Assembly (NCBI RefSeq): GCF_027942295.1
Contig: NZ_CP101416.1
Span: 1,302,001-1,366,000 of the forward strand
From: Pseudanabaena sp. Chao 1811
GTDB taxonomy: Bacteria; Cyanobacteriota; Cyanobacteriia; Pseudanabaenales; Pseudanabaenaceae
DNA length: 64,000 bases
Direction: 5' to 3'
Below the pieces are notes generated by a model. It was not told where the DNA came from. It did no database searches and saw only the letters and a program-made list of their open reading frames with translations. Shown here piece by piece: positions 1 through 64,000 of the stretch (position 1 is its first letter; each line of letters begins with the position of its first letter). Both the position numbers and the translations under genes were made by a program.

Positions 1-3000
1 GCGTATGCAGGAGTTTCCCTGATGTTCTATCCCAAATCTTGACGGTTTTGTCAGTACTGGCGGAAACCAATTTCTTACCATCAGCGCTAAAGCTTACCCC
101 ATAGACTGTATCCTCATGCCCTTTGAGTTCTTGACGGAAAGAACCATCGGCATTCCAAAGACGCACACTTTTATCGACACCACCTGAGGCAAATATTTTT
201 CCATCAGGGCTAAAATTCACTGACCAAATATTATCGGTATGTCCATAAATGGTATCGAGCAATGTTGCTTTGAGATCCCAGAGTCGCACGGTACGATCCT
301 TGCTAGCTGATAGAAGATAGCGACCACTGGGGCTAAAATTAACGTCAAAAATAGCATTGGTATGTCCGCCTAATTTCATTTCGATCGCCCCTTCGAGATT
401 GAGGATTTGAATCGAATTGTCTTGAGCGCCAAGGGCAATCCTTTGACCATCAGCACTAAACTTGACACTCAAAATATCCGTTGCGTTCGTTTTGAAGGTG
501 TGGGTCAATTGCAGTTGATAGCTGACAGACTTCGGTGGAGCTGGTTCACTACCTGTTCTGTTTTCAATCTCAGTCAATCCATCAGGTAGCTCCTCAGAAA
601 TATTTGATAGATCCACAGGATTAATAATCGGCTTTTCGACGATTTTCCATATCTTGACGGTTTCATCACTGCCAGAGGTGGCTAATTGCTTGCCACTTGG
701 ATGGAAACTCACACTATGAATTTTTTTGTCATGGGCGATCGCACTCGTCAGTAATTGTCCTTGCAAGTTCCAGAGTGAAATGGTGCGACCCTTAGCAGTC
801 ACAATCAAATTACCATCGGGGCTAAAACTAGCATCTTGAATTGCATCCGCACCGCGACTTTTAATCGGATTGTTCTCCATATTTGTAGGTCTGATCGTGA
901 CTATTTCCATGCCGCGATCACGATCCCAAAGTTTTGCCGTGCCATCTTTACTTGCCGTGAGCAACATTTTGCCTTGAGGATGGAAATGGACTCTAAAGAT
1001 ATCGTCCTGATGGGCATAGAACTTAGCAACTAGCTTACCTGTCTCAACATCCCAAATGCGAACACTTTTGCCCTGTCCCACCGACGCAATCTGGCGATCA
1101 TCGGGACTAAAACTCAAGCCCCGAATTTCGATCGCATTAAACCCAATGAGGCGCGAAATCGGCTTACCATTACTTTGAAAGAGATAAACGCTACCGTCAT
1201 AGCTCCCGAAAGCCATAATATTGCCATTATGACTAAATTTAGCTGCATAGAATGGAGCATCCATTTTTTGAGGATTAAATCGATAGCGCTCACGCATACT
1301 ATAGACAATCATTTGGAGTGCTTCCAAATTTAATTTGGTAATTCTACTTCGATCTGCTCCCTCACTAGTATTGTTCAGTTTCTTCGCCGACTTCACAACC
1401 GTTGCTAATGCTTCCAATTGATTATTTAGCAAAAAGCTGGACTTTGCCGAAGAGATCAAGGCTTCAATTTCACCAAATTCAGCGAGTTGACGTTGGCGAT
1501 TGGCTTGAAATGCTAAGCCTGCCATAATAAAGAGTCCCAATGCTGTACCCACTAACGCAAACTTAGTGAGACGGTTGAAGTTGGTTTGACTCCGTTGGGC
1601 AGAAGAACGTACCTTGATTAACTCTGCTTGCAAACCTGCTTCTTGATTCGCCCGAATAAATGCCACTAGATAATCATGGATCAATTGATAACGATTGCTA
1701 TCAACATCCGATAATTGAAAGACTAAACCTGAGCCAATGAGAATCTCTAAAACTAAGTCTAGATCGGCTGTATTGCCAGAATAAGGTAAAATCCCTGTGC
1801 GTAATTCGTTATAAGTCCGTAATGGGCGCTTACCCTGTTCGTCGGTCAATAGAACTAGCACCTGTTGGGCAATAAAAGCAGCTTTGCCACAGGCTTGGAT
1901 CACCTCTTCTACAGATTGCTCAACGAGGCGCTGTTTGCCACCCGCAAGACGGTAGGCAGCCAGCGTATTAATATTACGGTCTTGGAGTTGAGAACCGACT
2001 AACTGCAATTCGATGGGGCGCACCGTGCCGCGATCGCCTGCTAAATCTCTAACTAACTCATCAATTAAAACTGGTTCAAGGGGAAAGTTTGCTTGTTCAG
2101 TGAGATTTTCGATTAAGGATTTAGCATCAGAGACAGAGAGATTGCCTAGTGCATATCGAAAGTTGCGACTCAGAATATCAACTTCTGCATGGGCAGATTC
2201 TAACTCTAAGAGTAAATATAAGTAATCTTCACGGATCGAGACGACTAATTTTAGTAATGGAATTTTGAGGCAAGCTCGCCAAAATTCTATAAAGACTTCT
2301 CTTTCCTGTGGCTGATTGTAGATAAAAAAGAATTCTTCAAATTGGTCGAAAATAAGAACAATCTGAGTGCCACTATTGGCTACTTGTTTAAGTTTATTGA
2401 GTAGGTTCGCGGCATCACGATCGCCATTTTTCCTCCGTTCACGATATCGACGATGGGATGGAGGTATTTGGGTTACATCATCTCTAAAAATATTGAATCC
2501 ATTGCTGAAGTCCTGACCAACATACAGCGCAAAGGAAATAGCATTAACCCAGTCTGTATAAACACGAATCTTGATGGGAATTAATTCTTGTCCTGTTAGC
2601 GATCGCTGAATTAGGGCAGGAATTAGCCCTGCTCTGACCAATGAGCTTTTACCAACGCCCGACTCACCATGAATGACAGTGAGTTGATGCTCCACCGAAA
2701 GAATCCGCTCAACTAAACGCTCAACATCCTGATTGCGTCCTGAGGCAACAATCTCACTGGCATTAACATCAAATCTACTCGTATCAAGGGCAGCAATACT
2801 TGGATTGGGTGAAAATTGTTTAGGCTGGAGAACTCCTGCACCGATAAAGGCTCTAAGTCCATATTGCTGCTCTAGCGATCGCTGTTTTTTTCTGGTCTGA
2901 AAGGCTTGCAGATACAGCCCTTGGGCAAAGGCAATATCATGAAAAGTATCAAGGAAGCGGATATAGAGTTTTGGTTCATCATTGAAATTGAAATTAGCGA

Positions 3001-4375
3001 GCATCGATTTCATCAAGGCTGCGGCTAAATCTAATTCTTTGAGTTGAAAATGGCTCTGAGTTAGTAAAAGTTGATATTGTCCGACTTGGATTTGACGCAG
3101 ACGCTGCCAATTGTACGCTAGCTGATCGTCATCAAAAATAGGGGCTTTCTCTAGGGTAGCGATCGCATAGCTGGAATATTCTTTGACCTTTGCCCAGTCT
3201 CTCTTTTCTACAGCAATTTTGGCTAAATAGCCATAGTCTTGGGCAAGTTCGAGGGGCATCTGTTCATGCAATGGCAGCAATGATTGGATCACCTGTTCTA
3301 GCTCTTGCCATTCCCTCAGTTGTTCGAGAACACCGCTATAGGCGCGACTATATTTTGCAATGAGTTCATTACGCTCTGCACTTTTAAAAGCGGCGATCGC
3401 TTCTTGAAAGAATTTCTTAGCTTTAATCCAAGAATCATGAGCCTGCCGCCCATTCACAAAGGAGTTATGCCACCATAAATTCCCTAGATAGAATAAAACG
3501 ATGCCACTTTCAACCAGCTTATGTTCCTTTTGCCAATAGGCTAGACTGCATTGATAATAAATTTGGGAGACGCTATGTACTTCACCTTGAGATTCTTCAT
3601 AGACCTCATTGGCATGTGCTTCAGGTGATCGCCACAACAAACGTCCCAACACAAAATCTAATTTCGCCTCCATTTCTGGGCAAATCTGGGGATGCTCATG
3701 TTGATCCTGCTGCTGGGAAATGCGTAGCTCACGTCTGGCAAGCTCTAGCTCACTATAGGAAAATGCGTCGCGATCGGCATCGATTTTGCTATCTTGCCAA
3801 AATAGAGGGATCTGGGGATTTCTGGTAACTTCAAACAGCCGCTCGACTTGCTGATGCACTTCACGGGCTAACTCCATAGGCGCAAGTTCAAACTTAATCG
3901 GAGGAGCAGCGAGATTTGCAAGTTCAGGAGCCGTTACTAAAAGCTGTTGTAGATGCAGATCATCGAGCCATAGTACCAGTGGGCATTTGAGATGCCTTTT
4001 GAGGCGATCGCGAAATAGATTGGCATCAAAGAATAACTTTGCAAAATCCTCTGGATTGTTTGCCCTAGTTTGCTCTAAGCCCAAACACATTAGGGCAGGA
4101 ATATTTTCAATTTCTCCATCTCTCAGAAGATTTTGCAACTTCCCGTATAAATTTTCATGGGATTCTCGCCACCAGATTTCACGACATAGCCAACCCGTTT
4201 TGGTGGTAAGGGCAGTCAAGATTTTTTGACGCAGATTACGGTAGTTACAGTTAATAACGATCAGCGAAAAAGATCCCTGAGATGAATTGATCGCTTTAAC
4301 TAAAATATCTAGCGATCGCTCATTAAGGGAATATAAGTCTTCCAGATGCCTGATCGATTGATCGACCTGAATCAC
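1..4375 (-). CDS. STAND-type NTPase with C-terminal WD40 repeats (3' end outside window)
   Basis: About 1458 residues are visible before the gene leaves the window. A region of roughly 560 residues (helical, TPR-like in feel, no named domain recognised) precedes a P-loop with Walker A GESGVGKSS near residue 570 and Walker B VLIFDQFEEFF near 676, the layout of nSTAND ATPases. A hydrophobic segment (FALVGTALGLFIMAGLAF) lies near residue 930, so the C-terminal part may be across or at a membrane. From about residue 1040 onward there are WD40 units with repeated FSPDG and KIWD/RLWD signatures. No ATG exists near the 5' end; after the in-frame TAA the first usable start is GTG (MIQVDQS), which I chose. 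Proteins of this architecture act as oligomerising signal or defence switches; a specific function cannot be given. Divergent from the next gene. Confidence 0.85.
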   Translation of the reverse strand, partial: MIQVDQSIRHLEDLYSLNERSLDILVKAINSSQGSFSLIVINCNYRNLRQKILTALTTKTGWLCREIWWRESHENLYGKLQNLLRDGEIENIPALMCLGLEQTRANNPEDFAKLFFDANLFRDRLKRHLKCPLVLWLDDLHLQQLLVTAPELANLAAPPIKFELAPMELAREVHQQVERLFEVTRNPQIPLFWQDSKIDADRDAFSYSELELARRELRISQQQDQHEHPQICPEMEAKLDFVLGRLLWRSPEAHANEVYEESQGEVHSVSQIYYQCSLAYWQKEHKLVESGIVLFYLGNLWWHNSFVNGRQAHDSWIKAKKFFQEAIAAFKSAERNELIAKYSRAYSGVLEQLREWQELEQVIQSLLPLHEQMPLELAQDYGYLAKIAVEKRDWAKVKEYSSYAIATLEKAPIFDDDQLAYNWQRLRQIQVGQYQLLLTQSHFQLKELDLAAALMKSMLANFNFNDEPKLYIRFLDTFHDIAFAQGLYLQAFQTRKKQRSLEQQYGLRAFIGAGVLQPKQFSPNPSIAALDTSRFDVNASEIVASGRNQDVERLVERILSVEHQLTVIHGESGVGKSSLVRAGLIPALIQRSLTGQELIPIKIRVYTDWVNAISFALYVGQDFSNGFNIFRDDVTQIPPSHRRYRERRKNGDRDAANLLNKLKQVANSGTQIVLIFDQFEEFFFIYNQPQEREVFIEFWRACLKIPLLKLVVSIREDYLYLLLELESAHAEVDILSRNFRYALGNLSVSDAKSLIENLTEQANFPLEPVLIDELVRDLAGDRGTVRPIELQLVGSQLQDRNINTLAAYRLAGGKQRLVEQSVEEVIQACGKAAFIAQQVLVLLTDEQGKRPLRTYNELRTGILPYSGNTADLDLVLEILIGSGLVFQLSDVDSNRYQLIHDYLVAFIRANQEAGLQAELIKVRSSAQRSQTNFNRLTKFALVGTALGLFIMAGLAFQANRQRQLAEFGEIEALISSAKSSFLLNNQLEALATVVKSAKKLNNTSEGADRSRITKLNLEALQMIVYSMRERYRFNPQKMDAPFYAAKFSHNGNIMAFGSYDGSVYLFQSNGKPISRLIGFNAIEIRGLSFSPDDRQIASVGQGKSVRIWDVETGKLVAKFYAHQDDIFRVHFHPQGKMLLTASKDGTAKLWDRDRGMEIVTIRPTNMENNPIKSRGADAIQDASFSPDGNLIVTAKGRTISLWNLQGQLLTSAIAHDKKIHSVSFHPSGKQLATSGSDETVKIWKIVEKPIINPVDLSNISEELPDGLTEIENRTGSEPAPPKSVSYQLQLTHTFKTNATDILSVKFSADGQRIALGAQDNSIQILNLEGAIEMKLGGHTNAIFDVNFSPSGRYLLSASKDRTVRLWDLKATLLDTIYGHTDNIWSVNFSPDGKIFASGGVDKSVRLWNADGSFRQELKGHEDTVYGVSFSADGKKLVSASTDKTVKIWDRTSGKLLHT

Positions 4376-4551
4376 TTGATTTGCTTAATCGCTATGGCGA
4401 TACTGTAATCTACACAACCTATATTACTACTTAATCTTAGAAAGGGCTCACTTGACTATAGGGCATTAATGACAAAATCAATGGCAAAATCGTTGTAACA
4501 TCAGTAATCAATGCCAATTTTCCTTAGACTAAACGATTCGTCGCTAAATAC

Positions 4552-5865
4552 ATGAGCTTAATGCCCAAGCATTTGCCTACAGACTCTTTAACTTCTCCTA
4601 AGAAAAAAATACCCCTGCGTCAATGGTGTTTTTTTGCGAGCTTAACCATTGCTCTCCTGTCAGGTTGTCAGGAGCAGCAATCAACCCCAACCCCCAATGC
4701 CTCGCCAACCAGCACTGCCAAACCCACAACGGCAGCGATCGCTAAGGAGCCAGAGGGCATTTTAGAAAGGGTGAAAACTCGCGGCAAGCTCATCTGTGGC
4801 GTAAATGGCAAATTATCAGGCTTTAGTTATGTTGATGATAAGGGAGTCTGGAGTGGCTTAGATGTCGATTATTGCAAAGCGATCGCGGCGGCAGTCTTGG
4901 GCGATGCCAAAGCCGTTGAGTTTAAACCTTTACTAGCAAAGGATCGATTTACTGCCTTACAAAGTGGTGAAGTTGATCTTTTGATGCGAAATACTACGCG
5001 CACGCTAACCCGTGATGCCACCCCCAATATTTCCTTTGCCCCAACAACTTTCTTTGATGGTCAGGGGATAATGGTACGAACTGGAGCAAAGCCGACTACG
5101 CCCAGCAGTTCACCCAGTAGTTCACCTAGTCCTAGCGCAACTACTTCTGCATCCCCCTCTGCATCCCCTAGTGCCACCAGTACCCCAGAACCTGACAAAA
5201 CTAGTAAATCAGATGCTAAAGATAGTAAATCCGATAAGCAATCTCCAAAAACTAGTGAAGAATCGACTCTCTCTCTCAAAGAGCTATCAGGCAAAAAAAT
5301 CTGTGTGGAAACAGGTATCAATGCTAACAATCTCGAATCGGCTCTGAAGGAAGCCAATATTGATATCTATCCAACGATTCTGCCCGATCTTGATAGTGTC
5401 TTGAATACCTATGCCAAAGGTGACTGTGACGCAATCTCTTCTGAAAAATCGCAACTCGCCGCATGGAGAAGTAAACTTCCTCGTCCTGCTGATCACAAAA
5501 TCCTCGATGTTAGTTTCTCCAAAGAACCTCTGAGTCCTGCCTTAGTTGGCAATGATAAGCGCTGGAGGGATGTTGTGACTTGGGTGGTCTATGCCACTTT
5601 TTATGCAGAAGAGTTGGGCATCAGCATGGATAACTACACCATTTTCAAAGATACTAAGAATCCTGAGGTCTCAAGGTTTCTCGGTACTTCGGATTCGCTG
5701 GGCATTGAGCTAGGGCTTGCGCCAGATTGGACTACCCAAATCCTGAAGCAAGTCGGCAACTACAGCGATATCTATAATCGTAATCTAGCTCCTCTAGATG
5801 TTCCACGCGGATTAAATCGCACTTGGAAGCAAGGCGGTTTGCTCTATTCGATGCCCTTTAGATAG
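4552..5865 (+). CDS. amino-acid ABC transporter substrate-binding lipoprotein (AapJ/BztA type) with low-complexity insert
   Basis: The N-terminus has a hydrophobic signal ending in a lipobox (LLSGC, cysteine near residue 39) followed by a Pro/Thr-rich tether, indicating an exported lipoprotein. The core reads like family-3 solute-binding proteins of the general amino-acid type: LICGVNGKLSGFSYVD, GLDVDYCKAIAAAVLG, DLLMRNTTRTLTRD and later KKICVETG. Between the two lobes, at about residues 180-240, is a Ser/Pro/Thr run followed by a Lys/Asp/Ser run that ordinary family members lack. No permease or ATPase gene is adjacent, so it either serves a transporter encoded elsewhere or is a sensor. Alternative start at Met4. 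The family call is firm, the ligand unknown. Confidence 0.85.
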   Translation: MSLMPKHLPTDSLTSPKKKIPLRQWCFFASLTIALLSGCQEQQSTPTPNASPTSTAKPTTAAIAKEPEGILERVKTRGKLICGVNGKLSGFSYVDDKGVWSGLDVDYCKAIAAAVLGDAKAVEFKPLLAKDRFTALQSGEVDLLMRNTTRTLTRDATPNISFAPTTFFDGQGIMVRTGAKPTTPSSSPSSSPSPSATTSASPSASPSATSTPEPDKTSKSDAKDSKSDKQSPKTSEESTLSLKELSGKKICVETGINANNLESALKEANIDIYPTILPDLDSVLNTYAKGDCDAISSEKSQLAAWRSKLPRPADHKILDVSFSKEPLSPALVGNDKRWRDVVTWVVYATFYAEELGISMDNYTIFKDTKNPEVSRFLGTSDSLGIELGLAPDWTTQILKQVGNYSDIYNRNLAPLDVPRGLNRTWKQGGLLYSMPFR

Positions 5866-5933
5866 CTAAAAAACTGTTTCACAATGGGTTTTAGCTTTCA
5901 GATCACAATTTATTGTGTTGTATCACCATATGT

Positions 5934-8900
5934 TTAACTCTTTTCTTCTAGATTTGGTGGATTGGATTTGTTGTCAGATCTATCCTGTTTCAAAAAAGGA
6001 AGGAGTGTATAGGTTTTTAACATCAGGATTAAAAAATTTTCTTCAGATAGTCCTTCGTCATTACGAAGCTGTAATGCACCAACTACACCTAAACCTAGAA
6101 TCCCTCCAATAATTACGATCGGGAGAAAAATTGGAGGGATATATTTACTAGCAATGATAATCGCGGCAATGATTACGACAAGAGCAAACAGAAAAAATGA
6201 GCCTGATGTCCAAGGGTTTCGTTTGGGTCTGGATGATATGGTCGATTTGGAGTTGTTATCTGGCTCTTGCGTCATGGCTGTGATTTGTTGTTGTTGATTG
6301 TGGGTATTGATATTAACGATGACAGGCTGGGGATAGCGGCTGAAAGCATCTTCACGTTTATCATAATTTTGGCGCGATCGCCTATCTTCAATACTACTAA
6401 TGCCATCAAGTAATTCGCGGATATTGTAAGCGCGATCGCTACCTTCAGGAAAATAATTTATCTCACCTCTCGATTCTAATTTGAGTAGATGTTTGTAACT
6501 GATACTGACTTTAGGATTATCTGGTAAGGGAACACGCTCATCGACTTCTAGTGCCGAGATGCTGTGGTGGATCGATTCAAAATTGTTGCGAATGGCGGCG
6601 AGGGAGGATCGGCGAGTGTTGGGATTGCCATCGATGCGGATAAAGATTTTCGCGTCGGCGAGATCGGCTTTGATGTAGGCGCGATTACCTTCGGGGAATG
6701 CGAGAATTACACCTGTGCGCCAGTAGGTGCGTTTAGAGATGCAGCGGTGCATTTTGACAATGAAGCGGGAAATGACACTGCTAAATAGGATTTTGTAGTG
6801 ATATTCAAGGTTGAGGGTATTTTCCCATGTGCCTGTGTCGGGTTCTTCTTCGTCAAGGAGTTCGGGAATTAGGTAAATGGGCTTTTGAGAATTAGCATCA
6901 AGGGGAAAACATAACTCGAATTTTTGCATCATGTCGAGAATGAATTGCCGATCGCGATTTTCTGAATAACAATCGCGATCGCCTTTATTTTTGGGCGTGA
7001 GAATGCGGGTGAGGTCTTGCCAGTTCAGCATTCCCTTGTATTTGGTGCTGAGTAAATTGTCATTGAGAATGCGATATACGCCGCCTGTGACCCATTCGGG
7101 ATTGAGAACGCTGGTGTCTTGGAGTCTGGTATCTTCGGCGAAGTTGAGAACGATGCCCAGTAGGTGCAAGAGGCGAATTAGGTCGCGGCGTTCTTGGCGA
7201 TCGCTAATTTCTTGATCGTTGCAGATACGTTCGTATTCGGTATAGCTGATATGGTCGCGTTTGTCCTTTTCGATTTGCTCTTTGAGGTGAAACCATTGCT
7301 GGGGTAGTTCATTAAACACATGATCCATTGCGGCGATTTGTTGGGCGATCGCTTTGCGAAGTTCACCAACGCCTAGCCCTGTTTTGCAGGAGGTTTCAAA
7401 GAAGCCTTGAATGTTGGGATATTTCTCTTGCAGATGGCGGCGGTTGAGTTTGAGGGGATGTTCGTCGCTTTTGTTGGCAATAATCAGGACGGGGGCATCT
7501 TTGCCGAAGCTCTCAATAATTTTTAGCCAATATTCGACATCGTTGTTGCCTTCGTCTTTGCGGGCATTGAGTACTAAAAGATAGAGGCTGCGCTCGGTCA
7601 AAAAGAACTGATGGGTGGCGTGCATGATTTCCTGTCCGCCAAAGTCCCAAACCCTGAGCTTGACTGTTTCTTCACGAGCTTTTATTTGCCAATGTCTGAT
7701 ATCAATGCCTTCGGTTTTGGTTTCATCGGGTTTGAAGTTGCGATCGATCAACTGCCGCACCAGTGAGGTTTTGCCAACTGCGCCATGTCCGATTAAGATT
7801 ACTTTCGCTTCATTAAGTGGCTTTCGTTCGCTCTGTTTCCATTTTTGCCAATAGCCAATAATCGCCGATGGGTTGTAATAATCTTCCAAAATTTCTGGCG
7901 GAATCGGTAATGGATTATCTATAAGTTTAAGCTCCGTCAGATTGGCTAAGTTGGAGAACGAGTCTGGTATCGCCGTGATTTGGTTGCTATAGAGGTAAAG
8001 CGTAGTCAGATTGGCTAAGTTGGAGAACGAGTCTGGTATCGCCGTGATTTGGTTGCTATAGAGGTAAAGCGTAGTCAGATTGGCTAAGTTGGAGAACGAG
8101 TCTGGTATCGCCGTGATTTGGTTGCTATAGAGGTAAAGCGTAGTCAGATTGGCTAAGTTGGAGAACGAGTCTGGTATCGCCGTGATTTGGTTGCTAGAGA
8201 GGTTAAGCGTAGTCAGATTGGCTAAGTTGGAGAACGAGTCTGGTATCGCCGTGATTTGGTTGCTAGAGAGGTTAAGCGTAGTCAGATTGGCTAAGTTGGA
8301 GAACGAGTCTGGTATCGCCGTGATTTGGTTGCTAGAGAGGTAAAGCGTAGTCAGATTGGCTAAGTTCGAGATCGAGTCTGGTATCGCCGTGATTTGGTTG
8401 CTATAGAGGTAAAGCGTAGTCAGATTGGCTAAGTTGGAGAACGAGTCTGGTATCGCCGTGATTTGGTTGCTATAGAGGTAAAGCGTAGTCAGATTGGCTA
8501 AGTTGGAGAACGAGTCTGGTATCGCCGTGATTTGGTTGCTATAGAGGTAAAGCGTAGTCAGATTGGCTAAGTTGGAGAACGAGTCTGGTATCGCCGTGAT
8601 TTGGTTGCTAGAGAGGTTAAGCGTAGTCAGATTGGCTAAGTTGGAGAACGAGTCTGGTATCGCCGTGATTTGGTTGCTATAGAGGTAAAGCGTAGTCAGA
8701 TTGGCTAAGTTGGAGAACGAGTCTGGTATCGCCGTGATTTGGTTGCTATAGAGGTAAAGCGTAGTCAGATTGGCTAAGTTGGAGAACGAGTCTGGTATCG
8801 CCGTGATTTGGTTGCTAGAGAGGTTAAGCGTAGTCAGATTGGCTAAGTTGGAGAACGAGTCTGGTATCGCCGTGATTTGGTTGCTAGAGAGGTTAAGCGT

Positions 8901-9260
8901 AGTCAGATTGGCTAAGTTGGAGAACGAGTCTGGTATCGCCGTGATTTGGTTGCTAGAGAGGGAAAGCGTAGTCAGATTGGCTAAGTTCGAGATCGAGTCT
9001 GGTATCGACGTGATTTGGTTGTATGCAATAGAAAGTTCTTTGAGATTGGTCAATTGAAAAATTTCTTGGGGAATAGCAGTTAAACTATTTCCTTTCTTTC
9101 CTTCCTTATCGTCCCACTTACCTAAAATCAACTTTTCCAGACTTTGCAACCGTCCAATTGCTCTGGGCAACCCTTCCAGATCGTTCCCCGACAGATCGAG
9201 TTCCGTCCAGCCCTCACGTTCTGCTTGTGCGATTATTGCCAATAACTCTGCGTCTGTCAT
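5934..9260 (-). CDS. Roco family protein: LRR - Roc GTPase - COR - C-terminal membrane segments
   Basis: 1108 residues. Residues 1-450 are leucine-rich repeats, with fifteen almost identical 23-residue units of type SNLANLTTLYLYSNQITAIPD starting at residue 89. The Roc GTPase follows: G1 GHGAVGKT (about 491-498), G3 DFGGQE (about 537) and G4 NKSD (about 597). A COR-like region covers roughly 650-900. Two hydrophobic stretches at about 1018-1060 (FALVVIIAAIIIASKY and PIVIIGGILGLGVVG) suggest membrane anchoring by the C-terminus. Roco proteins hydrolyse GTP as COR-mediated dimers; bacterial substrates are largely unknown. The start MTDAELLAII fits. A decayed copy of this 5' end lies about 0.9 kb upstream. 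Monocistronic as far as visible. Confidence 0.93.
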   Translation of the reverse strand: MTDAELLAIIAQAEREGWTELDLSGNDLEGLPRAIGRLQSLEKLILGKWDDKEGKKGNSLTAIPQEIFQLTNLKELSIAYNQITSIPDSISNLANLTTLSLSSNQITAIPDSFSNLANLTTLNLSSNQITAIPDSFSNLANLTTLNLSSNQITAIPDSFSNLANLTTLYLYSNQITAIPDSFSNLANLTTLYLYSNQITAIPDSFSNLANLTTLNLSSNQITAIPDSFSNLANLTTLYLYSNQITAIPDSFSNLANLTTLYLYSNQITAIPDSFSNLANLTTLYLYSNQITAIPDSISNLANLTTLYLSSNQITAIPDSFSNLANLTTLNLSSNQITAIPDSFSNLANLTTLNLSSNQITAIPDSFSNLANLTTLYLYSNQITAIPDSFSNLANLTTLYLYSNQITAIPDSFSNLANLTTLYLYSNQITAIPDSFSNLANLTELKLIDNPLPIPPEILEDYYNPSAIIGYWQKWKQSERKPLNEAKVILIGHGAVGKTSLVRQLIDRNFKPDETKTEGIDIRHWQIKAREETVKLRVWDFGGQEIMHATHQFFLTERSLYLLVLNARKDEGNNDVEYWLKIIESFGKDAPVLIIANKSDEHPLKLNRRHLQEKYPNIQGFFETSCKTGLGVGELRKAIAQQIAAMDHVFNELPQQWFHLKEQIEKDKRDHISYTEYERICNDQEISDRQERRDLIRLLHLLGIVLNFAEDTRLQDTSVLNPEWVTGGVYRILNDNLLSTKYKGMLNWQDLTRILTPKNKGDRDCYSENRDRQFILDMMQKFELCFPLDANSQKPIYLIPELLDEEEPDTGTWENTLNLEYHYKILFSSVISRFIVKMHRCISKRTYWRTGVILAFPEGNRAYIKADLADAKIFIRIDGNPNTRRSSLAAIRNNFESIHHSISALEVDERVPLPDNPKVSISYKHLLKLESRGEINYFPEGSDRAYNIRELLDGISSIEDRRSRQNYDKREDAFSRYPQPVIVNINTHNQQQQITAMTQEPDNNSKSTISSRPKRNPWTSGSFFLFALVVIIAAIIIASKYIPPIFLPIVIIGGILGLGVVGALQLRNDEGLSEENFLILMLKTYTLLPFLKQDRSDNKSNPPNLEEKS
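7935..8996. repeat. tandem 69-bp LRR-coding repeat, 15 full copies plus a partial
   Basis: Each 69-bp unit encodes one 23-residue LRR. Units differ mainly at codons giving LYLYSN versus LNLSSN. A variant unit carrying SIS (gagatcgag instead of gagaacgag) occurs twice, 621 bp (nine units) apart, and is followed both times by the order N-N-Y-Y, so a multi-unit block was itself duplicated. Near-identity at DNA level implies recent or ongoing homogenisation. Confidence 0.97.
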
Positions 9261-9332
9261 AAATTCAAGGAAAAAGTAGAAAGAAAAAAGGAAAAATGAT
9301 TTTTTTAGATTGCAATTTAATCAGAATATTAT

Positions 9333-9674
9333 TCATAGAAATTCCAACACATTTTTTGTCGATTCATGGGAACTTCTTTGTAGCAAAACTAACAACCTCC
9401 GCAAAGCTTCACCAATCGGCAACTGAGGCGATACAATAATTCCAAAATGTTCCTTTTCTGAAATCACATGGTCATTGTGCAGCAACACAAAATCCTTCAC
9501 ATTGAAAGTAAACATACAACTACCCTGCTCGATCGCATACTCAAACTGTTCGCGATCGCTTCTTCCCTTTCTACCCAACTCTTGCACATGAGTAGCCTCA
9601 TACCCCCTCTTGCGTAAAGCCGAAGCCAAGTCAAGCTGCACATCTTCATCTAGCAATAACTTCACCTTAGTCAT
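9333..9674 (-). CDS. DUF5615 PIN-like toxin of a DUF433/DUF5615 module
   Basis: 113 residues beginning KVKLLLDEDVQLDLASALRKRG, the acidic LLDED start typical of DUF5615 (PIN-like) proteins. A second acidic patch, TFNVKDFVLLHN, sits at about residues 57-68. DUF5615 proteins are predicted nuclease toxins paired with DUF433 antitoxins. The DUF433 gene lies directly upstream with a 2-nt gap, so the two are probably translationally coupled. Full length for the family. Activity is inferred from family and context only. Confidence 0.82.
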   Translation of the reverse strand: MTKVKLLLDEDVQLDLASALRKRGYEATHVQELGRKGRSDREQFEYAIEQGSCMFTFNVKDFVLLHNDHVISEKEHFGIIVSPQLPIGEALRRLLVLLQRSSHESTKNVLEFL

Positions 9675-9676
9675 CT

Positions 9677-9973
9677 TTAACGACCCGCTTTAGGATGAAC
9701 TAACGCTTGACTCTTCCAATACTCAATATTAGAAGACTCTTCCAAATCCTTCTCAATTTCCTCCTGATGATCGAAATAATAGGCAAGCGCCGAATGTACC
9801 TGAGAAGGTCGTAAATGGGAAAGCACACTTAAAATTTCATCCACATTCATCCCCATCTGATAATATCCAGCAATCCGCCGCACCGTTACTCTCGTACCTT
9901 CAATAATTGGCACACCACCCGCAATCTCAGAACTAGCGGCAATATAAGGATAAATTGTTGCGGTAATACTCAT
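9677..9973 (-). CDS. DUF433 antitoxin
   Basis: 98 residues with the DUF433 core IAGGVPIIEGTRVTVRRIAG followed by a helix-turn-helix-like YYQMGMNVDEILSVLSHLRPSQVHSALAYYFDH. DUF433 proteins are small DNA-binding antitoxins that usually precede a DUF5615 toxin, as here. The upstream DNA (about 9995-10030) shares an ATTTTACAAG...TTTTTARATAGGCGATCGC stretch with the DNA upstream of the second DUF433 gene at 10543, pointing to a common promoter segment or a repeated insertion boundary. Confidence 0.82.
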   Translation of the reverse strand: MSITATIYPYIAASSEIAGGVPIIEGTRVTVRRIAGYYQMGMNVDEILSVLSHLRPSQVHSALAYYFDHQEEIEKDLEESSNIEYWKSQALVHPKAGR

Positions 9974-10037
9974 AGTTTCAGGTAAGAACGAACTAACTAT
10001 ATTTTACAAGCTTTTTAAATAGGCGATCGCAATTTTC

Positions 10038-10122
10038 CCTGATCGTTCCCTGACAGATCGATTTCAGTCTAGCCCTCTCGTTCTGCTTGTGCGATTATTG
10101 CCAATAACTCTGCATCATTCAT
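10038..10122 (-). pseudogene. decayed copy of the Roco gene 5' end
   Basis: Read on the minus strand from the ATG ending at 10122, the sequence gives MNDAELLAIIAQAEREG, then a TAG where the Roco gene has TGG, then TEIDLSGND. This matches Roco residues 1-27 (MTDAELLAIIAQAEREGWTE...) at DNA level with few changes, then similarity stops. The purine-rich leader next to the ATG is also alike. It is a non-coding remnant left by duplication or by insertion of the toxin-antitoxin pair between two copies. Confidence 0.85.
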
Positions 10123-10165
10123 AAGGAAAAATTAAAAAGGAAAAAATCTTTTCTTGTTAAAAAGT

Positions 10166-10279
10166 CTAATTATCATCAGTAAGAGGTTGATGAATGCGAA
10201 TACGTCCGCGTTGCACTATCCAAAGCTTACCAATTATATCCTCACGCTCTAAACCACCGATCATCGCCCAAATTTTCAT
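10166..10279 (-). pseudogene. internally deleted DUF5615-type toxin remnant
   Basis: A 37-codon frame starts with MKIW, the usual opening of one DUF5615 subgroup, then jumps to IGGLEREDIIGKLWIVQRG and RIRIHQPL, which resembles the C-terminal strand pair of DUF5615 proteins. The middle, including the catalytic acidic residues, is absent. It lies 12 nt downstream of the second DUF433 gene, where the toxin belongs. I read it as a toxin that lost its core while keeping its ends. A genuine micro-protein cannot be excluded. Confidence 0.5.
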
Positions 10280-10291
10280 CTAACTTCAGCT

Positions 10292-10543
10292 TCACGCAGA
10301 CTGCTCCAAAGGAATATCAATATATCGATCCCGCGACATTTCCGCACCATAGGCAATACAAGCATAAATATCATCCACTTGTAATTGGGTATACTCTTCA
10401 ATTAATTCAGCGATCGTCATTCCACTTGCTAAAAAATCAAGAATCAAAGACACCCAAATCCGATGACCTCGAATGCAAGGTTTACCAAAACAAATATTTG
10501 GATTTATGGAAATTCGAGCTAACAGTTTTTGTCGATTCATCAT
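10292..10543 (-). CDS. DUF433 antitoxin, second copy, without intact toxin
   Basis: 83 residues with the DUF433 pattern ISINPNICFGKPCIRGHRIW and VSLILDFLASGMTIAELIEEYTQL. It belongs to a different DUF433 subgroup from the protein at 9677-9973, so the two are not recent duplicates. The start may be Met1 or Met2. The cognate toxin position downstream holds only a 37-codon remnant, leaving an orphan antitoxin. Confidence 0.82.
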   Translation of the reverse strand: MMNRQKLLARISINPNICFGKPCIRGHRIWVSLILDFLASGMTIAELIEEYTQLQVDDIYACIAYGAEMSRDRYIDIPLEQSA

Positions 10544-10706
10544 TTTTCTATTTAAAACAAGTTTTGTAGATCCGCATCACCTTACCAGTAACATTTTACA
10601 AGATTTTTTAGATAGGCGATCGCGTTGCAAAGGAAAAGGGAAACTAGCAAGTAATGCTTTCTAAACCATAATTTTTGACTCAGCGATCGCTACAGCAGCA
10701 GTTGAC

Positions 10707-12488
10707 CTATCCTACAAACTCGTGAGTCTGCCCCGTTTGCAGATTCCATAGACTAGTATAAATACCATTCAAAGCAACTAACTGGTCGTGGGTTCCTGTC
10801 TCAACGACCTTGCCTTGATCCATTACATAAATGCGATCGGCATTGCGAATTGTAGAGAGACGATGGGCGATCGCGATCGTAGTACGGTTTTTGGTAATCT
10901 GATCGAGGGACTTTTGAATCGCTGCCTCAGTTTCATTATCTACCGCCGAAGTTGCCTCATCCAGAATCAAGATTGGCGGATTGCGTAACACCGCACGGGC
11001 GATCGCAATTCTTTGTCGCTGACCACCTGAGAGCTTCTGACCACGCTCACCAACAATCGTATCGTAACCCTGAGGCAAAGCTTGGATAAACTCATGGGCT
11101 TCTGCAATCTTAGCGGCTTCCACAATCTGCTCAACCGTTGCATCAAAGGAACCATAGGCAATATTTTCTAAAACAGAGCCGTGAAAGAGAAAGACATCTT
11201 GGCTCACCCAACCCATACAGGAACGTAGCGATCGCAATTCAAGATCGCGAATATCAATACCATCAAGCAAGATATTGCCCAATTGAACTTCGTATAAACG
11301 CAAAAGCAATTTGACTAAAGTACTCTTACCCGAACCCGTTGCGCCCACAATTGCAGTAGTTTTATTTGCTGCAATTTCTAAGGAGAGATGTTCAATAATG
11401 GGAAATTCAGGCTTATAACCAAATGTGACATTCTTTAACTGAATTGCGCCTTGGACTATTGCGGGAGCGAGAGTTCTTGAGCCTGAATGGATGGCAATGG
11501 GAGTATCCAACAAATCAAGAATTCGATTAGTAGAAGCCATAGCCCTTTGGTATTGGTCGAGGGTTTCACCTAAGCGCGTTAGGGGCCATAGCAACCGTTG
11601 AATTAGATAAATCATCACTGAATAATTGCCTACCGATAGTCTTTGGGCTTGTACTTCCAATCCACCAAAATACAAAATCGCGATAAATCCCATGAAGATT
11701 AGAATTCTAATTAAGGGGACGAAGGCAGCACTATAGGCGATCGCTTTACGATTACTTTGACGATAGCGATTGCTTTCTTTCTCGATACGTTGCCGTTCAT
11801 AGTCCTCCGTTACAAAAGCCTTAATCGTCGTAATCCCGCCAATGTTATTAGACAATTGACCATTGAGTAAACCCACCTTTTCGCGGACATCAGCATAGCG
11901 CGGCGCAAGGAACCTCTGAAACCAAATCGAACCCCAGAGAATAAATGGCATCGGCAACATCGCTAGCCAAGCCACATTGGGCGTAATCACAAAAAATGCC
12001 CCACCAATCAAAAGAATTGTCGCCGAGACTTGAATGACTTCATTGGCTCCTCCATCGAGAAATCGTTCCAATTGATTGACATCATCACTCAAAATTGACA
12101 TCAATCCTCCCGAACTACGCTCCTCAAAAAAGGCAAGTTCCAACTCCTGTAAATGTTGATAGGCATCAAGTCGCAGGTCATGCTGTACAGTCTGTGCAAG
12201 GTTCCGCCATTGGAGCGCATAGGCATACTCAAAAATTGATTCCAGTCCCCAAATCGCTCCGCTAATTGCCGAAAGTACAAATAGTTGTGCAGCTAACCCT
12301 TGGACACCAAAGGGATTTGCCCAGAAGTTCTCTTTTTGTAATACTAGGTCGATCGCAGCTCCGATCAAAACTGGTGGCGCAAGATCAAAGAACTTATTAA
12401 GAATGGAACAAATCGTCGCCGACCAAATTTGTTGACGATAATTTCTGGCATATCGGGTCAATCGAATGAAAGGATGGACAGTAGACAT
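10707..12488 (-). CDS. ABC exporter, fused transmembrane and ATPase half-transporter (ABCB/MsbA type)
   Basis: 593 residues: an N-terminal six-helix type-IV exporter domain (about 1-320) and a nucleotide-binding domain with Walker A GATGSGKSTLVK (near 381), signature LSGGQRQRIAIARA, Walker B ILILDEATSAVD and switch histidine IAHRLSTI. This is the homodimeric multidrug/lipid exporter layout; the substrate cannot be told. ATG start, stand-alone gene between the toxin-antitoxin patch and a hybrid kinase. Confidence 0.95.
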   Translation of the reverse strand: MSTVHPFIRLTRYARNYRQQIWSATICSILNKFFDLAPPVLIGAAIDLVLQKENFWANPFGVQGLAAQLFVLSAISGAIWGLESIFEYAYALQWRNLAQTVQHDLRLDAYQHLQELELAFFEERSSGGLMSILSDDVNQLERFLDGGANEVIQVSATILLIGGAFFVITPNVAWLAMLPMPFILWGSIWFQRFLAPRYADVREKVGLLNGQLSNNIGGITTIKAFVTEDYERQRIEKESNRYRQSNRKAIAYSAAFVPLIRILIFMGFIAILYFGGLEVQAQRLSVGNYSVMIYLIQRLLWPLTRLGETLDQYQRAMASTNRILDLLDTPIAIHSGSRTLAPAIVQGAIQLKNVTFGYKPEFPIIEHLSLEIAANKTTAIVGATGSGKSTLVKLLLRLYEVQLGNILLDGIDIRDLELRSLRSCMGWVSQDVFLFHGSVLENIAYGSFDATVEQIVEAAKIAEAHEFIQALPQGYDTIVGERGQKLSGGQRQRIAIARAVLRNPPILILDEATSAVDNETEAAIQKSLDQITKNRTTIAIAHRLSTIRNADRIYVMDQGKVVETGTHDQLVALNGIYTSLWNLQTGQTHEFVG

Positions 12489-12598
12489 TGGTGTTATGTA
12501 TGTAGTTATCGAGAGCTAGAGGAGCTGGCACAAAGCAAGACCCAAACTTTAAGTTTATCGCGATCGCTTTGATAACTAGAATACATTTTCATCTTGAC

Positions 12599-14317
12599 TT
12601 AAGGCTGTGCAGCATCATTAGCAAATTGATCAGTATACTTATTCAGAATATGGATAACAGATTCAAACTGAATTGGTTTAGTCATAAATTCATTCATACC
12701 TGCATCAAGGCACAATTGACGATCTTCTGAGAAAGCATTTGCCGTCAAAGCCACAATCCAAGGTTGATTTTGCATTTCTTGACGTATTTTTTTGGTAGTG
12801 GTCAGCCCATCCATTTCAGGCATTTGCACATCCATAAAAATGATCTGATAGTGTTTACGACTCAACCGCTCTAGCACTTCTAATCCATTGTTTGCTACAT
12901 CAATACTATAACCAAGTCTTTTGAGAAGTAGAACAACTATTTTTTGGCTAACTACATCATCTTCGGCTAACAAAATCCGCAAGTTAGTATTTGCTAGCGC
13001 TGATAAGGTTGGTTTAGTAACTTTATTCGCATTTACTGATGTAGTCTTGGATATCTCAAAACTTTTCTCTGCGATTATCGTAAAGTAAAATATGGAACCT
13101 TGGGTTGGCTCAACTTCAGTTTTTAATTTCCAATCAACGGGAGGATTTCCCCCAATATGTCCTAGACTCTCTACCCAAATTGTTCCTCCCATGAGTTCAA
13201 TTAAGCGTTTGCAAATCACTAAGCCTAATCCTGTTCCTCCATATTTACGGCTAATGGAAGAATCTCCTTGACTAAAGGGTTGAAATAAAAGATGTAGGCG
13301 ATCGCGACGAATACCAATGCCTGAATCCTTTACAGAAAAAATTAACTCGTAGCGCTCCTGCGGCTCTGTATTCGGCGATCGCAGATTAACTAAGACGTTA
13401 ACATTTCCAAATTTCGTAAATTTAATCGCGTTACCTATTAAATTAAGCAATATCTGGCACAGACGCGCACTATCACCCAATAGGATTTTAGGAACATCAG
13501 GATGTATGGCATATTGCAAATCTATACTTTGATCACTCGCCTGTTTACTAACAATTTCACACACAGACCGCATAGCATCTTCTAGAACGAGAACATTTCT
13601 TTCTATTTCGATCATCCCAGATTCAATTTTCGAGAAGTCCAAAATATCATTAATAATCTTTAAGAGAGAATTGCCACTATTGCTAATTATTTCTAGATAC
13701 TTTCTCTGTTCTGGAGTTAGCTCTGTAGTTGCGAGGAGTTGTACCATACCTAACACTCCATTCATCGGTGTGCGAATTTCATGACTCATGCTGGCAAGAA
13801 AAGAGCTTTTTGCCTTGTTAGCAGCTTCAGCAACTTCTTTGGCTTGAGATAACGCTATTTCTTGTAATTCATGCTTCCTTAGTTTCTCTTGGGCTTCCTC
13901 TAGTCGCTGTTTCTGCTCTTGCAGATCATGTACAAATGCAAGAGTCTTATCAATCGTAATTTCTAGATCGGCAAAATCGATAGGCTTAGTTATGAAATCA
14001 AAAGCACCATAATTCATTGCCATCCTGATATTCTCCATATCACCATAGGCAGAAATAACTACAGCCTTGGGAGCATTCTCAAGCTCAACCAATTTGGAGA
14101 TCAAAGACAGACCATCCATCTCTGGCATTCTGATATCAGTCAGGATCATGGCGATCGAAGAAGATTCTTGTAAAATCTTCAGTGCTTCCGCACCATTTGT
14201 AGCAAATTGAAATGCAAAGTCACCAGCTAAGAGCCTTTTCCTAAACCGTTGCTTAAACAGTCGCTGGACTTCCACTTCATCGTCAACTACTAAGATTAAA
14301 TTTACTTTTTTCTGCAT
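12599..14317 (-). CDS. hybrid histidine kinase REC-HisKA-HATPase-REC
   Basis: 572 residues, no membrane segment. N-terminal receiver with phospho-acceptor Asp61 ([11 protein letters not shown]) and KPIDFADLE, a coiled-coil linker, HisKA with [14 protein letters not shown] (His near 178), HATPase with [16 protein letters not shown], and a C-terminal receiver with [13 protein letters not shown] (Asp near 494). The first receiver is a close paralogue of the receiver that heads the EAL protein at 25186 (shared [28 protein letters not shown]). A soluble phosphorelay kinase driven by an upstream kinase through its own receiver is the likely role. Confidence 0.93.
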
Positions 14318-14516
14318 AACATCAGCCTAACTAATCTAAGTTTAACTAATTTCATTTCGTTTCATTTCATTTAAGTTAATTAATTTAATTAATTAAGACA
14401 TAGATAAACTGACGCTCAGGAACTCCACATAATTAGAATGCATCTCTAAAACCTGCGGCGAATGAGCCATAATTTTTATATTTTTAGAGTATATATTATG
14501 AGTTTTTATAGAAATT

Positions 14517-14663
14517 ATGACACTTCTAGCTAATGTTACCAAAGCTATCTATAGTTTGAGACAGCAAGGTATACTAAAATCTGTTGTAGTACAGCGCACA
14601 GATTATATAGTTGTCAAAACTACTAATTCTGAGGTTAGTGTTCCTATCGCATTGATGTATTAG
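14517..14663 (+). CDS. possible small protein, 48 residues
   Basis: In the 587-bp gap between two divergent signalling genes, an ATG-initiated frame encodes MTLLANVTKAIYSLRQQG, then ILKSVVVQRTDYIVVKTT, and ends IALMY. The composition is protein-like (alternating beta-type hydrophobics), but no strong ribosome-binding site is visible and no family is recognised. The rest of the gap upstream is AT-rich with TTAATTAATTTAATTAATTAA and shows no other feature. Confidence 0.3.
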   Translation: MTLLANVTKAIYSLRQQGILKSVVVQRTDYIVVKTTNSEVSVPIALMY

Positions 14664-14753
14664 CTTTGTCGCCTTAGTTTATGCATTAATTTAGACTTCC
14701 TTAAATATAAAAACTAAAATCTGTGTCATAGGTTTTAGATCTGGGTTTTAATT

Positions 14754-14837
14754 ATGCTGAGATACTTAGCAAATCAAGAGGGGGGAAGTGGTATAGGGCT
14801 AGAAATTGTCCAAAATATTGGACATCAGCACGATTAA
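14754..14837 (+). pseudogene. remnant of a histidine-kinase ATPase domain (G2 box)
   Basis: A 27-codon frame contains GGSGIGLEIVQNIGHQHD followed by a stop. GGSGIGLxIVxxIxxxHGG is the G2 box at the end of many cyanobacterial histidine-kinase HATPase domains; here the final glycines are lost. No other kinase motif precedes it. It looks like a decayed kinase fragment in front of the coupled SBP-kinase operon. Confidence 0.5.
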
Positions 14838-14904
14838 GTACATAGGATTGAATGGACTACTTTTACAGTAATGCTGCCTTTTTTAAGGTCAATGGGAAGA
14901 GCAT

Positions 14905-16329
14905 ATGTTAAATAGGCGACGTTTTAATCAGATATCTCTGGGAGTATTTGGCTTTGGCATGACAAGCTGTAGCCAGTCAACATATCTGACTAATACTAGC
15001 AATATGCAGTCATCTAGCCATGCTGATTTAACAATTTGGTGGGAACAGGGATTTTTGCCAGAGGAGAATGAACAGATTAATCAACTCATTCGCAAATGGG
15101 AGCAAAAGTCAGGAAAAAGCGTTGATTTGAAACTGTTACCTGTCGCTCTCATCGATCAGCAGTTGGCAAATTTTATAGAACAATCGGAATTCACCCAAAT
15201 TCCTGATATTGTCTATTCTGTGGGTGTCGATGCGAGCCTTGCCCCAAAATTAGCTTGGCAAAATCGATTGGTTGATCTTACGGATGTAATTACTCCAATT
15301 AAGGAGAAATATACATCGATCGCGCTTTCCCATGTTTTTTATCGCAATCAAGTTCGTCAAGAGCGTGGTTACTATGCGATGCCATTGTGGCAGTCCGATG
15401 ATTACATTCACTATTGGGAAAGCATGATTGAGGAAATCGGCTTTACGCAGCAGGATATTCCGAGGGATTGGCACCAATTTTGGGGATTTTGGCACACAGC
15501 GCAAGACAAGTTGCGAGCAATGGGGCGATCGCAGATTTATGGGGTGGGGCTATGTATGTCAGCGATCGGCTTTGATACCTACACATCTCTAAGGATGTTT
15601 ATGGATGCCCATGATGTGGCAGTAGTGAATGAGGCGGGAGACTTTCTCTTAAAAAAGCCAGAAAATCGTCATCAATTTATAGAAGTACTCCAAGAATTTA
15701 CAAATTTTTACTTGCAGGGATATACACCACCTGTATCAGCAACTTGGTCAGGAGCAGGCAACAATAACAGTCTATTGAATAGTGAAATTTTGATGACGCA
15801 TAATCTCACTATGTCCATTCCTCTCACCCAAAAATTGACTAATCCTCAATACGATCGCGATGCGATCGCTAGATATCGCCAGATTGTGACCATTGATCGA
15901 CCTCTAAAGGTGAATGGGGAAGAATTACTCACTCGCAAGGGAACAAAGCAGGCGATCGCACCTAAAAACAGTAAAGATCCCACATTGGCTAAGGAATTTT
16001 TAAGTTATCTCGCGCAACCAGATAATTTAATGTTTTTGCTCAAAGGTTTTAAAGGAAGAGTTTTTCCTGTGATGCCTGAGCTGTTACAAGATCCATTTTG
16101 GAATGATCCCAATGATCCCCATTTATCCGCAGCTCTGAAAATCTTTGCTCGTCCTAGCTTTATTCCCTACGAGGTCATGCACTCTTCGTTTAGTGAGGTA
16201 CAAAATCGGCAGCTTTGGGCAAAGGCAGTACTCAAGGTGATTCAAGACAAAGCCTCAATTATAGAATCGGTAGACTGGGCGATCGCCCAAATCCAAGATA
16301 TTTGGCAAGCATGGGAGATTAAGCAATGA
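14905..16329 (+). CDS. family-1 extracellular solute-binding lipoprotein coupled to a sensor kinase
   Basis: 474 residues. The N-terminus LNRRRFNQISLGVFGFGMTSC combines a twin-arginine-like motif with a lipobox cysteine (residue 22), so the protein should be exported and lipidated. The mature part (DLTIWWEQGFLPEENEQ, DIVYSVGVDASLAP, ending in a WAxAVLKV..Q helix region) follows the sugar-type family-1 binding proteins. Its last four bases ATGA overlap the start of the histidine kinase at 16326, and no permease or ATPase is nearby. Context therefore suggests a periplasmic ligand receptor that feeds the kinase rather than a transporter subunit; this role is inference. Confidence 0.85.
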   Translation: MLNRRRFNQISLGVFGFGMTSCSQSTYLTNTSNMQSSSHADLTIWWEQGFLPEENEQINQLIRKWEQKSGKSVDLKLLPVALIDQQLANFIEQSEFTQIPDIVYSVGVDASLAPKLAWQNRLVDLTDVITPIKEKYTSIALSHVFYRNQVRQERGYYAMPLWQSDDYIHYWESMIEEIGFTQQDIPRDWHQFWGFWHTAQDKLRAMGRSQIYGVGLCMSAIGFDTYTSLRMFMDAHDVAVVNEAGDFLLKKPENRHQFIEVLQEFTNFYLQGYTPPVSATWSGAGNNNSLLNSEILMTHNLTMSIPLTQKLTNPQYDRDAIARYRQIVTIDRPLKVNGEELLTRKGTKQAIAPKNSKDPTLAKEFLSYLAQPDNLMFLLKGFKGRVFPVMPELLQDPFWNDPNDPHLSAALKIFARPSFIPYEVMHSSFSEVQNRQLWAKAVLKVIQDKASIIESVDWAIAQIQDIWQAWEIKQ

Positions 16330-18959
16330 CAAAGGTTGCCTATTTTTTCAGGTGCAGTTTACTCAGACAACTAGTGAGCTATTTCTCAGTTTTGTCAGTA
16401 ATTACAGTCAGTATCGTGGCGATCGGTTCCTATTTCCATGCGCGTACTTCTCTATCCAAGGAAGTTGTAGATCGCTTGACTGTGGCAACCCAGTTAAAGT
16501 CCTACCAACTCAAAAGAATTATGGAAAGAGAGTTGCGCGACATCCTCTTGGTTAGTCAGGAGAAGGAAGTGCAAGAATCTCTACAGAAAATGTTTAACTC
16601 CGAAGCAAGTCAACCCACCTACCGCCAAGCCTATGCCGAACTCAAAAAATATATTGACCGCGTTAACCTTGCCAAGCCCAGTTTTCGGAGTATTCGCATT
16701 ACCCGCAATAGTGGGTTTGTTATTTTCTCTTCCACCAATCGCAAGCTGGAAAATACCTATCTACCCCTAGGTGATCCCACCACCTACTTTACCAGCGATC
16801 GCATTGATACGGTTGTGCCTAACTTTTACATTTCCCCATCTAACAAGAAAGTGACGATGACCGTAGCGACTCCCATTCTTGATAATCGGAATGTAAAGAT
16901 GGGAGCGCTAACTGCTGATTTTAATCTTGATGATATTGATAACTTGATTCGCGATAATACAGGGCTAGGAGAAACAGGTGAAACTTACCTAATTGGGAAA
17001 GCAGGAACAAAAACAATTGTGATCGCTGGTAAACAGATAGCGGCAAACCTTAGTCAAAATTCGGACAAGGAGGTGCGTAGTGATGGCATTGATCAAGCGA
17101 TCGCCCAAAAGAGTGGATTTGGCGCATATAAAAACTATGCAGGGGTTCCTGTGGTGGGGGTGTATTGGTGGCTACCCTCCCAAAACTTAGCCCTGATTGC
17201 CGAAATTAATCAATCTATGGCATTTGCCGCCGCCGATCGCCTTGCCATCAACATCTTAATCCTCGGATTTATGTCCTCCAGCATCATGCTAGTTGCTATT
17301 TATCTATTTTCCCGTCAAATCACACGCCCGATTGCTGCAATTAGTGAGACTGCTGCGAAGTTAGCCGATGGCGATCTCAATCAAACCGCACCAGTGATGA
17401 CCAAGGATGAGGTGGGTGTACTTGCCCAAACCTTTAATCAAATGGCAAAACAGATTAAGTCTTCCGTTGAAATATTAGAGCAGAGAGTTGAGGAAAGAAC
17501 GAAAGAGCTACAAATAGCGAAGGAGAGTGCCGACTCAGCCAACCTCTCTAAAAGTGAATTTTTAGCCCATATGAGCCATGAGTTAAGAACACCCCTCAAT
17601 GGCATCTTGGGCTATGCCCAAATCTTGAAGCGATCGCAGTCTTGGGGAGATAAAGAACAACGCGGCATCGAGATTATTCATCAATGTGGTTCCCATTTGT
17701 TAACCCTGATTGATGATGTCTTGGATCTATCTAAGGTGGAGGCAAATAAGTTAGATATCAGCCCTAAATCAATCTATCTACCTTCATTTTTGCAAGGTGT
17801 GATCGAAATTTGTCGCGTCAGAGCAGAAAATAAAGGTATCCAATTTTTATATCGACCCGATCCAATGTTAGTCGCAGGGGTAGAAGTTGATGATATTCGC
17901 CTCAGACAGGTATTAATTAACCTGTTAGGTAACGCCATCAAGTTTACCGATCGCGGTTCGGTCACTCTCAAAGTGATGCAAACTCCTGTCAATCACACTC
18001 CTCATCAAGAACAAGAAAGGATTAAGTTGCACTTTCAAGTCCAAGATACAGGAGTTGGCATTGCTGACGATCAGCTGGAGAAGATCTTTCAACCCTTTAC
18101 ACAGGTAGGCGATCGCGTCCGTCAAGGGGAAGGCACAGGCTTAGGTTTAGCAATTTGTGGTCGAATTGTGAAGTTAATGGGCAGTCAGATTGAGGTGCAG
18201 AGCAAGCTAGGACAGGGTAGCACCTTTAGCTTTGAGATTGAGGCTCCTATTAGCTCTGAATGGCAAAAGCAAAGCTTAGTTAACACAGGACAGAATATTA
18301 TCGGCTATGAAGGCGATCGCCAAACTATTTTAATTATTGATGATCGTTGGGAAAATCGCTCTGTATTAGTCAATCTCCTCACGCCACTAGATTTTCAGAT
18401 TTTAGAGGCAGAAAATGGGCAAGAGGGGTTACTCCAAGCAACAAAGCATCCCGATCTGATCATTACAGATTTAGTCATGCCTGTGATGAATGGGATGGAA
18501 ATGTTGCATCAACTCAAGTCTATAAAGGATTTCCAGCATATTAAGGTGGTGATCTCGTCAGCTTCTGTTGCCAAAAGCGATCAGCAAACTAGCATAGAAG
18601 CTGGTGGAGATGCATTCCTTAGCAAACCCATCAAATTGGGAGAGTTATTACAAATATTGCAAGATCAGTTAAATCTAACTTGGCGATATGCCGAAACAAT
18701 TAATTCTCCATCATCTGTGACTCAAGATACGATGGATACTATTACCAGCCCATTTCCAGAAAAAATTCCTGAATTAGCGGATCTACAAAATCTGCTTAAC
18801 TTGATACAACGTGGCTTAATAAAAAAATTTATCGCAGAAGCGAAAAGGATCGAGCAAAGGGATGCCGAGTATCAACCTTTTATCCTTAAAGTTGTACAGT
18901 TAGCCCAAAAATTCCAAATGGAAACCTTAGAGAAGTTGTTAGAAAAATACATAGATTGA
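16326..18959 (+). CDS. membrane hybrid histidine kinase: Cache-HAMP-HisKA-HATPase-REC
   Basis: 877 residues. First membrane helix at about 15-38, an extracytoplasmic Cache-type domain (about 40-295; RSIRITRNSGFVIFSS, ETGETYLIGKAG), a second helix at about 300-325, HAMP, coiled coil, HisKA with SHELRTPLNGILGY (His418), HATPase with EGTGLGLAICGRIV, and a receiver with LIITDLVMPVMNG (Asp715). Start ATG overlaps the stop of the solute-binding protein gene. The next gene, another kinase, follows 70 bp downstream in the same direction and may be co-transcribed. The C-terminal 90 residues are helical without a named domain. Confidence 0.94.
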   Translation: MTKVAYFFRCSLLRQLVSYFSVLSVITVSIVAIGSYFHARTSLSKEVVDRLTVATQLKSYQLKRIMERELRDILLVSQEKEVQESLQKMFNSEASQPTYRQAYAELKKYIDRVNLAKPSFRSIRITRNSGFVIFSSTNRKLENTYLPLGDPTTYFTSDRIDTVVPNFYISPSNKKVTMTVATPILDNRNVKMGALTADFNLDDIDNLIRDNTGLGETGETYLIGKAGTKTIVIAGKQIAANLSQNSDKEVRSDGIDQAIAQKSGFGAYKNYAGVPVVGVYWWLPSQNLALIAEINQSMAFAAADRLAINILILGFMSSSIMLVAIYLFSRQITRPIAAISETAAKLADGDLNQTAPVMTKDEVGVLAQTFNQMAKQIKSSVEILEQRVEERTKELQIAKESADSANLSKSEFLAHMSHELRTPLNGILGYAQILKRSQSWGDKEQRGIEIIHQCGSHLLTLIDDVLDLSKVEANKLDISPKSIYLPSFLQGVIEICRVRAENKGIQFLYRPDPMLVAGVEVDDIRLRQVLINLLGNAIKFTDRGSVTLKVMQTPVNHTPHQEQERIKLHFQVQDTGVGIADDQLEKIFQPFTQVGDRVRQGEGTGLGLAICGRIVKLMGSQIEVQSKLGQGSTFSFEIEAPISSEWQKQSLVNTGQNIIGYEGDRQTILIIDDRWENRSVLVNLLTPLDFQILEAENGQEGLLQATKHPDLIITDLVMPVMNGMEMLHQLKSIKDFQHIKVVISSASVAKSDQQTSIEAGGDAFLSKPIKLGELLQILQDQLNLTWRYAETINSPSSVTQDTMDTITSPFPEKIPELADLQNLLNLIQRGLIKKFIAEAKRIEQRDAEYQPFILKVVQLAQKFQMETLEKLLEKYID

Positions 18960-19029
18960 TGCACTGCATTCTGTGCTGCATTTTTGTACCTCATTACCCC
19001 AATCACACTAAGTATAAATTCACTCCCCT

Positions 19030-22000
19030 ATGCTCTCTACTAACTCTGAACTAATTCTCATTGTTGACGATACTCCAACCAACTTACATCCCATCTCCGA
19101 CATATTGGTTGAGGAAGGGTTTGAAGTAGCGATCGCCACTAGTGGTGAGGGGATGTTTAAGCAATTGCAGTGGCATTTACCCGATTTAATTTTATTAGAT
19201 GTCAAAATGCCAGCTATGGATGGATTTGAGGTCTGTCAGCGATTAAAGACCATGGAAAGAGTTAAGGATATTCCCATTATCTTTATGACGGGGCTATCGG
19301 ATAATGACAATAAATCTAAAGGATTTGAATTAGGTGCAGTCGATTACATCACCAAACCTTTCCAAGAGAAAGAAGTACTAGCCAGAATTAAAAATCATTT
19401 ACAACTGCGGCGCTTAACCAAAAATTTGGAGGAGCAAGTTAGCCATCGCACGATGGAACTAGAGCTAGCCAATCAGCAGCTTGCCCAAAAACAAATAGAA
19501 CTAGAACGCGCCAACCGTGAGCTAGAAACCTTAAATACCAGTTTGGAACAACAGGTACAGGAACAAACCCAACAACTACGCCAGAATGAGCGGCAATTAC
19601 GTCTGTTTGTCGAACATACACCCGTAGGGGTGGCAATGTTCGATCGCCACATGAATTATTTAGTGGCTAGCCAACGCTGGATTAATGATTATCAACTAGA
19701 GCCGCAGATTATTGGCAAATGTCATTATGACGTTTTTCCTAATGGTCACGATTATTGGCGGGAAGTACATCAAAGATGTTTGCAAGGCAATATAGAACGT
19801 AATGAAAAGGAGCTTTATATAAGTGCTGATGGTAGTCAAGAATGGGTACGTTGGGAAATTCGTCCTTGGTATGACGATGCAGATAGTATCGGCGGCATTA
19901 TTATTTTTGGTGAAATTATTAGCGATCGCATTCGTACTGAGATAGCCCTGCAAGAAAGCGAAGAACGTTATCGACTACTGTCAGAAGTGAGTCCCGTGGG
20001 TATCTTTTTCAGCGATACTCGTGGAAATTGCACCTATGGCAATGAGAAAACTCAGCAAATCGCAGGAATAACCCTAGGAGAAGATCTCCGAAACAACTGG
20101 GTTAAAAATATACATCCTGAAGATCGCGACCATGTCAATAAGGCTTGGAATAATTTTGTCGAACTATCGAATCTTGGCTGTGATACTGAATATGAAGTCG
20201 AGCATCGTTATCTCTATCCTGATGGTTCAATTAAGTGGACAATTGGTCAAGCAGTTCCCGAACGCAATAGCAATGGTGAGCTAGTTGGATTTATTGGTTC
20301 CGTCGTTGATATTACAAATCTCAAACAAATCGAGGATACTTTACGGCAAGTTGAAGCTAAACAACGCGCTTTGATCAATGCTTTACCTGATTTGATTATG
20401 CGAGTTAATCGAGAGGGAATATACCTTGATTTCATCCCCACCAATACCTTTCAAATATTGGCAAATGACCATGGTCTGATTGGTTTCCCAATTACAGAAA
20501 AATTTCCTGCTGATCTGGCAGCAAAACGGATGGAGGCAATTCACGAGGTTCTCCGCACTAGAGAAATGCTCATTTACGAGCAAGAGCTTTACTTTGATGG
20601 TAAGGCGCAAACTGAGGAATGTCGTGTAGTGGCTTGTGGTGAAGATGACGTGCTGATCGTGGTACGCGATATTAGCGATCGCAAACAATCCGAGGCAGCT
20701 CTCAATGCCAGCCAAAAGATCACCGAAACAAGATCGCAACAGGTGTACTCACTATTGAACAACATCCCCCATATTGCATGGCTCAAAGATCTAGATGGTC
20801 ATTTTTTGGCAGTTAACGAGCCATTGGCTAACTCCTGCGGCTACGAAGCTACTCAATTAGTTGGGATGACCGACCTAGATATCTGGCCGCAGGAGTTAGC
20901 AGAACTCTATCGCAGTGACGATCTCGAGGTCATGCAGTCGAGGAAACGTAAACAGGTTGAGGAAAAACTAGTTGCATCGGATGGTAGAACAATATGGATT
21001 GAGACATTTAAAGCTCCAGTTATGAATGAAGCCAATGAGTCCATTGGAACGGCTGGCATTGCCATTGACATTACTGAGCGCAAACAAGCAGAATTAGCCC
21101 TACAGAGCTTGATGCAGGGTACGGCTTCTGTCACTGGCAAAGAATTTTTTCCTGAACTAGTTAAACAAATTGCGATCGCCCTTGATGTCTCCCATGTTTT
21201 TATTGCCCAAAAAGTTGGGGAAGAACTAGAAACCTTAGCATGGTATGCCACCGATCAGATTCAACCTAATCTCATTTACCAAATTTCCCACACCCCCTGT
21301 GAACTAGCCCTCAACGAGGATGTCTATTATTGTAATGACATCAAACAAGCTTTTCCCGACAATGATAAGTGGAACAGTATGAATGTTAATAGCTACATGG
21401 GGGTAGCACTCCACAACACTATCGGTGAAGCAATTGGAGTATTATTTACGCTCAATTCTCAACAGGTAGCCAATCCTCAACGCGCAGAAATGCTACTGCG
21501 TATTTTCGGGGCAAGAGCGATCGCCGAACTAGAAAGGATGCAGGCATTAGAAAATCTGCAAACAATGAATGAGGAACTAGAGCGTCGGGTACAGGAACGG
21601 ACAAAGGAGCTATCCCAAACGCGGAATTTCCTCGAAGCAATTATTGAAAATTTACCAGTAGCTTTATTTGTAAAAAGTGGCAAAGAAGAGAGATTTGGCG
21701 AGTTTTTACTATGGAATCGAACCAGCGAAATTATGTTTGGCTGCACTAAGGAGCAAGCTATTGGCAAGTCAGTTTATGACTTTTTCCCTAAGGAACAATC
21801 TGATTTCTTTAATGCAAAAGATCGTACTTCTTTTCTACTTGGTCAAACAGAGGATATCCCTGAAGAACCAATTGACAGCCTGACCCTTGGCAGAAGGATC
21901 TTACATACGATCAAAGTTCCTATTTTTGATGAGCAGGGTGAACCTGATTATTTAATCTGTATTTCTGAAGACATTACCGATCGCAAACTAGCAGAACAAG

Positions 22001-24891
22001 ACCTAAAGGCTGAAAGGTTACGTTTACAAATTGCCCTAGAAGTCGCCGAAATGGGTACTTGGGAAGCGAATATGGATAGAGGCTACTGGTCACCCAGAAC
22101 CGAAGCAATTTTTGGCTATGCTCCTACAACATTTCCCGGTGATCGCGAATCGTTCCTTAAATTAGTCTATGCCGAAGATCAAGAACGAGTATTTAATGCC
22201 CTTACCCATAGCTTTACCACCCAAGAACCCTACAATGTTGAATATCGCATTAACCATGTCAGCGGAGAGATTCGATGGGTCGCCGTAAATGGGAAAGTAG
22301 TCCAGAGTGAAGATGGCAATGGATTACGGATTATTGGAGTTGCCCTTGATATCACCGAGCGCAAACAGGCTGAATATGATCGACAGCAAGTAGACCTTGC
22401 ACTTAGAGAATCCCAGAATTTTCTTCAAACAGTAATTGATACCTTTCCCCTCATCGTTTTTTGGAAAGATCGTCAATCCGTTTATTTAGGCTGCAACCAA
22501 AAATCTGCGATCGCCTGTGGACTAAACTCCCCCTCTGAGATCATCGGCAAGACTGACTATGATATGCCTTGGGCAAAAACAGAAGCCGCAAACTATCGCG
22601 CCGATGATCTGCAAGTCATGGAATCAGGTCAAGCCAAACTCGGGATCATTGAAACTCAGTTACGAGCAGATGGCTCAATGTCTTGGATTGAAACTAACAA
22701 ATTACCCCTATATAACCTTAATGGAGAAATAATTGGTTTGTTAGGTACATATCAAGATATTAGCGATCGCAAGCAAACAGAGATTGTCTTAAGACAGTAC
22801 GAACGAATGGTAGAGATTTCCCCCGATGGAATGGCACTAATTAACCAAGACTATACCTATCTTTTAGTCAATCAAACCTATTTGAGACAAAACGAACGAG
22901 AATGGGACAATACAGTCGGACATTCAATGCAGGAGGTCATGGGTAAATATACATTTCAAACAATTGTTAAACCCAAAATTGATCGATGTCTTGCTGGTGA
23001 GACCATTGATTATGGCGATTGGTTCTATTTTAAAAAGGCAGGTAATCGCTTTGTCAGTGTGACCTATTATCCTTATTTTGAAGTCGATGGCACAATTACA
23101 GGAGTGGTGATCAGTAACCGTGATGTGACTGAGCGGCGCGAAGCAGAAGTATCCCTACGAGATAGTGAAGAACGCTTACGACTTGCCCTGACAGCAGCTA
23201 ACCAAGGACTTTATGATCTAAATCCCCAAACTGGTGTAGCCATTGTTAGTAGCGAATATGCCACTATGTTGGGATACAATCCTAATGATTTTCAAGAGAC
23301 TCATGAAAAGTGGCTCGAACGAATTCATCCCGATGATTTAGAGCGAGTTGTGGAAACTCATCGTTCTTATATTAATGGAGAAATTCCCAATTATAAAGTT
23401 GAATTTCGTCAACGTACTAAAACTGGTGATTGGAAATGGATTCTCTCCCTTGGCAAAGTAGTGGAATGGGATCAAGATCAAAAACCTCTGCGGATGTTAG
23501 GAACTAATACTGATATTAGCGATCGCAAACTCGCCGAAAAAAGTCTTCAGGAGGAAAGACTACGCCTACAGCTAGCCCTAGATGCTGCGAGAATGGGAAG
23601 TTGGGGCTGTAATATCCAGACAGAAGAGATATTTTGGTCAGATCGCGCTCAAGAGATCTTTGGCTTTGTTCCAGGTACTTTCCCTGGCGATCGCGCGACC
23701 TTTCTCTCGATGGTACATCCTGATGACTATGACCGTCTCATACAGACGATCAATAGAACCTTTGAAACAGGTGACTCCTATCAAATTGAGTACCGTATTC
23801 GACGACTAGATGGAGAAATCTGTTGGATTGCCGTATGGGGCATCATTCACCAAAATACAACCCTTGGCGATCGCCAATTAATCGGTGTAGTTGAAGATAT
23901 TAGCAATCGTAAGCGGGCAGAACTCGAACGGGATCAGCTATTACAAAACATGTCCCAACTAAATAGTGAACTTGAGCAAGCAAATCAACAGTTAGAGGAA
24001 TATTCACAAACCCTTGAACAACGTGTAGAAGAACGCACTAAAGAACTGCAAGCTGCTCAAGAGCGAATTATTGCCCAAGAAAAACTTGCATCCTTGGGTA
24101 CTCTCACCGCAGGAATTGCCCATGAACTCCGCAACCCTCTCAATTTTGTCAAAAATTATGCCGAAGGTTCCATCGAACTTACCCAAGATCTACTAGATAT
24201 CTTGCAACCAATCATTCAATCCCAAACATCTGACAACAGCGAACTCATTGAAAACCTCATCACTGATTTACAGGAAAATGCCACTACCATCCGTCTCCAT
24301 AGTCAACGTGCCGACAAGATTATTACGAGCATGATGCAACATGCCCGTACCGATAATAATCAGGCAAATATCCAGTCAACATCCCTCCATGACCTACTCA
24401 ATGAAGCTGTAAAACTAGCCTGTCATAGCAAATGGCTGCAAGATAGTACCTTCAAAGTAACGATTAATACTAACTATTCCGCAGATGTAGGCATGATTGA
24501 AGCTATTCCTAACCACTTAATTAGAGCTTTTATTAACTTAGTTGACAATGCCTGTGATGCCATGCGTTCTAAAAAGCGGGATTTATCATCAAACCCCAAT
24601 CCTTCTGACACAGTATATATACCAACTCTAACAGTTGCCACCCAACTAATCGGAGAAACAGTAGAAATTCGCATGCGTGACAATGGTTGCGGTATTGCCC
24701 CCCATATTCAGACTAGAATTCTTGATCCCTTCTTCACCACTAAACCACCTGGTGCAGGCACAGGACTGGGGCTATCTCTCACCCACGATATCATTGTTAA
24801 ACAACATAAAGGAACCATGATGATTAATAGTAATATCGGTGAATTCACAGAAATTGTGGTCACAATACCTATAGCCATGTTAACTAAATAA
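19030..24891 (+). CDS. giant sensor kinase: REC, about ten PAS domains, one GAF, HisKA-HATPase
   Basis: 1953 residues, soluble. A receiver with LILLDVKMPAMDG (Asp57) heads the protein, followed by a Gln/Glu-rich coiled coil. About ten PAS units follow, each opening like FVEHTPVGVAMFD, LSEVSPVGIFFSD or IDTFPLIVFWKD and many closing with DISDRKQ/DITERKQ. A GAF domain (about residues 700-850; ELVKQIAIALDVSHVFIA) sits between the fourth and fifth PAS. The kinase core has LASLGTLTAGIAHELRNPLN and a HATPase with FFTTKPPGAGTGLGLSLTHD. Two PAS units (GDRESFLKLVYAED and GDRATFLSMVHPDD) are near-duplicates. Ligands are unknown. Likely a phosphorelay hub with the flanking regulators. Confidence 0.93.
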   Translation: MLSTNSELILIVDDTPTNLHPISDILVEEGFEVAIATSGEGMFKQLQWHLPDLILLDVKMPAMDGFEVCQRLKTMERVKDIPIIFMTGLSDNDNKSKGFELGAVDYITKPFQEKEVLARIKNHLQLRRLTKNLEEQVSHRTMELELANQQLAQKQIELERANRELETLNTSLEQQVQEQTQQLRQNERQLRLFVEHTPVGVAMFDRHMNYLVASQRWINDYQLEPQIIGKCHYDVFPNGHDYWREVHQRCLQGNIERNEKELYISADGSQEWVRWEIRPWYDDADSIGGIIIFGEIISDRIRTEIALQESEERYRLLSEVSPVGIFFSDTRGNCTYGNEKTQQIAGITLGEDLRNNWVKNIHPEDRDHVNKAWNNFVELSNLGCDTEYEVEHRYLYPDGSIKWTIGQAVPERNSNGELVGFIGSVVDITNLKQIEDTLRQVEAKQRALINALPDLIMRVNREGIYLDFIPTNTFQILANDHGLIGFPITEKFPADLAAKRMEAIHEVLRTREMLIYEQELYFDGKAQTEECRVVACGEDDVLIVVRDISDRKQSEAALNASQKITETRSQQVYSLLNNIPHIAWLKDLDGHFLAVNEPLANSCGYEATQLVGMTDLDIWPQELAELYRSDDLEVMQSRKRKQVEEKLVASDGRTIWIETFKAPVMNEANESIGTAGIAIDITERKQAELALQSLMQGTASVTGKEFFPELVKQIAIALDVSHVFIAQKVGEELETLAWYATDQIQPNLIYQISHTPCELALNEDVYYCNDIKQAFPDNDKWNSMNVNSYMGVALHNTIGEAIGVLFTLNSQQVANPQRAEMLLRIFGARAIAELERMQALENLQTMNEELERRVQERTKELSQTRNFLEAIIENLPVALFVKSGKEERFGEFLLWNRTSEIMFGCTKEQAIGKSVYDFFPKEQSDFFNAKDRTSFLLGQTEDIPEEPIDSLTLGRRILHTIKVPIFDEQGEPDYLICISEDITDRKLAEQDLKAERLRLQIALEVAEMGTWEANMDRGYWSPRTEAIFGYAPTTFPGDRESFLKLVYAEDQERVFNALTHSFTTQEPYNVEYRINHVSGEIRWVAVNGKVVQSEDGNGLRIIGVALDITERKQAEYDRQQVDLALRESQNFLQTVIDTFPLIVFWKDRQSVYLGCNQKSAIACGLNSPSEIIGKTDYDMPWAKTEAANYRADDLQVMESGQAKLGIIETQLRADGSMSWIETNKLPLYNLNGEIIGLLGTYQDISDRKQTEIVLRQYERMVEISPDGMALINQDYTYLLVNQTYLRQNEREWDNTVGHSMQEVMGKYTFQTIVKPKIDRCLAGETIDYGDWFYFKKAGNRFVSVTYYPYFEVDGTITGVVISNRDVTERREAEVSLRDSEERLRLALTAANQGLYDLNPQTGVAIVSSEYATMLGYNPNDFQETHEKWLERIHPDDLERVVETHRSYINGEIPNYKVEFRQRTKTGDWKWILSLGKVVEWDQDQKPLRMLGTNTDISDRKLAEKSLQEERLRLQLALDAARMGSWGCNIQTEEIFWSDRAQEIFGFVPGTFPGDRATFLSMVHPDDYDRLIQTINRTFETGDSYQIEYRIRRLDGEICWIAVWGIIHQNTTLGDRQLIGVVEDISNRKRAELERDQLLQNMSQLNSELEQANQQLEEYSQTLEQRVEERTKELQAAQERIIAQEKLASLGTLTAGIAHELRNPLNFVKNYAEGSIELTQDLLDILQPIIQSQTSDNSELIENLITDLQENATTIRLHSQRADKIITSMMQHARTDNNQANIQSTSLHDLLNEAVKLACHSKWLQDSTFKVTINTNYSADVGMIEAIPNHLIRAFINLVDNACDAMRSKKRDLSSNPNPSDTVYIPTLTVATQLIGETVEIRMRDNGCGIAPHIQTRILDPFFTTKPPGAGTGLGLSLTHDIIVKQHKGTMMINSNIGEFTEIVVTIPIAMLTK

Positions 24892-24946
24892 GTTTAAATA
24901 AGTTAGGTTGGATATTAATCTAAGCACTTAAAATCATTTGCAGAAG

Positions 24947-24975
24947 TTTTTATTTTGCCGTAGGCAAAATAAAAA
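24947..24975. terminator. inverted repeat, probable terminator of the kinase operon
   Basis: Thirteen-base arms TTTTTATTTTGCC/GGCAAAATAAAAA around loop GTA, about 55 bp past the kinase stop. The same core (TTTTGCC..GGCAAAA) ends the ndh operon at 29147. Confidence 0.7.
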
Positions 24976-25185
24976 TACTAATAACTTTGCTGTGATTTTT
25001 TGCTGTAATTTTTATCTCTTTTTGTATAGCTATGGTCGTTAGGAAAAAAGCAGAGTTGCGGCGCATTGCACCATAACTTTATCCTAGATTCTAAATTGGC
25101 TATAGCTATAAACGAGTATGCACTCATTTATAGCTATAGTTATTGTTATGGGCGGGATCGTTCAGAATTAGTCTTTACTGGAATC

Positions 25186-26931
25186 ATGAAAAACTCAAAT
25201 AAGTCAAATCTAATTTTAGTGGTCGATGATGAAGCTGAAATTCAAAGACTAATGCTGCAAAGGTTTAGGAAAAAGATTCAGTCGGGGGAACTTGCTTTCC
25301 AGTTTGCACAGAATGGTGTGGATGCAATCCAGATTTTAAGAGATTCCCATGAGATCAGTGTCGTACTCACCGATATCAGAATGCCAGAAATGGACGGTCT
25401 AACCCTACTATCTAACTTAGCGGAGTTCGATCGCCCCCTTAAGGCAGTTGTGGTTTCCGCCTATGGAGATATGAAAAATATTCGGACAGCAATGAACTGG
25501 GGAGCCTTTGATTTTGTAACCAAGCCAATTGATTTTGCAGACCTCGAAATTACTCTCAATAAAACCTTAGCCTTTGTCAACAATTTACAGGAGAAAGAGC
25601 AAAAGCTCCAGGAAGCCCTTAACACATTACATAACTTAGTATTTTATGACCAGTTAACAGGTATGCCCAATCGTAATGGGCTAATTAAATATATTGCTAA
25701 GAGTATTGTCCTCAAACAAACTAGAGGCGATGCCTTTGCGCTATTGATACTTGATATAGAACGTTATGCAATTATTAAATCAGGATTTGGACATGCTCTG
25801 AGCGATCGCCTTTTGATTGAAGTAGCCAAGCGACTAGAGCAATGGAACGTCAATTCTAAAGTAGTTGCTCGGCTAGATAATAATGAATTAGCGGTTTTAT
25901 TACAGGATTTAGAAAGCCCTGCTAGTCTAACCAAATATATTAAACAGCTACATCAACTATTTGAGGTTCCTATTCAGCTAGATGAGATTAGTATTTCTTC
26001 TTTAATTCATGTAGGGGTAGCATCGAGTGATCTTCCTTACGATCAACCCGAAGATATTCTCAGGGCAGCTGATACTGCCATTCATTATGCTAAACAAGCG
26101 GTAGGAACTCGAACTGTTTTTTTTGATACGAATATGCAGCAGAAAGCTCTCCAAAGACTCAATTTGGAAGTAAATCTGCAAGAAGCAATTAAACTTCAGA
26201 ATTTAGAAGTTCACTATCAGCCAATTTTTCAGTTAAAGACATCTCAGTTGATTGGGTTTGAAGCCTTGGTACGATGGCAACATCCAACGCAGGAGTGGCT
26301 CTCCCCTCTAAAATTCATTCCCTTAGCAGAAGAGACTGGACTGATTGTACGTTTAGGCAATTGGGTTCTCAGAGAAGCTTGTTTGCAATTGCAAAGATGG
26401 CAAAAATTATTTGGCAATGCTTGCCCTACAAGGATTAGCGTTAATCTTTCAAGCTTACAATTAGTCAGTCCTACACTCCTACAAAATATTGATCAAACTC
26501 TCAGTGATACTGGTCTTAGTGGCGAGAATTTAATTTTGGAGATTACAGAAACGGTATTAATGGAAAATATCCAAGAAGCAGTTGAAGTCCTCCAACATTT
26601 ACGAGACAGATGCATTGGATTATCAATTGATGATTTTGGTACAGGATATTCTTCCCTCTCTTATCTACAATCTTTACCTCTAACTGCTTTAAAAATTGAT
26701 CGCTCTTTTATTCAGAATATTGAATCTAACCAGACCAATCTAGAAATCACTTCCACAATTATTGAACTAGCTAAACGCTTAGGACTAAAAGTAGTAGCAG
26801 AGGGACTAGAAAAAGAAATTCATGTGGATATTTTACGTTCACTTAACTGTGATTACGGACAGGGTTTTTTATTTTCTCGACCAATTCCTGCTGATGAGGC
26901 TACTAAATTAATTGCGGAACAATTGCGATAA
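25186..26931 (+). CDS. response regulator REC-GGDEF(degenerate)-EAL
   Basis: Start chosen at ATG 25186 ([16 protein letters not shown]), because translation from an upstream ATG at 25066 gives 40 unlikely residues. The receiver carries [11 protein letters not shown] and matches the receiver of the kinase at 12599. The GGDEF domain reads VVARLDNNELAVLL where GGDEF should be, so diguanylate cyclase activity is unlikely. The EAL domain keeps FEALVRWQHP, ILEITETVL, LSIDDFGTGYSSLSYL, LKIDRSFI and VVAEGLE, consistent with an active c-di-GMP phosphodiesterase. Probably the output of the adjacent kinases. Confidence 0.93.
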   Translation: MKNSNKSNLILVVDDEAEIQRLMLQRFRKKIQSGELAFQFAQNGVDAIQILRDSHEISVVLTDIRMPEMDGLTLLSNLAEFDRPLKAVVVSAYGDMKNIRTAMNWGAFDFVTKPIDFADLEITLNKTLAFVNNLQEKEQKLQEALNTLHNLVFYDQLTGMPNRNGLIKYIAKSIVLKQTRGDAFALLILDIERYAIIKSGFGHALSDRLLIEVAKRLEQWNVNSKVVARLDNNELAVLLQDLESPASLTKYIKQLHQLFEVPIQLDEISISSLIHVGVASSDLPYDQPEDILRAADTAIHYAKQAVGTRTVFFDTNMQQKALQRLNLEVNLQEAIKLQNLEVHYQPIFQLKTSQLIGFEALVRWQHPTQEWLSPLKFIPLAEETGLIVRLGNWVLREACLQLQRWQKLFGNACPTRISVNLSSLQLVSPTLLQNIDQTLSDTGLSGENLILEITETVLMENIQEAVEVLQHLRDRCIGLSIDDFGTGYSSLSYLQSLPLTALKIDRSFIQNIESNQTNLEITSTIIELAKRLGLKVVAEGLEKEIHVDILRSLNCDYGQGFLFSRPIPADEATKLIAEQLR

Positions 26932-26984
26932 AACCTAAGAGATGAGTAGCGGCGCTTCGCGCCGCTACTCATCTCTTAGGTTTT
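26930..26984. repeat. long perfect palindrome, 26-bp arms with loop TTC
   Basis: Arms run 26930-26955 and 26959-26984 (centre GGCGC-TTC-GCGCC) with A/T outer ends, overlapping the end of the EAL gene. Works as a terminator on either strand and belongs to the set of 3-nt-loop palindromes seen across the window. Confidence 0.85.
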
Positions 26985-27050
26985 AATTGATAGTTATGAC
27001 TAACAGTTGCGATAACATAAGCAATTACATGCGTATTTTTAGCTTGTCAT

Positions 27051-27740
27051 ATGCTCATAACTAGCGATGTCTCTCCTACAATTACTCTGGCGATCCAAAT
27101 TGGCACAGTAGTAATTTGGCTTGGTCTAGTATTTCTAGCTTCAGAGATCCTGCATCGTCTCAAACAAGATCCTGAAGTAGTTCGCAAAGTTGTGCATATT
27201 GGGACGGGCAATGTACTGCTCATTGCATGGTGGTTACATATCCCCACATGGTTATGTATTACAGCAGGTGTAACATTTAGCGCGATCGCCCTAGCATCTC
27301 ACCGCATTAATATTTTGCCGATGCTCGATGATGTGGGGCGCAAAACCTATGGGGTGTTTTACTACGCGCTTAGTATCACAATTTTAGTAACTCTGCTCTG
27401 GGAGAACTATCCTCAATATGCAGTAATCGGCGTGATGGTGATGTCTTGGGGGGATGGGATGGCAGCACTAATTGGTAAAAGATTTGGTACACATATCTTT
27501 GTGCATTTGGGCAATAAACGTAGTTATGAAGGCTCCTTTGCCATGTTTGCCACAAGCTTGATCGTAATTCTTGGTATTTTTGGTATTACTCACGGTATTC
27601 GCCCTAGCGATCTGGGTGTTGCCATACCTGTTGCCGCGATCGCGGCTTTACTCGAAGCCTATTCCCCCGGAGGCACAGATAATCTCTCAGTTCCCTTATC
27701 TAGTGCTGCTTTAAGTTATGTCCTGCAATCATTTTTGTGA
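27051..27740 (+). CDS. phytol/polyprenol kinase-like membrane protein (VTE5/dolichol kinase family)
   Basis: 229 residues with about six membrane helices. Motifs VVRKVVHIGTGN, MSWGDGMAALIGKRFG and GNKRSYEGSFAMF are characteristic of CTP-dependent phytol/dolichol kinases; the family includes the cyanobacterial and plant VTE5 phytol kinase that salvages chlorophyll-derived phytol for tocopherol synthesis. Substrate is inferred from family. Its stop lies inside a hairpin shared with the convergent gene at 27729. Confidence 0.8.
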   Translation: MLITSDVSPTITLAIQIGTVVIWLGLVFLASEILHRLKQDPEVVRKVVHIGTGNVLLIAWWLHIPTWLCITAGVTFSAIALASHRINILPMLDDVGRKTYGVFYYALSITILVTLLWENYPQYAVIGVMVMSWGDGMAALIGKRFGTHIFVHLGNKRSYEGSFAMFATSLIVILGIFGITHGIRPSDLGVAIPVAAIAALLEAYSPGGTDNLSVPLSSAALSYVLQSFL

Positions 27741-28631
27741 TGCTGTCACAAAAATAGCGTCTTCGAGCCAATAGTCTTTCATGTCACTGAATTTTTTCTC
27801 TTGAATTCCGTATAGGGGATTCGCCACAGTTATTTTTTCCTTAACGGGGTCGATCGCCAATAACGCGATCGCATGTTGAATTCTGGTACCTGATACTGGC
27901 TCCATCACATGCAAAACTGCCATTTGTTTGCGCTTTACTAAATCTGCGATCGTCAGATTCCGTTCATACTGAGGTGCAAGCCCCAATTTCTCCATTGCTT
28001 GAATTTCTGAGAGGATATTAGTGCCTTGGCGACTGGTTCCTGCAAGCTTAACAACATCCAACTCTGTAGTGTCTAGTGCAGAATTGAACTGGCGTGACAA
28101 CGTCGCAATTGTAGCGGCAGCACAACTATAGGGAGTTGTTTGCAATACTATTCCCTTTAAAATTCGAGGAGATTCAATCAAATCAGTAATTGGCAAATTT
28201 TGATAAATCAACAACAGCACTGATGAAATACTTATGACTAGAAAAAGAATTAACTGCTGTAGTCGCTGTCGGTCTTTCCAAGCAGGTATTTCTAGCAAAA
28301 GCATTAGTCCTATACAAAAGATACAGATGAGCAAAATACCTTGCCATGCATAAGCTCCCAGATAAAGTGAAATAAAAGCAGGAACCCAAGGAATATTTCT
28401 GCCAGATGTCATCAAAATGGCGAGCAATGTAATGATTCCAAGAGTGATGCAACTAATTAAGTAAACTTGCTTTTGATGCTGCTGCAAAGCATTGTTGGCA
28501 GTTAGACCTTTTTGGGCTAAATATCTACCAAAGTATGCGCCTACCAAGAAAGATATACAAATAGCGATCTGTAAAAACATTAGTTCATTAATGTCAGGAT
28601 TTCCAAGCCCTAAAATTACTTTTGAGCGCAT
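27729..28631 (-). CDS. membrane-anchored C39-type cysteine peptidase domain protein
   Basis: 300 residues. The first ~165 residues hold four or five membrane helices. The C-terminal part is a C39 peptidase fold: TTPYSCAAATIATL (catalytic Cys), RIQHAIALLAID (catalytic His) and VANPLYG. C39 peptidases usually process double-glycine leader peptides, but stand-alone membrane versions without an ABC module also occur. Its start codon lies 16 bp inside the upstream 147-residue gene, so the two are coupled. Overlaps the convergent gene by 12 bp. Confidence 0.8.
   Translation of the reverse strand: MRSKVILGLGNPDINELMFLQIAICISFLVGAYFGRYLAQKGLTANNALQQHQKQVYLISCITLGIITLLAILMTSGRNIPWVPAFISLYLGAYAWQGILLICIFCIGLMLLLEIPAWKDRQRLQQLILFLVISISSVLLLIYQNLPITDLIESPRILKGIVLQTTPYSCAAATIATLSRQFNSALDTTELDVVKLAGTSRQGTNILSEIQAMEKLGLAPQYERNLTIADLVKRKQMAVLHVMEPVSGTRIQHAIALLAIDPVKEKITVANPLYGIQEKKFSDMKDYWLEDAIFVTASQK
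27731..27755. terminator. hairpin shared by two convergent, overlapping genes
   Basis: ATTTTTGTGA-TGCTG-TCACAAAAAT: ten-base perfect arms that contain the stop codon of the phytol-kinase-like gene and lie within the last codons of the convergent C39 gene. Confidence 0.65.
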
Positions 28632-29059
28632 GAAGTGACAATATTTCTAAACCCAGAGGGGATAGACTTACTGTTCTGCATTTCTAGATCTATTTTTTTG
28701 AATTCGCCATAAGTATAGGCTTTTTGAATTTCGGTAATTGAGCATGAGCAGAGCTTTTCGACAACTTTAATGTCTACCTTTTTGCCTTTCGCACCACTTA
28801 GGCAACCCTCTGTAAAGGCTTTAACATCTCTTTCAGGATAGACGTGACTAGCGTCTTGTTGTAGATCTGAGCTAAAGCGCCCCACAAAGCTGATTAGAGC
28901 TAAAATCAAGCTTGATACGATTACCCACCGACTAAAGACGGCTTTCCAATAAGGAATACTGCGCCCTTTAATGAAGTAGTAAATAGTCCCAATAATCAAC
29001 ATCAGCAACAGTGGACTGATCAGGGTTCCCACTAAATAACCGATTTTATAAGGGGTCAT
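28616..29059 (-). CDS. small membrane protein, unrecognised, coupled to C39 peptidase
   Basis: 147 residues with two N-terminal helices (PLLLMLIIGTIYYFI; WVIVSSLILALISFVG) and a hydrophilic C-terminal domain of about 85 residues holding a CLSGAKG...KLCSCS...CAQK cysteine pattern (four cysteines). A good AGGAG site precedes the ATG. The gene overlaps the start of the C39 peptidase gene, so a joint role is likely. No family recognised. Confidence 0.7.
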   Translation of the reverse strand: MTPYKIGYLVGTLISPLLLMLIIGTIYYFIKGRSIPYWKAVFSRWVIVSSLILALISFVGRFSSDLQQDASHVYPERDVKAFTEGCLSGAKGKKVDIKVVEKLCSCSITEIQKAYTYGEFKKIDLEMQNSKSIPSGFRNIVTSCAQK

Positions 29060-29146
29060 ATTTAAAACTCCTAAAATAAAAAAGCAATCACGGAATATCT
29101 TAGTTGACTAAGTTTCCGCAATTGCGATCGCGATTAGAAAATTGAT

Positions 29147-29185
29147 AATTGTTTTAATTTTGCCTACGGCAAAATTAAAACAATT
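29147..29185. terminator. terminator of the ndh operon
   Basis: Perfect 18-base arms AATTGTTTTAATTTTGCC and complement around loop TAC, directly after the ndhE stop on the minus strand. Confidence 0.8.
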
Positions 29186-29188
29186 AGT

Positions 29189-29494
29189 CTACCAACGTAG
29201 CAAGTTAAATTGCTCCATATCCACAGTGTCGCGGCTGCGATAGATCGAGAGAACGATCGCTAGACCTACGGCAGCTTCCGCAGCAGCGATCGAAATTACG
29301 AAAATTGTAAATACTTGACCACGAATACTGGCGGAATCTAAGAAATTAGAAAAAGCCATCAAATTCAAGTTCACAGCATTGAGCATTAATTCCACAGACA
29401 TTAATACGCGCACTGCGTTACGGCTAGTAATTAAGCCATAAATGCCAATGCAAAATAGAGCCGCAGCAATAATCAAAAAAGGTTCTAAAGTCAT
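29189..29494 (-). CDS. ndhE: NAD(P)H-quinone oxidoreductase subunit NdhE (NuoK/4L)
   Basis: 101 residues, three membrane helices. Motifs [20 protein letters not shown] and [20 protein letters not shown] are those of NuoK/NdhE, with the helix-2 glutamate in [13 protein letters not shown] needed for proton translocation. Last gene of ndhH-A-I-G-E on the minus strand; part of the membrane arm of the thylakoid NDH-1 complex, which drives cyclic electron flow and respiration. Confidence 0.97.
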
Positions 29495-29532
29495 ATCTGT
29501 TTACTATCAATTGCAATTAGGGCGTTGATGAT

Positions 29533-30141
29533 TTATTTAGAAGCAACAAGTTGCTCTTTTGGCTTTTCTAACAATTCGAGAGACTCCTCAGAATCCGCCT
29601 GAGATTTAACGGTATCGGGAATAAACTCGCGACGGGCAAGGACGATCGCACCAATTAGAGCAACTAATAACAATACCGAAGCTAATTCAAAGGGTAGTAG
29701 ATAGTCACTAAAGAAATGCTGACCAATAACGACCATTGTTGATGGAAGTTTCGCGATCGTCGGGGTAATTGCCCAATTAGTCGAAGTAACTGTCACTCCT
29801 AAAAGTGCAAACAAGCCCAAACAAACAACGCCTGTGACTACACTGCGTAAAGCCCCATACTTCACATCTTGGTAATCTTGGCGCTTATTGACCAACATGA
29901 TCGCAAACAGGATCAAGATATTGACCGCCCCAACATAGATTAAAACCTGCGCCGCCGCTACAAAATCAGCATTGAGCAACAAATACAATCCCGCCACGCT
30001 GATAAAAGTAGCACCGAGTAAAAATGCTGCGTAAACGATATTTTGCAATAGCACCACACCCATTGCCGAAGCGGTTAGCATGGCAGCTAACACCACTAGA
30101 GATACGGTTTGTGAACCATCACCTAAACCAATATTGTTCAT
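29533..30141 (-). CDS. ndhG: NAD(P)H-quinone oxidoreductase subunit NdhG (NuoJ/6)
   Basis: 202 residues, five helices, with NIVYAAFLLGATFISVAGLY and VLIYVGAVNILILFAIMLVN typical of NuoJ/NdhG. Lies between ndhI and ndhE, the conserved cyanobacterial order. Membrane subunit of NDH-1. Confidence 0.97.
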   Translation of the reverse strand: MNNIGLGDGSQTVSLVVLAAMLTASAMGVVLLQNIVYAAFLLGATFISVAGLYLLLNADFVAAAQVLIYVGAVNILILFAIMLVNKRQDYQDVKYGALRSVVTGVVCLGLFALLGVTVTSTNWAITPTIAKLPSTMVVIGQHFFSDYLLPFELASVLLLVALIGAIVLARREFIPDTVKSQADSEESLELLEKPKEQLVASK

Positions 30142-30178
30142 TCTAAATTTCCTTTACTAGTCCTAATCTTAAAACCAG

Positions 30179-30205
30179 ACAAAACGATGCATCGCATCGT
30201 TTTGT
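30179..30205. repeat. inverted repeat between ndhI and ndhG
   Basis: ACAAAACGATGC-ATC-GCATCGTTTTGT, twelve-base perfect arms, 3-nt loop. Inside an operon, so more likely an mRNA-processing or partial attenuation element than a full terminator. Confidence 0.65.
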
Positions 30206-30209
30206 AAAG

Positions 30210-30800
30210 TTATTTTTGCTCCGAAGCCGCTTCAGCAATTTCTTCAGGGCGGAGACCTGCACGTTTAGCGGTATGTGGTACTTCATGCCCCTCGATGACA
30301 CCCTTAGGCAAATAAGCCAATTCGCGAATTGGAGTCACTAAAGGATCGTCAGTGACCTTGGTGGGCATCCGTCCGAGGGCGACGCTATCAAAGTTTAATT
30401 CGTGGCGATCGAAGGTAGATAGGTCATATTCTTCTGTCATCGACAGTGCATTAGTGGGGCAGTATTCCACACAGTTACCACAGAAAATACATACTCCAAA
30501 GTCAATACTGTAACTCTTGAGTTCTTTTTTCTTGATTTCAGTATTAAATTTCCAATCCACTACAGGCAAGTTAATCGGACATACGCGCACACAGACTTCG
30601 CAGGAAATACACTTATCAAATTCAAAGTGAATCCGTCCACGAAAGCGCTCAGAAGGAATCAATTTTTCGTAAGGATACTGCACTGTAATCGGACGGCGAC
30701 GCATATGGTCAAAAGTTACCGACATCCCTTGACCGATATATTTCGCCGCTTGTACCGCTTCTTTGGTGTATTCACCAACTTTATTTAGAAATTTCAGCAT
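30210..30800 (-). CDS. ndhI: NAD(P)H-quinone oxidoreductase subunit NdhI, 8Fe ferredoxin type
   Basis: 196 residues with two 4Fe-4S motifs, [12 protein letters not shown] and [12 protein letters not shown], and the NdhI lead-in [19 protein letters not shown]. Peripheral subunit passing electrons in NDH-1. Start ATG and position in the ndh operon are conventional. Confidence 0.97.
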
Positions 30801-30851
30801 GGTGTTTTGATTGTTGTAGAAAATTTTGAATTAGGGCTTTTAGGTATGGGC

Positions 30852-30979
30852 TTTTAGCTTTTAGCTATTGGCTGTTAGCTTTTTTAATTAGGTTTAGAGC
30901 AGTCAACAACCTAAATCTAAAAAGTCAACTGGTAGCAAAAGCTAAGCGCTAAAAGCTAAAAGCTAAAAGCTAACAGCTA
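30852..30979. repeat. heptanucleotide GCTAAAA repeats in both orientations between ndhA and ndhI
   Basis: Units of GCTAAAA run in tandem at about 30936-30979 and their complement TTTTAGC at about 30852-30886, so the two blocks can pair. Short heptameric repeats of this sort are common in filamentous cyanobacteria. The 176-bp ndhA-ndhI spacer holds nothing else. Confidence 0.75.
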
Positions 30980-32095
30980 TCCGCCAAACGCAAAGGGAAA
31001 AGCTAGTTTCAATGCTGCGGTAATTAGTAAATTCGCTAAGCCAATGGGCAAGAGGAATTTCCAACCTAGATCTAGCAATTGGTCGATCCGCACGCGGGGA
31101 ACTGTCCAACGTAGGAGGATCGCAAAGAAGATAAAGGCATAGGTTTTGACAAGGGTTGAAGTTAAACCAATGAAGGCGGCGATAACTTGCCACCAAGCTG
31201 TATTTGCTTGAATTCCTAAAGCATCGCTAATTTTGTCAATGGGGAAGGGCAATTCCCAACCACCGAGGTAAAGGATGGAAGCAAGTAATCCTGCTAGCAA
31301 CAGGTTGGCGTAGGAACCACCATAGAAGAAGGCAAATCTGATTCCTGAATATTCAGTTTGATAACCAGCAACTAGTTCTTCTTCGGCTTCTGGTAAGTCA
31401 AAGGGTAGGCGTTCGCATTCTGCAAGAGCGGCAATGATAAAGATGACAAAGCCAATTGGTTGCCGCCAAATATTCCATGACAGAATCCCGTACTCGGCTT
31501 GCTGATTAACGATATCAATGGTGCTGAGTCCATTGGTCATCAAGGCGATCGCTAATACAGCCAGTGCTAACGGAATTTCATAACTGATCGACTGCGCGGC
31601 AGCACGTAAACCACCAAGCAGCGAGTATTTGTTATTTGAAGAGTAACCTGCCATCAGCAAGCCAATGGGGGCAACGCTGGAAATGGCAATGATAAAGAAT
31701 ACGCCTGTGCCAATGTCAGAAATAATTAAGTTCTGACCAAAGGGGATGACTAGATAACATAAAAAGACGGAGATGAAAACTAAAGCGGGTCCAATCGTAT
31801 AGAGCAGAGGATCGGCTTTAGCGGGGATTGTGCCTTGCTTGATTAACAGCTTGCCCACGTCTGCGAGGGGGATCAGCAATCCAAAAGGTCCTGCATATTC
31901 GGGACCAATCCGTTGTTGGGCGGCGGCGGAGATTTTACGCTCTAGCCATGTGCAGACGAGTGCGCCCACAGTTACACCTAAAACCATTACTGCCATTGGC
32001 AATAACATCCAAATTACTTTGGCGACATCGGCAGGTAAGCCCAGCCCTGTCAGGATTTCAATTAAAGATCTTTGTAAATCAATTCCACCGTACAT
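30977..32095 (-). CDS. ndhA: NAD(P)H-quinone oxidoreductase subunit NdhA (NuoH/1)
   Basis: 372 residues, eight helices. [21 protein letters not shown] and [24 protein letters not shown] are the NuoH/NdhA quinone-site loops. Its ATG overlaps the ndhH stop by one base. Membrane subunit at the quinone chamber of NDH-1. Confidence 0.97.
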
Positions 32096-33276
32096 TAGCG
32101 ATCGACCTCACCCATAATAATGTCCACACTTCCTAAAATCGCCATGATGTCGGCGATCTTCATGCCCCGCACTAGTTCGGGCAAGATTTGCAAATTGATA
32201 AATCCGGGTGGACGAATCTTGAAACGCCAAGGAAAGACGCTATCTTCGCCAATAATATAGACACCGAGTTCACCCTTGGGCGCTTCAACACGAACATAAT
32301 GCTCACCCGAGGCAACTTTGAAGGTAGGAGATGGCTTTTTGCTGATGAACTGATAATCTAGGGAGTTCCATTCACTCTTAGGTCCTGCGAGAACTCGTTG
32401 TGCTTCGAGGTTTTCGTAAGATCCACCGGGAATCTGCTTGAGACATTGCAGCACCATCTTTGTGGATTCACGCATTTCTCGAACACGCACTAGGTAACGG
32501 GCTAGACAGTCGCCGCCAGTTTCCCACTGCACATTCCAGTCGAGTTCGTCGTAGAGTTCGTAATGATCGACTTTGCGTAAATCTAGCTTTACACCTGAAC
32601 CGCGTAACATGGGTCCTGATAAGCCCCAACTGATGGCTTCGTCACGGGTGATTGTGCCTAATCCTTCGACCCGTTTGCGGAAAATGGGGTTATTAGTAAT
32701 TAATTTTTCGTATTCGTCAATGACGGGAAGAAAGTAGTTACAAAAGTCTTCGCATTTTTCGTTCCAGCCGTAGGGTAGGTCGGCGGCAACTCCCCCAATG
32801 CGGAAATAGTTGTGCATCATCCGCATCCCTGTTGCTGCCTCGAACAGGTCATAGATCATTTCCCGTTCGCGGAAAACGTAGAAAAATGGGGTTTGTGCGC
32901 CGATGTCTGCAACGAATGTGCCGAGCCACAGGAGGTGAGAGGCGATGCGGCTCAGTTCTAGCATGATCATGCGAATGTAGCTGGCACGTCTTGGCACTGG
33001 CACGTTGGCTAGCTTTTCGGGGGCATTGACGGTGATTGCCTCGGTAAACATGGTCGCGAGGTAATCCCATCGGGTCACGTAGGGGAGATATTGAATAATC
33101 GTGCGACTTTCGGCGATTTTTTCCATCGAGCGATGCAAGTACCCTAGTACTGGTTCGCAATCGACTACGTTTTCGCCATCGAGCGTGACGATAAGTCTAA
33201 GTACGCCGTGCATGGATGGGTGGTGAGGTCCCATATTTATGACCATGCGTTCGGCTTTGGTTTCAATCATCACCAT
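32095..33276 (-). CDS. ndhH: NAD(P)H-quinone oxidoreductase subunit NdhH (NuoD/7, 49 kDa)
   Basis: 393 residues with [33 protein letters not shown] and [20 protein letters not shown] at the C-terminus, the 49-kDa subunit lining the quinone site. First gene of ndhH-A-I-G-E here. The start could be Met1 or Met3 (MVMIETK). Confidence 0.97.
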
Positions 33277-33300
33277 GATTTGCGATCGCCTCTTTACTCT

Positions 33301-33814
33301 GTAAACTGTTGCTCTGGTTAGTAGTGCTAGTTTTTACTAGTTAAGATGTACTGTGCTAGGCACGGCACATCCCAAATCTTTGCTATTTTAAGCCACTGCT
33401 TGAGCGTTTGCTTTAGCAAATGACTCTATTAGTTATGTTATTTAAGTAGATATACCTTGATGGTTCTCAGTATATCGCCATGTTGAGGCGGGAATATGTG
33501 TTAGACACTAGCAAATCTATAATTTTCCCCATAGTTTATCTTGTTGTTTTGATAGATATTAATCTATGATTCTACAAAAAACCATCGTCAAACAATTATA
33601 ATAAATCTATGGCGTAAAAGCTATGGTAAGTATCATCAAATTCCTCATGCCAGCCCTTAAGCAACAGTCTAAAACTTGGCAATTTATCGAAATCTAGATT
33701 GATCCCGTCCTTTTTTGCCGAAAGTTTTGATTGAGACTGGGCGATCGCTGATTTGATGATTTTTTCTAGAGCACTTCCTTACAATAGATCTCAAAGTTGC
33801 TTGGCGGAGTAAAG
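33301..33814. other. intergenic region between ndhH and the Uma2 gene
   Basis: About 510 bp that must hold the ndhH promoter on the minus strand. I see no RNA gene or repeat. A 24-codon frame at 33622-33696 (MVSIIKFLMPALKQQSK...) looks like a chance or remnant frame and is not called. Confidence 0.5.
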
Positions 33815-34399
33815 ATGATGACTGCTTATACAATCAATCTCGATCCGATTGTGAAACTGACCAGAGAGCAGTTTTACGAGCTATGTGCGGCAAACCCTGA
33901 ACTTAAACTAGAGCGCAATGCGAATGGAGAACTCGTAATTATGTCCCCCACTGGCGGCGAAACTAGCTCTTGGAATTCTGATCTAAATACTGATCTAAAT
34001 ATCTGGAATCGTCAGGAACGACTTGGTAAAGTTTTTGATTCTTCTGGGGGATTTTCTTTGCCTAGAGGTAGCGATCGCTCGCCTGATGCGGCATGGATAC
34101 CTATTGAAAAATGGAACGCGCTTAGTCCTGAACAACGCAAGAAGTTTTTGCCACTATGCCCAGACTTTGTGATTGAGCTTTTGTCGCCAACGGATTCATG
34201 GATTAAGGGTTTGGCGAAGATGCAGGAATATCAAGATAATGGCTGTCGTCTAGGTTGGCTGATCGATCCTGAAAGTAAGCGTGTGGCGATTTATCGCTTA
34301 GGTCAACCTGTAGAAATTCTTGAAACACCTGTAAGTTTGTCTGGAGAAAATGTGTTATCAGGATTTGTACTGAATTTAGAAAATATCTGGTCATCTTGA
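33815..34399 (+). CDS. Uma2 family endonuclease-fold protein (DUF820)
   Basis: Start ATG 33815 preceded by a GGAG site, preferred over TTG 33797. The protein shows the Uma2 pattern: LTREQFYELCAANPELKLERN, IMSPTGGETSSWN, DRSPDAAWIPIEKWN, PDFVIELLSPTDS and GCRLGWLIDPESKRVAIYR, matching the PD-(D/E)XK-like core. These proteins are very numerous in cyanobacteria; biological function is unproven. Confidence 0.9.
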   Translation: MMTAYTINLDPIVKLTREQFYELCAANPELKLERNANGELVIMSPTGGETSSWNSDLNTDLNIWNRQERLGKVFDSSGGFSLPRGSDRSPDAAWIPIEKWNALSPEQRKKFLPLCPDFVIELLSPTDSWIKGLAKMQEYQDNGCRLGWLIDPESKRVAIYRLGQPVEILETPVSLSGENVLSGFVLNLENIWSS

Positions 34400-34419
34400 T
34401 AAAGCTGCATAGCAAGTCA

Positions 34420-34472
34420 AAGCCCAAATAAGTGAAGGCGGCACGAAGTGCCGCCTTCACTTATTTGGGCTT
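34420..34472. terminator. long perfect palindrome after the Uma2 gene
   Basis: Arms of 25 bases (AAGCCCAAATAAGTGAAGGC... and complement) around loop GAA. Probable terminator and member of the 3-nt-loop palindrome set; a degenerate relative (AAATGAAGGC...GCCACCTTCATTT) lies at about 56450-56483. Confidence 0.8.
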
Positions 34473-34589
34473 GTCCTAAGCAAAGCAATCTAATCCAACT
34501 GGTAATCATTGAAAAAAGCAATAGGGGCAGATCGTCAAAGGATATAGAATAAACCTAGTCAAAACCACAGCAAGGAGTTTCAAGAAAAT

Positions 34590-34799
34590 ATGCAGCCAAT
34601 CATTTTTCCAGGTTCAGCAGTGCGGGTTGTAAATGAGGGTGACACCTATTACGGATTTCAAGGTCAAGTACAGCGTGTGACGGATGGTCGAGTTGCCGTG
34701 ATTTTTGGTGGTGGTAACTGGGAAAAGATTGTGTCATTTCGCGCTAATGAGTTAGAACTGATCGATACAACTGTTAGTTCTAAAGCTAAGAAAAAATAA
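34590..34799 (+). CDS. ndhS: NDH-1 subunit NdhS (SH3-like, ferredoxin-docking)
   Basis: 69 residues. [20 protein letters not shown] and [20 protein letters not shown] match the small SH3-like NdhS (Ssl0352/CRR31 family) that helps ferredoxin dock to NDH-1. Lies 1.3 kb from the ndh operon on the opposite strand. Preceded by AAGGAG. Confidence 0.82.
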
Positions 34800-34802
34800 T
34801 AT

Positions 34803-34849
34803 AAGAAATATTTGAAAGTGCGGCTTTGCCGAGCTTTCAAACATTTCTC
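34803..34849. terminator. imperfect inverted repeat after ndhS
   Basis: GAAATATTTGAAAGTGCGGC pairs, with a few mismatches, with GCCGAGCTTTCAAACATTTC. Probable terminator. Confidence 0.6.
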
Positions 34850-35034
34850 TGGGTTTCAAGTCATCGCAAAGTGATGTGTCTATAGATATATGACAGATGG
34901 TACGAAGATTAATCCCTCCTCATCGCTAGATAATTAAAATCTAAAAAACTTACTTTTAGATTTGTATGAGATCCACAATTAAGCGTATGCTCAATTGTGG
35001 ATTTGATATTGAGCAAGGATATTGTGCAGTTGCC

Positions 35035-35580
35035 GTGACAAATTCACCGACTCCAGATAAATCAATCAGTAAACCTTCGGGTAATTCGCAACAAGCGGAT
35101 CATCCTCTGTTGACTTTGCTCGTGCGTGGTGCAGTTTTAGGTGTAGGCGCGATCGCAGGAATTGTCACTGGCTTAGCGATCGCCATTGTGCGTCCAGATT
35201 TAGTATGGCAACCCTCATTTAACTTTTTAAATTATAAGAAGCAGCAATTTACGCTCTCATCAGAGGCTTTGTTCGATGTAGATAAGGCAAGCATCCGCCC
35301 CGAAAGTTTTCGTTTGCTCGATGAGGTGGCGGCGCAATTACCTCTAGACAAAGGTAAGCGGGTAAGAATTAATGGACATATGGATGCGGCTACGGGGAAC
35401 GCTCTCACTCTTTCTTATTTGCGTGCTTCGGCGGTTAGAGATTATTTGGCTAGACTGCGTGGTGAGCAAAACTACTATTGGATGGTGATTGGTTATGGAG
35501 CAACCCGTCCTCTGGCTAGTAGTGCTGGTGAAGGCAATAGCAAAAGTAATCGCCGCATCGAGATTTTTGTAGATGATTAG
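35035..35580 (+). CDS. OmpA-family protein with one membrane anchor
   Basis: I start at GTG 35035 (VTNSPTPDKS). The upstream in-frame ATG 34966 is possible, but it sits between two hairpins (34937-34963 and 34971-35002), which argues that stretch is leader RNA. After a hydrophilic N-terminus comes one helix (GAVLGVGAIAGIVTGLAIAI), then an OmpA C-terminal domain: ALFDVDKASIRPESFRLLDE, RINGHMDAAT, LSYLRASAVRDYL and SKSNRRIEIFV. Such proteins tether an envelope layer to peptidoglycan. RNase Z follows 2 nt after the stop, so the two are co-transcribed. Confidence 0.8.
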   Translation: MTNSPTPDKSISKPSGNSQQADHPLLTLLVRGAVLGVGAIAGIVTGLAIAIVRPDLVWQPSFNFLNYKKQQFTLSSEALFDVDKASIRPESFRLLDEVAAQLPLDKGKRVRINGHMDAATGNALTLSYLRASAVRDYLARLRGEQNYYWMVIGYGATRPLASSAGEGNSKSNRRIEIFVDD

Positions 35581-35582
35581 AT

Positions 35583-36521
35583 ATGCAGATCACTTTTCTC
35601 GGTACTAGTTCGGGGGTTCCCACTCGCGGACGCAATGTCTCTAGTGTGGCAGTGCGTTTACCTCAACGTGCTGAGGTATGGCTGCTCGACTGCGGCGAAG
35701 CAACCCAACATCAGTTACTCAGAAGCGATGTAAAAATCAGCCAAATCACCAAAATTTTCATAACGCATATGCATGGTGATCACATTTTTGGTTTACCGGG
35801 GCTATTAGCTAGTTGTGGCATGGCAGGCAATGTTAGCCATATTGATATTTATGGTCCATCGGGATTGGGGGAATATCTCGACGCTTGTTTACGCTATAGC
35901 GAGACAAGACTCTCCTATTCGATCAAAGTGCATCGAGTGAAGACGGGGATAGTCTGCGAGGATTCCGAATTTTATGTAATGGCTGCCCCCCTCAAGCATA
36001 AGGTAACGGCTCATGGTTATCGGTTGGTAGAACGCGATCGCGCAGGTAAGTTTGATGTCGATAAGGCGATCGCGATGAATATTCCCGCAGGTCCAATTTT
36101 TGGTGAATTGAAACAGGGCAAAATTGTCACGCTGCCCGATGGTCGCAAAATCGATGGTAAGGAATTCTGCGGCGCTCCTCAGATTGGGCGAAAGATTGCC
36201 TATTGTACGGATACGATTTTTTGTGATAGCTCGGTGGATCTGGCACAAAATGCTGATGTTCTAATCCATGAGACTACTTTCGCTCATCAGGATTCCGATA
36301 TGGCTTTTCAGCGTTTGCACTCCACTAGTACGATGGCGGCTCAAGTAGCACTTTTGGCGAATGTGAAGCAATTAATCATGACCCATTTCAGTCCCCGCTA
36401 TGCCCCCGGCAATGCGATTCTATTGGAAGATCTAGTCAATGAGGCAAGGATGATTTTTGCGAATACAATTCCTGCCCATGATTTTATGACCTACGAAATA
36501 TCTCCTTCTCATTCATCCTAA
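35583..36521 (+). CDS. rnz: ribonuclease Z (tRNA 3' endonuclease)
   Basis: 312 residues, metallo-beta-lactamase fold. FLGTSSGVPTRGRNVSS at the start, the Zn motif ITHMHGDHIFGLPG, the flexible-arm region YRLVERDRAGKFDVDKA, YCTDTIF and MTHFSPRY are diagnostic of RNase Z. It cleaves tRNA precursors 3' of the discriminator. Two bases downstream of the OmpA-like gene. Confidence 0.96.
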   Translation: MQITFLGTSSGVPTRGRNVSSVAVRLPQRAEVWLLDCGEATQHQLLRSDVKISQITKIFITHMHGDHIFGLPGLLASCGMAGNVSHIDIYGPSGLGEYLDACLRYSETRLSYSIKVHRVKTGIVCEDSEFYVMAAPLKHKVTAHGYRLVERDRAGKFDVDKAIAMNIPAGPIFGELKQGKIVTLPDGRKIDGKEFCGAPQIGRKIAYCTDTIFCDSSVDLAQNADVLIHETTFAHQDSDMAFQRLHSTSTMAAQVALLANVKQLIMTHFSPRYAPGNAILLEDLVNEARMIFANTIPAHDFMTYEISPSHSS

Positions 36522-36559
36522 AAACTGCCATGTGATTTTAATCGCGTTCTCTCTCTATA

Positions 36560-36665
36560 CACAAATTAATCCCTCAATATGCAGTAAAAGCGATCGCCCC
36601 TAATCAAAATAAACAACCAGCGATCGCCCCTTCATCTCCCCACCACAAAGCGATCGCCTCTAATC
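36560..36665. repeat. HIP1-punctuated repeat block, left of BrnTA
   Basis: Three HIP1 octamers alternate with CCCCTAATCAAAATAAACAA and CCCCTTCATCTCCCC... segments. The same alternation is found at 37208-37380 on the other side of the BrnTA genes. Confidence 0.75.
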
Positions 36666-36677
36666 AAATATCCACAT

Positions 36678-36920
36678 CTAATTGAAGTTACTAACTGCTA
36701 AATGTTCAGCAAGAGAGGTTTGGACAATTGTTTGTGGTGTTACTCCTAAACGTTTGGCTTCTTGATTAATTAGCTCAATCATCCAAATAGGTAACTCTAT
36801 GCTAAGCCTTTTTTGAGCAGCTAAGGGACGTTTAGCTTGAGATAGATCGAGCATTTCGATAATATCTTCTTCCCCATCCTCGAATTTTTGATCAAAGTCT
36901 TTAGCGTTCATAAAGGGCAA
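36678..36920 (-). CDS. brnA: BrnA-like CopG-type antitoxin
   Basis: 80 residues: an acidic N-terminus (FDQKFEDGEEDIIEMLDL) and a ribbon-helix-helix part KRLSIELPIWMIELINQEAKRLGVTPQTIVQ. It overlaps the end of the BrnT-like toxin gene by 20 bp, the toxin-first order of brnTA operons. It should bind the toxin and repress the operon. Confidence 0.8.
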   Translation of the reverse strand: MPFMNAKDFDQKFEDGEEDIIEMLDLSQAKRPLAAQKRLSIELPIWMIELINQEAKRLGVTPQTIVQTSLAEHLAVSNFN

Positions 36921-37164
36921 CCTCTTGTGTGCGTGATCGGCGGACAGATATGATCCGAATATTTTGATCGCGGTAGGTGATAACTCCAGACCAATGTTTA
37001 TTATTTATTTTACCAATAACTACAAATCGCGGTTCATCTTGAATTCTACTAGGGATTTCTAGCAAATTTGGATCGTTCCATAGTTTTTGAGCTTCAACAA
37101 AGTCAATTCCATGTTTAGCAAAATTAGATTGACTCTTATTTTCATCATATTCAAAGTTCCTCAT
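36901..37164 (-). CDS. brnT: BrnT-like ribonuclease toxin
   Basis: 87 residues with FEYDENKSQSNFAKHGIDFVEAQKLW near the start and ISVRRSRTQEVALYER at the end, the BrnT/DUF497 pattern (N-terminal E/D-W/Y-D-xxK..N..KHGv.F..A, C-terminal R.S...E...Y). Family members are RelE-fold ribonucleases. Full length. Confidence 0.85.
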   Translation of the reverse strand: MRNFEYDENKSQSNFAKHGIDFVEAQKLWNDPNLLEIPSRIQDEPRFVVIGKINNKHWSGVITYRDQNIRIISVRRSRTQEVALYER

Positions 37165-37207
37165 GGTTCATCTTCAAATAATTACAAACATTAGGTTTTG
37201 AACCATA

Positions 37208-37380
37208 TCACGAACTGCCCCTAATCAAAATCAACAACTAGCGATCGTCCATTCATCTCCCTCAACAAACAGCGATCACCCCTAACCCAATATCAATAAA
37301 CAGCGATCGCCCCTTTCATCTTCTCTCCACAAAGCGATCACCCTAATCAAAATCAATAAACAGCGATCGCATATCCTCTC
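37208..37380. repeat. HIP1-punctuated repeat block, right of BrnTA
   Basis: Units of CCCCTAATCAAAATCAACAA, AGCGATCGC or near-variants, and CATCTCCCTCAACAAACA alternate several times, matching the block at 36560-36665. The repeat makes up almost the whole 218-bp intergenic stretch. Confidence 0.75.
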
Positions 37381-37382
37381 AG

Positions 37383-37589
37383 TTAATGTCCACGACTAGG
37401 TTTACAGTCAACAAAACTTATGGCTTCTGTATCCAAAAAACTCGCAATCGCCATTTCAAGAGTTGCTTCAATTGGATAGTCTATCTCTTTGGCACGATTA
37501 ATGATAGCTGTTCTAATTCTTTCAGGCAGAAGTTTTAAAATAACCTCGGCATCTTTGGATGAGATTCGCTCTACCATTTCTACTTGCAT
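37383..37589 (-). CDS. small hypothetical protein, 68 residues
   Basis: Begins MQVEMVERISSKDAEVILKL and continues with an amphipathic helical pattern (RIRTAIINRAKEIDYPIEAT). It starts 7 nt after the stop of the truncated gene at 37597, so the two formed an operon. Antitoxin-like size and context but no family recognised. Confidence 0.5.
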   Translation of the reverse strand: MQVEMVERISSKDAEVILKLLPERIRTAIINRAKEIDYPIEATLEMAIASFLDTEAISFVDCKPSRGH

Positions 37590-37596
37590 AAATTTA

Positions 37597-37748
37597 CTAC
37601 TCCATTGGGATTTGGACGTTGTATGGAGGCTCAGTAGCTCGAAGAATAATTGCCTCTAGCTCCAATAGTAACGCAGGATTTCTTGAGTATGGGATTATTT
37701 GTACAGCAATACGCACATCTTTATCTTTGTATTTATCAAGCCATGCCC
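37597..37748 (-). pseudogene. 3' remnant of a gene cut off by the IS fragment
   Basis: The minus-strand frame reads LLWAWLDKYKDKDVRIAVQI, continues RNPALLLELEAIILRATEPP and ends VQIPME. It has no start and runs into the transposase fragment near 37748. Coding character is strong, so it is the tail of a real gene whose 5' part was removed with the left end of the insertion sequence. Family not recognised. Confidence 0.6.
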
Positions 37749-38395
37749 ACAGAAGGGTATGTGGATTTCTCCGAATGAAGGTGCGAAATTCTGGTTGTCA
37801 GTACTCACCGAAATTCACAACCGTGGGGTCAAAGATATTTTGATTGCCTGTGTCGATGGCTTGACTGGTTTCCCTAATGCGATTGAGACGGTATTTCCTA
37901 AAACTCAGGTGCAGTTATGCATTGTCCACATGGTCAGAAACTCGGTCGCTTTTGTACCTTGGCAACAACGCAAGCAAGTTTGTGCTGACCTCAAGGCTAT
38001 TTATAGCGCGGCGACGGAATCGGAGGCTGAGTTTAATCTCGAACTCTTTGCTGAAAAGTGGGACAAGCAATATCCATCAATCTCCAAGTCTTGGCGCAGT
38101 CATTGGGCAAACATTATCCCCTTCTTTGCTTTCCCGACCGAGATTCGCAGGGCGATTTATACCACCAATGCGATTGAGTCGATGAACAGTAGTTTGCGGA
38201 AGGTGATTAAATCCCAACAGATTTTTCCCTCTGATGATGCTGCTTTCAAGCTCGTTTATTTAGCAATGCGGAATATCTCGAAGAAGTGGACGATGCCGAT
38301 TCGCGATTGGAAACCTGCACTTCATCGCTTTGCCATCCTCTTTGAGGATCGTCTCCATATCTAGCTTCTAGACTTTACACATTTTACTTGACAGT
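37749..38395 (+). mobile_element. IS256-family element, 5'-truncated, with 3' end retained
   Basis: Carries the C-terminal third of an IS256/mutator-type transposase and about 30 bp beyond its stop, where CTTTACACATTTTACTTGACA looks like the terminal inverted repeat. The left part of the element, including the start and the first catalytic Asp region, is missing. Confidence 0.8.
37755..38364 (+). pseudogene. transposase, IS256 family, C-terminal fragment
   Basis: Reads GMWISPNEGAKFWLSVLTE, VDGLTGFPNAIETVFPKTQ, CIVHMVRNSV and YTTNAIESMNSSLRKVIK, the DDE-core and C-terminal motifs of IS256-family transposases. About 200 residues remain of the usual ~400. The nearest upstream ATG (37699) lies in unrelated DNA, so the frame is not a functional transposase. 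Confidence 0.9.
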
Positions 38396-38484
38396 CTCAA
38401 TTCTGATAAAGTGGTAAACCATGCGATCGCAGGTTTATGACCCCTCAAAACATCGATCAGAATATCAGTATCTAAAACATACAT
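38396..38484 (-). pseudogene. VapC-type PIN toxin, N-terminal fragment disrupted by IS256
   Basis: The minus-strand frame MYVLDTDILIDVLRGHKPAI, continuing to WFTTLSEL, is the start of a PIN-domain toxin, with the first metal-binding Asp in LDTDILID. It is broken off exactly at the IS end near 38395. The antitoxin gene 38494-38778 precedes it by 9 nt. Confidence 0.75.
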
Positions 38485-38493
38485 AAAATCACT

Positions 38494-38778
38494 TTATAAA
38501 TGTTGGCGATGTTCTGCTGCATGACGAATTTGACGCGCATATTCTTGACTATCCTTAATCTCAGGACGCGAGTTAATTAGTCCTTCACTTTGCCAATAGC
38601 TCACTAATTCTGCACCAGATCTAGGCAGATTCTCAGAAGATTTTCTAACAGCCAGAAGTTGCAGAATATATTCTGGTAAAGATAAACTAATTTTCCCTGC
38701 TTCCACAGATAGCTCTTGTTCCAATTCTTGAGGTAAATCTAAAGAAATTGTCATAGTCTTAATTTGGGGATTTGGCAT
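38494..38778 (-). CDS. antitoxin of a VapBC-like pair whose toxin is broken
   Basis: 94 residues: TMTISLDLPQELEQELSVEA (strand plus helix, RHH-like), then LPEYILQLLAVRK and an acidic tail RPEIKDSQEYARQIRHAAEH. Start at Met1 or Met9. The partner PIN gene immediately downstream is truncated by an IS fragment, leaving this antitoxin unpaired. Confidence 0.7.
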   Translation of the reverse strand: MPNPQIKTMTISLDLPQELEQELSVEAGKISLSLPEYILQLLAVRKSSENLPRSGAELVSYWQSEGLINSRPEIKDSQEYARQIRHAAEHRQHL

Positions 38779-38798
38779 TGCTGTCTATTAATATAGCA

Positions 38799-38839
38799 AA
38801 CAACAAAGAAGCCCCACATCGCAGGGCTTCTTTGTTGTT
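38799..38839. terminator. duplicate of the rbcS terminator hairpin
   Basis: AACAACAAAGAAGCCC/GGGCTTCTTTGTTGTT hairpin. Sequence and position relative to the rbcS remnant match the real rbcS terminator at 39222, with a few substitutions. Confidence 0.75.
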
Positions 38840-38931
38840 AAAGCTCAGTAACGAGCGCTGTTAGGTGCTGTATGATGAAACTCTGGACTTGGCACTGCTT
38901 GATGTTGTTGAAATCAACAACACGAATGAAA
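38838..38931 (-). pseudogene. duplicated 3' end of rbcS
   Basis: Minus-strand translation gives [20 protein letters not shown], then a 1-base loss shifts the frame before the equivalent of PNSARY-stop. The true gene reads [20 protein letters not shown] followed by [11 protein letters not shown] similarity to the rbcS end and its terminator spans about 110 bp (38821-38931 versus about 39242-39352). Confidence 0.9.
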
Positions 38932-38950
38932 ATTGTTTTTAGAAATTATT

Positions 38951-39181
38951 TTACTTAGATTCTTCTTTGAGACCAGTAATACCCATAACTGCGAAGGTTG
39001 ATGCACCTGTTACTTTTATGCCAATAATTACCCAAAAGGAGATTGGTTGATCTACTCGCGTAATCGGATTGCTTTGAGGCTTTGCAACAATCTGCCCAGT
39101 CATCAATTCGTAAATGACTACGCCAAATATTATGACCGATCCGATGAGTTGCCAACCACTTACACTTATCTTTCGATTCAT
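38951..39181 (-). CDS. small two-helix membrane protein
   Basis: 76 residues from ATG 39181 (MNRKISVSGW), chosen because GAAAGAG precedes it; an upstream ATG at 39220 lies in the rbcS terminator. Two helices: WQLIGSVIIFGVVIYELM and FWVIIGIKVTGASTFAVMGI. It sits between rbcS and the duplicated rbcS tail. Function unknown. Confidence 0.55.
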   Translation of the reverse strand: MNRKISVSGWQLIGSVIIFGVVIYELMTGQIVAKPQSNPITRVDQPISFWVIIGIKVTGASTFAVMGITGLKEESK

Positions 39182-39221
39182 GTGCTCTTTCACTATCCAG
39201 AACCTTTGATTTCTAACCATA

Positions 39222-39258
39222 AAACAAAAAAGCCCCGCATTGCGGGGCTTTTTTGTTT
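39222..39258. terminator. rbc operon terminator
   Basis: AAACAAAAAAGCCCCGC-ATT-GCGGGGCTTTTTTGTTT, 17-base perfect arms, just after the rbcS stop on the minus strand. Confidence 0.85.
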
Positions 39259-39266
39259 GTTAAAGC

Positions 39267-39602
39267 TTAGTAACGAGCGCTGTTAGGCTTGTGTACGATG
39301 AAGCTTTGGACTTGGCACTGCTTGATGTTGTCGAAAGCTACAACGCGGATGAAAGAACCAGGGTAGCTAGAACGGCAAGCTTGAACTTCGCTCAAAACTT
39401 CTTGAGGAGTTCTGGCGTTGAACAAAGGCAACTTCCAAAGAGTCCAGTAGTGGATCGCAGGATCGGAATCTTCGTTAAATTCGATCGCAGGATAGAAACC
39501 TTGCTTCAAGGTGTACTCGATTTGACGAGTGATTTGAGCATCGCTCAAAGGGGGAAGGTAGGAAAGAGTTTCGTAACGACGCTCTTTTGGTAAAGTTTGC
39601 AT
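39267..39602 (-). CDS. rbcS: ribulose bisphosphate carboxylase small chain
   Basis: 111 residues: [38 protein letters not shown] and [20 protein letters not shown] are the form-IB small subunit. Third gene of rbcL-rbcX-rbcS. It forms the L8S8 holoenzyme in the carboxysome. Confidence 0.98.
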
Positions 39603-39642
39603 TATTTCCTCGCGATTGAAATTAAATTGCTATTGATTTGGG

Positions 39643-40131
39643 CTATTGATTTGCTTCCGTAGAAGCGCGATCGCCATCAACATCTGAGTCTGCAACTGCT
39701 TCGGGAGGATTACTGAGACTAGGTTCTGCAATAGGTTTCTTAGTTTCTATATCAGAATCTAGATTCTCACATTCTGCATATCCTTCAGAAGCCTGAACGC
39801 TCATGATGCGCTCAAAATGCCGACGACGAAGCTGCATATTTGATTGTTGAATACCTGTACGGGTCATTTCTGGCAAAAAATCTAAAATCTCATTTGCTAG
39901 ATGTTCTCGCACAGTCATCACTCGAAAAGCCATTTCTTGATGAACTTCAAATAAGTCTTTGATATAAAGCTCGCCATTCTGGAGTCTTTCGCGCGTCGAG
40001 AATTGGTTAAACCAAAGAGCCTTTAACTTATCAGTTTCCTCCAATTGCTCGGCAATAGTCTTAACAGCCTCGAAGGTCAAAAAATTGATCAACATATTGG
40101 CTGTGGACTTAGTACTGCGCTTAATATCCAT
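39643..40131 (-). CDS. rbcX: Rubisco assembly chaperone RbcX
   Basis: 162 residues: KSTANMLINFLTFEAVKTIA and HQEMAFRVMTVREHLANEIL are the RbcX helical core that binds the RbcL C-terminal peptide. The last ~45 residues are a low-complexity acidic tail. Located between rbcL and rbcS as in many cyanobacteria, separated from rbcL by a hairpin. Confidence 0.95.
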   Translation of the reverse strand: MDIKRSTKSTANMLINFLTFEAVKTIAEQLEETDKLKALWFNQFSTRERLQNGELYIKDLFEVHQEMAFRVMTVREHLANEILDFLPEMTRTGIQQSNMQLRRRHFERIMSVQASEGYAECENLDSDIETKKPIAEPSLSNPPEAVADSDVDGDRASTEANQ

Positions 40132-40152
40132 AGGCTGAATTCACCAAGAATT

Positions 40153-40191
40153 ATTACTATATTGTTTCGTAACACGAAACAATATAGTAAT
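40153..40191. repeat. intercistronic hairpin between rbcL and rbcX
   Basis: Perfect 17-base arms ATTACTATATTGTTTCG and complement with loop TAACA. Lacks a GC-rich stem and a U-run, so an mRNA processing or stabilising element fits better than a full terminator. Confidence 0.7.
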
Positions 40192-40203
40192 GGAGCTAAT
40201 CGA

Positions 40204-41634
40204 TTAGAGAGTATCCATTGCTTCAAACTCGAACTTGATTTCCTTCCAAAGTTCAAGAGCAGCATTCAATTCAGGAGACCAACGACCAGCTTCACGGAGG
40301 ATGTCGCCACCTTCACGCATCATGTCGCGACCTTCGTTACGAGCTTGGATACAAGCTTCGAGAGCAACACGGTTAGCGGTTGCACCAGGAGCAGCACCCC
40401 ATGGGTGACCCAAAGTACCACCACCGAACTGTAAGCAAGAATCATCGCCGAAGATTTCAACGAGCGCAGGCATGTGCCATACGTGGATACCACCCGAAGC
40501 AACGGGAAGTACACCAGGCATAGAAGCCCAATCTTGAGTGAAGTAGATACCACGATCGCGATCAAGTTCGATGTGGTCTTCACGCATTAGGTCAACAAAG
40601 CCCATGGTGATGCCCTTTTCGCCTTCGAGCTTACCAACAACGGTTCCAGAGTGGAGGTGATCACCACCAGACATACGAAGACACTTAGCCAAAACGCGGA
40701 AGTGAATCCCGTGAGTCTTTTGACGGTCGATAACAGCGTGCATAGCGCGGTGAATGTGCAAGAGCAAGCCATTGTCACGGCAGTACTTAGCAAGAGAGGT
40801 ATTAGCTGTGAAACCACCAGTCAAGAAGTCATGCATGATGATTGGTGTGCCAATTTCCTTAGCGAAAGCTGCACGTTCCATCATTTGCTCAGATGTAGGC
40901 GCAGTTACGTTGAGGTAGTGACCCTTGATTTCGCCAGTTTCAGCTTGTGCTTTTTCGATTGCTTCTTGTACAAACAGGAAGCGATCACGCCAGCGCATGA
41001 AAGGCTGAGAGTTAATGTTTTCGTCGTCTTTGGTGAAGTCTAGACCGCCGCGTAAGCACTCATATACTGCACGACCGTAGTTCTTCGCAGAAAGACCTAA
41101 TTTAGGCTTAATGGTACAGCCGAGAAGAGGACGACCGTACTTGTTCAACTTGTCGCGCTCAACTTGGATACCGTGAGGAGGTCCTTGGAATGTCTTTAGG
41201 TATGCGATGGGTACGCGGATGTCTTCTAGACGAAGTGCGCGGAGAGCTTTGAAACCGAACACGTTACCAACCAATGAGGTGAGCAAGTTGGTTACAGAGC
41301 CTTCTTCAAACAAATCTAGAGGATATGCGATGTAAGCAATATATTGATTGTCTTCGTTAGGTACTGGCTCGACATCATAGCAGCGACCTTTGTAGCGATC
41401 GAGGTCGGTCAACAAGTCTGTCCATACAGTAGTCCATGTACCAGTAGAAGATTCTGCGGCAACTGCTGCTGCTGCTTCTTCGGGAGGTACGCCTGGTTGA
41501 GGCACGAAGCGGAAAGCTGCGAGAAGGTCAGTATCTCTGGGTGTGTAATCGGGGGTATAGTACTTTAGTTTATAGTCCTGAACACCAGCGTCGTACCCAG
41601 CCTTGGCTTTAGACTGTGTTTTTGAGTAAGACAT
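40204..41634 (-). CDS. rbcL: ribulose bisphosphate carboxylase large chain
   Basis: 476 residues from ATG 41634 ([20 protein letters not shown]), with AAGGAG eight bases upstream; translation can be extended to 41733 but that part is leader. [20 protein letters not shown] (carbamylated Lys), [20 protein letters not shown] (loop 6 neighbour region), [20 protein letters not shown] and a TVVGKLEGE loop identify form IB. First gene of the rbc operon. Confidence 0.99.
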
Positions 41635-41639
41635 TAATA

Positions 41640-42480
41640 TCTCCTTACTAGAGTTAAATTGAGAATCGTTTAAATTTCCACCATTCGTCCTATGGCAGTT
41701 TGCTCCCGTGAGAGTGCGTAAGGCAAAAATCATGCCTCAAGACTCAAAACGATGATTGACAGTAATCAAGACTGAAAGGCAAGCTTTGGAACTGAAAAAT
41801 GAGAAAAATTTTTGGTTCTATGCGTCACTGAGTCTTAAAACTGGGTTGCCCGCAAACTGCACGGGGCGCTGCAAAAAAACTTAAGAGGCAGAGTCCAAGA
41901 GTCAAATCAGATATCTCTTTATTTGGCTTTTTGGCGCTGGCTCCTTGGTGGAACATTTTTTGCTTTATATAAGTTAATCCTATCAGGAATTCTTCGTGTG
42001 AAGCCCTTGAGTGATGTCTTTAATTTAAACATAAAGTGCGTATCTACATTTACTTTTTTTTGAAAAATTTTTTTTAAAAAGCACCTTTTTTGGTTATAAA
42101 TTCATATAAAAAATTTATATCACTCTAATAAGCTAGATATATCCTCTAGTACTTGTTTGCAATTGTTTTAGTTAGATCTAGTTGCTCAAACTCTTGCCAG
42201 CCAAATGCTTGGGCAACAATATGCCAGTCAATTTATATTAATAAAACTAAGTATCTATTCTTTAAATTTTTGGATCAACTGGCACACTGTTAGCCTAAAA
42301 ATGTTATGAATAGACGGCAATTTTAACAGTATTAAAACAATATTAGAAATCCTAATAGCAGATATATAAATAGAAAATCAATCAATTTTGATTGGGCTTT
42401 GTTATCAAGTTAGCTGTCGATTTAAATAGAGTATTTCTACTCATTGCTATTATTGCCAAACTCAGAAGTGGGCGGAGTGA
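41640..42480 (-). promoter_or_regulatory. long rbcL upstream region
   Basis: An 850-bp AT-rich stretch without a credible gene on either strand. It holds the rbcL promoter and leader. A GTA-N8-TAC box lies about 400 bp before the rbcL start (separate entry). A long homopolymer-rich segment (runs of A and T) at about 42050-42125 may act as an UP-like element. Confidence 0.6.
42040..42053 (-). promoter_or_regulatory. NtcA-type binding site upstream of rbcL
   Basis: On the minus strand GTA-AATGTAGA-TAC matches the NtcA consensus GTA-N8-TAC. Binding of NtcA/BifA to the rbcL upstream region is known in Anabaena. A TAAATT hexamer follows, but nearer than the usual spacing, so the mode of control is open. 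Confidence 0.45.
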
Positions 42481-42491
42481 CTCCCTAGCGT

Positions 42492-43253
42492 TTAGCGGAT
42501 TTGCTGATTCAGCCATGACAACAGTACTTGCTCTAGGGTGTGATTATTTTTGTGCATTTCCTGTTTGACCCATTGAGCGATCGCGTCAATAGCGGAGAAA
42601 CTTTCGCCTGCCTTCCATTTGACATCAATGCCCATAGAGGTGAGGTGAGTGCCTTCGAGGGTTTGCAGGCTTACGGTTTTGGGGAATTTCTGCTTGAGGA
42701 GATCTGCAAGGCTGAAAATCTCGTCAATATCATCGTCAATAAATTTAATGAGTAAATTATGGGTGGTTTGGTAATTGGCGCTAACTAGCTGCTCGGTTTC
42801 CTTGGGTGTGGGGGTGAACTCCATTGATGACATTTCAGGGATAGTGTTGGAGAGTTCTTTAAAAAAAGGAATCGAGCGATCGGCGCTGTAGTTGTTGTAG
42901 GCAATGTACATATTGCCTGCACGGGTGGGTTTATACAGACTATTAATTAGTAAATGGATTTTGCAACCCATGCTATGCCCCATGCCAAACACAGGGAAAT
43001 AGTCGAGAAATAGTTTGCTGCGTGCCTTGCGAAAGGACGTATGAACATCACGGGCAATTTGGCGATGGTCAAAGGTGTTATTGAGAAAGGGAGTAGCCAC
43101 GATCGCATAGTTATTTTGAGCAAGTTGCTCTAGCACACGGCTATAGGCAACCTGTGGGGCGGCTGCAAAAAATGCGCCGCCGAGAAAGTGAATTACACCT
43201 TTGGGTTTGGCTGGAGTCAAAACCCAATTTTCTTCAACCTGCTTCCATTGCAT
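42492..43253 (-). CDS. DUF1350 alpha/beta-hydrolase-like protein
   Basis: 253 residues: KPKGVIHFLGGAFFAAAPQV, YSRVLEQLAQNNYAIVATPF and FGMGHSMGCKIHLLINSLY, the DUF1350 pattern with a GHSMG nucleophile elbow. Conserved in cyanobacteria and plastids; substrate unknown. Monocistronic. Confidence 0.85.
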   Translation of the reverse strand: MQWKQVEENWVLTPAKPKGVIHFLGGAFFAAAPQVAYSRVLEQLAQNNYAIVATPFLNNTFDHRQIARDVHTSFRKARSKLFLDYFPVFGMGHSMGCKIHLLINSLYKPTRAGNMYIAYNNYSADRSIPFFKELSNTIPEMSSMEFTPTPKETEQLVSANYQTTHNLLIKFIDDDIDEIFSLADLLKQKFPKTVSLQTLEGTHLTSMGIDVKWKAGESFSAIDAIAQWVKQEMHKNNHTLEQVLLSWLNQQIR

Positions 43254-43314
43254 TGGCTTAGCTACTATTTGTGTTTTACACTTCTTTACATCTCTCCTAT
43301 CTTAACCTGAGTTA

Positions 43315-43383
43315 GATAACGCGATTTGTGCCGCGTTTTTGATATCTCTTTGGGCGGCACAAATCGCGGAAAATGACGTTATC
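43315..43383. repeat. inverted repeat before the BASS transporter gene
   Basis: CGCGATTTGTGCCGC (43320-43334) pairs perfectly with 43354-43368; outer GATAAC/GTTATC extends it. It covers a TTG that could start the transporter frame, so the real start is probably ATG 43399 and the hairpin lies in the leader. Confidence 0.7.
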
Positions 43384-43398
43384 TTAATCAATTCATCT

Positions 43399-44262
43399 AT
43401 GGAATCAAATATTTTTACGTCGCTGATCTTGCCGATCGCGCTAGGAACGATGATGCTTGGTATGGGTTTATCGCTTGTGCCAGAAGACTTTCAGCGAGTG
43501 GGAAAATATCCAAAAGCTGTCGCAATTGGGTTAATCAGTCAGTTGGTGGTGTTGCCTTTAATTGGGTTGGCGATCGCTAAGCTTGTGCCGATGCAACCTG
43601 CGATCGCTACGGGTTTGATGATATTGGCGTTATGCCCGGGGGGAGTTTCCTCAAACTTGGTTACATTTTTAGCGAAAGGTGATGTAGCCCTGAGTGTGAC
43701 CTTAACGGCTTTAAGCAGTCTGATTACGATATTTACGATTCCTATTTTTGCGAATTTGGCTAGCCAACATTTCTTTGGGCAAGGTGCGGCGGTTGAGTTG
43801 CCCATCGGGACGACAATTGGACAAATTTTTGTGATTACCTTTTTACCGATCGCGATCGGCATGAGTATGCGTCAGTTTGCGCCGAACCTATCGGCAAAGT
43901 TAGAAAAAGTAACCAGCATCTCGGCTGCCGTACTATTGGCAGTAATTATTTTGTTGTTGATCGTCAAAGAATGGAGTCGGTTGCCAGATTTTATTGTCCA
44001 AGTTGGGGTTGGGGTGTTGCTGTTGAATATCCTTTCGATGGCGGCAGGATTCTATTTGAGCAAATTTTTTCAGCTTAACCCCAAGCAACAAATCTGTATC
44101 AGTATTGAGGTGGGTTTGCAAAATGGAACTCTCGCGATCGCGATTACCGCAGGATTACTGAATAATCCAGATATGGCGGTTCCTGCGGCAGTTTATAGCC
44201 TATTGATGTATGTGACGGGCTGTTTAGCGATCGGTTATGGTCGCAAGTTGGCTGAAACATAA
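43399..44262 (+). CDS. bile acid:sodium symporter family (BASS) transporter
   Basis: 287 residues from ATG 43399 (MESNIFTSLILPIAL). Nine to ten helices with LGTMMLGMGLSLVPEDFQRV, LCPGGVSSNLVTFLAKGDVA and ISIEVGLQNGTLAIAITAGL, the BASS signature loops for Na+ binding. BASS carriers move organic acids such as pyruvate; the substrate here is unknown. Confidence 0.9.
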   Translation: MESNIFTSLILPIALGTMMLGMGLSLVPEDFQRVGKYPKAVAIGLISQLVVLPLIGLAIAKLVPMQPAIATGLMILALCPGGVSSNLVTFLAKGDVALSVTLTALSSLITIFTIPIFANLASQHFFGQGAAVELPIGTTIGQIFVITFLPIAIGMSMRQFAPNLSAKLEKVTSISAAVLLAVIILLLIVKEWSRLPDFIVQVGVGVLLLNILSMAAGFYLSKFFQLNPKQQICISIEVGLQNGTLAIAITAGLLNNPDMAVPAAVYSLLMYVTGCLAIGYGRKLAET

Positions 44263-44291
44263 AAAAGGGGGCGCAATGCGCCCCCTTTTTT
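44261..44291. terminator. bidirectional terminator between convergent genes
   Basis: AAAAAAGGGGGCGC-AAT-GCGCCCCCTTTTTT with 14-base arms, starting in the stop codon of the BASS gene and ending next to the stop of the DUF3611 gene. Confidence 0.88.
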
Positions 44292-44898
44292 ACTCACGAT
44301 TAGGCTTGTCGGTGGCTCGATTTAGCAACCATAGTGAGGTGACTAAACCGACAAAGTGGGCAAAGATAATATTGAAACTGGCTTGAATGATTTGAAAGTC
44401 GAGGGGCTGAATGGTCAGATTAAAATTTCCTGCGCCTGCAAATACGCCCTGTTGTGATCGCAGGGTTAGTGCACCCACAATTGAAGCGGCTCCGATCAAA
44501 GTAATCAACATCCCCAATAAGTTAATGATGATGCCAATTTTGATTTGAAATACGGTTTGGCTTTTGGTGGGGCGATCGGGCGATCGCAACTTGTTCGCCA
44601 TTCGGGTATAACGAAAATTCCAGAAAATACTTGCACCGAGTACCGCTATACCTGCCCATGCAAAACTCAGTCCCGGAAGGGTAGCAGGGTTGCTATCTGC
44701 ACCTGTAGGCGTATTTGTCGTTGGTGCTTTTAATAAAACAAGTTGCAGCAAGACTAGCGCAGAAACTACGCATAAAACAACCTGTGTCCAAAAAGATGCC
44801 CAACCCCAGCGCCGAAAGGCTAAAACGACACGCAACACATTTGGGGACACATCGCTGTTATCTTCTTCTTTCTTAGCGCTTTTTAGTTCTCTGGGCAT
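44290..44898 (-). CDS. DUF3611 membrane protein (TIC21/PIC1-related)
   Basis: 202 residues, four helices: AFRRWGWASFWTQVVLCVVS, FAWAGIAVLGASIFWNFRYT, GIIINLLGMLITLIGAASIV and FVGLVTSLWLLNRAT. The pattern is that of DUF3611, which includes the plastid envelope protein TIC21/PIC1 and its cyanobacterial homologues implicated in iron uptake. Function inferred from family. Confidence 0.8.
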   Translation of the reverse strand: MPRELKSAKKEEDNSDVSPNVLRVVLAFRRWGWASFWTQVVLCVVSALVLLQLVLLKAPTTNTPTGADSNPATLPGLSFAWAGIAVLGASIFWNFRYTRMANKLRSPDRPTKSQTVFQIKIGIIINLLGMLITLIGAASIVGALTLRSQQGVFAGAGNFNLTIQPLDFQIIQASFNIIFAHFVGLVTSLWLLNRATDKPNRE

Positions 44899-45057
44899 AG
44901 GTGTTAAGTAAAAACTAGTTATTTCTCATGATCATTATGCAATTTGTGGTGTCAATGAGACTGAGGAAGGCATATTACTAGAATATAGCTTGGAGTGATG
45001 GCAGAAGCATCATAATTATCAAAAAAATTGTTGGTCTTTTCAGGGAGATCCTAGTCT

Positions 45058-46086
45058 GTGAAATTTTTTCAACGCCTGATCACTTTTGCCAGACTTCTTT
45101 TTTGTTTGATTTTCTTATCAATGAGCATAGTCATGCCTGTTGAAGCACAAATTGTCCCAACAAAACCTGTTCAAACAGAGATAATCCAAGAGGCTCCATT
45201 AGGAGTTTTTCTGACCCAACTTGGGGATTTTGATGTGCAGAAGAAGTCTTTCTCCGCCACATTTTGGCTTTGGACGCAGACAGGCAATGCGGAAAAAAGC
45301 ATTCTCGATTCGATAGAATTCCCAAATGCAGTTACTGTGAAAGTTTCCGACAATATTACGAACCCAACTGCGACAGGCAAGTGGCTCCAGAGAAAAGTTA
45401 TTGGTACATTTCGTCATAACTGGGATATGCGGAATTTTCCTTTTGACTCCCAGAAACTGATAATTCTAGCGGAAGAATCCGATCGCGATCTGAGTAAACT
45501 GCGCTATGTACCAGATCAGAAGAATTCCTCGATCGATGAAGATATTAAAATTGATGGCTGGGCAATTAAGCGCTATAGCATCGAACCTTTAGTAAAGAAA
45601 TACCGTTCTAATTTTGGTGATCCTAGTCTACCTTCGGGTTCTTCTAGTGAATACACAAGTATGCAACTGAAAATTGAGCTTCAGCGAAATGATTTGAATG
45701 GTTTTTTCAAACTAACTGCGGGTGCTTTTGCCGCAGCGGGTCTAGCCTTAGTCTCTTACTTGCTCCATGCCGACAGTGCTGCCACACTGGGTCCCCGACT
45801 AGGTCTGCTGGCGGGTTCGATGTTTGCTGTCGTAATCAGCCTCCGCAGCGCTAGTAATGAACTAGGCGCTATGGCATATCTGACACTTGTTGACTGTGTG
45901 CATTTGGGAGTAATGTTCTACATTCTTGCTGCGGCTGCGACTGAGATCTATATCTTGTACGATCTTCAAAAACATAACAATGCGATCGCCAGCAAAAAAA
46001 TTGGAATACGTGCCGCTATATTCAGTACGTTAGTATTTTTCACTTTTGTTGGGGTGCTTATTTGGGGTGCAATCCATCACTCCTGA
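45058..46086 (+). CDS. bacterial pentameric ligand-gated ion channel homologue
   Basis: 342 residues with GTG start preceded by AGGGAG. A signal peptide (residues 1-30, cut near VEAQ) leads a beta-rich extracellular domain with FRHNWDMRNFPFDSQKLIIL, the WxxxxFPFDxQ hallmark of the Cys-loop receptor ligand-binding domain; the Cys pair is absent, as in prokaryotic members. Four helices follow from about residue 222, with LGPRLGLLAGSMFAVVISL and YLTLVDCVHLGVMFYILAA resembling the M2-M3 region. GLIC/ELIC-type channels are pentamers gated by protons or amines; the ligand here is unknown. Confidence 0.78.
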   Translation: MKFFQRLITFARLLFCLIFLSMSIVMPVEAQIVPTKPVQTEIIQEAPLGVFLTQLGDFDVQKKSFSATFWLWTQTGNAEKSILDSIEFPNAVTVKVSDNITNPTATGKWLQRKVIGTFRHNWDMRNFPFDSQKLIILAEESDRDLSKLRYVPDQKNSSIDEDIKIDGWAIKRYSIEPLVKKYRSNFGDPSLPSGSSSEYTSMQLKIELQRNDLNGFFKLTAGAFAAAGLALVSYLLHADSAATLGPRLGLLAGSMFAVVISLRSASNELGAMAYLTLVDCVHLGVMFYILAAAATEIYILYDLQKHNNAIASKKIGIRAAIFSTLVFFTFVGVLIWGAIHHS

Positions 46087-46151
46087 TCAATTTGCTGAAC
46101 ATGCGAAATAGCCCTTAAGTGCTTACAGTGCTTTGCACTCAAGCCTAAACC

Positions 46152-46200
46152 AAGAAAAGTTTTAAAAGCGTTGCTTCGCAACGCTTTTAAAACTTTTCTT
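46152..46200. terminator. bidirectional terminator, 23-bp perfect palindrome
   Basis: AAGAAAAGTTTTAAAAGCGT... arms of 23 bases with loop TTC, between the convergent channel and TerB genes. Confidence 0.85.
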
Positions 46201-46208
46201 GTGGTTCC

Positions 46209-46856
46209 TTAGCAATACTTAGAGATATCTTCGCCTTTGTCAGCGAGATAACTAAGCGATCGAAAACGTAATCCCACGAGCTGATCGTATAGAGGATTAA
46301 TTTCACACATGGCGGGAATGTGCATGATTTTGCGTCCAAACAAGACGATATCGCGCTCGAAAGGACATTGAGCGGGGACAACCTTACAAATTAGGTTCGC
46401 CAGTCGGGAATCATGGATATCCATATGATCGAGCCATTCCTTGACAGGCTCTAGCAGATCGGGATGATGCTCTTCATGGTGTGATGCGGATTCTAATTTG
46501 ATCCGTAATTCGTTGATTGGCGTTATTTCTTGATCAAGAGCCGTGCAAAATTCTTGAATAACGCGATCTTCTGTATCTGTATATTTACCGTCGGCGAGTG
46601 CCATCATCACTGCCATTCGTAAAAAATTCTGCCCCACCCTGCGATCGCTACCCAATGCATCAGCCAGTTCTTGGGCGCTAATTGGTTCAAAACTTGAAAT
46701 GGGAATTTCCTCGCCCCATTCATCACTATGGCTGATCTGATCAAAAAGGTTACGCTCTTGATCACTGTAATCATTGTCTGCGAGAGCCACGCTCATGAGT
46801 CCCCGCAACCAAGCTGAAATCTGCGCTTGTGTATAAGTTGGATGATCTGTTTTCAT
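46209..46856 (-). CDS. TerB-like domain fused to Mo-dependent nitrogenase C-terminus-like domain
   Basis: 215 residues. Residues 1-130 have two TerB-like repeats (WLRGLMSVALADNDYSDQER; RMAVMMALADGKYTDTEDRV) with acidic, metal-binding-like loops. Residues 140-215 read HDSRLANLICKVVPAQCPFE, IMHIPAMCEINPLYDQLVGL and SLSYLADKGED, the cyanobacterial domain named after Mo-nitrogenase C-termini. No nitrogenase genes are near, so the name should not be taken as function. Confidence 0.75.
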   Translation of the reverse strand: MKTDHPTYTQAQISAWLRGLMSVALADNDYSDQERNLFDQISHSDEWGEEIPISSFEPISAQELADALGSDRRVGQNFLRMAVMMALADGKYTDTEDRVIQEFCTALDQEITPINELRIKLESASHHEEHHPDLLEPVKEWLDHMDIHDSRLANLICKVVPAQCPFERDIVLFGRKIMHIPAMCEINPLYDQLVGLRFRSLSYLADKGEDISKYC

Positions 46857-47003
46857 AACAAGTCAGTCTACAGGTTGACTAAATCATAGATTGCTTTGTC
46901 TTGCATTGGTGCAGTTATGGCATTAAGGAATGTTTAACAATAATCCCCTTACTTAACAATGAGTCTTCCCATCATCCAAAAATCTAGGGCTTTACGCTAA
47001 TCT

Positions 47004-47110
47004 AAGTAGCTAGGCGCAATTAAATATAAAACCCAAAAGCTGTGGCGCACGCGCAGCGTACGCCACAGCTTTTGACGCTGGATTTTAACTATGTCCAGCC
47101 AGAGCTACTT
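47004..47110. repeat. palindromic element, copy 1 (AAGTAGCT termini)
   Basis: Opens AAGTAGCTAGGCGCAATTAA, has a core AAAAGCTGTGGCG...CGCCACAGCTTTT at 47035-47073, and closes AGCTACTT. The second copy at 57412-57513 shares both termini, the AATTAAA flank and the core. This copy lies between divergent genes, so it is not a terminator. The rest of the 311-bp intergenic region shows nothing else. Confidence 0.85.
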
Positions 47111-47167
47111 ACAAAATAGGTACGAAATAATCTTCTTTTTCTTGTTATTAATTGATATTGAGCTGAT

Positions 47168-47995
47168 ATGAGTAGTTTTAACACTTCACAAATACCAATC
47201 GCAATGACGATCGCTGGTTCGGATAGTGGTGGTGGTGCAGGGATACAGGCTGACCTCCGCACCTTTGCCTTTCATTGTGTGCATGGAACCAGCGTACTCA
47301 CCTGCATCACTGCCCAAAATACACAGGGTGTAACGCGAGTGGATGCCATGCCAACCGAAGCAGTAACAGCTCAATTTGAAGCGGTGATGATTGATATGCG
47401 AGTGGGGGCAATCAAAACGGGAATGCTGCTCAATCAAGAGATTATTAAAACCGTTGCTAAGAAATTAGTTGCCTTTGGCTTTGGGAATGTGGTGGTTGAT
47501 CCAGTGATGGTGTCACGGGCGGGAGCGCAATTATTAGATGATGATGCAGTGAAAACGATCCGTGAGCAGTTAATTCCTCTTGCAGCGATCGCTACGCCTA
47601 ACCGCTATGAAGCCCAAATTCTGGCAGATATGGAAATTCATACGCTGGAAGATATGCAAACATCGGCTCAGAAAATTTATAAATTGGGAGCGCGATCAGT
47701 TCTCGTCAAGGGTGGTGGCTTTACCAACGAACTAAAGGGAATTGATGTGTGGTTTGATGGCGATCACCTTGAGGTTTTACAGACAGAAGTAATTGATACC
47801 CCCCATACCCATGGTACTGGCTGTACTTTGTCCGCCGCGATCGCTGCAAATTTAGCTCTAGGGAAACCACGGTTTCAAGCAGTACTAGACGCAAAGAACT
47901 ATGTTACTGAAGCTTTGAAATATTCTTTAGCGATCGGGCAAGGACAGGGACCAGTTGGACATTTCTATCCATTACTGAAGCCTAGTATCCAATAG
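47168..47995 (+). CDS. thiD: hydroxymethylpyrimidine/phosphomethylpyrimidine kinase
   Basis: 275 residues, ribokinase fold: AMTIAGSDSGGGAGIQADLR, AIKTGMLLNQEIIK, VVDPVMVSRAGAQLLDDDAV and DTPHTHGTGCTLSAAIAANL (catalytic Cys/GTGC anion hole) are ThiD signatures. Two sequential phosphorylations give HMP-PP for thiamine synthesis. Single gene; no THI-box element seen upstream. Confidence 0.96.
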   Translation: MSSFNTSQIPIAMTIAGSDSGGGAGIQADLRTFAFHCVHGTSVLTCITAQNTQGVTRVDAMPTEAVTAQFEAVMIDMRVGAIKTGMLLNQEIIKTVAKKLVAFGFGNVVVDPVMVSRAGAQLLDDDAVKTIREQLIPLAAIATPNRYEAQILADMEIHTLEDMQTSAQKIYKLGARSVLVKGGGFTNELKGIDVWFDGDHLEVLQTEVIDTPHTHGTGCTLSAAIAANLALGKPRFQAVLDAKNYVTEALKYSLAIGQGQGPVGHFYPLLKPSIQ

Positions 47996-48129
47996 AATTA
48001 ACTTGTCAAGGCGATCGCCATATAGTTTCTTTTAGCCATTCAAGGTTTAGTAGATTGACTCTTGGCGCAAAGGTTTTGTTAACGCGATCTCACTATTTCG
48101 GTGCTTCTATCAGATTAATGAGTGATGAA

Positions 48130-48483
48130 TCATAAAAGTTCTGCATTATCTTCTGTTGGTAAAAGCGGTAGGATAAATTCTAGAAGATTAGGGATTTGTG
48201 AGTTTGCGACTTGCCAAGTTAGGTTCAAGTCAACTTGATTATAATCGTGTATTAGTTTATCGCGCATTCCCGCGATTTGCTTCCACGGTATTTCTGGGTG
48301 GGTCTCTCGAAATTCTGGTGATAGGTGTTTGACAATTTCTCCCAAAATCGCAATTTCGTATACAACCGAAAAGTGAATGCGCTTTTCGGTTAAAAATTGT
48401 TGCTTGGTAGCTCCTTCCATCAGTTCAGCAATATTAGAACAGACTGTGGCAATATCAAGCAGATAGGCTGGATCTCGTTGCAT
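48130..48483 (-). CDS. hepT: HepT-like toxin (DUF86), second pair
   Basis: 117 residues, helical, with RDKLIHDYNQVDLNLTW: the R-X4-H-X-Y motif of HepT RNases. It overlaps the preceding MntA-like gene by 29 bp. In characterised pairs MntA poly-AMPylates the HepT tyrosine and thereby neutralises it. Confidence 0.87.
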   Translation of the reverse strand: MQRDPAYLLDIATVCSNIAELMEGATKQQFLTEKRIHFSVVYEIAILGEIVKHLSPEFRETHPEIPWKQIAGMRDKLIHDYNQVDLNLTWQVANSQIPNLLEFILPLLPTEDNAELL

Positions 48484-48796
48484 AAATCACCTGTGCAGTA
48501 TTTAAAATTGCTTTGCGTCGAATCCAGTTTGGGCTGTCTATAACGGCTTGCTTGCTAACTAAGTCAACTTTGCGATGAAATATATCTTCTAGTTGCCATT
48601 CCATTGTCACCAAATCTAGAAGGCTATTTTGTGATTCAGGTGCAAATACGACCAGACAGTCGATGTCACTATCGGAGCGAAAGTCATCGCGCAGGACGGA
48701 ACCAAAGAGGGCAAATTCGACAATCTGCCAGTGATCGCAAAATTCGACAATCTGTGGCATTGGTAGATTAATATTTTTAACTAAACAGGTGTTCAT
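48455..48796 (-). CDS. mntA: MntA-like minimal nucleotidyltransferase antitoxin, second pair
   Basis: 113 residues with FGSVLRDDFRSDSDIDCLVV, the GS-X10-DXD nucleotidyltransferase motif, and RKVDLVSKQAVIDSPNW. Follows the first HepT gene by 20 nt. About half its residues match the other MntA at 49130, so the pairs look like an old tandem duplication. Confidence 0.87.
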   Translation of the reverse strand: MNTCLVKNINLPMPQIVEFCDHWQIVEFALFGSVLRDDFRSDSDIDCLVVFAPESQNSLLDLVTMEWQLEDIFHRKVDLVSKQAVIDSPNWIRRKAILNTAQVIYATRSSLSA

Positions 48797-48816
48797 TTTA
48801 CAGATCCTTGCTAACC

Positions 48817-49140
48817 CTACAAATTTTCTAAGTATTTCAACAGTTCAGGGATATTTTCTGTGATGACTGTCCAAATTTCGGTTGGGTCAACTTCATCGTA
48901 GTCATGGGTAATTACATCTCGCATTCCTGCTATTTTCTTCCAAGGTATATCGGAATGTTTTTGCCTAAATTCTGGAGATAATCGTTTAGTTGCCTCACCA
49001 ATGATAGTAATACGCCGCAAAATAGCGTCTTGCTTTTCATAATTGACGGCTAGCGCATCCTGATCTATTCCTTTCACATACTGCAAAATCAGTTTGATAG
49101 ATTCTGTGATATCAATAATTGCTTCTTGATCACGCGACAT
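48817..49140 (-). CDS. hepT: HepT-like toxin (DUF86), first pair
   Basis: 107 residues with RDVITHDYDEVDPTEIW (R-X4-H-X-Y) and PEFRQKHSDIPWKKIAGM, typical of DUF86. Overlaps the end of the MntA gene by 11 bp. Expected to be an RNase toxin held inactive by AMPylation of the motif tyrosine. Confidence 0.88.
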   Translation of the reverse strand: MSRDQEAIIDITESIKLILQYVKGIDQDALAVNYEKQDAILRRITIIGEATKRLSPEFRQKHSDIPWKKIAGMRDVITHDYDEVDPTEIWTVITENIPELLKYLENL

Positions 49141-49468
49141 AAATTACCTCGGCAGATTCAAGGATATTTTTGCGTCTTAGCCAGTTATGACTTTGGATAA
49201 TGGCTTGTTTGCTAACTAGGTCAACTTTACGATTTAACATTATTTCCAGTTCTTCTTTCATGGTAATTTTTTCAAATAGACCGCGTTTAGCATTAGGTTG
49301 ATAGGAAACTAATAAATCTATATCGCTATCTTCGCGAAAGTCATCTCGCAGGATTGAACCAAATAATGCTAGTTCAGCAACTTTCCATTTTTGACAAAAT
49401 TGAGTAAGTTGTTGGCTAGAAATACCAAGACGATTATAGATTTTAGGGTTTGATATTTGGCTATACAT
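49130..49468 (-). CDS. mntA: MntA-like minimal nucleotidyltransferase antitoxin, first pair
   Basis: 112 residues with FGSILRDDFREDSDIDLLVS (GS-X10-DXD) and NRKVDLVSKQAIIQSHNWLR. Starts 11 nt after the stop of the restriction-modification gene on the same strand, so co-transcription is likely. Confidence 0.88.
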   Translation of the reverse strand: MYSQISNPKIYNRLGISSQQLTQFCQKWKVAELALFGSILRDDFREDSDIDLLVSYQPNAKRGLFEKITMKEELEIMLNRKVDLVSKQAIIQSHNWLRRKNILESAEVIYVA

Positions 49469-49479
49469 TTTATGACTCC

Positions 49480-52400
49480 TTACCCAAATGGGAAGCCTCC
49501 ATGTTTGGTAATGATTTGATCGATATCGCTCATGATCTCGATGGTTTCGCCGAGGATGGAAATGATGTTTTGATAATGAACGAGGTTGTCAAAGCTGAGT
49601 TCTCGTCCTTTGCGATCGCTGAGCCATTTTTTACAAACTTGATAGCCGCCGATGTAGAAGTTCCAAATGTGTTTGGGGATATTGGCGAAATACTGCTGGT
49701 CGTTAATCCAGATTTGTTGTTGGGTTTCGTTGTATTTGACTTGTTCGACAAGGTTAGAGCCATCGATGGGATAGTTACTAATTTCTGCGCCTGTTTCTTT
49801 CATCAGGTGGAGTTGTACGAGTCTGTCGCCTTTGGTGGCTAGTTCCCAAAATAGTTGTTTGTTGCTGGTGAGGGGGACTCGAGGAAAGTCGATTTTGAGA
49901 AATTCGGCGTAGCGTTGGCGATAGGTAGGGGAGTGGAAGGTGGCATAAATGTAGTTAAAGATGTCTTCTGGTGCAAAGGTTTTGACTTGATCGCCTTTGC
50001 CATCTGGGAAAAATTCTAAGCTAAGTTTTTCGGAAAGTTCGTTAATAAATTCTGGTGCTAGGTTTGGGCGGCGACCATGTGGGGAGTTGGTTGGTTCGGC
50101 TTCAAATAGGGTTGGGGTGTTGGTTGGATAGAGATAGAGAGGGAAAATAACAGCCCCTTTTGCTGTATCAAGCAGGTTATGGTCAACAGTACAATTTGAA
50201 CACAACCAATGTGTATAGTTGTTCCCAAGAATCTGCCTGTGCATAACGATTGATATATTTTCACCCAAAATCATATGCTGCATAACTTCATCTCTTGATC
50301 GATCCACCAAATCCGAGTTATGAAAGTAGTTTTTGAAGTCAAAGGGACGATAAAGACATTGAGTAAAACATTTTTCCCATTCAAGATTTGCAGATAAAGA
50401 TTTTCTCTTACGATCTATATTCCAATCACTTTTAGCTTGAAGTTGATATTTCTCTGAAACATCTTCATTAGAAATCTTTAAGTTTCTGAAATCGTTAATA
50501 CGTCCATAAAGCGAATGGTAGTCATAATCAAACACAAAATGATCTCTATGAGTTTTTACGCCTGTTGAATTAACAGACATAATATCAACTACTTTCCAGC
50601 CTTTTTCATACTCTGGCAACAAATCTACATTTCTATCTTTAAAGAGATAAAAACTTGCATTAGGATTTATAACTTTCCATTCAGTCGAACTAATATCATT
50701 TTCATCTAACCAATGATATTTGCCCCCAACTAATTCCTTATTCTCCTTAACCTCTCTAACACCCCACAAATCAGCATGATAAACCTTAGCTAAATCTTGC
50801 TGACTATCTTGATACTTGATAAAAAACGCGATCGCTACCCCTTGCTGAATATCAAACACATTTTGATCGGGTGAACCATCGGGACAAACTTCTTTTTTCT
50901 TGCTATTACCATGCAAATCTAAAATATAAATCTCATCAAAAGTCTGCATCAAATTTTGACGCATTCCCCGAAAAGTTGGATTGTCCAAATAACCATGATT
51001 TGTGATTAAAGCCACAACCCCATAACCAGTTTCCGCAACCCGATGCTGAGCAAAGCGAATAAACTTCACATAATCATCCAATAAACCTTTAGGATTTCTC
51101 TCTCCCAATGGTTTTCCATCCACATGATAATAATCCTTAACCAAATTCACAATCCAAGGATCGGTATTCATCGACTCATAGGAATAAGGCGGATTGCCCA
51201 AAATCACCATTACAGGCGTATCTTGCTTAACCCCTTTCGCCGCCTCTGCCTCATCACGAATGCGATTCATAAAACCATCCGCCGCAGGAATTTGAAAACC
51301 TTCCTGTAAAGTATTCGTCAAATAAATCCGTAAACGCTCCTCAGAACTAAAATCATAACCAGTTTCTTGAAGCTGTAACCCCAACTTCATGTGCGCCACC
51401 GTATAAGGAGCCATCAGCAACTCAAAACCAAATAAACGCGGTAACAAATGCTGACTCACATAACCCGACCACATCCCCTTCTGATTCTTAAAACCCTCAT
51501 AAATATGCTCAATCACCCGATGCATAAACGTCCCAGTCCCCACCGCAGGATCGAGAATTAGCACCTTATGCATAGGTTCCGAACCCCCTCTAACTCCCCC
51601 TTGCGAAGGGGGAGAACTAGAATCTTTACTTCCCTCCTTCAAAGGAGAAGAACTGGAATCTTTACTTCCCCCCTTCAAAGGGGGGACTGAGGGGGGTGAA
51701 TTAGTGGCGACTGCGGGAGGTAAAATTTTCGTACTATCTGCCAACCCCTTCTTAATCCCAAACTTCTCCTTGAGAATATAATCCACACTCCGCACAATAT
51801 ACCCAACCACAGGCTCAGGCGTATAGTAAACTCCCCGTGACTCGCGCATCTTTGGGTCATATTCCGCCAAGAAAGTCTCATAAAAATGCACCACAGGATC
51901 TTCACGGCGATCGCGCTTACCAAAATCGCTCAAAATAGCCGACATATCCGTTTGCTGCAAAATAGTCGCCAAAGTATCCACCGCCCACACAATGCGATCG
52001 TCAAGTTCCGAACCCGCAATCTGATTAAAAATCCCCCGCAAAAATGGATTCGTTTTTGGTAAGCGAAAACCCGCCGTCTCTCTCGTAAACGTACTCACTT
52101 GATCCGTATTGCAACGCGCCGCAAACAAACCATAGCAAATCGTCTGAGCATACATATCCGCAAACTGTTCCCCCGTCAAATCGCGAATCAACACCGCCCG
52201 AAAAGACTCTAACTGATCCGATAACATCCCACCGCGATCGCTATCATTCAAAGCCGTATTAATGGCATCCCTGATCAACTGAGCCAAAGCCGCCATCCTT
52301 TTGGCGAGCGCCTTGGGAGTCGTGACCTGCGCCACCTTAGTTAATAGAAACTGTCGCAAAAGTTGATCAACCTGTGCCATTCCATCAGGATCAGGCTTAA

Positions 52401-52782
52401 TCTTTTTCTGTTTATCAAAAGAAGCTACAGAAGCCGCCAGCCGTAACTCTCCACCCACATACCATCGAAACTCTAAATGATCCGTCAAAATTAAATTTCC
52501 CAAAGCATTGAAATAACGCTGCATTTGGTTCTTCTTTTCCAAACTCTTCAGCGAAATCCCAATATCCTTAGCCTCAAGATGCCCAATCTCTAACGCCCCC
52601 TGACTAATTAAAAAATCTGGCGCACCGCAAGCAATCCGCTTCGGCTCATTCACCGCCAAGATATTGTTATCAAACGATTCAAGCAACTTCTTCAACGCAG
52701 GACGATAGGTATGCTCAGTCGCATTACCCTTTTGATAAATCTGCGTCACTTCTTGCAAATAAGCTTGAATTTGATTAGTCAT
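49480..52782 (-). CDS. restriction-modification protein: nuclease-like N-terminus, N6-adenine methylase and target-recognition region (type ISP/IIG-like)
   Basis: 1100 residues. The N-terminus has CGAPDFLISQGALEIGHLEAK, a PD-(D/E)XK-like nuclease pattern. The methylase has motif I LILDPAVGTGTFMHRVIEH (about 408) and motif IV VMVILGNPPYSYES (about 530). The C-terminal ~500 residues should hold the recognition domain and end in NLVHYQNIISILGETIEI. There is no helicase, so it is closer to single-chain IIG-like or helicase-less ISP proteins. Residues ~360-400 are a translated interspersed repeat just before motif I. Heads a probable operon with two MntA/HepT pairs. Confidence 0.85.
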   Translation of the reverse strand: MTNQIQAYLQEVTQIYQKGNATEHTYRPALKKLLESFDNNILAVNEPKRIACGAPDFLISQGALEIGHLEAKDIGISLKSLEKKNQMQRYFNALGNLILTDHLEFRWYVGGELRLAASVASFDKQKKIKPDPDGMAQVDQLLRQFLLTKVAQVTTPKALAKRMAALAQLIRDAINTALNDSDRGGMLSDQLESFRAVLIRDLTGEQFADMYAQTICYGLFAARCNTDQVSTFTRETAGFRLPKTNPFLRGIFNQIAGSELDDRIVWAVDTLATILQQTDMSAILSDFGKRDRREDPVVHFYETFLAEYDPKMRESRGVYYTPEPVVGYIVRSVDYILKEKFGIKKGLADSTKILPPAVATNSPPSVPPLKGGSKDSSSSPLKEGSKDSSSPPSQGGVRGGSEPMHKVLILDPAVGTGTFMHRVIEHIYEGFKNQKGMWSGYVSQHLLPRLFGFELLMAPYTVAHMKLGLQLQETGYDFSSEERLRIYLTNTLQEGFQIPAADGFMNRIRDEAEAAKGVKQDTPVMVILGNPPYSYESMNTDPWIVNLVKDYYHVDGKPLGERNPKGLLDDYVKFIRFAQHRVAETGYGVVALITNHGYLDNPTFRGMRQNLMQTFDEIYILDLHGNSKKKEVCPDGSPDQNVFDIQQGVAIAFFIKYQDSQQDLAKVYHADLWGVREVKENKELVGGKYHWLDENDISSTEWKVINPNASFYLFKDRNVDLLPEYEKGWKVVDIMSVNSTGVKTHRDHFVFDYDYHSLYGRINDFRNLKISNEDVSEKYQLQAKSDWNIDRKRKSLSANLEWEKCFTQCLYRPFDFKNYFHNSDLVDRSRDEVMQHMILGENISIVMHRQILGNNYTHWLCSNCTVDHNLLDTAKGAVIFPLYLYPTNTPTLFEAEPTNSPHGRRPNLAPEFINELSEKLSLEFFPDGKGDQVKTFAPEDIFNYIYATFHSPTYRQRYAEFLKIDFPRVPLTSNKQLFWELATKGDRLVQLHLMKETGAEISNYPIDGSNLVEQVKYNETQQQIWINDQQYFANIPKHIWNFYIGGYQVCKKWLSDRKGRELSFDNLVHYQNIISILGETIEIMSDIDQIITKHGGFPFG
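51581..51700. repeat. interspersed CCCCCTT(N)AAGGGGG repeat inside the methylase gene
   Basis: Three linked units, each a short hairpin (e.g. CCCCCTTGCGAAGGGGG, CCCCCCTTCAAAGGGGGG) joined by AACTRGAATCTTTACTTCC. Such elements are usually intergenic in cyanobacteria; here they keep the frame and encode SPPSVPPLKGGSKDSSS-type peptide. Confidence 0.88.
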
Positions 52783-52998
52783 CGTCTTTTGAGATTAGCT
52801 AATTTCAGGATACCAGATAAAATCCTGAAATTTTTAGCCCATACATCTTTACTAATCTGGCAGCTCCTCTAGCGGACTGGATTAGGATTGATGATTTTGA
52901 CAGCGATCACCTTATTCTGCCAAGCATTGAAAAATTGAATAGGCGATCGCTGTTAGTTTGTTGCTAATGAAAGTAATAATGCTTCCATTCGTAATGCC

Positions 52999-54555
52999 TT
53001 ATTTGCCGACGACAAATGTAGATTTGAGGGATTGCTCATATTTTGCGCCGCTCTTTGTGATTTGACTGATTACCAACTGATAGACAGCATTATTATTTTC
53101 GCGGAGCCAAGGTGAGCAATATCGTCCCACGGGTAAAGTGTAGGTATTGCCATTGACGATCGCACCATCACTAGCAGGCAACTTGGGGGGGATTTTGAAA
53201 GTAATACTGCGGCGCTTGACATAATCGCTAGATACGACACCTGTTGCTGATTCTTTGCTAAAGCACTGCACTTCGATTTGGCTATCCTTGAGCAACTCTC
53301 TTACATTTCCGCGATCGCTAAGAATTAATTGGTTTTCCGTCCCCACACCTGAGATCTTTTGCAATTGGAAAGAACTAACACGATCAGGGTTAAATCCGCC
53401 TGTAATCTTCACCACTTGAAGATTTTCCGAAGGAATAGCGGGCATGACTTGATATTCCAATGTCCCTGGTAACTGATATTGAATTTCGGCATTTTCATTA
53501 CGGACATTGACTGTACCACCAATTTCCACTCGATCAACACCTAATACGTTGGGAGACTCAGGGGCTGCCCACTCAAATCGATAAGCTAGTCGGGCTGTAT
53601 CTTTTAAATAGGTATAGCTATTCGGTACATCGGAACTAGCACGCAGCAAGCGCGATAATCCACTGCGCTCCACCCAAATATTTTTGATGAGGTTCACTTT
53701 TTTCCCTAAAGCCGTCGCTAATGGTGCGCGATCGCTAGTTATCTCAGTGGGAATATCTAATCGTGGAATCAGCGTAACTTTACCATAGCTACCAATCTCA
53801 CCATTACGACCATTATTACTAGTTGCTCCATTCGCTCCTGACTGACAGGAATAATATTGAGAATGGGAAACTCCTTTGTTCGTTCGGCGATAGAACCAAT
53901 CACCTCGACGATATTCGGACACCCGTGAGTAATTATTTTCAAAATCGAGATCAAAGCCATCGCTCGAACGTCCGCAAAGTTTAGTTTCTCTAGAATGATA
54001 TTGCCATGCAGCTTTAGGATCATTGAAAGGTCGCCGCTCAATCTCCAAATTGCAATATTTAATCCGCCAATCTCTTTCGCGGCATTCACAACCCTTGCCA
54101 CTGACAGCACTACGCCCACTCCTACCCCCCCTACCACCTGCATTACGGATTTCTATCTGCTGAAGGGTTGCCACATCGGTATAAAAGATTGTGACATTAC
54201 CACCATTGCCGCCACGTCCACCGTTACCACCATTGCCACCACGTCCTCCTGATGCACCTATGAGTGAATAGGCAGGACGATAGGGCTGTTCACAACTACT
54301 TGCGGAGGTTCCTGCGGTTCCATCTTCACCATCTTCACCAGTTGTGCCAGTCAAGTCATAGCTAGTAGGCTTGCCATCACTCACAATTTTGATGTCTTGC
54401 CCATCGCGTCCATTACGGCCATCGCGCCCATCAGATCCATCTTGCCCCACTACCCCAAAAGTAGTTTGCCCGATCGCCGAAAAACTAACTAAAGGCAATG
54501 TCATGATTGCGGTTGGTAAAGCCAGAATCAGCGATCGTGTATTTAGCATATCCAA
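52999..54555 (-). CDS. secreted collagen-like/Gly-rich protein, unrecognised
   Basis: 518 residues; start at Met1 or Met3 (MLNTRSLILALPTAIM). Signal peptide to about residue 28 (SAIGQ). Then collagen-like G-X-Y triplets (GQDGSDGRDGRNGRDGQD; GTTGEDGEDGTAG), a GGRGGNGGNGGRGGNGG run, and a second Gly-rich stretch with paired cysteines (GKGCECRERDW). From about residue 280 a beta-rich region without Gly repeats carries PTEITSDRAPLATALGKKV. Reads as a cell-surface or sheath protein; no family recognised beyond collagen-like repeats. Confidence 0.8.
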   Translation of the reverse strand: MDMLNTRSLILALPTAIMTLPLVSFSAIGQTTFGVVGQDGSDGRDGRNGRDGQDIKIVSDGKPTSYDLTGTTGEDGEDGTAGTSASSCEQPYRPAYSLIGASGGRGGNGGNGGRGGNGGNVTIFYTDVATLQQIEIRNAGGRGGRSGRSAVSGKGCECRERDWRIKYCNLEIERRPFNDPKAAWQYHSRETKLCGRSSDGFDLDFENNYSRVSEYRRGDWFYRRTNKGVSHSQYYSCQSGANGATSNNGRNGEIGSYGKVTLIPRLDIPTEITSDRAPLATALGKKVNLIKNIWVERSGLSRLLRASSDVPNSYTYLKDTARLAYRFEWAAPESPNVLGVDRVEIGGTVNVRNENAEIQYQLPGTLEYQVMPAIPSENLQVVKITGGFNPDRVSSFQLQKISGVGTENQLILSDRGNVRELLKDSQIEVQCFSKESATGVVSSDYVKRRSITFKIPPKLPASDGAIVNGNTYTLPVGRYCSPWLRENNNAVYQLVISQITKSGAKYEQSLKSTFVVGK

Positions 54556-54660
54556 AGCCTATAAAATTATCTAAAAAGTACTCTCAAAAGTTTAGTCTAT
54601 CTTCATTGACAGGATCATGACAGACTGAGTTCCAAGCCTAACTTTCAACTAAATTAATTT

Positions 54661-54942
54661 ATGACTGTAAACCAAGGTCAACAACTCGAAGTATATAGCA
54701 GCAAACATCCTCAAGAGGTACTGTTAGTAAAGGTAAAAATTGGGGATGAACTCGATGAGGTGATGATATTCAAAGGTTTTTCTAGCTCTTTGATGCGATC
54801 AACCGCCTTCGATCCTGATGTACCTGTAATTCCTGATCATGCCGAAATTATCACTATTGATCGCCTCACTGCTCCCTATAAACCCACAGAGCCTAAGTAC
54901 ATCCAACAAGGGATAACATGGGAGCAGTTTAAAGGTGCTTGA
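54661..54942 (+). CDS. conserved cyanobacterial small protein, 93 residues
   Basis: Contains VLLVKVKIGDELDEVMIFKG and STAFDPDVPVIPDHAEIITI, a short beta-rich protein that resembles a conserved cyanobacterial/plastid family of unknown function (DUF7734 comes to mind, unverified). Stand-alone gene in the direction of the DUF815 ATPase. Confidence 0.65.
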   Translation: MTVNQGQQLEVYSSKHPQEVLLVKVKIGDELDEVMIFKGFSSSLMRSTAFDPDVPVIPDHAEIITIDRLTAPYKPTEPKYIQQGITWEQFKGA

Positions 54943-54968
54943 TGAGCTATGCTCTTCACAAAATTATC

Positions 54969-55035
54969 TTTAAGACTTACGCATTAGGTAGATATGTTAG
55001 TCCGCATCACATCTACCTAATGCATAAGTCTTAAA
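54969..55035. repeat. inverted repeat with 17-nt loop
   Basis: TTTAAGACTTACGCATTAGG... (54969-54993) pairs with 55011-55035 apart from one or two bases. Between the 93-residue gene and the DUF815 gene; could terminate one or regulate the other. Confidence 0.7.
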
Positions 55036-55072
55036 TCTTAAAAAAATCGGCTTGAGAAATTGGCTAAAAAAT

Positions 55073-56407
55073 ATGCTTAGTGAGACAAGGGAATCAATTT
55101 ATGCAAGACAGGTGAGGCTCGCTTCACTACTGCTATATCAAAATGTATTAGAGCAAGAGCCTTGGGAAGCCTATGAGAAGCTATTGAAGTCCCTTGCCAA
55201 CTATGCATTAGATGGACATGAAAATAGTTCACGACAGCTTAGCTATTTATTTGCCTATGGGAAATGGTTTAGGGCGATCGCAGCTACAGGATATAACTGG
55301 CGAGACTATGTAATTTCGCAGCTACTGATATCTGACAATCCTTTTAGTCAATTGGCGCAAACCACCGATTTTGCTCAACTACCGATGTCACTAATTTCAG
55401 CGGTGAAGCATGATCTCCACATCCTAGAGGAGATGAGTCTATGGGGAGGGGATAAACTCGTTGATTTTATTAATGCTTCTGAAAATCGTGCCGTAGCGTG
55501 GCACTTGTCACCTAATGATTTGTCAAAACTATCTGAAGAAAAGCGATCGCTAATTATTAAATTTCAAGAAACCGATGATTGGACGCAACTAGTAGCAGAT
55601 CTGGCAAATTATTACAAACACTCAGGTACTGGCATATTTACTGAATATGAAGCGTTTCGTTGGCGTAAAGGTCATCTGGAGGGAATTGCCTATCCTGATC
55701 TAGTGATGCTATCAGATATAGTTGGATATGAGTCGCAGCGTCAGGCACTTTACAAAAATACGGAAGCATTTTTAGCGGGCTATCATTCCCTGCACGTACT
55801 TCTCTATGGTAGTCGTGGGACAGGCAAATCTTCAATGGTCAAGTCCTTAATGTATGCCTATCGCGATCGCGGTTTACGTCTAGTCGAAGTCGCCAAGGAT
55901 GATCTAAAGGATTTACCAATTATTGCTGAAGTGTTGCGAAAAGTTCCACAGAAGTTCATCATTTTTGTGGATGATTTATCCTTTGAAGAAGAGAGCGAAG
56001 ACTATAAAGCTCTCAAAGTAGTGTTAGAAGGAAATCTCTCTGCTCAACCGAATAATCTATTAGTTTACGCAACTTCCAATCGTCGTCATTTATTACGGGA
56101 ATACTTTAGCGATCGCCCTAGCCTAAAAACACTGAGTACTAGTGAAGAGGTAAATCCTTGGGACACAGTACAAGAGAAGTTATCCCTAAGCGATCGCTTT
56201 GGTCTCACATTGACGTTTCTCAAAGCAGATCAAGAAATCTATCTCAAAATCGTCCATCATCTCGCTAAACGGGCAAGCATCGAACTTCCCACCGAAGACC
56301 TCAATTTTCGCGCCTTACAATGGGCAACCCGCAACAATGGGCAGTCGGGGCGCACTGCCCAACAATTTATCGACTTTCTCAAAGCAGATCTGGAAATCAA
56401 AATTTAA
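55073..56407 (+). CDS. DUF815 family P-loop ATPase
   Basis: About 444 residues from ATG 55073 (MLSETRESIY); a TTG at 55052 is an alternative. A helical N-terminal ~210 residues is followed by GYESQRQALYKNTEAFLAGY, Walker A YGSRGTGKSSMVKS (near 258), Walker B FIIFVDDLSFEEE and YATSNRRHLLREYF, diagnostic of DUF815 AAA ATPases. Role unknown. Confidence 0.87.
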   Translation: MLSETRESIYARQVRLASLLLYQNVLEQEPWEAYEKLLKSLANYALDGHENSSRQLSYLFAYGKWFRAIAATGYNWRDYVISQLLISDNPFSQLAQTTDFAQLPMSLISAVKHDLHILEEMSLWGGDKLVDFINASENRAVAWHLSPNDLSKLSEEKRSLIIKFQETDDWTQLVADLANYYKHSGTGIFTEYEAFRWRKGHLEGIAYPDLVMLSDIVGYESQRQALYKNTEAFLAGYHSLHVLLYGSRGTGKSSMVKSLMYAYRDRGLRLVEVAKDDLKDLPIIAEVLRKVPQKFIIFVDDLSFEEESEDYKALKVVLEGNLSAQPNNLLVYATSNRRHLLREYFSDRPSLKTLSTSEEVNPWDTVQEKLSLSDRFGLTLTFLKADQEIYLKIVHHLAKRASIELPTEDLNFRALQWATRNNGQSGRTAQQFIDFLKADLEIKI

Positions 56408-56508
56408 GCGCAATTGCTATTGTCCTATAGCAAAGTTTTGCTTAAGGCAAAATGAAGGCAGTGCAATGCGCCACCTTCATTTATTTAGGTACTGAAATTT
56501 GCGTCTAT

Positions 56509-56563
56509 AAAACCCAAAATGCAAGTAGCGGTGCTTCGCACCGCTACTTGCATTTTGGGTTTT
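56509..56563. terminator. long perfect palindrome, 26-bp arms, loop TTC
   Basis: AAAACCCAAAATGCAAGTAG... with complement. About 100 bp past the DUF815 stop and before tRNA-Pro. A degenerate hairpin precedes it at about 56450-56483. Confidence 0.82.
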
Positions 56564-56647
56564 GATTTGTCCTAGCTATCTCTTTTGTTGCTATGAAAAA
56601 TAATTTTGCTTATTTTGCGCTTTGTGTAGTAACATAGATATTCGCAA

Positions 56648-56721
56648 CGGGATGTAGCGCAGCTTGGTAGCGCGCCTGCTTTGGGAGCAGGATGCCGTAG
56701 GTTCGAATCCTATCATCCCGA
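56648..56721 (+). tRNA. tRNA-Pro (anticodon TGG)
   Basis: 74 nt folding as a cloverleaf: acceptor CGGGATG/CATCCCG with discriminator A, D-arm GCGCAGCTTGGTAGCGC, anticodon arm CCTGC-TTTGGGA-GCAGG (anticodon TGG at 56682-56684), T-arm with GTTCGAATC. CCA is not encoded. Confidence 0.97.
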
Positions 56722-56762
56722 CTTAAAAAAGAAAAAATTGAAGCGCTTGTTAGAGCGCTTTT

Positions 56763-57302
56763 TTATTTGGTTGCTAATACTTGCAAATCCTGCGATCGCG
56801 TAAATTGTTTACGCCATGCCGTAATGCCACCCGTTAGAGTCAAAGCTCGATAGCCATTATGGCTAAGCTGCTGATTTGCCTTGATCGATCGCATTCCCGA
56901 TGTGCAGTACAAAATAATTGTTGGTTTATCACGGTGAGTTCTTTCATAACTTTGCAAAATAGTTTTCACCTGTGAAATCCCCAAACCTGACTCAATATCT
57001 GTCAGTGGGACAAGTTGACTATTGCCAATATGATCCTCTTGATATTCCTCAAGCGATCGCACATCGATGAGCAGTACAGACTTGAACTTGCCACTAGCCA
57101 ACTCCTGCACCGAAATTTGCGGCGTACTAAAGCTTTGTAAATAAACAGGTAAACTCATTTGATGTTGATAAGCAAGAATGCTCAGAGTTCCAGCACCAGC
57201 TACCAAGAGAGCGCCAACTACCGCGAAAGGAAGCAAGTATCGACGGTTAGCAAAAACTTGCTGAAATTTATGTATTTTGCTCTGGTCTATATTGGAATTC
57301 AT
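56763..57302 (-). CDS. membrane-anchored rhodanese-domain protein
   Basis: 179 residues from ATG 57302 (MNSNIDQSKIHK), chosen because a longer frame to 57425 would translate a palindrome and GAGGGA precedes this ATG. One helix (LLPFAVVGALLVAGAGTLSI), then a rhodanese fold: SVLLIDVRSLEEYQEDHIG and active-site loop IILYCTSGMRSIKAN with catalytic Cys. Sulfur transferase or sulfide-handling role is inferred from family. Confidence 0.87.
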   Translation of the reverse strand: MNSNIDQSKIHKFQQVFANRRYLLPFAVVGALLVAGAGTLSILAYQHQMSLPVYLQSFSTPQISVQELASGKFKSVLLIDVRSLEEYQEDHIGNSQLVPLTDIESGLGISQVKTILQSYERTHRDKPTIILYCTSGMRSIKANQQLSHNGYRALTLTGGITAWRKQFTRSQDLQVLATK

Positions 57303-57321
57303 TATTCCCTCATAATATTTT

Positions 57322-57370
57322 AATTTAGAGGTGATATGGGGTGCTTCGCACCCCATATCACCTCTAAATT
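57322..57370. repeat. 23-bp perfect palindrome in the rhodanese leader
   Basis: AATTTAGAGGTGATATGGGG... with complement, loop TTC (GAA on the transcript). It ends 20 nt before the rhodanese ATG, next to the ribosome-binding site. Confidence 0.8.
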
Positions 57371-57411
57371 CTTTCCCTAATTTTGACATTGGAACGATTT
57401 CTAATACTTTT

Positions 57412-57513
57412 AAGTAGCTAGGCATAATTAAAAAATAGAACCAAAAGCTGTGGCGCTCGCGCCGCGAGCGCCACAGCTTTTAGGGTTTTATATTTAATTG
57501 CACTCAGCTACTT
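57412..57513. repeat. palindromic element, copy 2 (AAGTAGCT termini)
   Basis: AAGTAGCTAGGCATAATTAA ... AAAAGCTGTGGCGCTCGC-GCC-GCGAGCGCCACAGCTTTT (57443-57481) ... TTTAATTGCACTCAGCTACTT. Nearly the whole element is self-complementary; the right end contains the stop codon of the neighbouring desaturase-type gene. Confidence 0.88.
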
Positions 57514-58260
57514 AAATGGATAGATTAAATGATTCAAGTAACTAGTCTGAATATTTAATTTACTGCCATACTTGGTTGGAGTTTCTCCTTGAGGCATATG
57601 CCAAGTGCCAAATATATAATCAATAATTGGCAACTGGACAGCAAAGTTTTTATTAGATATTTTCGGATTGCGATCATGATGCCAATGATGAAACTCTGGT
57701 GTCGCAATCAGCAACTTTAAAATTGGAAACTGAATACGAATATTGGCATGAATAAAAAAAGCGATCGCACTAGAAAAAATTGCATAAATTACTAAGGCTT
57801 CTGTTGAAAACCCTAACCAATAAAGGGGAATCATTTGACAAGCTTTAGTAAAAATCTGCTCGAAAGGATGCACTCGAACTGTCGCTAGCCAGTCAATATG
57901 GGTTGAGCTATGATGAATTGCGTGAAATTGCCATAACCAAGGCACAGTATGTAATAGGCGATGGGCAAAATAAAAACAAAGATCACCAATCAAGATAGAA
58001 ACTACTACTTGCAAGCTAAGTGGTTGTTGAGATACAAACCTAGATAGCATCGGTATTGAACCTTGACTGAGCAAGGAAAATACTATTAAAATCTGTATCG
58101 TTCCTTTGCCAATAAAATAGCCTGAGAAATAATAACAAAGATCAGTTAGCCAACCTTCACGAAATAGATTTTGCTGATGCAAAGCTAATACTTTCTCAAG
58201 TGGAATAAATACACAAATTAGAATCAATATCCCTTTTATGACATCAGGTATTTCTAGCAT
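57508..58260 (-). CDS. fatty acid hydroxylase/sterol desaturase superfamily membrane protein
   Basis: 250 residues with the di-iron histidine boxes HRLLH (box 1), HAIHHSS (box 2) and HHWHHD (box 3), and four to five helices. Such enzymes hydroxylate or desaturate membrane lipids or carotenoids; the substrate is not deducible. Follows the pentapeptide-repeat gene on the same strand by 20 bp. Confidence 0.88.
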   Translation of the reverse strand: MLEIPDVIKGILILICVFIPLEKVLALHQQNLFREGWLTDLCYYFSGYFIGKGTIQILIVFSLLSQGSIPMLSRFVSQQPLSLQVVVSILIGDLCFYFAHRLLHTVPWLWQFHAIHHSSTHIDWLATVRVHPFEQIFTKACQMIPLYWLGFSTEALVIYAIFSSAIAFFIHANIRIQFPILKLLIATPEFHHWHHDRNPKISNKNFAVQLPIIDYIFGTWHMPQGETPTKYGSKLNIQTSYLNHLIYPFK

Positions 58261-58280
58261 TTAGTCAAGATAAATTTTAA

Positions 58281-59219
58281 TTATTGAGATTCTTTAGCAG
58301 CTAATTTTTCAACCGATTGATTAGCGTTAATATCTTGGGCGATCGCCTCTTGCCAATTGGGAGACCAGCCTTTAGGAAACTTGCAATTATTAAAGGTTGC
58401 ACCGCACCAATCTACATCCTCTAAATTTGCCATTGTAAAATCACAATTCTGCAAAACTGCATTTAAAAATCTTGCCCTAGTTAAATCTGCACCACAAAAA
58501 GAAGTCATCGCCGACCTCTTTACCTTAGCTAAATGGAGGTTAAAAGCTTTAGTTGCCAAAATAGCTGGAATAATCGTCAAAATTGCAAACAAAATCGCAT
58601 AATGAATTTCTTGGTAGTATAACCAACTATAGCCTGCGGAAATTGCTGAAGATACTCCCACTGCCATCCATACCATACCCACAGTGATCGAGCCTTTTGA
58701 GTAGCCTAGATAAAATCCAAATAGCGACATCCCTAATGCACCTAGTACCATGAGAATTCCACTTATTCCAGCCAAAACGCCGCTATGAAGTGAACTTGCT
58801 AAAGCCATCAAAAAAGCCAGTCCTAAAAAGAGCATTAAAGCTTTTCCTTTAGAAATAGTGGCTGCCGTAGCAAAAGCGGCAATCCAAATAAAAGGATCTG
58901 TCAACCATGCATAGGGATTAGCCTCTGATACCCCACAACCCGCAAGGGTAAATTGGCTCAAAAACCATGATGCTAGTCCCAGAGGAATTCCCAAGACAAT
59001 GTGTAAGGTGATTTGCCCGATCGCCGATTGAAATGTTTTCTCGTCTCGCCCGATCGCTGTTTCTGAGAAATCAGCACCTGTTAGCTCTGCTCCTCGAAAA
59101 TCACAACCTTTTAACCTTGCACCTGTAAAGTCAGCAGTCTTATCTTCACCTTTACGAAATTCATTTTGAAATGATTGATTCTGAAAATCCCGATAACGAT
59201 AATTTACATAATTACTCAT
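58281..59219 (-). CDS. pentapeptide-repeat protein interrupted by a multi-helix membrane domain
   Basis: 312 residues. Pentapeptide A(D/N)LxX repeats at residues 30-52 (TADFTGARLKGCDFRGAELT) and again at 240-290 (GADLTRARFLNAVLQNCDF; MANLEDVDWCGATFNNCKF) bracket five to six helices (e.g. GLASWFLSQFTLAG, ALMLFLGLAFLMALASSLH). The two repeat halves may join across a hairpin of helices. Lies between the pilin-like and hydroxylase genes. Confidence 0.85.
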   Translation of the reverse strand: MSNYVNYRYRDFQNQSFQNEFRKGEDKTADFTGARLKGCDFRGAELTGADFSETAIGRDEKTFQSAIGQITLHIVLGIPLGLASWFLSQFTLAGCGVSEANPYAWLTDPFIWIAAFATAATISKGKALMLFLGLAFLMALASSLHSGVLAGISGILMVLGALGMSLFGFYLGYSKGSITVGMVWMAVGVSSAISAGYSWLYYQEIHYAILFAILTIIPAILATKAFNLHLAKVKRSAMTSFCGADLTRARFLNAVLQNCDFTMANLEDVDWCGATFNNCKFPKGWSPNWQEAIAQDINANQSVEKLAAKESQ

Positions 59220-59238
59220 GGGTAAACCTACTTATAGA

Positions 59239-59934
59239 TTATTTTATTAACTCGGTTCCTTCAGGGCAGGTCGGCTTGCCATTGTTTAGGAAAGGCTTGG
59301 ACAACTTTGTTTTTATCCCTTTTGGTGATTCACATAGAATCGCGAAAGTAGTTAACTCTTTTTTTACCGCTTGATTTGAAGCCTGAGGTGGCTTGACTGG
59401 CTGATTTAGCTTTTGGAATACTTGAGAATTTTCAGTCATAACAAATACTGCGCCAACAAAACTTTTTGCCCCGTCATTTTTGGAAATAGCATATTGATAA
59501 GTCGCCAAATCTGAACTTTCCAATTCGTACTTGTGATTAATTGTCTCCTCTTTTATCTCCGCATTCAAAGCAGAAATTGACTTTCCAAAAGTTTGATTTT
59601 CTAGCCAGATACTCTGCTGCAATCTATTCATTGTCCCAACATAGGTCTTAGCCTCGGCATTACGACTTCTTGTTGGGCTACCGCAACTTACCAAAAATGG
59701 CAGAAATAATGCCGTTACCCCAACTGCCGACCCAATAGCAATTGATCCATACAAAAATGATCTCCAAAAAGATGGTTTCTTTTTAGGTCGTTTAACTTCA
59801 CTTTGAATTGCCTCATCAGTTGATTCAACTGTAGGTTCCTGCTCAACAAAACTTTCCGTATCTAGTGGCAATTGTGTCTGATGCTCATCTGGCAGGTCAA
59901 TCTTAATCGTTGTGGGTTTAGATTGGACGATCAT
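59239..59934 (-). CDS. type IV pilin-like G/H family protein with long cytoplasmic N-terminus
   Basis: 231 residues. An acidic N-terminus (~55 residues) ends in PKKKPSFWRSF, one helix (LYGSIAIGSAVGVTALFLPF) follows, then RNAEAKTYVGTMNRLQQSIW and YQYAISKNDGAKSFVGAVFV, as in cyanobacterial pilin-like G/H proteins. The usual prepilin GFTLIE cleavage site is missing. Strong AGGAGG site upstream. Heads a minus-strand cluster with the next two genes. Confidence 0.72.
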   Translation of the reverse strand: MIVQSKPTTIKIDLPDEHQTQLPLDTESFVEQEPTVESTDEAIQSEVKRPKKKPSFWRSFLYGSIAIGSAVGVTALFLPFLVSCGSPTRSRNAEAKTYVGTMNRLQQSIWLENQTFGKSISALNAEIKEETINHKYELESSDLATYQYAISKNDGAKSFVGAVFVMTENSQVFQKLNQPVKPPQASNQAVKKELTTFAILCESPKGIKTKLSKPFLNNGKPTCPEGTELIK

Positions 59935-60388
59935 TATGATTACCTCCTGCTAGTCAATCTCTAGCTCAAATAATGCCCTGTTTTTAAAGAGAAACATGCG
60001 ATCGCGATCGCATGTTTTAGTGATTATTGACTACTTTCATTATTAATGTTTGCAAAATTTATAAGTACAAATACTTAGCTCCTAGGACGAAGATCAAGTC
60101 AAATCAATCTCCCTTACAACATTTTTGAAATGACTGGATTTAGCACTGCTATTATTGTTAATTAATATATTAATTTATTGGCAACTATCTCAAAAGAGGT
60201 AGAAGTAAACCTTCTTAATACTTTTTTAAGATTTTTTGCTAAGTACATATACTTTGTAAAGTAAGCTCAAACCCTTGCTTGAAAACGGTTTGAGGTTTTT
60301 ACTATTTTGTAAGAACCCAAACGTAAAGATGTGTTAAGCTAATTTCAAATCCATATAAATACTCGTAGTTAAAGCAGGATTTAAGAAT
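59935..60388. promoter_or_regulatory. divergent intergenic region upstream of psbD
   Basis: About 450 bp. It holds a 26-bp perfect palindrome built of overlapping HIP1 sites at 59992-60017 (AAACATGCGATCGC...) and an AT-rich leader to psbD. I cannot place the psbD promoter with confidence. No gene is seen. Confidence 0.55.
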
Positions 60389-61456
60389 ATGACCATTGCA
60401 ATGGGCAGGTCGCAAGAAGTCGAAAGAGGATGGTTTGACCTTCTCGACGACTGGCTAAAACGCGACAGATTTGTATTTATTGGTTGGAGTGGCTTATTGC
60501 TATTCCCCACTGCATTTTTAGCTATTGGTGGCTGGTTTACAGGTATCACCTTCGTATCATCTTGGTACACCCACGGTTTAGCTTCTAGCTTCCTCGAAGG
60601 ATGCAACATCTTGACCGTAGCTGTATCTTCTCCTGCATTGAGCGTTGGTCACTCCTTACTATTCCTATGGGGACCTGAAGCACAGGGCGACTTTACTCGC
60701 TGGTGTCAGATTGGTGGTTTATGGACATTCCTCGCACTACATGGCGCATTTGCATTGATCGGCTTCATGCTCCGTCAATTTGAAATTGCTCGTCTAGTCG
60801 GTATCCGTCCTTATAATGCGATCGCCTTCTCTGGTCCTATCGCCGTATTCGTATCAGTATTCTTGATGTACCCCTTGGGTCAATCTGGCTGGTTCTTCGG
60901 TCCTACTTTCGGCGTAGCTGGCATTTTCCGCTTCATCTTGTTCCTACAAGGGTTCCACAACTGGACTCTGAATCCCTTCCACATGATGGGCGTAGCAGGT
61001 ATCCTTGGTGGCGCATTACTTTGTGCTATTCACGGTGCAACCGTAGAAAACACCTTGTTTGAAGATGGCGATGGAAACACAGCCAACACCTTCAAAGCTT
61101 TCAACCCCACCCAATCAGAAGAAACCTACTCCATGGTTACTGCTAACCGCTTCTGGAGCCAAATCTTCGGTATTGCTTTCTCCAACAAGCGTTGGTTGCA
61201 CTTCTTCATGCTATTCGTACCTGTAGCTGGTCTATGGTTCAGTAGCGTTGGTATCGTTGGTCTAGCATTGAACCTTCGTGCTTATGACTTCGTATCTCAA
61301 GAAGTTCGCGCCGCAGAAGATCCTGAATTTGAAACTTTCTACACCAAGAACTTGCTCTTGAACGAAGGTATTCGTGCTTGGATGGCTCCTCAAGACCAAC
61401 CAGCTGAGAAATTCATTTTCCCTGAAGAAGTACTACCTCGCGGTAACGCACTGTAA
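60389..61456 (+). CDS. psbD: photosystem II D2 protein
   Basis: 355 residues, five helices. Contains [20 protein letters not shown] (TyrD region), [20 protein letters not shown] (P680 and pheophytin surroundings), [16 protein letters not shown] (His ligand to non-haem iron), [16 protein letters not shown] and the invariant end [11 protein letters not shown]. Several positions depart from the usual D2 (e.g. [12 protein letters not shown] instead of STPANSMGHSLL) and a small insertion gives [12 protein letters not shown] terminator-like hairpin follows, and psbC is separate. Confidence 0.98.
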
Positions 61457-61466
61457 TCTTCTCTAT

Positions 61467-61508
61467 CTAAAAAATTTACTCAAGTTTTGATTTGAGTAAA
61501 TTTTTTAG
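61467..61508. terminator. hairpin directly after psbD
   Basis: CTAAAAAATTTACTCAA/TTTGAGTAAATTTTTTAG around a short loop, followed by T-rich DNA. It could end psbD mRNA or act as a processing site before psbC. Confidence 0.65.
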
Positions 61509-61512
61509 CAAC

Positions 61513-61616
61513 TTAGCTATCAGATATCAGAGCAGTTAGACTAGTTTTTAGATTATGATGATTCTCATCAAACCTCTAGACGTTAGCAGCTAATAAGCTG
61601 ATATCTGATAGCTTAA
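61513..61616. repeat. inverted-repeat-bounded segment between psbD and psbC
   Basis: TTAGCTATCAGATATCAG at 61513-61530 is matched by CTGATATCTGATAGCTTAA at 61598-61616. The termini bound about 100 bp of unrelated DNA, the shape of a small MITE-like insertion. Confidence 0.7.
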
Positions 61617-61666
61617 AAATTATTTGCACTTTAAACCTATAAAAAGTTTTCTGGAGATAACCTCTC

Positions 61667-63058
61667 GTGACGACGACCATTAACTTAAACTCGCTAGGAG
61701 TGGGTGGGCGCACACAAGATTCATCTGGCTTTGCTTGGTGGTCTGGTAATGCGCGACTCATTAACCTTTCTGGCAAACTGCTGGGCGCTCACGTTGCTCA
61801 CGCTGGTCTGATTGTATTCTGGGCTGGTGCAATGACTTTATTTGAAGTCGCGCACTTTGTTCCTGAAAAGCCAATGTATGAGCAAGGCTTTATCCTACTT
61901 CCTCACCTTGCCACCCAAGGCTGGGGTGTTGGAGCTGGTGGCGAAGTTGTGGATATTTTCCCATACTTCGTAGTTGGCGTTTTACACTTGATTTCCTCTG
62001 CTGTACTTGGCTTTGGTGGTATCTACCATGCCTTGCGTGGTCCTGAAGTTTTAGAAAATTATTCTTCTTTCTTTGGCTACGACTGGAAAGACAAGAACCA
62101 AATGACCAATATCATTGGTTATCACCTGATCGTATTGGGCTTTGGTGCACTCCTACTCGTATTCAAAGCGATGTTCTTTGGTGGACTCTATGATACATGG
62201 GCACCTGGTGGTGGCGATGTGCGTGTGATCACCAACCCTACACTGAACCCAGTTGTTATCTTCGGCTATTTGCTCAACTCCCCATTTGGTGGTGAGGGCA
62301 ATATCGTTGGTGTTAATAACCTTGAAGATGTAGTTGGTGGACATATTTGGATCGGCTTAATCATGATCAGTGGCGGTATCTGGCATATCCTCACTAAGCC
62401 TTTTGGTTGGGCAAGACGTGCTCTTGTTTGGTCTGGTGAAGCATATCTCTCCTACAGCCTTGGTGCTTTGAGCTTGATGGCATTTATTGCTACTTGCTTT
62501 GTATGGTTCAACAACACTGTTTATCCTAGTGAGTTCTTTGGTCCTACTGGTGCTGAAGCTTCTCAATCCCAAGCATTTACCTACCTCGTTCGTGACCAAA
62601 AGCTTGGTGCAAACATTGCAACATCTCAAGGTCCTACAGGTCTTGGTAAATACCTCATGCGTTCTCCATCTGGCGAAATCATCTTCGGTGGTGAAACCAT
62701 GCGTTTCTGGGACTTCCGTGGTCCTTGGTTAGAGCCTCTTCGTGGTCCTAGTGGTTTGGACATCGACAAACTCAAGAATGACGTTCAGCCTTGGCAAGTA
62801 CGTCGCGCTGCTGAGTACATGACTCACGCTCCTTTGGGTTCCTTGAACTCAGTAGGCGGTGTTATAACTGAAATCAACGCGGTAAACTTCGTATCTCCTC
62901 GTTCTTGGTTGTCTACTTCTCACTTTGTATTGTCTTTCATGTTCTTAGTTGGTCACCTATGGCACGCTGGCCGCGCACGCGCAGCAGTTGCTGGTTTTGA
63001 AAAGGGTATCGACCGTGAGACTGAAGCTGTACTTTCGATGCCTGCGCTCGATAAATAG
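61667..63058 (+). CDS. psbC: photosystem II CP43 chlorophyll apoprotein
   Basis: 463 residues from GTG ([20 protein letters not shown]), with GGAG 10 bases upstream. [60 protein letters not shown] (Glu/Arg near the Mn cluster) and [20 protein letters not shown] are CP43. Inner antenna of photosystem II. In most cyanobacteria psbC starts inside psbD; here a 210-bp spacer separates them. Confidence 0.98.
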
Positions 63059-63067
63059 TTTCTAAAA

Positions 63068-63129
63068 TTAAAAAGGGGCGCATTGCGAAACCTTTTTAAA
63101 TAAAAAAAGGGGCGCATTGCGCCCCTTTT
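63068..63129. terminator. psbC terminator with a decayed duplicate
   Basis: AAAAGGGGCGC-ATT-GCGCCCCTTTT at 63105-63129 is a perfect hairpin. The same GGGGCGCATTGCG with a damaged right arm precedes it at 63068-63100, so the terminator was tandemly duplicated. Convergent with the next gene. Confidence 0.85.
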
Positions 63130-63136
63130 ATATTTT

Positions 63137-63436
63137 CTAGTTACTACCAGTAAATATGACATCAGGGAATTTACCTTGAGCTTCTGTCATGGGGCGATTT
63201 TTGCCCTCTTGCTGCCAGTAATTAATTACTTCGGTTGCCTTATTTAGAATCTCGATCCGATCTTGATCGGCAATCCAAGGCTTGCTTTCCATTTCTGATT
63301 TAAGTTGATCCCAAGCATCATCACGGGGCCAGAAGAAATACTTGGTGAGAGGGCTGAAACCTTTGCCAACGACTTGATCGACGGCAAGAGCTACGTTATT
63401 CTCTAACCATAAGATTTTTAGAATAAACTGGGACAA
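63137..63436 (-). CDS. ycf65: 30S ribosomal protein PSRP-3 / Ycf65
   Basis: 99 residues: [40 protein letters not shown] and [20 protein letters not shown] match the cyanobacterial/plastid-specific small ribosomal protein PSRP-3. Full length. Lies convergent to psbC and divergent to the HAD gene. Confidence 0.93.
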
Positions 63437-63496
63437 TGCTACCTACCTCCAAGAAAAGTTAAATTACATATTAAAGTAGCGATCTTGCAATATAAC

Positions 63497-64000
63497 ATGA
63501 TTGAAACATCAAAAGTTGCCTCAGACGAAACAACCAGCAAAACTTTTGTATTTGATATTGATGGCGTGATTCGAGATGTGTCGGGTTCCTATCGTCGCGC
63601 CCTAGCTGATACGGTTGAATATTTTACAAATTCAGCATATCGCCCTAGTCCTGAAGAAATTGACGAATTAAAGGCTGAGGGAATTTGGAACAATGACTGG
63701 GAGGCATCTCAGGAGCTAATTAAAAGATATTTTCTGGGACTAGGCAAGGTCGCCAAGATCTATTATGACGACATTGTTGCGTTTTTTCAGAGTCGTTATC
63801 GGGGTAGTAATCCTGATTGGTCAAATGGATATATTGCGACAGAACCTTTGATTGCGACAACGGAATATTTTCAGAGTTTGACAGCATCAGGCATTGGTTG
63901 GGGATTTTTTAGTGGGGCTACTAGGGCTTCTGCTAGTTATGTTTTGAATCGTTTAGAAATTATTGATCCTGTTTTAGTGGCAATGGAGGATGCAGCAGGC
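63497..64000 (+). CDS. HAD-superfamily hydrolase (TIGR01548-like), 3' end outside window
   Basis: 168 residues visible. Motif I is KTFVFDIDGVIRDVSGSYRR (DxD nucleophile), motif II region GWGFFSGATRAS. The text GSYRRALADTVEYFT and EIDELKAEGIWNNDWEASQE is typical of the cyanobacterial HAD-IA hypothetical subfamily TIGR01548. Probably a phosphatase; substrate unknown. Confidence 0.85.
   Translation, partial: MIETSKVASDETTSKTFVFDIDGVIRDVSGSYRRALADTVEYFTNSAYRPSPEEIDELKAEGIWNNDWEASQELIKRYFLGLGKVAKIYYDDIVAFFQSRYRGSNPDWSNGYIATEPLIATTEYFQSLTASGIGWGFFSGATRASASYVLNRLEIIDPVLVAMEDAAG

Follow-up and report, generated by a model that had tools for sequence, protein, structure and literature searches.

Two short palindromic elements (E1 and E2) in a 64,000-nucleotide stretch of the Pseudanabaena sp. 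Chao 1811 genome, which is called the window here, are very probably MITEs, that is, non-autonomous copies of an IS630-family (Tc1/mariner-like) insertion sequence. They belong to a family of dispersed, non-coding elements, each shorter than 300 bp and present in many copies, with terminal inverted repeats of about 22–32 bp that start with AGTAGCT. This is a new family within a known kind, the IS630-type MITE, and in behaviour it is closest to RUP. The MITE-like nature of the two elements had been proposed in an earlier reading of the window made from the letters alone (the sequence-only reading), and it is supported by dispersed copies throughout the genus, by empty sites with a TA duplication, and by ends of IS630 type. 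The outstanding feature of the family is clear loop inversion at orthologous sites.

The two elements and their surroundings

E1 occupies positions 47003–47111 of the window (plus strand, A-end to the left) and is 109 bp long including the TA at both ends. E2 occupies 57411–57514 in minus orientation, with its A-end to the right; it is 104 bp long and scores 128.4 bits on the minus strand. Two elements of about 105 bp had been described earlier, and both are present where they had been placed, the coordinates given here running from TA to TA. E1 exceeds the modal length of 104 bp and has additional bases near its right end. Its A-end terminal repeat spans 47003–47034 (plus strand), and its core hairpin, at 47035–47073, has an 18-pair stem with one mismatch and a GCA loop. 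The core hairpin of E2, at 57443–57481, has a perfect 18-bp stem and a loop that reads GCC on the plus strand.

The common ends of E1 and E2, TAAGTAGCT...AGCTACTTA, mark them as one family. Allowing up to three mismatches, the end pattern occurs four times in the window, where 0.02 matches are expected by shuffling, and the core AAAAGCTGTGGCG has four exact matches (two per element) and seven with up to two mismatches, where 1.96 are expected. These matches above the shuffled expectation confirm the common ends and core stem that had been claimed. Three of the four end matches are ends of E1 and E2, and the last is the end of a third, decayed family copy at 14684–14768 (plus strand, 48 bits, E 1.2e-6), which the earlier count of two copies in the window had overlooked. 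On either strand, the folding of both E1 and E2 is much more favourable than that of dinucleotide-shuffled sequences (z −7.5 to −11.1).

The settings of the two elements had also been read correctly: E1 lies between divergent ORFs (46209–46856 on the minus strand and 47168–47995 on the plus strand), and E2 lies over a stop codon. This TAG (57508–57510, minus strand) ends an FA_hydroxylase-family ORF (57508–58260, minus strand), lies inside the E2 terminal repeat and comes from E2. The G020 orthologue lacks E2, and there the frame reads on, with 15 residues where the Chao 1811 protein has a single K. Judging from this one orthologue, the arrival of E2 appears to have swapped the last 15 residues of the protein for one and to have given it its stop.

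Some other features of the window are worth recording. Perfect hairpins with 23–27-bp stems and 3-nt loops, all terminator-like, are found at 26929–26985, 34420–34472, 46151–46201, 56509–56563 and 57322–57370. The MITE ends are absent at the three of them that were inspected (26929, 56509 and 57322), and it is possible that such hairpins are the source of the MITE core. There is also a 69-bp tandem repeat array at 7786–9120 and an IsrR antisense RNA (RF01419, 175 bits) at 62084–62270. Two adjacent pairs of small ORFs at 48130–49468 resemble, as we take it, nucleotidyltransferase (MNT) plus HEPN and are possibly toxin-antitoxin-like, and the 1100-aa ORF at 49480–52782, which has an NPPY motif, is presumably a fused restriction-modification enzyme.

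Copy number and distribution

The sequence-only reading had named one outcome that would speak against it, namely that only these two copies exist and that they are fixed in position in all relatives. This is not the case: a search of the genome and of its relatives for the termini returns dispersed copies throughout the genus. A 22-base end pattern with up to three mismatches has 260 matches in the 4.73-Mb genome compared to 0 for the reversed control, corresponding to at least 130 copies or fragments provided that both ends are seen in every copy. With a covariance model of 37 copies (cut-off E ≤ 1e-4) there are at least 150 matches in the Chao 1811 genome, which fall at no fewer than 94 distinct places, since most elements are matched once on each strand. 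Counted in the same way on both strands, model matches are found in all 26 genus genomes examined, from 20 (G001) to at least 150, and 22 of the 26 have at least 100. BLAST finds matches in 23 of 23 genus genomes and in 1 of 15 others.

In the phylum as a whole, the end pattern with up to one mismatch is found in 47 of 386 genomes, some of which, where there is a single match, may be there by chance, as the reversed control gave five matches, one in each of five genomes. Three sampled members of the genus have 80–127 such matches, and any other genome of the phylum has at most 36. The family has no phage match, and its plasmid matches are in two records, both from Pseudanabaena sp. ABRG5-3. 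A shallow and thus weak literature search, mostly without subscription papers, found no prior description of this Pseudanabaena element.

For closer study, 80 non-overlapping candidates were drawn from 124 overlapping ones, and 68 of these were kept, having TA at both ends, a length of at most 140 bp and a recognisable A-end (L186 was removed by hand). Exactly 104 bp is the length of 35 of these 68 TA-bounded elements. Beside the main family there is a second MITE subfamily (L213, L220 and L222) with the core AGATTGTTCCGCCCGC, in which L213 and L222 have similar left halves and inverted loops (TAC/GTA). Other short elements with the same ends (84–139 bp; L186, L196, L200 and L202) occur in other cyanobacterial genera, and the IS630 clade with these ends may have several MITE derivatives.

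Empty sites and target duplication

The empty sites and target duplications for which the sequence-only reading had suggested a search were both found. The joined flanks of 13 elements were compared with the loci fetched from five relatives, leaving out an L224-junction match in G020 and an E2-junction match in G021. Seven elements (E1, E2, L002, L006, L012, L203 and L211) have a clean empty site in one or more of the five relatives, three more (L008, L016 and L030) have an element-free site with nearby indels, and the other three (L018, L025 and L224) have no empty site among the fetched loci. E1 is absent in G039 and G040, where the sequence is flank-TA-flank with exactly one TA and no scar, and the orthologous position is occupied in G021. 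By this comparison the TA has been duplicated around E1, with the left copy at 47003–47004 and the right copy at 47110–47111. The empty site of E2 in G020 has GA at the target instead of TA, so that this case requires one later substitution. The target of the family is TA, and it is duplicated on insertion.

It was also observed that L211 in Chao 1811 and L268 in G021 are different copies that lie about 15 bp apart in one intergenic site of two species, and are independent insertions. A preference for insertion into palindromes was considered and rejected: flank complementarity is not significant over the 68 elements, with 119 of 2000 permutations (4 nt) and 1098 of 2000 (10 nt) being at least as high, although a few sites (L019, L032 and L224) are at the centres of palindromes.

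Relationship to IS630 transposases

The A-end of the MITE derives from the 3′ terminus of a transposase gene of the IS630 family, of which it comprises the last codons and the stop: two relics and several related transposase genes end in nearly all of the bases found in the outer 30 positions of the E1 A-end. The first relic, at G000:C1:1548252-1548680 of the Chao 1811 genome (G000), is a broken DDE_3 gene adjoining an end, TAAGTAGCTAGGCATAATTAAATATAAAACG, that shares 28 of 30 bases with the A-end of E1; its frame ends ...RFIFNYA, and the TAG stop lies within the terminal repeat. A second, truncated relic at 3105605–3105700 agrees at 97% over 32 residues and has 29 of the 30 A-end bases. The relic protein is matched in 14 of the 26 genus genomes, mostly weakly, and 12 are without a match. 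The closest element found in the genus is a 1109-bp IS630 of G020, which has the ends TAAGTAGGTAGGC/GCCTAACTACTTA and whose HTH_23 and DDE_3 ORFs are broken up.

Other cyanobacteria contribute nine related loci. Seven of them have 28–29 of the 30 E1 A-end bases at the 3′ end of the transposase, and of the remaining two, one (labelled L176/L145) has 26 and the other (L181) none. In three of the nine (L174, L177 and L178) both ends are present, 1125–1126 bp apart. The ORFs between them differ in state: L174, from a Synechococcaceae MAG, has two overlapping ones that reach the right end, with HTH and DDE_3 domains confirmed, the two of L178 are separate, and L177 has a truncated second one. For the three ORFs tried, two of which are halves of one split gene, the best NCBIfam match is NF033545 (IS630), in all cases below the cut-off. 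By eye, the agreement of the MITE B-end with the left ends of related IS630s is weaker than that of the A-end and is limited to the outer part.

An ORF-bearing element with such ends, which had been proposed as a further check, exists as IS630-family elements in G020 and in other cyanobacteria, and as relics in G000. No intact transposase with the MITE ends was found in G000, only relics; of the 5 among 35 DDE_3 hits that are without a locus, the ends were checked only at 1548339. The earlier statement that no transposase with such ends is seen in the window agrees with the fact that none of the 35 genome hits to DDE_3 (IS630-type, the only type sought) lies inside it. A second IS630 subgroup in the genus has 36–40% identity to the relic and an outer TAAGTAGCTAGGCATAA common to most of its copies, and could act in trans on the MITE. 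In the mechanism that these likenesses suggest, a DDE transposase acting in trans would bind both ends, excise the element and insert it at another TA, and copies would survive mainly in intergenic DNA.

Another IS630 of the genome, which has 22 copies, was rejected as the partner, its ends (TACAGCC.../...GGACTGTA) being unlike those of the MITE. Its copies at 22 sites of the Chao 1811 genome (L114–L135) are near-identical, are bounded by TACAGCC and GGACTGTA, and have apparently been active recently.

The core hairpin

Variation in the core was followed in an alignment (A2) of E1 and 36 of the 68 elements, those of 103–105 bp whose A-end scored 2 or less, giving 37 rows. In these copies the core forms a stem of 18 pairs closed by a 3-nt loop, and 98.6% of the stem cells are paired. 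Ten of the 18 stem pairs are changed on both sides, in 43 of 666 cells (0 of 500 shuffles are as high), and otherwise there are 5 cells with a one-sided standard-pair change and 9 unpaired ones, where cells are sequences and not events. In the terminal repeats of the same rows, 0 of 22 pairs are changed on both sides. The 63 loops that were scored read GCA (35), TGC (13), TAC (4), GTA (2) or otherwise (9), so that 54 of the 63 fall into GCA/TGC or TAC/GTA, two mutually inverse (reverse-complement) pairs.

Orthologous elements allow such changes to be seen at one and the same site. Eight orthologous pairs have both flanks aligned and six were used, leaving out L207/L300 (two adjacent elements, ambiguous) and L219/L290 (an unrelated core, with 77% flank identity). 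In the stems of the six, 99 pairs are the same, 4 have two-sided and 5 have one-sided changes, and outside the stem 17 of 383 positions are substituted. The loop is exactly inverted in three of the six orthologous pairs, E1 among them, a count that rests on only these six pairs. If the three loop bases changed independently at 17/383 per site, this would be expected in about 1 in 11,000 cases per pair (hand computation). L225 and L328 differ only in the inverted loop and in one other base, the first.

The likeliest source of these changes is replication with template switching between the two arms, which would rewrite one arm from the other and invert the loop, and in our judgement it has close to an even chance of being the right one. 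According to PMC8794818, loop inversion and multi-base compensatory change are footprints of template switching; the same text describes loop inversion alone as enriched, and compensatory change together with loop inversion as rare and not significant. The pattern in the core does not require selection on an RNA hairpin, though such selection may play a part. The core may be a self-rewriting palindrome, in which the loop would be flipped and one arm copied onto the other so often that inversion and paired change separate orthologues no less than independent point mutation does, a description that we hold tentatively, with slightly less than even confidence. Against immediate arm copying, one-sided stem changes (5) are no fewer than two-sided ones (4) between orthologues, so that the copying would not be immediate.

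Ectopic conversion by another copy could mimic part of these changes. Alternatively, the covariation and the loop flips could be due to descent from numerous master copies, together with gene conversion among copies of opposite orientation, with no template switching in place. Around a hundred or more similar copies are there to supply such variants, and there is the second subfamily with a different core (L213, L220 and L222), but L225/L328 would need a conversion confined to 3 nt, and we regard this explanation of the core as unlikely.

Terminators and gene context

It is also rather improbable, and to about the same degree, that the core is a functional bidirectional transcription terminator, kept for termination, with its covariation coming from selection on the RNA. 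This would be compatible with the elements being MITEs, and the strong covariation in the stem would fit it, as would the terminator-like form that a consensus scan finds for E1 on the minus strand and for E2 on both, a strong GC-rich stem with T-rich sequence after it. However, inverted loops and coupled changes also mark template switching (PMC8794818), and there are few wobble intermediates, with 5 one-sided and 9 unpaired cells (a wobble of the other strand being scored as unpaired here) against 43 two-sided ones. Nor are the positions those expected of terminators. The 44 elements of the Chao 1811 genome divide into 26 in tandem, 13 in divergent and 3 in convergent spacers, with 2 in ORFs, and the TA content of the window spacers, 438:261:64 in the same order, is close to this split; these classes are approximate, as ORFs were called simply, longest first, and TA was counted in this window only. 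Enrichment at gene ends is not seen among the 44, and since the positions follow the TA content of the spacers there is no sign of selection for gene ends. The earlier remark that location follows mobility rather than termination therefore holds, at least roughly. In 5 of the 44 elements the end of an ORF is overlapped by exactly 3 bases, as would follow if insertion had struck the TA of a stop codon and restored it.

Other readings of the family

The sequence-only reading had also suggested a REP-associated TnpA as the source of mobility. Here the elements would be REPs or REPINs moved by a RAYT (Y1, IS200/IS605-like) transposase, and the GTAG in AAGTAGCT would be the REP foot. The elements are indeed palindromic, about 104 bp long and mostly intergenic, with GTAG near both ends; the genome has three Y1_Tnp genes, and GTAG-tagged repeats are reported in cyanobacteria (PMC3733652). 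In the present family, however, GTAG is part of a long terminal repeat that matches IS630 ends, and not the unpaired foot of a small hairpin. REPINs are not known to duplicate TA on insertion, and insertion of these elements does so. There is no association with the Y1_Tnp genes either: of the three 3.3-kb loci around them in the Chao 1811 genome, one has a family end, 1.3 kb off, and two have none that is recognisable, and one end is about what is expected for such a copy number. A REP/REPIN origin, which we consider very improbable, is rejected because TA is duplicated and the ends are IS630-like, both of which point to an IS630-type transposase, and because linkage to Y1_Tnp genes is lacking. 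That the elements are chance palindromes or an ordinary immobile intergenic repeat, for which there is only the AT-richness of the spacers around them, is refuted by the 260 against 0 end matches and by the empty sites, and its probability is negligible.

Comparison with known repeats

RUP, the repeat unit of pneumococcus, duplicates TA. In PMC3049150 it is described as about 107 bp long, with 110 copies in one genome and a duplicated target; its ends are like those of an IS630-family element, and it is proposed to be mobilised by IS630-Spn1. RUP is also reported there to be rich in AT (27.5% GC) and to lie between convergent genes more often than expected. The Pseudanabaena MITE is similar to RUP in size, copy number, IS630-type ends and target duplication; it differs in host and sequence, its core is a GC-rich hairpin with a 3-nt loop, and it is not enriched in convergent spacers. 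ISY100, of the IS630-Tc1-mariner group, is likewise an IS630-family element in a cyanobacterium with a strong preference for TA, but unlike the MITE it is autonomous and has its own gene, and the likeness is one of family and target preference. Nezha, cited in PMC10969869, is a MITE of cyanobacteria; here the likeness is one of kind and host group.

PMC10969869 and PMC3049150 describe two further small palindromic repeats. Correia elements of Neisseria have more than 120 copies, can invert and alter expression, and are reported to act via promoters, an IHF site and RNase III, and SPRITE of pneumococcus has 30 copies and is terminator-like. Their likeness to the Pseudanabaena MITE is one of form. 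Finally, the template-switch hairpins of PMC8794818 are described in RNA genes, whereas here they would be found in a mobile element of many copies.

Significance

With these elements identified as IS630-type MITEs, a repeat that is frequent in Pseudanabaena genomes is explained and linked to an IS630 clade of several other cyanobacteria. The elements provide replicates at the same site in related species, which let compensatory change and loop inversion be counted directly, and such counts bear on whether covariation proves RNA function. If it is true that the core rewrites itself, the family would serve as a natural record, replicated many times over, of template switching at hairpins within a living bacterium, and each copy would be a mobile, self-repairing terminator-like hairpin.
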